Positions 1 through 35,281 of a DNA stretch of 35,281 nt are shown here, one piece after another. Under the pieces are notes generated by a model. That model had not been told where the DNA came from and made no database searches. It worked only from the letters and a program-made list of their open reading frames with translations. Numbering within the stretch: the first letter of the stretch is position 1; each line of letters opens with the position of its first letter. The translations under genes and the position numbers were made by a program. Source of the stretch: Candidatus Paceibacter sp. Lineage in GTDB: Bacteria; Patescibacteriota; Minisyncoccia; Phycocordibacterales; BOKC01. Location of the stretch: positions 1 through 35,281 of the forward strand of contig DYGD01000007.1 of NCBI GenBank assembly GCA_020724885.1, written 5' to 3'.

Positions 1-45
1 GTCTCGTCCTATCCTCGCGGTTTTACCGTGGGGGTGGGACGAGAC
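1..45. repeat. Imperfect long hairpin / inverted repeat at window edge
   Basis: GTCTCGTCC (1-9) is the exact reverse complement of GGACGAGAC (37-45); the inner part CGCGGT/ACCGTG also pairs with one G-U. Confidence 0.5.
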
Positions 46-75
46 AAAACTTTATAAGTTTAAAAAATTAATTTT

Positions 76-219
76 ATGGCAAAAAGAAAGACAGGGGTCG
101 GGAAGAGGCGGGCTTCTCGTTCTAAAAAAACCAAGAAGCGATTAGCCAAAAAGCAAGCGATGCTTGCGGAGAGAGCCGCCAAAAAAGACGCCGTTAGTTC
201 CCGGCGCAAAAGCTTATGA
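76..219 (+). CDS. Small highly basic protein, 47 aa (MAKRKTGVGKRRASRSKKTKKRLAKKQAMLAERAAKKDAVSSRRKSL)
   Basis: Open frame ATG 76 to TGA 217-219; its end overlaps the tspO start at 216 (ATGA). Very Lys/Arg rich. Below the ORF-track length cutoff. Confidence 0.5.
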   Translation: MAKRKTGVGKRRASRSKKTKKRLAKKQAMLAERAAKKDAVSSRRKSL

Positions 220-692
220 AAATTTCGGATTTTCTGAAACTCGCGGTTTCCATTGGCTCACCTTTTTTGGCTGGATTTGTCGGTTCAATATTTACGGTCT
301 CGGCTATTCCTCTTTGGTATCAAGACCTGTTGAAACCGTCGCTCAATCCGCCGGCTTGGGTTTTTGGCCCCGTTTGGACAATTCTTTTTGTCTTAATGGG
401 AATAAGCGCTTTTTTGGTTTGGCGAGCTGGATGGCAAAAAAGGGAAGTCAGGGTGGCTTTGGGGTTATTCGGAATCCAACTTGTTTTCAATGCTTTTTGG
501 TCTGTCATATTTTTCGGCTTGAAGAGTCCGGGTTGGGCATTCGCGGATATTATTGTTTTATTATTTTTTGTAATCTGGACGGCAATCGCTTTCTTTAAAA
601 TATCAAAAACCGCCGGCTACATTTTTTTACCGTATATTCTTTGGATAAGTTTCGCGACGTACCTAAATTTATCCATTTGGGTTCTAAACTAA
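216..692 (+). CDS. tspO: TspO/MBR family tryptophan-rich sensory protein
   Basis: Five-TM Trp-rich protein with PLWYQDLLKPSLNPPAWVFGPVWTILFVLMGISAFLVW and FNAFWSVIFFGLKSPGWA, characteristic of TspO. Confidence 0.85.
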   Translation: MKISDFLKLAVSIGSPFLAGFVGSIFTVSAIPLWYQDLLKPSLNPPAWVFGPVWTILFVLMGISAFLVWRAGWQKREVRVALGLFGIQLVFNAFWSVIFFGLKSPGWAFADIIVLLFFVIWTAIAFFKISKTAGYIFLPYILWISFATYLNLSIWVLN

Positions 693-696
693 AAAA

Positions 697-735
697 GCGG
701 TTCAAAATCCGAACCGCCCCTTTCTAATTTTTTGA
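697..735 (+). terminator. Probable terminator after tspO
   Basis: GCGGTTC (697-703) / GAACCGC (711-717) stem followed by a T-rich tract. Confidence 0.45.
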
Positions 736-804
736 CTTTGCATAATCCGGCCTTGTGATAATCTTTTTTCCTAGACGAACACCAACAACAAGAAGGGAGG
801 AAAG

Positions 805-1676
805 ATGATCGCAGGAACCTTTGAGGCGTTTGCCGGAATCCCGGAATATGTCGCGGTCAACAAGAGAATCATCGGAAGTTGTTTGCAACCATGGGTGTCA
901 GAGTCGATCGTCTTCTGGATGTTGCGTCCGGAGTCGGAACTACGGCCAGGATTTTCCTTGACACTCTCTCTAGTCAGAAAATCCCGATGCCTGACGTGGT
1001 GTGCCTGGATGAATCTGTCCTCTCTCTTTGTTTGACAGGGCAAAATCTTCTGGAAATCTTGCCCGAGGAAAAGATGGGTTTGGTCTGCCAAAGGATCCAA
1101 GAGGCGACTGGTCTGGCGCGGATGTTTCCCAACAAAGAACCTTTTGACCTCGCCACTTGGGGGAACGGGATTCACTACCTTTCTCCGGAAGACCAGAGGT
1201 CGGCTCTGTGCAACATCCGTGACAATTTGCGCCCCGGTGGTTTCCTCGGCATCTCAACCGCTTTTCATCAGGAGGCGATACCCGAAGAGACCAAGCCGTT
1301 CTACAAGGCGCATATCTCTGGGGCGGTTCGGATTCTCAGGGAAAAAGGGATTGAACGGGATAAAACCGTTCCCAGTCCGGAAGCGGCACGCTACCGTCCT
1401 GCTTCACATTACCGAGAACTTCTTTCCGATGTCGGATTCAAGGTTGTCAGCGAGGAGTCCTTTCTTGCCATGACAACCGCTGACTTCTGGAGGGGCTTGA
1501 GCGACTACGACCAGTATGCCTCCGGCGCTCTGCACGGTTATCCGCTGGAATCGGCGCGCGAAGTTTTGGTCAGCGCGGTTGACCCTGCCTTTGAACAGTG
1601 CGCAGTCAGAGGAGAGGATGGCCAGTTGGGAATCTCGCGCAATTGGCTGTCTCTCTTCGCGTGCCGAAGGAGCTAG
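805..1676 (+). CDS. SAM-dependent methyltransferase, apparently split by a frameshift near 880-895 (ORFs 805..1035 and 879..1676)
   Basis: LLDVASGVGTTARIF resembles methyltransferase motif I and NIRDNLRPGGFLGIS a later motif. The SD-like AGGGAGGAAAG and ATG 805 are in a different frame from the downstream body. Confidence 0.6.
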
Positions 1677-1696
1677 TAGGGCTACCGTCATCGCAT

Positions 1697-1732
1697 CGCG
1701 CGGCGCATCTCTTTGCGTCGCGCGTTTCTTTT
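1697..1732 (+). terminator. Rho-independent terminator after methyltransferase
   Basis: CGCGCGGCGCA TCTCTT TGCGTCGCGCG followed by TTTCTTTT. Confidence 0.7.
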
Positions 1733-1762
1733 CTAAATATCAGATTTTGTTATAATTAAAAA

Positions 1763-2302
1763 ATGTATTTGGATTTTTTGCCTAATTTATTGGAGAAATT
1801 TGAAAAGATAACTTTAAATATCCTAATTTTTCTTTCGGTCTTTCTGCTGTCCTATTTTGTGGCCCAGATTGTAAGGAGAATAACTAGAAACAGGATTTTT
1901 AACCGTTTGGCACAAAAAGAGGTTGCCACCTTCTCTTCTGATTTGCTTTTTTATTTGATAATGGTGGTCGGAGTGGGAGTTGGTCTAACTGCGGTTGGCG
2001 CCAATATTAACGCCGTCATTGCCGGTCTGGGGTTGGGCGGTTTTGCCTTGGGATTTGCTCTGCGAGATATAATAGGCAATTTTGTCAGCGGACTTCTTAT
2101 TATTTTGACCAAAACGGTTGAATCCGGCGATTCTTTAAAGATTATAAATTTTGAAGGCACGGTTCGGTCTATAAATCTTAGGCACACCATTCTTTCCAGA
2201 AATGCGGAAGACGGGACATCGGAAAGTATTTTGGTGCCCAACAACAGCATATTTTCTTCAGTTGTGACAGTTAAGAAAAAGGGGGGCGTTAAGAAAAATT
2301 GA
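1763..2302 (+). CDS. Small mechanosensitive ion channel (MscS) family protein
   Basis: NAVIAGLGLGGFALGFALRDIIGNFVSGLLIILTKTVESGD is the MscS TM3/beta-domain signature. Confidence 0.85.
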   Translation: MYLDFLPNLLEKFEKITLNILIFLSVFLLSYFVAQIVRRITRNRIFNRLAQKEVATFSSDLLFYLIMVVGVGVGLTAVGANINAVIAGLGLGGFALGFALRDIIGNFVSGLLIILTKTVESGDSLKIINFEGTVRSINLRHTILSRNAEDGTSESILVPNNSIFSSVVTVKKKGGVKKN

Positions 2303-2336
2303 CCTGATTTAATTATCAGTTTTTTTAAAAAATATT

Positions 2337-2555
2337 ATGTCGTGGGCTAAAAAGAGGATTGAACAATATAAAACGGGCCGTGAGGCGTCCTGGCTTGAGA
2401 AAAGAGCATTGGAGCATGCTGAACCAATTCATTTTATCTTGATAATTTTAAGTTTGCCGATCTTGGTTTATGGCTTGTGGGAGCACAGCTGGTTTTTCAT
2501 CGGGATTGGCATTGCTCTAAATCTGGTCGGACACATAAACACCTGGATCAGATGA
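2337..2555 (+). CDS. Hypothetical two-TM membrane protein
   Basis: 72-aa ORF with two hydrophobic segments, between MscS and a DoxX-like ORF. Confidence 0.5.
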   Translation: MSWAKKRIEQYKTGREASWLEKRALEHAEPIHFILIILSLPILVYGLWEHSWFFIGIGIALNLVGHINTWIR

Positions 2556-3016
2556 TAAAATTGAAAAATAAATTTATCGAAAACTTTGACATCGGTGTCA
2601 TAAAAGGACTGCGAACTCTGGAGATTCCGATAGCCAGATTTTCTATTTTTGTTGTTTATTTTTGGTTTGGCCTTTTGAAATTTATCGGTTTAAGCCCGGC
2701 CGAGCCCTTGGTTCAAGATTTGTTTGGAAAGACCTTGGGTTTTCTGGATTTCGGTATATTTTTCAGCTTTTTCGCTATTTTTGAAATGATGATAGGCGTT
2801 TTGTTTTTGGTAAGGGGATTTGAGAGATTAGCGATTTTTTTTATCGGTTTTCATATCCTTGCGACAATTTTGCCGCTCATTCTTTTGACGGAAATTACTT
2901 GGCAGACGGTCCTAGTCCCAACTTTAGCCGGCCAGTATATTATAAAAAATATTTTGATTGCCGCTTTAGCGGTTGTTGTCGGAGCCAAGTTGATACCGAT
3001 GAGTGTGGTAAAATAA
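2552..3016 (+). CDS. DoxX/YkgB-like integral membrane protein
   Basis: Four hydrophobic helices; IARFSIFVVYFWFGLLKFIGLSPAEPLV resembles DoxX/DUF417 N-termini. Start trimmed to ATG 2552. Confidence 0.5.
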   Translation: MIKLKNKFIENFDIGVIKGLRTLEIPIARFSIFVVYFWFGLLKFIGLSPAEPLVQDLFGKTLGFLDFGIFFSFFAIFEMMIGVLFLVRGFERLAIFFIGFHILATILPLILLTEITWQTVLVPTLAGQYIIKNILIAALAVVVGAKLIPMSVVK

Positions 3017-3104
3017 AAAAAGAATGTAGCCCCGTCCACGCTTGTTAGCCCCGCTAATTCAACTTCAGAACAGACCATTAAGTATTCCATTTAATCTCAT
3101 AAAA

Positions 3105-4007
3105 ATGCTAGGTAAATTTAAGAACAAAAATATTCCTCTTGTTTGGGCTCTTATTGGCGCCCTGGTCTCATCTGTCGCTTTGGGATACGCTTATTTTTTG
3201 CTTGATTCCAAATTTATGAATTCAAGACAGGAGTCAGCGTTGGCAATTGCCGAACTTTCTCTGGAGAGAGACAACCTCACCAAAAGGATTTTAGGTCTGG
3301 AAGAAGAAAACCGTTATTTGATTGAAGCGCTTTATTCAGAGCAGGGCAAAAACCGACTTTTTGAAGAGCAAATAAATGAGATTGCTAACACTGTCGGTCT
3401 GTTGGACAAAATCAGAAGAACTGATCCGGAACTTTTACAAAAATATTCAAAAGTTTATTTTTTAAATGAACATTATGTGCCCAGCGAGCTCGGCGCGGTC
3501 AACTCCGGATTTATTTACGAACAGGGAAGACCTATGCTGATTCATGCCAGAGTCAATCCGTTTTTAGAACAGATGTTAAGGGAAGCCGTTTCAGACGGAA
3601 TGAATTTGAAGATACTTTCGGCTTTTCGTTCTTTTGATGACCAAGAATTTTTGAAATCAAATTACAAAACCATCTATGGTAGTGGCGCTAATCAATTCAG
3701 CGCCGATCAGGGGTACTCGGAGCATCAGTTGGGCACGGCGGTTGATTTTACGACTGTCGAAAGAGGAGCGACTTTTGACAGATTTGAAGAAACTAACGAA
3801 TACCGGTGGCTTCTTAGGAACGCCCACCGTTTTGGTTTTGTTCTTTCTTACCCCGAAAACAATAGCTATTACCAGTTTGAACCGTGGCATTGGCGTTTTG
3901 TCGGGGTAAGATTGGCTACTAAGCTTTTTAATGAAGGCAAATTCTTTTATGACCTTGATCAAAGAGAAATCAACGAATATCTGGCGTATATTTTTGACCA
4001 ATCTTGA
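3105..4007 (+). CDS. D-alanyl-D-alanine carboxypeptidase, VanY/M15-like, N-terminally membrane anchored
   Basis: SAFRSFDDQ, SEHQLGTAVDF and EPWHWRFVG match M15B (VanY) zinc and catalytic motifs; TM followed by coiled-coil at N-terminus. Confidence 0.85.
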   Translation: MLGKFKNKNIPLVWALIGALVSSVALGYAYFLLDSKFMNSRQESALAIAELSLERDNLTKRILGLEEENRYLIEALYSEQGKNRLFEEQINEIANTVGLLDKIRRTDPELLQKYSKVYFLNEHYVPSELGAVNSGFIYEQGRPMLIHARVNPFLEQMLREAVSDGMNLKILSAFRSFDDQEFLKSNYKTIYGSGANQFSADQGYSEHQLGTAVDFTTVERGATFDRFEETNEYRWLLRNAHRFGFVLSYPENNSYYQFEPWHWRFVGVRLATKLFNEGKFFYDLDQREINEYLAYIFDQS

Positions 4008-4031
4008 TGATTCAAATAGAATACAACCCAA

Positions 4032-4742
4032 ATGACCAACTTCTTTAAATTTTTTGAAAATGTCGGCGACAAAGAAAAGGTTGAAGCGGTTGATCGGTTG
4101 GTGCGCCAGAGTTCGCCCCGCAGGGATTTCTTTTTGATGGTTATTCTGTCGGTCTCCATGGCGACTTTTGGGATAATGCTTGATAGTGTTGTAATTTTAA
4201 TCGGCAGTATGTTGATTGCGCCGGTTCTTTATCCGGTCATCGGGCTGGCTATGGGTATTGTGATGGATGATCGACCCCTTATCTCGCGGTCTTTTTTGAC
4301 TCTTTTTAAGTCGGTTGTTTACGCTCTTGTTGCGGCTATTTCAATATCGGTTTTATTTATCGGGGTTTCTACTCCAGACCAACCGGTGATAATAAAATCT
4401 ATCAGTGATATTAATCAGTCACTTATAATGTATCTTGCAGTTGCGGTGATTGCGGGAGTCGCTGCTTCTTTTGCCATGATAAAGCCAAATTTGAACGAAA
4501 CTTTGCCCGGAGTGGCGGTTACAGTTTCCTTAGTCCCACCCTTGGCAGCGATTGGCTACGGAATCTCAAAGTTGGACTGGTCTCTTGTAACAAATTTTTC
4601 TCTTGTTTTTTTGGTAAACATTGCCGGCATCATATTTTCCAGTTTCGTTATTTTTGCCTTTTTTGATTTTCAAAAGAAACAAAAAGTCGCCGATCGATCA
4701 ATAAAGAAAGACGAAAAAATTCTGATGAAGGAAAATCACTAA
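4032..4742 (+). CDS. DUF389 family membrane protein
   Basis: SMATFGIMLDSVVILIGSMLIAPVLYPVIGLAMGI is a DUF389-type signature. Confidence 0.75.
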   Translation: MTNFFKFFENVGDKEKVEAVDRLVRQSSPRRDFFLMVILSVSMATFGIMLDSVVILIGSMLIAPVLYPVIGLAMGIVMDDRPLISRSFLTLFKSVVYALVAAISISVLFIGVSTPDQPVIIKSISDINQSLIMYLAVAVIAGVAASFAMIKPNLNETLPGVAVTVSLVPPLAAIGYGISKLDWSLVTNFSLVFLVNIAGIIFSSFVIFAFFDFQKKQKVADRSIKKDEKILMKENH

Positions 4743-4748
4743 ATTTAA

Positions 4749-4955
4749 ATGGAGCCAGAAGAAAACAAAACTCCCGTCCGAAAAAAAGTTTTTTGGCGGA
4801 AACTGCTTGGAGTTTTTTTAATTATAGTTGGGTTCTTGGCTCTTGTGACGCCACTTACTCCCGGCTCGTGGCTGATTCTGGTCGGTCTTGGTATGCTCGG
4901 CGTCAATATTATTTTTTGGGAAAAGATTAAAAATTTTTTTAGAAAAGGTCGTTAG
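4749..4955 (+). CDS. PGPGW-type small transmembrane protein
   Basis: LVTPLTPGSWLILVGLGMLGVN hydrophobic signature. Confidence 0.5.
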   Translation: MEPEENKTPVRKKVFWRKLLGVFLIIVGFLALVTPLTPGSWLILVGLGMLGVNIIFWEKIKNFFRKGR

Positions 4956-5006
4956 GTTGTATAATTAAGTGAGACATTAAAAATATAAAAATTTTCAAAA
5001 ACCAAA

Positions 5007-5372
5007 ATGCAAATCAAGATAAAGGCTACAAACATAAACCTGACTCCGGAAATTGAGAACTACATCAATAAGCGACTGAATTTTTTAGACAAATTTGTGA
5101 AAGATGATAGTGGCGCGCTTTGCCAAGTAGAGGTCGGCCGAACCACCTTTCACCACAAAAAGGGAGAGGTCTTTAGGGCGGAAGTGAATCTGACGACCGT
5201 GGGACGGAGCTTGTACGCGGCGACCGAGGGGGAGGATTTATACTCGGCAATTGATGGTGTAAAAAGTGAAATAAAAAACAGAGTTCTTTCTTTTAAAGAA
5301 AAGAAAGAAACCTTGTTAAAACGAGGTGGCAGACAGGTGAAATTAATTTTGAAAGGTATTTGGAGGAAATAA
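5007..5372 (+). CDS. hpf: Ribosome hibernation-promoting factor (HPF/RaiA family)
   Basis: MQIKIKATNINLTPEIENYINKRLNFLDKF and the beta-alpha fold typical of HPF. Confidence 0.85.
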   Translation: MQIKIKATNINLTPEIENYINKRLNFLDKFVKDDSGALCQVEVGRTTFHHKKGEVFRAEVNLTTVGRSLYAATEGEDLYSAIDGVKSEIKNRVLSFKEKKETLLKRGGRQVKLILKGIWRK

Positions 5373-5486
5373 AGTTTAGCTCCGTTCTATCCCCAGAGCA
5401 GGTTGCGGTGTATTGGGCGGGGTATTCTCTGCTTGACGGCAGACGAGGAAGACAAACTGCAATAAACCAATTTTAGATTCAAGATT

Positions 5487-6311
5487 TCAAATTTTCAATG
5501 CCGAATAATCAATTTCTCTTTTTCCTTCCGGGATCACTCTCTTTATGATGAACTTCCCACCCCTGAATTCCGCATCGGTGATTTTTATTCGCTTGTCACC
5601 CTTCAAAAAATAAATGGAGGGCCAAGGATTAAAGGCCAGGAACTTGCGATAATTTAGTTCTTGGTTGTCGTTTAAATCGATCAAGCCGTCTTTTTTTGTA
5701 ATTTTTTGGGTGTAAGTGGCGTCTTGGTGGTTCTGCTCTTTGGGTATGATCTTCTCGTTCGGCCAAAGTTTTATGGTTTCCGCCAAGAGTTTACCTCCGA
5801 CCTCGTTTAGTTTTTGGAAGACCCGGTTTTTTGATAGGGGCCAGCTTTCAAAATAAACTTCTTGTTGGAGAAGAATCGGGCCTTCATCCATTTTTTCATT
5901 CATTAAGATGGTGGAGGCGCCAGTAGGGTTTATGTCTTTCAAGATAGCAGTTTCTACAGGTGATGCTCCTCGCAATTTTGGCAAGAGAGAGTAATGAAGG
6001 TTTATAGCGCCGTGTTTGGAAATCCGGAGAACTTCTTTTGGTAAGATTTTTCCGTAAGCGACAACAATAAATAGTTCATAGTCCGCAGTTTGTAGTTTAT
6101 GGATGAATTCGGCGTCAAATTTTTGCGGTTGCAAAAATTTGACGCGGTTTTCTTGCGCCCAGATTTTAACCGGTGGCGACGACATTTTCATTCCGCGCCC
6201 CTTTGGTTTGTCGGGAGCAGTCACCACCAAAGACGGCAAAAGCCCTTCTGCCTTGAGAATTTCCAGGACATCAACGGAAATCTGTGGAGTGCCGAAAAAA
6301 ACAAATTCCAT
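5487..6311 (-). CDS. fmt: Methionyl-tRNA formyltransferase
   Basis: FFGTPQISVDVLEIL, VVAYGKILP, NLHYSLLPKLRGASPVETAIL. Confidence 0.9.
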   Translation of the reverse strand: MEFVFFGTPQISVDVLEILKAEGLLPSLVVTAPDKPKGRGMKMSSPPVKIWAQENRVKFLQPQKFDAEFIHKLQTADYELFIVVAYGKILPKEVLRISKHGAINLHYSLLPKLRGASPVETAILKDINPTGASTILMNEKMDEGPILLQQEVYFESWPLSKNRVFQKLNEVGGKLLAETIKLWPNEKIIPKEQNHQDATYTQKITKKDGLIDLNDNQELNYRKFLAFNPWPSIYFLKGDKRIKITDAEFRGGKFIIKRVIPEGKREIDYSALKI

Positions 6312-6540
6312 AATTTTCTAATTATCAATTTTCAATTATCAATGAATTTTCAATTTTTAAATTCTCAAACGAGATTCTTCGCTTTGTTCAGAATGACACT
6401 CCCACTTGCCATTCCGACCCCGACCCGGGTCGGAGGAGGACTCTCAATTGATAATTGGTTAATTGGAGTTTGATTGAAAATTGGTTATCCCGAAGCAGAA
6501 CAAGTTCGCTACGGGACAGGTTGAAAATTTAAGATTACTT
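6312..6540. repeat. AT-rich repeat-bearing intergenic spacer with central GC palindrome
   Basis: Reiterated AATTATCAATTTTCAATTATCAA on the left, TCAATTGATAATTGGTTAATTGG on the right; CCGACCCGGGTCGG (6420-6433) is a perfect palindrome. Confidence 0.5.
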
Positions 6541-6542
6541 TT

Positions 6543-7091
6543 TTATTCTTTTTCCGGTTCTATCTCTTCCACACCTGTCGCTTTATCAATGAAAAGAACT
6601 CCGTCCAGATGGTCTATCTCGTGCTGAAAAATTTGTGCCAAAAGACCCGAAGCCCCACTTTTTACTTTTTTACCGTTTTCGTCGTATGCTTCAACAACAA
6701 CCTTTTTTGCTCTGCAAACCTGTCCGTAAAGCCAACGAACTGAAAGACATCCTTCCTCCATCTCTTCGGTTTCTTTAGAGCGTTTGACAATTTTGGGGTT
6801 GATATAAACGGCGTCCGGTTCTTTTTTTATAATTTTGGTGAAATCCAAATAATCAGAAATATTTTCTTTTTTCATTTTTAAAAAAGTGGCGACCTTACCG
6901 GAGACGACAAAAATACGCCAAAGTTCGCCAATTTGCGGGGCGGCAATGGCTACGCCGTCGGCCTGCGAATCAAGAGCGGTTTTCATATTTTCTATAACTT
7001 TTTGGATTTTGGGCGAATCAATTTCCAAAATTGGCACCTCTTTGGATTTTTGCCGGAGAAGTGAATTGTCTTTCTGTAAAATTTCAACCAT
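6543..7091 (-). CDS. def: Peptide deformylase
   Basis: GVAIAAPQIG, EEGCLSVR, QHEIDHLDGVLFID motifs. Confidence 0.93.
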   Translation of the reverse strand: MVEILQKDNSLLRQKSKEVPILEIDSPKIQKVIENMKTALDSQADGVAIAAPQIGELWRIFVVSGKVATFLKMKKENISDYLDFTKIIKKEPDAVYINPKIVKRSKETEEMEEGCLSVRWLYGQVCRAKKVVVEAYDENGKKVKSGASGLLAQIFQHEIDHLDGVLFIDKATGVEEIEPEKE

Positions 7092-7139
7092 TGTTTAAAT
7101 ATAGCACATCCTTTTAGGATCACATCCATATCGCATCCT

Positions 7140-7181
7140 CCCCCGTCACCAATCTGACGACCGTCAAATTGGTGACGGGGG
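7140..7181. other. Strong intergenic hairpin (14-bp perfect stem)
   Basis: CCCCCGTCACCAAT (7140-7153) vs ATTGGTGACGGGGG (7168-7181); the loop contains a nested TGACG/CGTCA stem. Confidence 0.7.
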
Positions 7182-7255
7182 AATTTTGGAAAAACATTTT
7201 TCAAAGCTACGAAATCCCTAATTCAAATCACAAATCCCAAACTCTAGATCTGGAA

Positions 7256-9151
7256 TTATAAAATATTTTCCGGGTCAACCTTTATGGAAAATTTTGGAGG
7301 CAGGGCTCGCAGTTTTTCTAACAGTTCTTTGTTTGGCCATTTGTCTCTATCTAATTTCAAAAGAATATTCATTACATATCTGCCTTTGGTTTTTGGGATA
7401 AAGGCCGGATAAGCGATAGATTGGTATTCGGAAAGATCGGATTTTATTTTTTCGGCTTCTCTTTCGGCAGTTTCTTTCTGTGTGCTTTGGATGATAATTT
7501 TTATAAACAAAGAGAATGGGGGGTAGTCAAGTTTACGGCGGGCTTCAAGTTCGTTGCGATAAAAATCAATCAAATTGCCGGAAAGTAAATTTTGCCAAAG
7601 CGACAAGTCAGGCAAGCGAGTTTGGACAAGAAAACTTTTTTCTGCCTTGGTTTTCAACCGCAGGAGTAGGGAAAATACTCTCTCGTTTATTCGAAAGTCC
7701 GGAATTGAAAACAGCGAATCAATTGTCGCAGAGATGACGTGATCAACTTTCTCATCCAGATAGAAAAGCGCCATTTCGCTACCAACCAGAATTCCATCAT
7801 CAGATTTTAGGTATGCGGCAATGATTTTGTTTGCTTGGTTTGCGGTTCTGGCAATTTCTTTGTCTAAGCGCCAGACCTTGGTTTTTGGATAAAGTTTTTC
7901 TATCTCTTTTTCAATTGACTCTAGGCCGATTCCAAGGCCTCTAATTCGCCACCCCCCGCAGTTGCCGCATTTGTCAATGGCGTCCTTTTTGAAACCACAT
8001 TTATGGCAAATCATCTTTCTCTTGCCGACTTCATCGTGTAGGGTGATTGGTGAGGCGCAGTTTTGGCACTCAACCGATTTTCCACAATCAAGACAAGTCA
8101 AGAGAGGGGAGAGACCTTTGCGGGCGCCAAAGATGAAAACTTTCTCTTTGTTTTTTTGGGCAAACTCTAGAGTTTCTAACATTTTTTCTGAAAATGGGTA
8201 AAAATCGCCGTCTTTGTTTTTGTTGCCGGTCAAATCAGCTAATTCTTCGCGAGCACTTGAAACAGTCCGAAATTTTATCGGAGTCAGTTCTGAAAAATCC
8301 AAATTCTCTTGTCGCCAGATTGTTTCAGTTCTTAGAAAAAAATCACCGAAAACAAGTTTCACTCCTAATTTTTTCGCAAAAATTTCAGCGAAAGTTCTAA
8401 CATCAATATATGGCCTCCTTATGTCTTTATAAGCTGACGAATTTTCTCTTTCAATAATTATGGTGCTGAAATCACTTCTCGGAAAATTTATGAACTGAGG
8501 TGTTGAGATGAGCAGAATCGGATGTTTTAGAGCAACAGCTCTGTTCCATTTGTCTTCCAATTCTTTTGGCGACATTCCGCTGTTGAAACAGAAAACGAAA
8601 TCTTCTATGCCTTTCTCTAGAATTTTTTTTGAACGGTTTATTTCTTCTAAGGTTGGCGCGATGAAAAGCACAGAAAGGTTTTTGGCAAACTCTTCTCGGA
8701 TGAGATTACGGTAGGTAGAGAACCTTTCTTCTTCGCCGGCTTGTATTACGAGCTTTTCGTGGCGGTTAACATTGTGTCTTTTTTCTGGCGATTCGGTTTT
8801 CAATTTATCTGATTTTTCAATTACCTGTTTTGGAATAAGGTTGTTCAAAATGGCGCCGGTGGAAGAGGCAAAAAATTCGGCTGTTTCTTCAGCGCTTTCT
8901 ATGAATTCGGTCGGTAAGAAATTTTTGACCTTGACCGTACCGATTTTTTTAACAGAAAAATCTGCCTGTTTCAGCTGGCTTTTTATTTCTAAGATGCTGG
9001 TCTTGCCGGAAACTAGTGCTTTGGCGGTTTTTTTTCGGAGGGGGATTTCTACGATGGCGCCAAGCGGAATTTCCTTATTGCTGAAATACGTCAATTTTTC
9101 TTTGAGGATTCCTTTGACAATTGGAATAACTTCAATGGCGAACATAGGCAC
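7256..9151 (-). CDS. priA: PriA-like primosomal protein with degenerate helicase motifs
   Basis: Zinc-binding region CLDCGKSVECQNC...CHKCG...CGNC and PriA-like N- and C-terminal regions; Walker A/B not recognisable. Confidence 0.8.
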   Translation of the reverse strand: MPMFAIEVIPIVKGILKEKLTYFSNKEIPLGAIVEIPLRKKTAKALVSGKTSILEIKSQLKQADFSVKKIGTVKVKNFLPTEFIESAEETAEFFASSTGAILNNLIPKQVIEKSDKLKTESPEKRHNVNRHEKLVIQAGEEERFSTYRNLIREEFAKNLSVLFIAPTLEEINRSKKILEKGIEDFVFCFNSGMSPKELEDKWNRAVALKHPILLISTPQFINFPRSDFSTIIIERENSSAYKDIRRPYIDVRTFAEIFAKKLGVKLVFGDFFLRTETIWRQENLDFSELTPIKFRTVSSAREELADLTGNKNKDGDFYPFSEKMLETLEFAQKNKEKVFIFGARKGLSPLLTCLDCGKSVECQNCASPITLHDEVGKRKMICHKCGFKKDAIDKCGNCGGWRIRGLGIGLESIEKEIEKLYPKTKVWRLDKEIARTANQANKIIAAYLKSDDGILVGSEMALFYLDEKVDHVISATIDSLFSIPDFRINERVFSLLLRLKTKAEKSFLVQTRLPDLSLWQNLLSGNLIDFYRNELEARRKLDYPPFSLFIKIIIQSTQKETAEREAEKIKSDLSEYQSIAYPAFIPKTKGRYVMNILLKLDRDKWPNKELLEKLRALPPKFSIKVDPENIL

Positions 9152-9272
9152 TTATAATATCAGATAATTTCTCGTCTTTTGAGTGCCTTGTATTTGTAAA
9201 AAAGCGAGAAAGAGCTTACTATAAGACATAATACCAATTAGTGATTGTTCGTAGATTAGAATTACTTACTCT

Positions 9273-10562
9273 ATGAAGGAAAGTTTTATTATCAAAGGCC
9301 TAAATGGCAAAAGAGGTCTTCTGGGAAGTATTGAAGTTCGCGGTTCAAAAAACGCCTGCCTGCCTGCTTTGGCCAGCTCGATTCTTTTTGAAGACGGCAT
9401 TTTTTTGGAAAACGTTCCACAAATTGAAGATATTTCAAGAATGTCAGAACTTTTGCGTGATCTCGGCGCTTCTATAAAAGCCGATCAGGGATCTTTGAAC
9501 GTGAGATTTGAAGGAGAGGTCTTGGGGTCGCTAGATGAGGAAATCTCCAAAAGAATGCGGGCTTCTGTTTTTTTGACAGGCCCGATTTTGGCGCGCCTCG
9601 GTGAGGTCTCCTTTCCGCATCCCGGCGGTTGTGTGATCGGCGAGAGACCGATAGATCTTTTTCTGTCTGGCTTTAAGAAGATGGGGGCGACAGTGGAGGA
9701 GGTCGGTGGGAAGTATATGGTCAGGGCTTCTGGCGGAAAATTAAAGGGCGCAGAGATATTTTTTCCTTTTCAAAGTGTCGGAGCCACTGGGACACTCATG
9801 ATGGCGGCGGTTTTGGCAGAAGGTAAAACCATCTTAAAAAATGTTGCCTTAGAGCCGGAGATCGTATCACTCGGAGAGTTTTTGGTTTCTTGTGGCGCCA
9901 ATATAAAAGGTATCGGCACTACGACTCTGGAAATAGAAGGAGGCGAATTGTTGAAGTCCGGTGGCAAAAAGAATGTCATCATTCCTGATCGGTTGGAGGC
10001 AGGATGTTTTCTCATTCTAGGAGCTCTGGCTGCGGAAGAACTTTTGATAAAAAACTGTAATCCGGAACATCTCGGTGCCCTGATTGAATTGTTAAATTCT
10101 TCTGGTGTTCAGATTGAAGCGGGTCAGCAACAAATCCGAACAAAAAACAAGTTGTCGCCCGATAAATTCACCGCTTTTAATATAAAGACCCATGAATACC
10201 CGGGTTTTCCGACAGATCTTCAGGCGCCGATAACGACTTTTTTGACGCAAACTTCTGGTAGGTCTGTTGTTTTTGAGACCCTTTTTGACAGCCGTTTGAA
10301 TTACACTGCGGACTTAGTCAAAATGGGCGCTGACATTACTCTCTGGGACGCACATCGGGTAATGGTGAAAGGCCCGACTCCGCTTAAAGGCAGGGAACTT
10401 GAAGGCCCCGATATTCGCGCCGGCTTGGCTTTCGTCATTGCCGCCATAATTGCCAAAGGCGAATCCGTTATCAATAATATATATTATATTGATAGGGGTT
10501 ATGAGAGAATAGAGGAACGGCTAAAAGAAGTTGGAGTTGATATTAAAAGAGTTGGCCAGTAA
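9273..10562 (+). CDS. murA: UDP-N-acetylglucosamine 1-carboxyvinyltransferase
   Basis: RGSKNACLPALASSIL, HPGGCVIGERPIDLFL (catalytic Cys retained), RLEAGCFLILGALA. Confidence 0.95.
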   Translation: MKESFIIKGLNGKRGLLGSIEVRGSKNACLPALASSILFEDGIFLENVPQIEDISRMSELLRDLGASIKADQGSLNVRFEGEVLGSLDEEISKRMRASVFLTGPILARLGEVSFPHPGGCVIGERPIDLFLSGFKKMGATVEEVGGKYMVRASGGKLKGAEIFFPFQSVGATGTLMMAAVLAEGKTILKNVALEPEIVSLGEFLVSCGANIKGIGTTTLEIEGGELLKSGGKKNVIIPDRLEAGCFLILGALAAEELLIKNCNPEHLGALIELLNSSGVQIEAGQQQIRTKNKLSPDKFTAFNIKTHEYPGFPTDLQAPITTFLTQTSGRSVVFETLFDSRLNYTADLVKMGADITLWDAHRVMVKGPTPLKGRELEGPDIRAGLAFVIAAIIAKGESVINNIYYIDRGYERIEERLKEVGVDIKRVGQ

Positions 10563-10609
10563 AAGCGGGGCGATTAGGGTAAATAGGCAAATTTTCAAAT
10601 TTTATTTAT

Positions 10610-11623
10610 ATGGGCTTTTTTACAAAAAAATTAGGAATTGATCTCGGCACTACCAGTGTTTTGGTTTATCTTCCAGGCAAAGGAGTAATTCTCAATGAAC
10701 CATCAGTCGTGGCTGTTTCTGAAGATGATAATAAGATTTTAGCGATTGGGGCCGAAGCCAAAAAAATGATCGGTAAGACCCCGGAAAATATAATTGCTTA
10801 CCGGCCGATGAAAGATGGGGTGATTGCTGATTATCGCGTGACTGAAGCAATGCTCAGATATTACATCAGAAAGGCCTTAGGCGGATTCAATGTTTCCAAG
10901 CCGGATGTTTTGGTGTCTGTTCCGGCCGGTGTGACTTCAACTGAACGTCGAGCCGTTGTTGAAGCGGCTCTCAAAGCCGGTGCCAAAAACGCTTACATTG
11001 TTAAAGAGCCGATTCTGGCGGCAATTGGCGCTGGCATTCCAATCTATGAGTCAATCGGTCATATGATAGTTGATATTGGTGGTGGCACGACAGATGTTGC
11101 GGTGATTTCGTTGGGCGGGATTGTTGCCGCTACTTCAGTCAAGTGTGCCGGCAATAAGATTGATGTTGCAATCGCCGACTATATCAAGAAAACCTTCAAT
11201 TTAGCTATCGGCGACAAGACCGCCGAAGAAATAAAAATTAATATCGGCTCGGCCATTCCCCTGGACGAGGAATTGGCCATGACAATCAAAGGGCGAGATT
11301 TTATTACTGGCCTACCTCGTTCCATTGAAATCAAAACCAATGAAATCGTCAAAGCCATACACCGCGAATTAAAAGAAATAATCAAAGCTATCAAGGATGT
11401 TTTTCAAGATACCCCGCCGGAATTGGCCTCGGATATCATTGATCAAGGTATTATTATGACCGGCGGAACATCCCAACTTCGCAATCTGACCGAGTTGATT
11501 TATCGCCGGACCGGAGTTAGGGCGGTTTTGGCGGAGCATCCGATTTACTGCGTGGCCCGCGGTACTGGTATTGCCTTGGAGCATCTAAATGTCTACAAAA
11601 AATCCATCATTAGCAAAAAGTGA
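10610..11623 (+). CDS. mreB: Rod-shape-determining protein MreB (first paralog)
   Basis: LGIDLGTTSVLVYLPGKGVILNEPSVVA; MIVDIGGGTTDVAVISLGGIV. Confidence 0.93.
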   Translation: MGFFTKKLGIDLGTTSVLVYLPGKGVILNEPSVVAVSEDDNKILAIGAEAKKMIGKTPENIIAYRPMKDGVIADYRVTEAMLRYYIRKALGGFNVSKPDVLVSVPAGVTSTERRAVVEAALKAGAKNAYIVKEPILAAIGAGIPIYESIGHMIVDIGGGTTDVAVISLGGIVAATSVKCAGNKIDVAIADYIKKTFNLAIGDKTAEEIKINIGSAIPLDEELAMTIKGRDFITGLPRSIEIKTNEIVKAIHRELKEIIKAIKDVFQDTPPELASDIIDQGIIMTGGTSQLRNLTELIYRRTGVRAVLAEHPIYCVARGTGIALEHLNVYKKSIISKK

Positions 11624-12347
11624 TTCTATTGTGCCGGCGCGCAGGATTTACGGCAGAGTGGATTTCAGAGGGCACCACTCTTATCTTATCTTGGGTGCGG
11701 GTGGAAACGGGGTTGCCTCATTAAAAAAAGCGATAAAAAGAGGGATCGGATTTGAGCCAGAGGGCAATCCGGATTATTGGGAAAAGCAGGTAGAAACATT
11801 TGGCATTGAAGACAGTCGCGAGTTGAAGGGTATTGATCTCGGTAAGCCGTTTAGGGACGGTGGCCGGAAAGTCATCGTAATAAAAACCGAATTTATAACT
11901 TCCGAAGCTCAAAACGCGCTTTTAAAGATTTTGGAGGACCCGAATTCTAATTCTTCTTTTTTCTTTCTGATGCCGTCAAAGGAGGATCTGTTGCCGACAC
12001 TACTTTCGCGGTTTTTGGTTTTAGAAGATTTTTTTGAAGATGATAAATCCGAGGTAGAAAACAAAAGCGCTGTTGATGTTAACTTATTTTTAAATTTGAG
12101 TATCCCGGCCCGCTTGAAATCTGTTTCCAAAATTGTGGCCACCAAGGACAAAAAAATCGCTTTACTTTTTGTAGAGGATTTGGAGAGATATTTTTTTGGC
12201 AAAAAGGGCGATTGGCGCGGGCGGGATGCCTGGTCTGTGGCTTTTGCCCTTGATTTGCTAGAAAAAAGTCGGCGTTTTTTGAAGATCAGGGGCGGGTCGA
12301 TGAAGTTGGTGCTTGAGAACCTGTGCTTGAATCTGCCAAAAATTTAG
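11589..12347 (+). CDS. DNA polymerase III delta-prime-like / clamp-loader subunit
   Basis: TSEAQNALLKILEDPNSNSSFFFLMPSKEDLLPTLLSRF is characteristic of delta'/gamma clamp-loader proteins. Overlaps the mreB 3' end; a later start is possible. Confidence 0.65.
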   Translation: MSTKNPSLAKSDSIVPARRIYGRVDFRGHHSYLILGAGGNGVASLKKAIKRGIGFEPEGNPDYWEKQVETFGIEDSRELKGIDLGKPFRDGGRKVIVIKTEFITSEAQNALLKILEDPNSNSSFFFLMPSKEDLLPTLLSRFLVLEDFFEDDKSEVENKSAVDVNLFLNLSIPARLKSVSKIVATKDKKIALLFVEDLERYFFGKKGDWRGRDAWSVAFALDLLEKSRRFLKIRGGSMKLVLENLCLNLPKI

Positions 12348-12385
12348 ATTTTGAATTTTAGCTGTTTTGTTTTATCATCATAGGT

Positions 12386-12934
12386 ATGTACAATTTTGCA
12401 AATCTAAAAAAATCTTTTGGGGAAGTTGTTGATTGGTTAAAAGTTGAACTTCAGACAATCCGGACCGGTCGGGCAACTCCGGCGATCCTTGACGGGATCA
12501 GAGTTGAAGCATATGGCTCAAGGATGCCGGTCAACCAAATTGCTACCATAACAGGCGAAGACGCGAGGACTCTGCGGGTTTCGCCTTGGGATATGAGCCA
12601 GGCAAAGACGGTTGAGAAAGCGATTCAAGATGCCGGCCTTGGTCTTTCGGTTTCTGTTGATGATCGAGGGGTTAGGGTTCATTTTCCGGAATTATCTGAT
12701 GAAAGGCGGGCTACTTTGGTAAAGCTTTGCAAACAGAAACTTGAAGAGTCAAGGATTAAAATAAAATCAGAAAGAGAGAGCGTTTGGGAGGATATTCAGA
12801 GAAATCACAGAGACGGGAAAATAGGTGAAGATGACAAATTTCGTTTGAAGGAAGAAATGCAGAAAATCGTTGACGAGGCCAATAAAAAGCTGGAGGAATT
12901 GGCAGAACGAAAAGAGACAGAGATTTTTAATTAA
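12386..12934 (+). CDS. frr: Ribosome recycling factor
   Basis: LQTIRTGRATPAILDGIRVEAYGSRMPVNQIATIT; RVHFPELSDERR. Confidence 0.95.
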   Translation: MYNFANLKKSFGEVVDWLKVELQTIRTGRATPAILDGIRVEAYGSRMPVNQIATITGEDARTLRVSPWDMSQAKTVEKAIQDAGLGLSVSVDDRGVRVHFPELSDERRATLVKLCKQKLEESRIKIKSERESVWEDIQRNHRDGKIGEDDKFRLKEEMQKIVDEANKKLEELAERKETEIFN

Positions 12935-12945
12935 GGTAATTTATT

Positions 12946-14031
12946 ATGACTATACTTATTTTTATTATTGTTTTAGCGGTTCTTATTCTGGTTCACGAGT
13001 TCGGTCATTTTATTGCCGCTAAAAAATCTGGAATACGGGTAGACGAGTTTGGTATTGGTTTTCCGCCGCGACTTTTGACTTTGTTTAATTGGCGGGACAC
13101 CAAATTTTCTTTGAACGCTATTCCTTTCGGTGGTTTTGTAAAAATTTACGGGGAGAATCCGCTGGAACAGCCGTCTTCAGAAGAAGAAAAGAACAGACAT
13201 TTTTCACACAAACCAAAAATTATTCAGGCCTGGGTGCTTTCTGCCGGTGTTTTTTTTAATGTTTTATTTGCTTGGCTTCTTATTTCATTTGGTTTTATGT
13301 CCGGCCTGCCGATGCCGGCTAAAGACAATCTTTCGGTTAGTGACGCCCGTTTGGTCATCACTTCCGTTCTGCCAGATTCGCCGTCCCAAATTGCCGGACT
13401 AAAACCGGGCGATGTAGTTTTGAATGCGACTTTTCAGGAGAATTTTCTGGAAGAGGTGAACCCCGAGGCCTTGTCGGAATTTATTAACAAGAGCGATGGC
13501 GTGATGACCCTAACCTTGTTGCGCGGTCAAGAACGGCTGGAAAAAGAAATTGAACCAACTTTGGGCTTGGTGGAAGATCGGCGGGCAATCGGAATTTCTA
13601 TGGGGATGATTGGCACTTTGCGACTACCGCCACATTTGGCTTTTTGGGAGGGTGGCAAGACCACGGTTTCTCTTCTGGGCGCGGTAGCAGTCGGACTCGT
13701 GACTTTTCTTAGCCAGGCCGTCCTTGGTCAAGCTGACCTGTCGCAGGTAGCCGGACCGGTCGGGATTGTCGGACTAGTCGGCGACGCCACCAATCTCGGT
13801 TTTATTTATCTTTTGCAATTTACCGCTTTTATCTCCCTCAATCTGGCAATAATCAACCTTCTTCCTTTTCCGGCGCTAGACGGCGGGCGGCTTTTGTTTC
13901 TTTTGATTGAGGCCCTGAAGGGCTCGCCGATAAAGCCACAAGTAGCCGGCGCTTTAAATGCCATAGGGTTCTTTTTATTGATTCTTCTAATGGTGGTTAT
14001 AACCGTGAACGATATCGCGCGATTGTTTTGA
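12946..14031 (+). CDS. rseP: RIP metalloprotease RseP (site-2 protease, M50)
   Basis: LVHEFGHFIAAKKSGIRVDEFGIGFPPRL (HExxH), PDZ domain, NLLPFPALDGGR. Confidence 0.93.
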   Translation: MTILIFIIVLAVLILVHEFGHFIAAKKSGIRVDEFGIGFPPRLLTLFNWRDTKFSLNAIPFGGFVKIYGENPLEQPSSEEEKNRHFSHKPKIIQAWVLSAGVFFNVLFAWLLISFGFMSGLPMPAKDNLSVSDARLVITSVLPDSPSQIAGLKPGDVVLNATFQENFLEEVNPEALSEFINKSDGVMTLTLLRGQERLEKEIEPTLGLVEDRRAIGISMGMIGTLRLPPHLAFWEGGKTTVSLLGAVAVGLVTFLSQAVLGQADLSQVAGPVGIVGLVGDATNLGFIYLLQFTAFISLNLAIINLLPFPALDGGRLLFLLIEALKGSPIKPQVAGALNAIGFFLLILLMVVITVNDIARLF

Positions 14032-14055
14032 TAAAATTTTGGTTGGAGTTATAAT
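14028..14055 (+). promoter_or_regulatory. Putative sigma70-type promoter for ACP gene
   Basis: TTGATA (14028-14033), 16-nt spacer, TATAAT (14050-14055). Confidence 0.55.
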
Positions 14056-14106
14056 CCTAGATAGCGTTGCACACACTCGCACATCGGAGCAGGAAAGGAG
14101 CACGAG

Positions 14107-14478
14107 ATGAGCGAAAAGCCCGATCCGAACGACGAGACGGCGATTGGTATTCCACCGCCGGCAGAAGGAGTTTCGGGGTCAGAGAAACCTGATTCCGAAA
14201 CCCTGAATCCTCCTCCCAACGGGGTTCCGGAAGATCTTTGGGGAAAGATTGTTGGGATCGTATCTGGTCAGCTGGGGGTTTCGAAGCCCAAGATCTTCAC
14301 TCATTCTACCCTCGAAGGTCTCGGTGCCGATTCTTTGGACAGAGTCGAAACTACAATGGAGATCGAGGAAAAACTTCTTGATGACCAGAAGATCCCGGAC
14401 TCTGAATTGGAAAAACTCCAGAACCTCGGGGAATTCGCCCAGCTAGTCCAATCCAAACTGACTTCGACATCCGGTTGA
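14107..14478 (+). CDS. Acyl carrier protein-like protein with N-terminal acidic/Pro-rich extension
   Basis: LEGLGADSLDRVETTMEIEEKL contains the DSL phosphopantetheine attachment motif; SD-like GGAAAGGAGCACGAG upstream. Confidence 0.8.
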   Translation: MSEKPDPNDETAIGIPPPAEGVSGSEKPDSETLNPPPNGVPEDLWGKIVGIVSGQLGVSKPKIFTHSTLEGLGADSLDRVETTMEIEEKLLDDQKIPDSELEKLQNLGEFAQLVQSKLTSTSG

Positions 14479-14524
14479 GCCGGCGCCGACCTCCCATCTC
14501 TCGCCAGCGCCGGTTCGCCACGGG

Positions 14525-14559
14525 CCTCCCGCGTTGGCATCGCGCGGGAGGTCTTTTTT
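14525..14559 (+). terminator. Rho-independent terminator after ACP gene
   Basis: CCTCCCGCG (14525-14533) / CGCGGGAGG (14543-14551), then TCTTTTTT. Confidence 0.85.
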
Positions 14560-14599
14560 GTTATTTGTCATAAGTCATTTGTTGATATAATATTGTCCT

Positions 14600-15847
14600 A
14601 TGCGACAAACGGAACTTTTCTCCAAAACCAGGCGGGACGCGCCCAAAGATGAAATTTCAAAGAACGCCTCGCTTTTAATCAGGGCCGGTTTTATTCACAA
14701 AGAAATGGCCGGGGTTTATTCGTACTTGCCACTTGGTTTGAGGACTCTCAACCGGGTCGTTGCTATTGTGAGGACAGAAATGGAGAATTTAGGCGGGCAG
14801 GAAGTTTTATTATCGTCTCTTCAAAACGCGGATCTTTGGGGTAAGACCGGCCGTTGGAGCGAAGAAGCGGTTGACATTTGGTTCAAGGCAAAATTAAAAA
14901 ATGATTCAGAGGTTGGTTTAGGTTTTACTCACGAAGAGCCGCTGACTAACCTTCTGACCGAACACCGAAACTCTCACAAAGATTTTCCGTTTTATATATT
15001 CCAAATTCAAAACAAATTTAGGAATGAAGTCCGCGCCAAAAGCGGGCTTATCCGCGGACGTGAATTTTTGATGAAAGATATGTACTCTTTTTCTCGTGAT
15101 GAATCCGAGCACCAAAAGTTTTACGAAAAAGTAAAAAAGAGTTATTTAAAAATCTTTAAGGATATTGGTTTGCCAGACGTCTTTTTAACTTTTGCTTCCG
15201 GCGGTACATTTTCAAAATTCAGCCATGAATTCCAAGTGGTTTCTATGGCCGGCGAAGATACAATTTTTGTTGATAAAAAAAAGAAAATAGCCGTTAATAC
15301 GGAGGTTTGTTCGGATGAAATCTTGAAAGACCTCGGTCTTTCTAAAGAAAATCTAGAAGAAAAGAGGGCAATAGAAGTCGGCAACATTTTCAATCTTGGC
15401 ACCAAATTCTCCGAACCTCTCAACCTTTTTTATCTTGATAAAAACGGAAATAAGAAGCCAGTAGTGATGGGGAGCTATGGCATCGGTCTGGGGCGACTTG
15501 TGGGCACGGTGGCGGAAATCCTTGCCGACGAACGTGGCTTGGTTTGGCCGGAATCAATTGCGCCGTTTCAAGCCCATCTTTTGGTTCTGGGCGCTGACAA
15601 AAAAATCAAAGCCAAAGCGGATAAAATTTATCTTGAGTTTCTTAAGAAAAAAATTGATGTTTTGTATGATGATAGGGAGGTCGGCGCCGGAGAAAAGTTC
15701 GCCGACTCTGATTTGATCGGTATACCTTGGCGGATTGTTTTGAGTGAAAGAACCGAGATCGCCGGCAAGCTGGAAGTCAAAGAAAGAAAGACCGGGAAAA
15801 TTAGCCATATCAGTTTGAATCAATTGTTTAAAAAATTTAATGAATAA
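14600..15847 (+). CDS. proS: Prolyl-tRNA synthetase (short form)
   Basis: MRQTELFSKTRRDAPKDEISKNASLLIRAGFIHKEMAGVYSYLPLGLR; RGREFLMKDMYSF; GSYGIGLGRLVGT. Confidence 0.93.
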   Translation: MRQTELFSKTRRDAPKDEISKNASLLIRAGFIHKEMAGVYSYLPLGLRTLNRVVAIVRTEMENLGGQEVLLSSLQNADLWGKTGRWSEEAVDIWFKAKLKNDSEVGLGFTHEEPLTNLLTEHRNSHKDFPFYIFQIQNKFRNEVRAKSGLIRGREFLMKDMYSFSRDESEHQKFYEKVKKSYLKIFKDIGLPDVFLTFASGGTFSKFSHEFQVVSMAGEDTIFVDKKKKIAVNTEVCSDEILKDLGLSKENLEEKRAIEVGNIFNLGTKFSEPLNLFYLDKNGNKKPVVMGSYGIGLGRLVGTVAEILADERGLVWPESIAPFQAHLLVLGADKKIKAKADKIYLEFLKKKIDVLYDDREVGAGEKFADSDLIGIPWRIVLSERTEIAGKLEVKERKTGKISHISLNQLFKKFNE

Positions 15848-16898
15848 TTTTTTTAAAAAAATAAAATCATCATTTTCAAATGACATTGGTATTGACCTTG
15901 GCACAGCCAACACCCTTGTTTATCTGCGTGGCAAGGGGATTGTTATAAACGAACCTTCAGTGGTGGCTCTGAATCAAAAAACCGGACGAGTAGTTGCTGT
16001 CGGCGAACAAGCTAAACAAATGCTGGGTCGGACACCGTCTCATATTGCTGCTGTTCGGCCACTGGTGGACGGGGTTATTTCAGATTTTGAAGTTACTGAA
16101 GAAATGATTGCTTACTTGGTAAACAAAGCTCAAGGCGATTCAAAAAAGATTTTTGGACCGAGAGTGGTTGTCGGTGTGCCATCCGGCATAACTTCGGTTG
16201 AAATAAGGGCTGTCCGAGATGCAACAAAAAACGCCGGAGCGCGCGAAGTCCATATTGTGGAAGAACCAGTCGCCGCGGCTATCGGGATCCATTTGCCGGT
16301 GATGGAGCCGGTCGGTTCAATGATAATTGATATTGGTGGTGGCACAACTGATATTGCCGTTATTTCCCTCGGCGGAGTTGTTCGGTCAAAAAACCTTAGA
16401 ATTGCCGGCGACAAGCTGAACGATGACATCGTTTCTTATATCAGGAGCGAATTTAAAATTTTGATAGGAGAAAAAACTGCCGAAGCGGTTAAGATCGCCG
16501 TTGGGTCGGTGGCTGACGGGGAGACAATTGAATTTGTCATAAAAGGCAGAGATTTGGTGTCCGGATTGCCTAAGGAGGTTATTATAACAAGTTCTGATAT
16601 CAGAGAAGCAATCTCACTCTCAATTGCTTCTTTGCTGGAATCAATAAAAGAAGTCCTGGAGACGACCCCGCCGGAAATTCTTTCTGATGTTATGCAACGA
16701 GGGGTTCATTTGGTTGGGGGCGGGTCGCTTCTCCGAGGTTGGCATGATTTATTGAAAAATCAATTAAAAATTCCGGTTTATATTGCTGATGAACCAATGA
16801 CGGCTGTGGCTCGGGGAGCTGGTATAATTTTGGAAAATATAGATTATTACAAAGAGGTTTTGATTGCCAACGACAATGAATTACCCGCGGCCAATTAG
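15840..16898 (+). CDS. mreB: Rod-shape-determining protein MreB (second paralog)
   Basis: IGIDLGTANTLVYLRGKGIVINEPSVVALNQKTG; MIIDIGGGTTDIAVISLGGVV; followed by mreC. Confidence 0.95.
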   Translation: MNNFFKKIKSSFSNDIGIDLGTANTLVYLRGKGIVINEPSVVALNQKTGRVVAVGEQAKQMLGRTPSHIAAVRPLVDGVISDFEVTEEMIAYLVNKAQGDSKKIFGPRVVVGVPSGITSVEIRAVRDATKNAGAREVHIVEEPVAAAIGIHLPVMEPVGSMIIDIGGGTTDIAVISLGGVVRSKNLRIAGDKLNDDIVSYIRSEFKILIGEKTAEAVKIAVGSVADGETIEFVIKGRDLVSGLPKEVIITSSDIREAISLSIASLLESIKEVLETTPPEILSDVMQRGVHLVGGGSLLRGWHDLLKNQLKIPVYIADEPMTAVARGAGIILENIDYYKEVLIANDNELPAAN

Positions 16899-17676
16899 GA
16901 AAAAGACAAAAAAAAGCAGATTAGTCACCTTGATTTTGCTTTTTGTTTTTGTTGGTCTGGCGGTTTTTTCTGGTAAGGTGGGCGAGGTTTCTAAAAATAT
17001 CTTAAATTCAGTTGCGCTACCTTTCTGGGAAGCGAAGGTTTCAACCGCTGACCGCTCGTCTTATCTGGGCGCTTTGTTCAGATCCAGGATTAGTCAAGCT
17101 GATGAGATTAAGAGATTAAAAGAAGAGCTTCTTTTAGCCCAACTAAATTTGAAAGGACTTGAATTTATAGCTGAGGAAAACAGAAATCTCAAAACACTCC
17201 TAAACCGAGAAGATTTGCAAGATACCGTTTCGGCGTCTGTTTTGGCCAGACCGCCTCAAATTCCTTATGACACTTTCATAATAGATATCGGCAAAAGACA
17301 CGGACTTGCTGGGGGCGAAAAAGTTTTTTTTGAAAATGTTTTAATTGGAGTGGTGGAAGAGGTCTTTAATAAAAATTCCAAAGTCAGGATTTTGTCTTCT
17401 TCCGGCGTTGAGACCGGAGCTTTTATAGAGAGAGTAAATCTGCCGGTTGTAGCTGTCGGCCGTGGCGGAGGTAATTTTGAAATCAATCTTCCGCAAGAAT
17501 CCGAAGTTGAGATCGGAGATTTTTTGGTTGTTCCCGGTTCTCCTCAGAAACTTCTTGGCCAGATTGAAGAGATAGAGCAGACCCAAGCCGGCGCATTTAA
17601 AAGGGTCCTTTTGAGATTTCCTATAAACCTTTCTGAAATAAGGTGGGTGGCGGTGGAGATGTTAGCCGACAACTAA
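16876..17676 (+). CDS. mreC: Rod-shape-determining protein MreC
   Basis: N-terminal TM, coiled coil, then VSASVLARPPQIPYDTFIIDIGKRHGLAGGEKVFFENVLIGVVEEV. Confidence 0.85.
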   Translation: MNYPRPIRKKTKKSRLVTLILLFVFVGLAVFSGKVGEVSKNILNSVALPFWEAKVSTADRSSYLGALFRSRISQADEIKRLKEELLLAQLNLKGLEFIAEENRNLKTLLNREDLQDTVSASVLARPPQIPYDTFIIDIGKRHGLAGGEKVFFENVLIGVVEEVFNKNSKVRILSSSGVETGAFIERVNLPVVAVGRGGGNFEINLPQESEVEIGDFLVVPGSPQKLLGQIEEIEQTQAGAFKRVLLRFPINLSEIRWVAVEMLADN

Positions 17677-17720
17677 CAACCTATACAATCAACAACCAAA
17701 TCTAAAATCTAATAGATAGT

Positions 17721-17990
17721 ATGAATAAGAAAGCTTTATTGAGAATTGTTGTCGGGTTGGTAGCTTTACTCTCTGTGTTTGTTCTGCCTTGGTGGTTTTC
17801 TTTTATTTTGGGAATTCTATTTTTGTTTTTATTTGAGTTCTATATTGAAGCCGTGTTATTTGCTTGGATGATGGACACTCTTTATTCAAACCAGAGCTGG
17901 TTTTTGGGCGCTTATTTACTTACAATGTCTATGGTAGCTATTTTTGTGTTAGCCGAATTTTTGAAAAAGAGGATTGTTTACTATGATTAG
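17721..17990 (+). CDS. Small membrane protein in the MreD position
   Basis: 89-aa hydrophobic ORF between mreC and a PBP2 gene; no strong sequence signature. Confidence 0.5.
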   Translation: MNKKALLRIVVGLVALLSVFVLPWWFSFILGILFLFLFEFYIEAVLFAWMMDTLYSNQSWFLGAYLLTMSMVAIFVLAEFLKKRIVYYD

Positions 17991-19674
17991 AAAAATCAAA
18001 AAAAAGTTCAAGGCGTGGTTTTTTGGTTCCCGTCGAGACGAAATCAGTCCGGACGAAATATTATTGGACGCTAGCAATTTGCCTCAATTTGACACGGATC
18101 AATTTGAGGGCCGGTTGGAGAAGCCGATTTCCAAGAAATCACTGCAGACGGTGTTTTTCTTTTTTGCTCTGATTTGCGCGCTGGTATTTGTCAGAACCTG
18201 GTTTTTGCAAGTCAGCAAAGGTGAGGCCTATTTGGAAAGAAGCGAAAACAACAGGTTAAGATACACTCATATTTTTTCAAATCGCGGAGTGATCTACGAC
18301 CGGAAGGGTCTTGAGTTGGCTTTTAATACTTTAAGAGAGGGTAAAGATTTTGCCGAGAGAAAATATTATAATATGCCGGGCTTTTCCCATGTTTTAGGTT
18401 ATGTAAAATATCCAAGCAAGGATAAGCACGGATTTTATTGGGAAACTAATTATGTCGGCAAGGATGGCGTTGAACTTTTTTATAACACTTCTTTAAGCGG
18501 TGAAAACGGGCTTAGAATTGTTGAAACTGACGCTTTAAATCAGATTCGTTCGCAAGTTATGACTAAGCCTCCGGTTGACGGGGAAGCAATTGAGCTTTCC
18601 ATAGATGCTGATTTGCAAACCAAATTTTTTGAAATAATTTCTGACACTTCTGAAAAATTCAATTATCACGGTGGCGCCGGTTTGGTTATGGACGTCTCTA
18701 GTGGAGAACTGATTGCCGCGGTCAGTTTCCCAGAATTCAGCTCTGAAATTTTAAGTAACGGCACTCAAGATCAAATAAATGAATATCTGAATTCTCCAGA
18801 TGATCCTTTTGTGAATCGGTTTATAAGCGGGCTTTACGCGCCCGGCTCTGTAATAAAGCCGTTTCTGGCGGCGGCAGCGATAAACGAAGGAATAGTAAAC
18901 CCTGATAAAAAGATTTTAAGCACTTCCAGAATTGCCGTTCCCAATCCATATTTTCCTGATAGGTTTTCTTATTTTTCTGATTGGAAGGCACACGGGTTAG
19001 TCAATATGATTGACGCTATTGCTGTTTCTTCAAATATTTATTTTTACCACATTGGTGGCGGCTTTGATGGACAGGAGGGTTTAGGAATAAGCAGAATAAA
19101 CAAATATCTTTCTGATTTTGGGTTGGGCAAGCAGACCAGTGTTGATCTTTTCGGGGAGCTCTTGGGGGTAGTTCCGAATCCAGAATGGAAAAAGTTAAAT
19201 TTTGATGGTGATGAGTGGCGTCTTGGAGATACTTTTAATACTTCAATTGGTCAGTACGGGCTTCAGGTGACACCACTGCAAATAGTCAGGGCGGTCGGAG
19301 CACTGGCTAATGGCGGCCGTCTTGTCAAACCGACTTTGCTGAAGGTTGATAAGACGCCGAAGTTTGAGAAGGTTGATCTTAGTGAAGAATCTTTTGAGGT
19401 TGCCAAAGATGGAATGAGGCAGGCGGTTTTGAGAGGAACGGCTGGTGGCCTTAATGTTCCTTTTGTGGAAATTGCCGCAAAAACCGGAACGGCGGAGATT
19501 GGACGGTCTTACATTCATTCATGGATAACCGGATTTTTCCCGTTCCAATCCCCGAGGTACGCCTTTGTTGTTGTTATGGAGCGAGGGCCTTATAGCAACA
19601 CCACTGGCGGTGTTTATGTGATGCGCCAGTTGATTGATTGGATGTTTTGGCATGCGCCGGAGTATCTTAAATGA
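17983..19674 (+). CDS. mrdA: Penicillin-binding protein 2 (elongasome transpeptidase)
   Basis: GSVIKPF (SxxK), SSN and AAKTGTAEIG (KTG) motifs; N-terminal TM and PBP dimerisation region. Confidence 0.88.
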   Translation: MIRKIKKKFKAWFFGSRRDEISPDEILLDASNLPQFDTDQFEGRLEKPISKKSLQTVFFFFALICALVFVRTWFLQVSKGEAYLERSENNRLRYTHIFSNRGVIYDRKGLELAFNTLREGKDFAERKYYNMPGFSHVLGYVKYPSKDKHGFYWETNYVGKDGVELFYNTSLSGENGLRIVETDALNQIRSQVMTKPPVDGEAIELSIDADLQTKFFEIISDTSEKFNYHGGAGLVMDVSSGELIAAVSFPEFSSEILSNGTQDQINEYLNSPDDPFVNRFISGLYAPGSVIKPFLAAAAINEGIVNPDKKILSTSRIAVPNPYFPDRFSYFSDWKAHGLVNMIDAIAVSSNIYFYHIGGGFDGQEGLGISRINKYLSDFGLGKQTSVDLFGELLGVVPNPEWKKLNFDGDEWRLGDTFNTSIGQYGLQVTPLQIVRAVGALANGGRLVKPTLLKVDKTPKFEKVDLSEESFEVAKDGMRQAVLRGTAGGLNVPFVEIAAKTGTAEIGRSYIHSWITGFFPFQSPRYAFVVVMERGPYSNTTGGVYVMRQLIDWMFWHAPEYLK

Positions 19675-19803
19675 CCAATGACCGATAACAAATGACCATA
19701 AATCTTTTATGTCATAAGTCATATAGGTCATAAGTCAAACGTTGACTTTTCTAAATTAGGGTATAAAATTCAACTTCTATCATAATATTAAAGAGAACAA
19801 AAT

Positions 19804-20274
19804 ATGTCTGAAAATAATAGTGAATATCTGACTCAAGACAAGTTTGATGAGTTGAGCAAGGAGTTGGATTTTCTGAAAAAAGTAAAGAGAAAAGAAATTG
19901 CTGAGCAACTTGAATATGCTAGATCTTTAGGCGATCTTTCTGAAAATGCGGAATATCATGAGGCCAGAGAAGAGCAGGCCAACCTTGAAGACAGGATCAT
20001 TCGGCTTGAAAACCTGCTCAAAACGGCAAGTATTATTTCTGCTTCCGGAACCAAAGATGTTCTGGTTGGTTCTGTGGTTACTGTTCAGAAAGAAAAGGAA
20101 TCAGATTCAAAAACCTATACTATTGTCGGTTCTGAAGAGGCCGATATGGCGACCGGCAAGATTTCCGTTAGGTCGCCCTTTGGTGAAGCTGTTCTCGGTA
20201 AGAAGAAAGGCGATTTATTTTCCTTCAAGACACCGGCTGGTGTTGCCAAATACAAAATTTTGAGCGTTAAATAG
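19804..20274 (+). CDS. greA: Transcription elongation factor GreA
   Basis: LTQDKFDELSKELDFLKKVKRKEIAEQLEYARSLGDLSENAEYHEAREEQ. Confidence 0.95.
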   Translation: MSENNSEYLTQDKFDELSKELDFLKKVKRKEIAEQLEYARSLGDLSENAEYHEAREEQANLEDRIIRLENLLKTASIISASGTKDVLVGSVVTVQKEKESDSKTYTIVGSEEADMATGKISVRSPFGEAVLGKKKGDLFSFKTPAGVAKYKILSVK

Positions 20275-20343
20275 GACTCATGCTTCTATAACAATTTCCC
20301 GCGCGGTTTGCCGGAAGTTTCTTTGTTGTGTTAAAATGAAGAA

Positions 20344-21804
20344 ATGTCTTCTCTGGATGAAATCAGAGCAGAAAGAGTCAAAAAACTACAGGTTCTTAAA
20401 GAGCGGGGAATTTTGCCGTACCCGGCTGATTCTAAAAGGGATAAAACAAACTCTTCTTTTTTGTCTGATTTTGAACAATTGCTCAACAATCAAAACAAAA
20501 TAGTTTTGGCTGGAAGAGTAATGTCCGTTAGAACTCATGGTGGCTCGGTTTTTTTTGATATTTTTGATGGTACGGACAAAATCCAAGTTTTTTTGAAAAA
20601 GGATGAAGCCGGAGAAGAATTGTTTGAATTGTTTGAACAGGTGGTTGATCAGGGCGACTTCTTGGAAGTTGACGGCTTGGCCTATAAGACAAAAAGGGGA
20701 GAAAAAAGTTTATTGGCCTCTTCTTGGCGAATGCTTTCAAAAAGTTTGTTGCCAATTCCAAGCGAGTGGTTTGGACTGAAAGACGCTGACGAAAGATATC
20801 GCAAGAGATTTTTAGATTTCCTTCTAAATAAAGACCTTAGGGAGGTTTTCTATAAAAAAACTAAATTTTGGGACGAAACCAGACAATTTCTAAAAAAACA
20901 CGGTTTTTTGGAGGTTGAGACGCCGACTCTTGAATTGACTACCGGCGGCGCTGAAGCCCGGCCATTTAGAACTCATCATAATGATTTTGATCTTGATGTC
21001 TATTTGCGGATTTCAATCGGCGAGCTTTGGCAAAAACGTCTAATGGCGGCCGGCTTTCAAAAAACTTTTGAAATTGGCAGAGCTTACCGAAACGAAGGCT
21101 CCAGCCCGGAGCACCTCCAGGAATTCACCAATATGGAATTTTATTCCGCTTTTATGGATTATCAGGAGGGGATGGTTTTCACCGAAGAGATGATAAAGAC
21201 GGTTGTTCAGAATGTTTTTGGCACTTTTAAATTTTCAACCAAAGGCCACGAACTTGATCTTGAGGGCGATTGGCCCAAACTTGATTATGTTGAGACGGTC
21301 AAAAGGATAACTGGTATTGATGTTTTGACGGCGAGGGAAGGGGAAATGAAAGAAAAATTAGACGAACTCAAGATCTCTTACGAGGGCAAAAATAGAGAGC
21401 GTCTGACTGATACTTTGTGGAAATATTGTCGGAGACAAATCAGCGGTCCGGCTTGGTTGATAAATCATCCGAAAATCGTTTCTCCCCTGTCAAAATCAAA
21501 AAAAGATAATCCGGAATTGACCGAAAGGGTTCAGATGATTTTGGCAGGCGCGGAAATGACTAATGGCTTTTCCGAATTAAATGACCCGATTGACCAAAAA
21601 GAACGTTTTGAAATTCAGCAAAGATTACTTGAGTCAGGTGACGTCGAAGCTATGATGCCGGATTGGGATTTTGTTGAAATGCTTGAGTACGGTATGCCAC
21701 CAACTTTTGGTTTTGCCTATGGCGACCGACTTTTTGCTACCTTAATCGGCTTGCCCATAAGGGAAATCCAACTCTTTCCTCTGATGAAACCTAAGGGGGA
21801 TTAG
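20344..21804 (+). CDS. lysS: Lysyl-tRNA synthetase, class II
   Basis: FLEVETPTLELTTGGAEARPFRTHHNDFD; EIGRAYRNEGSSPEHLQEFTNMEFY; class II motif 3 region. Confidence 0.95.
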   Translation: MSSLDEIRAERVKKLQVLKERGILPYPADSKRDKTNSSFLSDFEQLLNNQNKIVLAGRVMSVRTHGGSVFFDIFDGTDKIQVFLKKDEAGEELFELFEQVVDQGDFLEVDGLAYKTKRGEKSLLASSWRMLSKSLLPIPSEWFGLKDADERYRKRFLDFLLNKDLREVFYKKTKFWDETRQFLKKHGFLEVETPTLELTTGGAEARPFRTHHNDFDLDVYLRISIGELWQKRLMAAGFQKTFEIGRAYRNEGSSPEHLQEFTNMEFYSAFMDYQEGMVFTEEMIKTVVQNVFGTFKFSTKGHELDLEGDWPKLDYVETVKRITGIDVLTAREGEMKEKLDELKISYEGKNRERLTDTLWKYCRRQISGPAWLINHPKIVSPLSKSKKDNPELTERVQMILAGAEMTNGFSELNDPIDQKERFEIQQRLLESGDVEAMMPDWDFVEMLEYGMPPTFGFAYGDRLFATLIGLPIREIQLFPLMKPKGD

Positions 21805-21923
21805 AAATAGTGCTTGGCATAGTCAGTCAGGTTTTGGATCACTTCATAGAAATAGAACTTGGTAAAATTAAGAGAGCGTGATGACGAGGTGGGGCAACGC
21901 GCTACGTCAAAACCTAGAAGCTT

Positions 21924-24203
21924 ATGGAAAAATTTAGACCCCAACCAGAAATGCCCCGCCAAGAACCTGCTCCTGAACCGGAGATGGTTTACCGGGCATT
22001 AGATCGCAAAAAAGAAAAAGACCTATTGGCCGAATTCACTCCGGAACAGCAAGCGGAGATAAAACAAAAGCAACAGGTATTGTCCTCTCTCGCGTATTTT
22101 ATAGGCAAGGATTTTCGCATTCCGGTGGAGTTAAACGAACCGGGCGCGGGGTGGCATTGGGATTTCCAAGAAAACGTCATCCGTATTGACCCCAAAGACC
22201 TTTTGGAAAAACCAATGGATTATCTCCGTTTTGTCATTTCCCATGAAGGAGGCCACCGCAGAATCTCCAGAACTGATTTTATTCCATTGGAAGAATGGGA
22301 ACAGCCGGGCTTCGCCTTTATGATGAATGCCATTGAAGACCCACGCGATAATAATTTTGTCGCCGACAGTTATCCCAAGTTTCGGGAGCAGATGGGACTC
22401 GCCTACCAAGAAGATTTGGATTTTGAGGCGAAAGCGAAGCAAAAGGCAGATCAAAAGCTTGGATATCAGCCGCGCTTTATGCAAGCCGGATTCGAATACA
22501 TTAAACAGTGGTTCAGGGAGACGCAGGGAAAAGAATTTGAGCTCTCGGAAGATCTGCCCGAAGACGTGAAAGCGGCCGTCAGAGCGACACTGGAATCGGC
22601 TCGCGATTCATGGTGGAGATATCCGTCACGCCAAGAAGCGGACAAGGGAGGCAAGATAGGCAGAAAAAAAGCCAGTGGGGAGGAAATGATCAGGGAGTAT
22701 GCCCGAACATCTTATGAAATAAATCGCGATGAGGTTTGGCCGGAATTTAAAAAGCTGATCGAATCTGACATGGAAGATCAGAAAGCGCAGGAGCTCATAA
22801 AAGATATACAGCAAGATATGCAGCAAGGCCAGCAGGAAGGACAAGAAAGCGGTGAAGGCGGAGGCCAAGGATTGCCTCAAAACCTGAAAGACAAGCTTAC
22901 GCCGGAGGAACAGCAGGCATTGAGCGAAGCGATCAAGAACGCGGTCGAAGAGGCCAAGAAGGAAGAAGAAAAAGGCGACCTGCCCGCCGAAGCCTCGGCG
23001 CAGGCGGGAGGGCAAAGCGAAGGGCAAGGTCAAGAATCGGAAATCGGTCAGGAAACACCAACCGGAGGTAAACCGAGAGGCGTGCCAGTCAATCTGGATT
23101 CTCTGTCGCAAGAACTCAAGCAGAAAATAAAGGAATATATTGAATCGTTGCCGGAGGGAGAGCAGAGAGAAATTGCCGAGAAAGCCCAGGCGGCGTTCAA
23201 AGAATTTGAAGAAGCCCTGAATGAGGAATTACGGGGCAAATTATCCGACAATCCGGAAAAGAAAGCCGAGAGAGAAACCTCTCAGCCTCCGGAGGCCGAA
23301 GCACCCAAACGCGTGGAAACGAGCCGGGAGCTTCCTCCCGGAGTCGATCCTGAAGAGCTTAGAAAGTACAAAGAGCGGATCGCCAAAGAGGTGAAAAAAG
23401 ACGCCAACGTGTACGAGACAATGCGGCAGGAAGTCTTGCCCTTGATAGATAAGCTCGAAACCGAGTTGCGAGAAATATTTGTCGCTCGCAAAGCGAAAGG
23501 CTGGCAGAGCGGATTTACCACTGGCAAAAGAATTGATATTAAAAGAAGAATTCAGGAAAAGGCAAAATCCGTTCCGGCCATGGAAAGCAAAGCCTGGCAA
23601 AAGCGAGAAATGCCCGCTGAAAAAGATTACGCGATATCTCTGCTTGTTGACCTCTCCGGCTCAATGAAGGACGACGGAAAAATTAAAGAAACATTTAAGG
23701 CGGTTATTGTGCTGTCGGAGGTTTTTAACCGCCTGTCGATCAACTTGGAAATTTTGGGATTCAACGACCGGATATACGAATATCAAAGCTTTGGAGAGCA
23801 GATGTCTAAGGCCATCAGGGAACACATGGGAGGAATGCTCCAGGAAGTCAGTGACACGAGCGACACCGGCAAAGCGAAATGGAATGACGACGGCTGGGCA
23901 TTGGAGCAGGCTTCGGAGCGCTTAGCCAGACAAAAAGCTGATCAGAAATTTTTAGTGGTGCTGTCGGACGGCATTCCGAAAGAATCATCAATGCATCCGC
24001 GCTCAAAATACGAGCTGGGAAAGATGATTAAAAAAGTTTTGGATGAGACTGACCAACATTTAATCGGACTGGGAATAGGCCGGGGCACCGAGCATGTCGG
24101 CTCGTATTACCCAAACAGCATTGCCAATGTGAGGGTCAAGGAAATGGCTGAAAAGCTAGCCGGATTGATAAAAGAGGTCATTGTTAATTACGACAAATTT
24201 TAG
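21924..24203 (+). CDS. VWA-domain protein (CobT/NorD-like) with N-terminal HExxH zincin-like motif
   Basis: MIDAS-type DLSGSM in YAISLLVDLSGSMKDDGK; VISHEGGHRR and downstream NAIEDPRDN; low-complexity Gln/Glu/Gly linker. Confidence 0.85.
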   Translation: MEKFRPQPEMPRQEPAPEPEMVYRALDRKKEKDLLAEFTPEQQAEIKQKQQVLSSLAYFIGKDFRIPVELNEPGAGWHWDFQENVIRIDPKDLLEKPMDYLRFVISHEGGHRRISRTDFIPLEEWEQPGFAFMMNAIEDPRDNNFVADSYPKFREQMGLAYQEDLDFEAKAKQKADQKLGYQPRFMQAGFEYIKQWFRETQGKEFELSEDLPEDVKAAVRATLESARDSWWRYPSRQEADKGGKIGRKKASGEEMIREYARTSYEINRDEVWPEFKKLIESDMEDQKAQELIKDIQQDMQQGQQEGQESGEGGGQGLPQNLKDKLTPEEQQALSEAIKNAVEEAKKEEEKGDLPAEASAQAGGQSEGQGQESEIGQETPTGGKPRGVPVNLDSLSQELKQKIKEYIESLPEGEQREIAEKAQAAFKEFEEALNEELRGKLSDNPEKKAERETSQPPEAEAPKRVETSRELPPGVDPEELRKYKERIAKEVKKDANVYETMRQEVLPLIDKLETELREIFVARKAKGWQSGFTTGKRIDIKRRIQEKAKSVPAMESKAWQKREMPAEKDYAISLLVDLSGSMKDDGKIKETFKAVIVLSEVFNRLSINLEILGFNDRIYEYQSFGEQMSKAIREHMGGMLQEVSDTSDTGKAKWNDDGWALEQASERLARQKADQKFLVVLSDGIPKESSMHPRSKYELGKMIKKVLDETDQHLIGLGIGRGTEHVGSYYPNSIANVRVKEMAEKLAGLIKEVIVNYDKF

Positions 24204-24222
24204 TATTATTTAATTAACATTT

Positions 24223-24633
24223 ATGGCTACAGAAACGAAAAATTCATCCCTTGAAGAATTCCTGGCCGTCACAGCGGGGTCGAAGGATATGGGTTTGATT
24301 ATCGCCAAAGACGAGGGTGAGCTGGAGAGTCTTGCTCGGTCTTTGGACGGCATGGGTTTCAAGCGATCGAAGCAAATAGCCGAGCTTCCGAAACTTCAAA
24401 AAGCGTACTTTGTTGTCAACGAAAGCGCGTCAAAAGACGCCTATGATTTTGCGGTTCAGTATCCAACGGGGCAGGTAGAAATTTTTGATAAAGAACAAAT
24501 GCAGTCACAGTCTTTTTCGCCGGACTACGGCAGCCTCAACTTCGTCTTGTTGGTCGCCAAAGACGATTTAAATAAATTGCAAACGAAGGGCTTCGATCTG
24601 CTTTCCGCCGTGGGCCCGGCTTTTCAATCATAA
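24223..24633 (+). CDS. Uncharacterised 136-aa protein between VWA and MoxR genes
   Basis: Intact ORF, 19 nt after the VWA gene and 5 nt before the MoxR gene; no recognised motif. Confidence 0.75.
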   Translation: MATETKNSSLEEFLAVTAGSKDMGLIIAKDEGELESLARSLDGMGFKRSKQIAELPKLQKAYFVVNESASKDAYDFAVQYPTGQVEIFDKEQMQSQSFSPDYGSLNFVLLVAKDDLNKLQTKGFDLLSAVGPAFQS

Positions 24634-24638
24634 AATAT

Positions 24639-26705
24639 ATGCGATCACCCGAAAGACAATTTAACGCTTTGACTCCTGACCAAGAGAGGCAAACCGAAGC
24701 GCAAAAGACGCCAGAGATCTCGACACAAAAAGAAGCGGTCGCTGAAAATGAAACAAGCGTTTCTTACCTTGGCGTCACTCTTGAAAAAGCAAAAAACAAA
24801 GAGGGTCAGTTTGTTCCCAGAAGAGAGCAATACGCCGATTTCATAGACGACAGAGAAGTAGCCCTGCCTCTGCAAAGAGATGTTGCGGTGGCCTTTCTTT
24901 CCGGCGAGCCACTGCTCGTGGACGGCGGAACTTCTTTGGGAAAAACTACCACTGTCAGAAAAATGGCAGCCGAGCTCGGATGGGAAGTCCACTACGCCAA
25001 CCTCAACGGCCCAACCGATGTGGAAGATTTAATGGGGAGATACATTCCCAACCCTCATAAGAGCAAACCGGAAGACCCCGAGTATATTTTTGCCGACGGA
25101 AAAGTTACCAGCGGACTGAGGCAGGAAGAAGGTAAAGTCAAAATTGTGATTCTAGACGAGTTTAATGCGGCCGCGCCGAACATTCTTATTCGTCTCCACG
25201 AAGTCCTGGACGCTCTTGAGCGCGGAGGTGAAGTGATTCTATCCGAAGATGCTTCCGAAGCCGTCCAGGTCAATAAGGGCAAAACCAAAGTGATTGCTCT
25301 GATGAACCCGCCAGGCAAGGGTTATTTTGGACGCGAACCTCTCGATCCTGCCCAGCTGCGTCGTTGGGTTTATAAAAAATTGCCGTCCGAGCTGCCAGAA
25401 GGAACATTCTCCTATTCAACGGACGCTTTATTCGGTGCCGCACCGGAATCTCAGAACGTTACCCCCGACATGTTCTTGGCAAACAGAGAGCAGGCACTCA
25501 CGCAGGAGCAGCTTCAGGAAATCCCGGGCATTATGGAAGTTTTGGAAAAATATAAGGAATTTCACAAGGCCGCCAAGGAGCTCCTAAAAAGCAGAAAAGT
25601 CGCCGAAGATCAGCCGCAGCCTTTCACTTACGATGACCGCATGGAACCGCGCCGCGTGAGAGATTTTATTTTGAGATTTTACAACGGAGACATCAACGAG
25701 ACCTTTCAACAGGCTTTAAAATATTACTATGCCAATAAGCTGGAGACTGACGCCGACAGGAAAAAACTTGGTGAACTCATAAGGCTGGTGGAATACAAGC
25801 CAAAGGCGACCGAATCTAAACGCAAAGGGTTGGAGCGAGAGGAAAAAGCAGGTGTCACAGAAGTGAAAAAGGAAGCGGCAATACCAGAAGCAAAACTTGA
25901 GGGACCTGTCGCGGAACAGATTGAAGCGGCGATTGAAAAACTCGGCAAAGAAAACGTCTTTGGACCCAAGGAAGTGGAAAAAACCTTTGGTGTTCGTCTG
26001 GCGGAAGTGCCCGGTATCCCATTCTCAGTTGAAGAACTTGAAAGAGCGGAAAAAATGGGACAAATGCTTGTCTTGCGAGTCGATAAAACCGACGATGGCA
26101 AGCCTATGTCTTTGGAAGCCATGACCGGGATCATCGTAAAACGATGGGAGAAAGATAAGAAAGGCGGTTTGCTTAACACGGCCGAGGGTTGGAGAGATCA
26201 AGTGACCGGTGCGGAAGATTTTGCCAAAATCGCGCCGCGTTCCGGTTGGGCGTTGGTCTCAAAGGATTTATTGCCGGATAGCACAAGCAAAAATTATGTC
26301 GAGCAAACAGAAGTTATAATAAAAGCCTTGAGAGAGGGAGCGTTTAAGGACATGGAAATGCCTGAAGAGTATGCCGAAGCAATCAATGAATTTAATGAGC
26401 AGAAAGAGAGACTGATAAAACTAATGAACGAAGATTGGATGGAAGCCGCAAAACAGCTTTCAGAGCTAAAAATCAATCAGTTAACAAGGCAATCGATTCA
26501 AGAAACCATTTATGATTTGGCGATGTACCATGACACTCACAACAAACGTTTATTGCCGAATAGATACACATGGCCAAACTCTCGTTCCTCTGTCGGCGGC
26601 CTCGTCGCTCTCGGCGATTTCGTCGCGCGTGGCGTGAACGGCTACTGGTGGAGGCCCGGCTATCGCGACGACGATGTCGGCGTTTCTCTTTCCCGCAGAT
26701 TGTAA
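24639..26705 (+). CDS. MoxR-type AAA+ ATPase fused to a DGR variable C-terminal domain (DGR target protein)
   Basis: Walker A GGTSLGKTT (codons at about 24924-24950), Walker B IVILDEFN, sensor region ALMNPPGKGYFG. The C-terminus GVNGYWWRPGYRDDDVGVSLSRRL is encoded by the VR. Confidence 0.9.
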   Translation: MRSPERQFNALTPDQERQTEAQKTPEISTQKEAVAENETSVSYLGVTLEKAKNKEGQFVPRREQYADFIDDREVALPLQRDVAVAFLSGEPLLVDGGTSLGKTTTVRKMAAELGWEVHYANLNGPTDVEDLMGRYIPNPHKSKPEDPEYIFADGKVTSGLRQEEGKVKIVILDEFNAAAPNILIRLHEVLDALERGGEVILSEDASEAVQVNKGKTKVIALMNPPGKGYFGREPLDPAQLRRWVYKKLPSELPEGTFSYSTDALFGAAPESQNVTPDMFLANREQALTQEQLQEIPGIMEVLEKYKEFHKAAKELLKSRKVAEDQPQPFTYDDRMEPRRVRDFILRFYNGDINETFQQALKYYYANKLETDADRKKLGELIRLVEYKPKATESKRKGLEREEKAGVTEVKKEAAIPEAKLEGPVAEQIEAAIEKLGKENVFGPKEVEKTFGVRLAEVPGIPFSVEELERAEKMGQMLVLRVDKTDDGKPMSLEAMTGIIVKRWEKDKKGGLLNTAEGWRDQVTGAEDFAKIAPRSGWALVSKDLLPDSTSKNYVEQTEVIIKALREGAFKDMEMPEEYAEAINEFNEQKERLIKLMNEDWMEAAKQLSELKINQLTRQSIQETIYDLAMYHDTHNKRLLPNRYTWPNSRSSVGGLVALGDFVARGVNGYWWRPGYRDDDVGVSLSRRL
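26583..26698 (+). repeat. DGR variable repeat (VR), 116 bp, in frame with the MoxR ATPase gene
   Basis: Hand alignment to 26988-27103 (offset 405): 102/116 identical. All 14 differences are TR A to VR G/C/T. Confidence 0.96.
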
Positions 26706-26735
26706 CTTTGACCTTTGTTACTTGATCCTTTGATT
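26702..26735 (+). repeat. Direct repeat copy A, after VR
   Basis: GTAACTTTGACCTTTGTTACTTGATCCTTTGATT; 30/34 identical to 28541-28574. Confidence 0.6.
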
Positions 26736-26742
26736 CCTTTTT

Positions 26743-26771
26743 AATCGACTCCCTTTAGGGAGTCGATTTTT
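26743..26771 (+). terminator. Terminator / possible DGR target hairpin downstream of VR
   Basis: AATCGACTCCCT (26743-26754) / AGGGAGTCGATT (26757-26768) followed by TTT. Confidence 0.75.
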
Positions 26772-26803
26772 CGCGGCAATTTTTTAGGCGCTTATAGATG
26801 TGG

Positions 26804-26809
26804 TATACT
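26804..26809 (+). promoter_or_regulatory. Putative -10 element (TATACT) for TR-RT transcript
   Basis: TGTGGTATACTGG about 180 nt upstream of the TR; no convincing -35. Confidence 0.3.
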
Positions 26810-26987
26810 GGAAACGGCTAATGAAGCATGGTTCACGGATCATGTTCGCCAATTAAATACACTGCTTACGTTTTTCTAGCGCAGGTGAAATTGATTTACG
26901 GAGTGCGCACATATTTACACAAGCGCGACACGTCCCATTAGCGTGAAGTGCTGTTGCCACGGACGGAAAAACGTAAAGAGAAATGTT

Positions 26988-27103
26988 CGTTCCTCTGTCG
27001 GCGACCTCGTCGATCTCGGCAATTTCGACGCGAATGGCGTGAACGGCAACAGGTGGAAGCCCGACAATCGCGACGACAATATCGGCGTTTCTCTTTCCCG
27101 AAG
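26988..27103 (+). repeat. DGR template repeat (TR), 116 bp
   Basis: Pairs with VR 26583-26698; contains N/D codons (AAT/AAC/GAC/GAT) at the varied positions; lies outside any plausible protein gene. Confidence 0.96.
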
Positions 27104-27111
27104 TGTTGCGG

Positions 27112-27136
27112 AACTCGCCTATTTTAAGGGCGAGTT
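27112..27136 (+). other. Hairpin immediately 3' of TR
   Basis: AACTCGCC (27112-27119) / GGCGAGTT (27129-27136), followed by TT; overlaps the avd stop codon on the other strand. Confidence 0.6.
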
Positions 27137-27502
27137 TTGCGTTTGTCGCATCCAACCTCCCAGCATCTTGCCAATTTCTTGAAGGCGACCCTCGTATTGC
27201 ACGTACCAGTGTTGTTCAATGGCTTTCACGTCTTTCGCTAATCTGATAGTGATCTTTGCGCATTCCAGAGACATGTTGGCTTCGGACAGAATTTCTTTTT
27301 TATGGTGAGAATCCTTAGTGTGATATGCGGTCACTGTAAGGGTCAATACATCCAGCAAAAGACTCTCTGTTTTTTGCCCGATGGTAAACCTGTCCTTTTT
27401 GGGAATGGATTCGCATCGCACATGCCAGGCGACGTATAATTTATATACCGCTTGGAACAATGGAGTCTGGTGAGCAAGCTGTGCGTTGGTATTATTTTCC
27501 AT
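27119..27502 (-). CDS. avd: DGR accessory variability determinant (Avd)-like four-helix bundle protein
   Basis: MENNTNAQLAHQTPLFQAVYKLYVAWHVRCESIPKKDRFTIGQKTESLLLDVLTLTVTAYH...EGRLQEIGKMLGGWMRQTQ matches the Avd/S23-like helical bundle pattern. Start set at 27502. Confidence 0.8.
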   Translation of the reverse strand: MENNTNAQLAHQTPLFQAVYKLYVAWHVRCESIPKKDRFTIGQKTESLLLDVLTLTVTAYHTKDSHHKKEILSEANMSLECAKITIRLAKDVKAIEQHWYVQYEGRLQEIGKMLGGWMRQTQNSPLK

Positions 27503-27506
27503 ATTT

Positions 27507-28463
27507 ATGTTCGATAAAATTATTTCTTTGGAGAACCTGTTCGACGCTTGGACGGAGTTCAAGAGAGACAAGAACAACAAAAAAGACGTGGCGGAATTCG
27601 AGATTGGCCTCGAAGACTACGTTTTTAAGTTGCATGATGATTTGAAAAATCAGGCATACAAGCACGGTGCCTATGTTTCTTTTTTCATTCACGATCCAAA
27701 ACGCCGCCATATACATAAGGCGTCGGTCAGAGATCGATTGCTTCATCACGCCGTCCACAGGATCATAGAGCCAATATGGAACAAAACCTTTATCTTTGAT
27801 TCTTGGTCGTCCAGGAAAAACAAAGGAACTCACGCCGCGGTAAAACGGCTGCAAAAATTTGGACTTGAATTGTCTAGAAACCATACCCTGACATTGTGGG
27901 TGTTGAAGTTGGATATAAGAAATTTTTTTGATTCTGTTAACCACAAAATTCTAATGGACATTCTCAAACAATGCGCGCCCGATAATCGACTCTTGGCACT
28001 TTTTCGAGAAATAATAGAAAGCTTTTCTCCCGGATTGCCTCTGGGCAATTTGACTTCCCAACTGTTCGCCAATGTTTATATGAACCGACTGGATCAATTT
28101 GTTAAACATGAATTGAAAATCGTCGGGTATGTTCGATATGCCGACGATTTCGTTCTTCTCCATCCAGACCGAGAACTGTTGATTGAGTGTCTCGATAAAA
28201 TAACAAGCTTCTTGCAAGACCAACTTCACCTCGACGTTCATCCGAAAAAAATAGTACTCAAAAGGTATGCTGGTGGAATCGATTATCTTGGATATGTTTG
28301 CTTCCCTCATTATAGAGTTTTAAGAACCAAGACAAAGCGGCGGATGTTTAAAAGAGTCAATGAGAAAAATTTTTCTTCCTATAATGGAATCCTCCAACAT
28401 TGTCGATCAATAAATTTGCAAGCCAAATTGCTTGAAGTGGTTAAGAAAAAAGACGAGAAGTGA
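27507..28463 (+). CDS. DGR-type reverse transcriptase
   Basis: LPLGNLTSQLFANVYMN (28035 onward; DGR-type xGxxxSQ), YVRYADDFVLL (YADD codons 28137-28148), LDIRNFFDSVNH, KIVLKRYAGGIDYLGY. Confidence 0.95.
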   Translation: MFDKIISLENLFDAWTEFKRDKNNKKDVAEFEIGLEDYVFKLHDDLKNQAYKHGAYVSFFIHDPKRRHIHKASVRDRLLHHAVHRIIEPIWNKTFIFDSWSSRKNKGTHAAVKRLQKFGLELSRNHTLTLWVLKLDIRNFFDSVNHKILMDILKQCAPDNRLLALFREIIESFSPGLPLGNLTSQLFANVYMNRLDQFVKHELKIVGYVRYADDFVLLHPDRELLIECLDKITSFLQDQLHLDVHPKKIVLKRYAGGIDYLGYVCFPHYRVLRTKTKRRMFKRVNEKNFSSYNGILQHCRSINLQAKLLEVVKKKDEK

Positions 28464-28540
28464 CCGAAAGGCTCCGTGGAGAATTTTCCCAAACAAAAAA
28501 CCCGCCACGTGTCCTCCGACGCTTGGGGCACCTTGTATGT

Positions 28541-28574
28541 GTAACTTTGGCCTTTGATATTTGATCCTTTTATT
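28541..28574 (+). repeat. Direct repeat copy B, after RT
   Basis: GTAACTTTGGCCTTTGATATTTGATCCTTTTATT; followed by GGCCCCATTAGGGGTTTTT, a terminator-like hairpin, as in copy A. Confidence 0.6.
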
Positions 28575-28650
28575 TTTGAATTGGCCCCATTAGGGGTTTT
28601 TCCGCTTGTAAAATTTTGCTTTCTCATATGTGGATAACTTGCTTTCCCAT

Positions 28651-28700
28651 AAAGTAGGGCTTTGTGGTATATTATTCACTAAAGTGGGATACAGTGGTAT
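28651..28700 (+). promoter_or_regulatory. Candidate MraZ operator / dcw promoter region
   Basis: AAAGTAGGGCTTTGTGGTAT (28651-28670) and AAAGTGGGATACAGTGGTAT (28681-28700), 14/20 identical with 30-bp periodicity, upstream of mraZ. Confidence 0.5.
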
Positions 28701-28819
28701 GAGGATAAAAATGAATATTTACAAAGTGTCTTGGGCTGGAAGAAAATCGTATCAATTGAAGATGTTTGTTCTTTGTAATAAGAAGGTCAGAGAGGGGATG
28801 AGAGTAAAAAACAAAATCT

Positions 28820-29254
28820 ATGCTGATAGGTGAATATACTCACACTTTGGATGAGAAAAAGAGAGTGTCTTTGCCGGCTAAGTTCCGTCAAGAGCTCGGC
28901 AAGAAATTGATTATCACGCGCGGTCTGGATACTTGTCTGTGGGTTTGCGACAAAACGGAGTGGCAGAAACTTTTTGAGAATGTAAGCAAGGTTGGGGTTG
29001 GTTTAGCCGGCAAGAGAGACATTGATCGTTTTTTGTTGGCTTCGGCATCAGAGGTTGAAGTGGATGGTGCTGGTCGGTTTTTGATACCCGAGAATCTGAA
29101 AGGTTTCGCCGGCTTAAAAAACAGGATTGTTTTTGCCGGACTGGGGAATCGGGTTGAGGTCTGGGATGAAAAACGTTGGATTGAGGCGATGAAAAGGATT
29201 GAAAAACAAGCTGATGTTTTGGCGGAAAAGTTGGGGGAGGTGGGGGCGCTTTAG
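28820..29254 (+). CDS. mraZ: Transcriptional regulator MraZ
   Basis: MLIGEYTHTLDEKKRVSLPAKFRQELG; DGAGRFLIPENLKGFAGL; first gene of the dcw cluster. Confidence 0.95.
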   Translation: MLIGEYTHTLDEKKRVSLPAKFRQELGKKLIITRGLDTCLWVCDKTEWQKLFENVSKVGVGLAGKRDIDRFLLASASEVEVDGAGRFLIPENLKGFAGLKNRIVFAGLGNRVEVWDEKRWIEAMKRIEKQADVLAEKLGEVGAL

Positions 29255-29327
29255 AAAAATAAGGAGTGAGCGTGCGGAAATTTAGGCGGGTGCTCATAAA
29301 ATATATTCACTTCGTTCATTATTTTAT

Positions 29328-30221
29328 ATGGCACACACCCCTGTTCTTTTAAAAGAAGTTATAGATGGCCTTTCTTTTGATAAATCAGACAAGATTTTTG
29401 TTGATGCCACGGTCGGGTTTGCCGGACACAGCATTGAGGTCTGCCAGAGGTTTCCGTGGGTGAGGATTATCGGTTTGGATACGGATTCAGACGCGGTTGC
29501 CTCTTCTCGGGAGAAGATGTCTCAAAGCAAATGTCGGTTTGAAGCCGTCACCGCTAATTTTAGGAATATCGGTCGCGCGCTTGACGAAATGGGGGTAAAA
29601 GAAATTGACAAGATTCTGTTTGATATCGGCATGTCCTCTATGCAGCTTGACTCTTCCGGCCGAGGATTCAGTTTCCGAAAAGACGAACCGCTTCTGATGA
29701 CAATGAAAAAAGAAATTTCAGCAAATGATCTGACCGCCTTTGAGATAGTTAACAGCTGGCCCAAAGATGATATTGCGGCGATATTGAAAGAATACGGGGA
29801 AGAGGGGTTTTTTATGAGAATTGCCGATTCCATTACCCGAGAAAGAAAGAAACATCCGATCAGCACGACCTTTGATTTAGTAAAGATCATTGAGAGTTCA
29901 GTTCCGTCGTTCTACAAAAAAAGAAAAATTTCACCGGCCACTAAAACATTCCAAGCGTTGAGGATTGCCGTCAATGATGAACTGAATTCACTGAAGATGG
30001 GGCTTAAGGATTCTTTTGAAAGGTTAAGGACGGGGGGCAGAATCGCGGTAATTTCTTTTCATAGCTTGGAAGATAGGATTGTTAAAAATTTTTTTAAAGA
30101 GATGAAGATAAATAGAAAAGCAATACAGATATTTAAAAAGCCCGTAACCGCAAGTCGAGAAGAGATTAAAGTAAATCCGCGGGCAAGGAGCGCGAAGTTG
30201 AGGATTGTAGAGAAACTGTAA
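29328..30221 (+). CDS. rsmH: 16S rRNA (cytosine(1402)-N(4))-methyltransferase
   Basis: HTPVLLKEVIDGL, VDATVGFAGHS, FDIGMSSMQLDSSGRGFSF, ISFHSLEDRIVK. Confidence 0.95.
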   Translation: MAHTPVLLKEVIDGLSFDKSDKIFVDATVGFAGHSIEVCQRFPWVRIIGLDTDSDAVASSREKMSQSKCRFEAVTANFRNIGRALDEMGVKEIDKILFDIGMSSMQLDSSGRGFSFRKDEPLLMTMKKEISANDLTAFEIVNSWPKDDIAAILKEYGEEGFFMRIADSITRERKKHPISTTFDLVKIIESSVPSFYKKRKISPATKTFQALRIAVNDELNSLKMGLKDSFERLRTGGRIAVISFHSLEDRIVKNFFKEMKINRKAIQIFKKPVTASREEIKVNPRARSAKLRIVEKL

Positions 30222-30256
30222 TTTGGAAAAAATTTAATAAATAAAAAATTAAAAAT

Positions 30257-30589
30257 ATGACAAAAAAAGCGACAAAATTTTTCTTTGCGCTAGGAAGCCG
30301 AAAAAGAGTTATTTTTTGGTCTCTGCTTTCTTTGGCTTGCCTCCTTTTTGCCGCCTATGTCTTGAGTATTAATCTGACTGTTTTTGGCACAGCTAAACGG
30401 GCAAATCTGGAAAAAGAAATAAACCTGCTTCATTTACAGATCGGCCAGCTTGAGTTTGACCTGCTCTCAAAAAAGAACGAAATAAATTCTAGTTTGGCAA
30501 AATCTTTTGGTTTTGAGGAGGCCGATAGGGTCAGGTTTATCTCTCGCAAATCTGTTGCTACAATATTGGGTATGGCCAGCATCCAATAA
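30257..30589 (+). CDS. FtsL-like small bitopic membrane protein
   Basis: Single TM followed by heptad-like region; located between rsmH and the ftsI-type PBP. Confidence 0.55.
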   Translation: MTKKATKFFFALGSRKRVIFWSLLSLACLLFAAYVLSINLTVFGTAKRANLEKEINLLHLQIGQLEFDLLSKKNEINSSLAKSFGFEEADRVRFISRKSVATILGMASIQ

Positions 30590-30612
30590 AGAATTTGGCT
30601 GTGGTTTAGCTT

Positions 30613-32331
30613 ATGAAAAATAGAAATCTGCCCGTTTTTAGAATTTGGCTGTTGTCTCTCGGTCTTGTCTCTTTTGCTGTTGTCTTGCTGTTCCGCCTGT
30701 ATTCACTCCAGATTCTTCAAGCCGATGTTTATAAAGAAAGGGCAGAGAGGCAGTACTATATTCCAGAAAGCAACATATTTGATAGGGGCTCAATATTTTT
30801 TCGGAACAAAGATGGTTCTCCTTTTCCGGCGGCTCTCCAGAAAAATGATTTTTCTTTGGTTATTTCGCCTGCCAATATAAAAAATTATGATTCTGTCTTC
30901 TATCAACTCTCTTCAATAGTAGAAATTGATGAAGAGGAATTTATCAAAAAATTTAAAAAAGGCGGTAGTTATCAGAAAATCGCGTCTAACTTAGGCATTA
31001 TAGAAAGCGAAAAAATCAGAAAACTTAACCTGATCGGTGTGAGTTTGGAACACGAAAAGGCCAGAGCTTATCCCGCGAATAGTTTAGCGTCGCATATTCT
31101 CGGTTTTGTCGGCTTTAGGGAACATGACAAGATTGGTCAATATGGGCTTGAGAGGTACTATGAGAACATTTTGAAAAGAGAAGATCGAGCTACATTCGTG
31201 AATTTTTTTGCTGAAGTTTTTGCCGGAATCAAAGATACGGTTAATACAAATTCTCTTGCAGAAAAAGAAGGAGACATTTATGTCGGTATTGAGCCACAAG
31301 TCCAATCTTTTATTGAAGAGCAACTTAAAAATATTACAGAAAACAATAATGCTGAATATTCCGGCGCAATTATCATAAACCCCAGCAACGGTGAGATTGT
31401 TGCCATGGCATCCTCTCCGTCTTTTGATCCTAATAATTATAGTCGGGTTTCTTCAATTTCAATATTTACTAATCCGCTAGTTGAAAATGTCTACGAGATG
31501 GGCTCAATCATCAAGTCCCTGACATTAGCCGCTGGTTTGGATTTTGACGCTATCAGTCCGGAGACAACATATTTTGATCCCGGGACAATATTTTTGAACA
31601 GTCGCCAGATCTCAAATTATGATGGGCGGAGTCGAGGTCTGGTGGATATGCAAAAAGTTTTAAATGATTCTCTGAATACCGGCGCGGCTTTTGTTGTTCA
31701 GCAGATGGGTAATCAAAATTTTGCCAGATATATGTTTGATTTTGGCCTTGGGGAGACCTCTGGGATTGATTTGCCAAATGAGGCGACAAATATAGTTTCC
31801 AATCTAAGCAGTCAGCGTGACCTGGAATACGCAACGGCCTCCTTTGGGCAGGGGATTGCCACAACCCCGATTTCTACTGCTCGCGCCTTGTCTGTCTTGG
31901 CCAATGGCGGTGTTTTGATAACTCCTCATTTAGTCAAAAAAGTTGATTATAAAAATGGTTTTAGCAAACAAATATCTTATCAGCCGGGCCGTCGAGTTAT
32001 AAAAGAAGAGACGTCGGAGGAGATTAGTCGTATGTTGGTCAAGGTTGTTGACGAAGCTCTGCTCGGGGGAAAGTTAAAAATGGAAAATTACAGCATAGCA
32101 GCTAAGACCGGCACGGCTCAAATCGCCAAGGATGATGGCCGGGGCTATTACGAAGATAAATTTTTGCACACCTTTTTTGGTTATTTTCCGGCCTTTGACG
32201 CCAAATTTCTGGTTTTTATTTTTACTTATGACCCGAAAGGGGTAAGATACGCCTCGGAGTCATTATCCGAGCCCTTTATGGAAATTACAAAGTATTTGAT
32301 TAATTATTATGAAATTCCACCCGACAGATAA
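30613..32331 (+). CDS. ftsI: Penicillin-binding protein (FtsI-type transpeptidase)
   Basis: MGSIIKSL (SxxK), SLN, AAKTGTAQIA (KTG); dcw position. Confidence 0.9.
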   Translation: MKNRNLPVFRIWLLSLGLVSFAVVLLFRLYSLQILQADVYKERAERQYYIPESNIFDRGSIFFRNKDGSPFPAALQKNDFSLVISPANIKNYDSVFYQLSSIVEIDEEEFIKKFKKGGSYQKIASNLGIIESEKIRKLNLIGVSLEHEKARAYPANSLASHILGFVGFREHDKIGQYGLERYYENILKREDRATFVNFFAEVFAGIKDTVNTNSLAEKEGDIYVGIEPQVQSFIEEQLKNITENNNAEYSGAIIINPSNGEIVAMASSPSFDPNNYSRVSSISIFTNPLVENVYEMGSIIKSLTLAAGLDFDAISPETTYFDPGTIFLNSRQISNYDGRSRGLVDMQKVLNDSLNTGAAFVVQQMGNQNFARYMFDFGLGETSGIDLPNEATNIVSNLSSQRDLEYATASFGQGIATTPISTARALSVLANGGVLITPHLVKKVDYKNGFSKQISYQPGRRVIKEETSEEISRMLVKVVDEALLGGKLKMENYSIAAKTGTAQIAKDDGRGYYEDKFLHTFFGYFPAFDAKFLVFIFTYDPKGVRYASESLSEPFMEITKYLINYYEIPPDR

Positions 32332-32343
32332 CACGACGCCAAT

Positions 32344-32464
32344 ACACAAATTCACCCGCCTGCCATCGCCAGTATAAGTTGAATACTTTAAATATGGTCG
32401 ACCAAATTAAGTCCGATAACCAAAACCATCTGGGACAGGCAATGGCGGGCAGGTGAATTTGTGT
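32344..32464. repeat. 121-bp element with 27-bp imperfect terminal inverted repeats
   Basis: ACACAAATTCACCCGCCTGCCATCGCC (32344-32370) vs reverse complement of GGCAATGGCGGGCAGGTGAATTTGTGT (32438-32464); 24/27 paired. Confidence 0.7.
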
Positions 32465-32468
32465 TGAG

Positions 32469-33779
32469 ATGATTATGAAAAATATTCTAAAAAAAATTGT
32501 TGTTTACATTCTTACTCTTGAATCAAAGCTGATACTGAAAAAATACCGTCCGAAGATTGTGGCGATAACCGGCAGTGTCGGTAAAACCGGGACCAAAGAT
32601 GTTGTCCACGCTCTTTTTTCTAAATTATATTTTGCTGAGAAAAGTCCGAAGAGTTTTAATAGCGAATTCGGCGCGCCACTTGCGATTATTGGTTGTGAAC
32701 AGAGCGGTTGGAACAATCCTCTAAGTTGGCTGAAAATCATTCTTGGGGGACTGACCCTGATTATTTTACCCAACCATTATCCAAAGTGGTTGATTCTGGA
32801 AATTGGAGCTGACCGACCAGGCGATATAGAAAGTATCGCCAGGTGGATTCCGGTGGATGTAGCGATCTTTACCAGAATGGGCGAGGTGCCGGTGCATGTT
32901 GAATTTTTTGATTCACCGGCTGCTATTTTAAAAGAGAAACTTTTTTTGCTCGACGCTTTGAAGCCCGAAGGTGTGGTGGTTTTCAATTATGACGACCAGA
33001 TTATCAAGAAAGAGTTTGAAAACAAGCGGGGATTCAATAAAATTTCTTACGGTTTTGAAAAGGGCGCGGATATTTCTGCTTCTAATTATAAAATTGTTTA
33101 TAAAAAAACAACCGAGAAAATTCCGTCTGGCGTAAATTTTAAAATAAATTTCAAGGGGACCAGTGTGCCCGCGACAATCTACGGCACTATCGGCAAACAG
33201 CAGATTTACAGCACTTTGGCCGGTGTGGCCGCGGTATTGTCTCAAGGCGGTAATCCGGTAGTCGCCCTGGGGGTTCTCAAAGATTACAATTCTCAACCGG
33301 GCAGGATGAAAATTTTAAAGGGTCTAAAGGATACCGTTATAATTGATGACAGCTATAATTCTTCACCGATTGCTTTGCTGGAAGCCCTTCAGACAATTGA
33401 ATCTGTCACAATTTCTGGTCGGAAGTTCGTAGTTTTGGGCGATATGATGGAAATCGGCAAGTATTCAATAGAAGAGCACCGGAAAATCGGAATCAGATCC
33501 GCTGAAGTCGCTGATTTTATTTTTGTCGTTGGCGTTCGCGCCAAATATATCGCCGAAGGCGCGCTGGAAGCGGGGTTTTCAGAGGAGAAGATTTTTAATT
33601 TTGACGACGCCCGTTTGGCTGGAAAGGGTTTGGAATTAAAATTGGCCAAAGGCGACCTTGTCTTGGTCAAGGGCTCTCAATCAATGCGGATGGAAAGAGT
33701 GGTAGAAGAGGTGATGGCGGAACCCTTGCGAAAGAATGAGCTTTTGGTGAGGCAGGAAGAGGAGTGGTTGGCTCGGTGA
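32469..33779 (+). CDS. murF: Mur ligase, MurF-like (UDP-MurNAc-tripeptide--D-Ala-D-Ala ligase)
   Basis: ITGSVGKTGTKDVVHALF P-loop, IEIGADRPGDIE-type region, VIIDDSYNSSPIALLEALQTI. Confidence 0.85.
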   Translation: MIMKNILKKIVVYILTLESKLILKKYRPKIVAITGSVGKTGTKDVVHALFSKLYFAEKSPKSFNSEFGAPLAIIGCEQSGWNNPLSWLKIILGGLTLIILPNHYPKWLILEIGADRPGDIESIARWIPVDVAIFTRMGEVPVHVEFFDSPAAILKEKLFLLDALKPEGVVVFNYDDQIIKKEFENKRGFNKISYGFEKGADISASNYKIVYKKTTEKIPSGVNFKINFKGTSVPATIYGTIGKQQIYSTLAGVAAVLSQGGNPVVALGVLKDYNSQPGRMKILKGLKDTVIIDDSYNSSPIALLEALQTIESVTISGRKFVVLGDMMEIGKYSIEEHRKIGIRSAEVADFIFVVGVRAKYIAEGALEAGFSEEKIFNFDDARLAGKGLELKLAKGDLVLVKGSQSMRMERVVEEVMAEPLRKNELLVRQEEEWLAR

Positions 33780-33849
33780 TATTTTTGCGCTTGACTTGAA
33801 ATTTTTTCAAATTTGTTTATTCTGTTTGTTATTTTTAACTATATGAAAA

Positions 33850-35121
33850 ATGAAAATATTATTTTTTAAGTTATCAGCCGCGCTTGCACTATGGGTGTTT
33901 TTGATTAATTTTTTAAACTTTGCTGTTGCCAAAGAACCATCGGTCAAGACATTGTCTGATCAAGCAACTCCTACAAAATTTACATCTATCAAACTTGCCA
34001 CTTGGCAACGGGAAAAAATCAAAGAGCTTCTTTATGGTTCGGAAAATCATATTAATGTTTTATATATGGGCAACAGTCGAATCGCCAGACCGATCGGTTT
34101 TGCTTTTGACGGTCTGGAAAATATTGCTTTTGAAAATGATCGACTGGCAGGAAACGGATTTGTCATACCCCTTAAGGGTTTTGGACAAAGCGAATTAGAT
34201 GTTAATTTCCTTTTTAATTCAGGGAATAGCATGACGAACACTCCTCCGGCCTGGCGCGCCAACGATTCTTTCACTCTCTTTCATTCTGTCGGCGATTTTC
34301 CGGCTTTGGTTTTAATTCCCGGACGAATCCTTAAAATGGCCAATTTCGGCAGCGACGTTTTACTGATGCCTAGAAATGTTGAATTAAAATTGACCGTTCA
34401 ATATCTTTCCGGCCCCGATCGCGGACAGTTTAAAATTACACCTATTGAGGTTTCAGGAGATACAGATATTGTAAAATCTCATCCAAGCGTTTTAGTGGAT
34501 GGTTTTTCTGAAGATTACAAAGCTGATTTTGTGGAGATTGTATTGCCGGTAATGGAAAATCTGGAATTAAACAGAAGTTTTTTGCTTGAGGGGGTTTCTG
34601 GCGAATCAACTATTTTCAGAGTTAATGTTTTACGAAATGTCTCAAATGGCATCGCGCTTTCAGAGATGGCAGTTGGGGGAAGAAACTATCACCGTCAGGC
34701 GACGGAAACATCCGCCGAAAGCTGGACATCGTATGTTCGGGCATTCAATCCAGAAATTGTTTTCTGGCAATATGCCGGTAATGCCGAGTCAAATGTTGAT
34801 CTGCTAATTTCGGCAACTAAGGAGCTCATTGATAGAGTGGCAACCGTTAATCCTAAAGCTCTTCATATTTTAACCTTAGACCATCCGACTCCTCGGGTTG
34901 ATTGGCAGACGCCTTATTATCGCTCCAGACAATGGGCCGATGCTTTGTCTGGTTATCGTGGCGCGATTGTCATTGACCCGGAACCTTTTCTCCCGCAAGA
35001 TTTTCTGGATTTGGCAGGAACTGAAAATTTAGGAGACTATTTTGATAATCCGGTGCATGAAAACCGTCTCGGCGCTAGGGTGGTATTTGACGCCACCTGG
35101 GAGGCATTGAAAGAATTTTAG
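33850..35121 (+). CDS. Secreted SGNH-hydrolase-like protein
   Basis: N-terminal signal sequence; VLYMGNSRIARP and C-terminal DNPVHENRLGARVV resemble SGNH blocks, without a clear GDS. Confidence 0.45.
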   Translation: MKILFFKLSAALALWVFLINFLNFAVAKEPSVKTLSDQATPTKFTSIKLATWQREKIKELLYGSENHINVLYMGNSRIARPIGFAFDGLENIAFENDRLAGNGFVIPLKGFGQSELDVNFLFNSGNSMTNTPPAWRANDSFTLFHSVGDFPALVLIPGRILKMANFGSDVLLMPRNVELKLTVQYLSGPDRGQFKITPIEVSGDTDIVKSHPSVLVDGFSEDYKADFVEIVLPVMENLELNRSFLLEGVSGESTIFRVNVLRNVSNGIALSEMAVGGRNYHRQATETSAESWTSYVRAFNPEIVFWQYAGNAESNVDLLISATKELIDRVATVNPKALHILTLDHPTPRVDWQTPYYRSRQWADALSGYRGAIVIDPEPFLPQDFLDLAGTENLGDYFDNPVHENRLGARVVFDATWEALKEF

Positions 35122-35232
35122 GTGAATTGTCTTTCGCGCTTTTTCCAACCGCGAATGTCTCTCACGCACGCGGAGCGTGCGATTAGTCAGAGTTTTGTTG
35201 GAAAAAAGTTCGCGCAAAGGATATGATTAGTT

Positions 35233-35280
35233 CACAAAGGCGAAAATCCTGCACTGCTGCAGGATTTTTTGCACTTTGTG
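35233..35280 (+). terminator. Composite hairpin / terminator
   Basis: AAATCCTGCA / TGCAGGATTT with a T-run, nested inside CACAAAG / CTTTGTG. Confidence 0.7.
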
Positions 35281-35281
35281 A

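Follow-up and report, generated by a model that had tools for sequence, protein, structure and literature searches.

What is a DGR doing at the end of a MoxR-type ATPase? The question is raised by a stretch of 35,281 nucleotides from Candidatus Paceibacter sp., one of the ultra-small bacteria of the Patescibacteria (contig DYGD01000007.1), referred to here as the window. An initial annotation, made from the letters alone, recognized in it a complete DGR, whose VR (26583..26698, + strand) lies at the end of a gene for an AAA+ protein and whose TR (26988..27103, + strand) follows downstream. The DGR is confirmed, but that reading overlooked Avd, a vWA gene, a gene for a 136-aa protein, and an RNA upstream of TR. 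The answer proposed below draws on all of these.

The target is a protein of 688 aa (24639..26705, + strand), a MoxR/NorQ/CobS-type AAA+ fused to a DGR-variable domain and called MoxR-VR in what follows. It matches AAA_5 (E=1.7e-12), and the best matches of its AAA+ profile in the PDB are midasin, NorQ, CobS, and CbbQ, in keeping with its original assignment to the MoxR clade. As had been read, neither Walker motif is damaged (A, GGTSLGKT; B, VILDE). The search for further AAA+/MoxR-VR fusions that had been recommended found the fusion in 18 de-duplicated ORFs. It had also been asked whether the C-terminal domain might be part of the AAA+ core. Free-standing homologues (proteins of 270-350 aa found in many genomes) show that the variable domain (VRdom; 25911..26702, + strand) is separable from it. 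The recommended check of its fold gave a mixed result. The AF2 model is excellent (pLDDT 96.8, pTM 0.94), but no Foldseek match falls below E 0.001; over the last ~75 residues the list is dominated by CLec, FGE, Mtd, and TvpA structures at E values of at least 0.2, among them the variable proteins TvpA and Mtd of other DGRs and relatives of the formylglycine-generating enzyme. Judged from these models, the C-terminus of VRdom is probably C-type-lectin-like, and a C-type lectin fold for the domain is plausible. VRdom has no match in Pfam, none by sequence profile in the PDB, and none below E 0.25 in a viral structure library.

Two genes precede that of MoxR-VR, one for a vWA protein (21924..24203, + strand; Pfam CobT_C 1.1e-12, VWA 4.9e-5) and one for the 136-aa partner (24223..24633, + strand), which is conserved in 19 sequences. 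All three, in the order vWA(HExxH), P-loop-less partner, MoxR-VR, are found in 18 of 18 core-clade loci compared. The vWA protein joins a C-terminal MIDAS domain like those of CobT, midasin, and NorD, the proteins that its profile matches in the PDB, to an N-terminal domain with the signature HExxH...N..[ED]D...N. Residues H107, E108, H111, N135, D139, and N143 of the latter and D576, S578, and S580 of the MIDAS are invariant in 17 of 17 sequences. The HExxH domain has no Pfam peptidase match. The 136-aa partner matches nothing in Pfam, and a GxxxxGK[ST] P-loop motif is absent from every member of its family. From its AF2 model (pLDDT 86.5; Foldseek RuvB 8.8e-5, NorQ 1.9e-3) it is predicted to be an AAA+-like alpha/beta fold without a P-loop. 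VRdom and the vWA family occur in the same genome 9 times, where about 1.6 would be expected (P=3e-6). In some loci a free-standing VRdom adjoins MoxR and vWA genes, and one TR feeds up to three VRs, with an A-bias of 17/18, 17/18, and 19/20 in the locus that has three. No known effector domain was found in the cassette, and PADLOC found no established defence system. The search for related loci was driven by a two-sequence full-length alignment. One genome of the same genus was examined and has no match to the MoxR-VR protein, so the system is accessory. A hydrophobicity scan found no segment above 1.6 in MoxR-VR, vWA, 136-aa, or free-standing VRdom proteins. This lack of predicted membrane segments in the cassette favors an intracellular sensor or client selector.

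I propose that in Patescibacteria a cellular DGR diversifies the exposed end of a MoxR-type AAA+ protein, which functions together with the vWA(HExxH) protein and an AAA-like subunit lacking a P-loop. A short RNA, made up of a leader, TR, and a 3' hairpin, would be copied by RT with Avd, its adenines randomized, and the cDNA would replace VR. A binding surface, probably of lectin fold, could in this way take up to about 7e12 forms. That surface would bind an intracellular ligand, most likely one from a phage or other invader. The ATPase ring would relay the binding to the vWA(HExxH) partner through remodelling, and the partner would then act as an effector or release one. For the leader, the likeliest tasks are to dock RT/Avd, to mark where the copied segment has its 5' end, or both. 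Taken whole, from DGR and three-part machine to intracellular ligand sensing and leader docking, this explanation strikes me as the best available and somewhat more probable than its denial. At the level of sequence, the A-specific relation of VR to TR, the fusion, the conserved cassette, the cytosolic type of its proteins, and the RNA leader beside TR are established. A part for the leader in priming would be a further step, and so would a role in defence, which I infer by analogy: MoxR-vWA-DGR systems have been interpreted as antigen sensors (PMC7159879, PMC10907252), though the RTs of those systems belong to other DGR clades (PMC10907252).

An alternative view is that the variable domain picks proteins for remodelling or proteolysis by MoxR-vWA(HExxH), in the service of housekeeping or of interaction with a host cell rather than of sensing invaders. 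The same anatomy would fit, the HExxH is invariant, and the relatives CobS, NorQ, and midasin remodel specific clients by way of vWA partners. However, random diversification is better suited to unpredictable ligands than to fixed self clients, and the system is accessory, judging from the same-genus genome. I consider the selection of clients unlikely, though by no means far-fetched.

Is the DGR behind the proposed sensor still at work? TR, found by repeat search and gapless alignment to VR, agrees with it over 116 bp (117 bp as returned by the repeat search), and the mismatches, 14 in number (A>G 7, A>T 4, A>C 3), are every one at an adenine of TR, while 10 of the 24 TR adenines are identical in VR. 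These are the counts originally claimed, and the hypergeometric chance of 14/14 is 4.8e-12. VR encodes aa 649-686 of MoxR-VR and ends two codons before the stop. The initial annotation's reading frame holds, and the translations of TR and VR differ by the 12 residues that it gave. In related loci 644 of 687 mismatches are at TR-A, a figure from 41 pairs in 23 loci that were themselves chosen at an A-bias of at least 70%; the 14/14 of the present locus is the unselected test. Across the family, diversity is higher at the variable codons than elsewhere in VR (P=1.3e-5), and a single codon can turn into a stop. A hairpin of 11 bp, 45 bp past VR (26743..26768, + strand; DNA fold z=-6.0), is taken to be a DGR-type downstream stem-loop and/or a terminator.

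The enzyme is as expected. RT (27507..28463, + strand; RVT_1 E=1.7e-23) has in translation LGNLTSQ, the xGxxxSQ motif reported earlier, together with YADD, and its homologues adjoin A-biased TR/VR in 23 loci. Avd (27119..27502, - strand; bAvd E=3.9e-17) also hits NCBIfam DivGenRetAVD at 8.1e-20, below that model's cut-off. Its gene runs antisense to TR and diverges from RT, the ATGs of the two genes lying 4 bp apart (that of RT at 27507), and avd lies on the strand opposite to RT in 23 of 23 loci. A-confined TR/VR mismatches, an xGxxxSQ/YxDD RT, Avd, and a target gene with VR at its 3' end are all present, as in a DGR. Near the genome's second RT (C8) there is neither a TR nor Avd nor a repeat. 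Damaged systems do occur among the relatives (L019 has a split RT, and in L046 only 15/21 TR/VR differences are at A), and one might suppose that here, too, diversification has ceased and the VR/TR difference is a fossil. But at this locus none of RT, Avd, TR, leader, and VR is damaged, and the differences include no drift mutations. Decay is improbable.

A covarying three-way-junction leader (26860..26980, + strand) adjoins the 5' end of TR. It scores 88 bits with covariance model R1, and its pairs in the window, from RNA folding, form P1 (26866-26877/26965-26976), P2 (26879-26883/26904-26908 and 26885-26889/26895-26899), and P3 (26922-26926/26948-26952 and 26929-26933/26941-26945). P1 cells are paired in 94% of cases, compared to 49-56% in slid controls; in 19 further loci the values are 93% and 44-56%, with double changes at 22 of 24 pairs. 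R1 has matches in 29 of 380 Patescibacteria genomes. The loci returned number 30, all at DGRs, with 19 of the 30 outside the model-building set. The ratio of G.U to A.C, 63:6, places the leader on the TR strand. No Rfam family reaches its gathering score (the match to sX7, E=0.52, is a chance one), R1 is absent from a negative set of eight non-Patescibacteria DGRs of phage and plasmid, and no earlier description of this conserved folded leader was found. Upstream is a GGC...GCC hairpin (26816..26850, + strand; the CATGGTTCA-CGGA-TCATG region), seen in the alignment and recognizable there, by informal estimate, in roughly half of the related loci. A promoter scan flagged none before the leader; a TATACT at 26804-26809 was spotted by eye only.

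Directly 3' of TR, and overlapping the end of avd, is a hairpin with a 14-bp stem (27107..27141, + strand), probably the end of the template RNA. Stems of at least 8 bp occur there in 28 of 34 loci, as against 13% of shuffles. The alignment has no conserved base pairs 3' of TR, and the space is taken up by antisense avd. The template RNA of Patescibacteria DGRs may be rearranged, with the leader 5' of TR and antisense avd 3', where the prototype has the spacer that serves RT recruitment and priming. Recruitment of RT/Avd, and perhaps priming, would then take place on the 5' side or in some other way, and the RNA would drive the diversification of a MoxR-vWA sensor machine inside the cell. I would put this at a little less than an even chance. 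The RNA structure is a computed one, and it could instead be the regulatory leader of another transcript, a riboswitch or attenuator. That is a poor prospect: its match ends at most 7 nt from TR in 16 of 16 loci, it stays with TR in the locus (L114) where TR is turned relative to RT, and all 30 genome matches returned are DGRs. Least probable is a surface adhesin or host-attachment protein like the DGR targets of Legionella and Treponema: Patescibacteria are epibionts and DGRs are often tied to attachment (PMC8144416, PMC8867640), but the variable domain is fused to a cytosolic AAA+ and the hydrophobicity scan revealed no signal or membrane segment, which supports the initial suggestion that the protein is not an adhesin.

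DGR targets in CPR usually lack recognizable domains or membrane anchors (PMC8144416). With this locus and its relatives, many such targets find a place in a single intracellular AAA+/vWA cassette, so that sensor and adhesin can be directly tested against each other. R1 serves as a marker for Patescibacteria DGRs independent of the target gene. The absence of a conserved 3' spacer amounts to a testable mechanistic difference in cDNA recruitment or priming, and if the leader replaces the spacer, there are at least two layouts of DGR template RNA, a matter relevant to compact tools for targeted mutagenesis.

As an AAA+/vWA remodelling pair, the cassette resembles NorQ-NorD, CobS-CobT, and CbbQ-CbbO. 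Those pairs, whose clients are fixed metalloenzymes, are not known to carry a diversified domain. With the BPP-1 DGR (Mtd/Avd/bRT) the locus shares adenine mutagenesis between TR and VR, Avd, RT, and a C-terminal VR; it differs in its target, which is no tail fibre, and in the antisense orientation of avd. Conserved RNA structure is found on the 5' side of TR here but on its 3' side, between TR and RT, in BPP-1, where the 3' spacer (sp) recruits bRT-Avd (PMC12875486).

MoxR-vWA ternary conflict systems of the VMAP type (Kaur et al. 2020, PMC7159879; Thiohalocapsa DGRs, PMC10907252) likewise combine a MoxR-clade AAA+/vWA pair with a DGR-diversified domain. In them the variable FGS domain is on the vWA protein, whereas here it is on MoxR or free-standing; the vWA protein here, unlike theirs, carries HExxH; and CPR RTs are reported to form mostly a distinct clade (PMC10907252). 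Among 10 proteins encoded between 20344 and 32331, a Pfam scan found no VMAP, iSTAND, FtsH, or beta-propeller, and by eye there is no Trp before residue 115, hence none of the Trp-containing N-terminal motifs of VMAP-type MoxR. The third component and the fusion partner rule out a Kaur-type ternary system (PMC7159879).

A close likeness is to the AAA-CLec targets of CPR (Paul et al. 2017, cited in PMC10907252), which share the AAA+ with a C-terminal variable domain, the CPR host, and a DGR in cis. According to PMC10907252, this is the commonest architecture of CPR DGR targets, so the fusion is not new in itself, contrary to what the initial annotation had implied. That text has no vWA/P-loop-less partner cassette and no template leader RNA, both present here. 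What this locus adds to the known AAA+-CLec fusion is a conserved three-gene cassette and a structured RNA at the 5' end of TR.

The VR (26583-26698) and TR (26988-27103) lie exactly where the initial annotation placed them, and they differ only at TR adenines (14 of 14 mismatches, P=4.8e-12). Its reading frame and its translations of both repeats are also correct, the VR stopping two codons short of the stop codon of the 688-aa protein MoxR-VR (24639-26705, plus strand). Its DGR inventory of VR, TR and reverse transcriptase (RT; motifs LGNLTSQ and YADD) holds as far as it goes, having overlooked an avd gene, antisense between TR and RT (27119-27502; bAvd 3.9e-17). The avd and RT genes are divergent, their ATGs 4 bp apart (27119-27507), and the two lie on opposite strands in each of 23 related loci; in the DGRs compared from phages and plasmids, by contrast, the annotated avd shares the RT strand. 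A 35-bp repeat (89%) lies in the intergenic stretch after the VR gene (26701-26735) and again after the RT gene (28540-28574), possibly a trace of duplication or of a second VR gene end.

The most novel element of the locus, which the initial annotation did not include, is a conserved structured RNA immediately 5' of the TR, at 26860-26980. Its closing helix, P1 (12-13 bp), varies in sequence between loci. Across 20 loci, 94.2% of P1 cells are paired (49-56% when slid), 54 cells show double changes (4-17 slid), and covariation is 0.648 versus 0.272 +/- 0.026 in shuffles. A covariance model run over 380 Patescibacteria (CPR) genomes matched 29, and all 30 loci returned are DGRs, as judged by Avd or RT (28), a VR-domain gene (1) or an A-biased TR/VR pair (1). 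Nineteen of the 30 were outside the training set, and a structure-free alignment of these on their own recovers P1 and two further helices, P2 and P3, with double changes at 22 of 24 pairs and 93.3% pairing versus 44-56% slid; as the 19 were recruited by a P1-based model, the more independent evidence comes from P2 and P3. In 16 of 16 cases no more than 7 nt separate the end of the match from the start of the TR, and G.U outnumbers A.C by 63:6, so the RNA is on the TR strand. None of the eight DGRs compared from phages and plasmids, all with A-biased TR/VR pairs, contains it, and it has no match in Rfam. No 5' leader is described in the literature searched, a coverage that excludes the main CPR DGR paper.

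Residues 1-410 of MoxR-VR are a MoxR-clade AAA+ ATPase (AAA_5 1.7e-12), with midasin, NorQ, CobS and CbbQ as top PDB matches of its profile and with Walker A, Walker B and the sensor-1 Asn invariant family-wide. Residues 425-688 are a distinct domain. The possibility, raised at the outset, that this C-terminus belongs to the AAA+ core is excluded, because many genomes also encode the domain on its own (~270-350 aa). AF2 models it with high confidence (pLDDT 96.8, pTM 0.94). Foldseek gives nothing significant; its weak matches (TvpA, Mtd variants, EgtB, FGE) are mostly C-type-lectin relatives, over the last ~75 residues. Fifteen VR codons are changeable at A, giving about 7e12 proteins with a possible stop in one codon only, and these codons vary more across the family than the remaining VR codons (P=1.3e-5).

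A genome-contig scan, followed by annotation of ~60 loci, revealed a conserved cassette: genes for a vWA protein, a 136-aa protein and MoxR occur together in 18 of 18 non-duplicate core-MoxR-clade loci, from Zambryskibacteria, Falkowbacteria, Doudnabacteria, Howlettbacteria, Gottesmanbacteria, Magasanikbacteria and other Patescibacteria. The vWA family resembles CobT, midasin and NorD, with HExxH and N/D residues invariant and MIDAS intact. Since the HExxH domain has no Pfam peptidase match, protease activity is no more than a suggestion. The 136-aa protein is modeled as AAA+-like (RuvB 8.8e-5, NorQ 1.9e-3) and lacks a P-loop. A hydrophobicity scan of MoxR-VR, vWA, 136-aa and VR-domain proteins found no membrane segment.

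Most core MoxR C-termini bear the VR domain of the window. One (L065, 9929-12193) carries a different C-terminal domain with a VR (12 of 13 TR/VR mismatches at A), and therefore the variable end is exchangeable. Three others (L062-L064; L062, 4577-6517) have different ends, VR-like by eye, and one (L014) has no variable end. In the MoxR tree several clades hold proteins with the fusion and proteins lacking it, so the VR domain has been swapped. It also ends 920-950-aa AAA+ proteins (L098, L103, L105, L107). Other genomes have VRdom-MoxR-VRdom-vWA-VRdom operons, three VRs matching a single TR (mismatches at A 17/18, 17/18 and 19/20 in L049; L051 likewise). Among the 380 genomes, 36 have the VR domain, 17 the vWA family and 9 both (Fisher P=3e-6). 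Genome G546 has tandem VR-domain gene arrays, of at least five (L101:1-5685) and eight (L102:1-14000), the latter adjoining vWA and MoxR genes; no DGR appears in the stretch read around them. The closest relative (L058:348-7923) comes from a contig assigned to Anaerolineaceae (SURF_68), probably through a mistake in binning, because its gene content appears Patescibacterial.

The window is one entire contig of a 592-kb genome in 18 contigs. The cassette is flanked by lysS and mraZ, and MoxR-VR has no match in the one other genome compared from the genus. A second DGR-like RT, 51% identical, lies elsewhere in the genome (L005:9692-10516 = G000:C8:37700-38611, minus), flanked by rpsF and tatD; with no Avd, TR or repeats in its vicinity, it is an orphan or works in trans. 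A bAvd-like four-helix protein, also encoded away from this locus in the genome (G000:C7:54812-55123, L161), is a weak match under the cut-off.

The sequence shows the anatomy, the adenine-specific difference and the conservation of both cassette and RNA. Going beyond this, I propose that the leader docks RT/Avd, or fixes the 5' limit of the cDNA, that the cDNA would then rewrite the VR, and that the variable surface may bind an intracellular ligand, binding that the ATPase ring would relay to the vWA (HExxH) partner. The initial annotation suggested that the surface may select clients or targets. I prefer, purely by analogy, to think that the cassette senses invaders, because MoxR-vWA-DGR systems of multicellular bacteria have been interpreted as antigen sensors (PMC7159879, PMC10907252).

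AAA-CLec is the commonest target architecture of CPR DGRs (PMC10907252 citing Paul 2017), so the AAA+-VR fusion that headed the initial annotation belongs to a known kind. The locus departs from that kind in its partner genes and most of all in its template leader RNA. In BPP-1, a structured spacer 3' of the TR recruits bRT-Avd and primes cDNA (PMC12875486), whereas in the window and its relatives the structured RNA is 5' of the TR; 3' of it there is no conserved structure at the alignment level, a local hairpin occurring in 28 of 34 loci, then antisense avd. The window cassette lacks three traits of the Kaur ternary systems and so, although it would work like them, lies outside their four described types.
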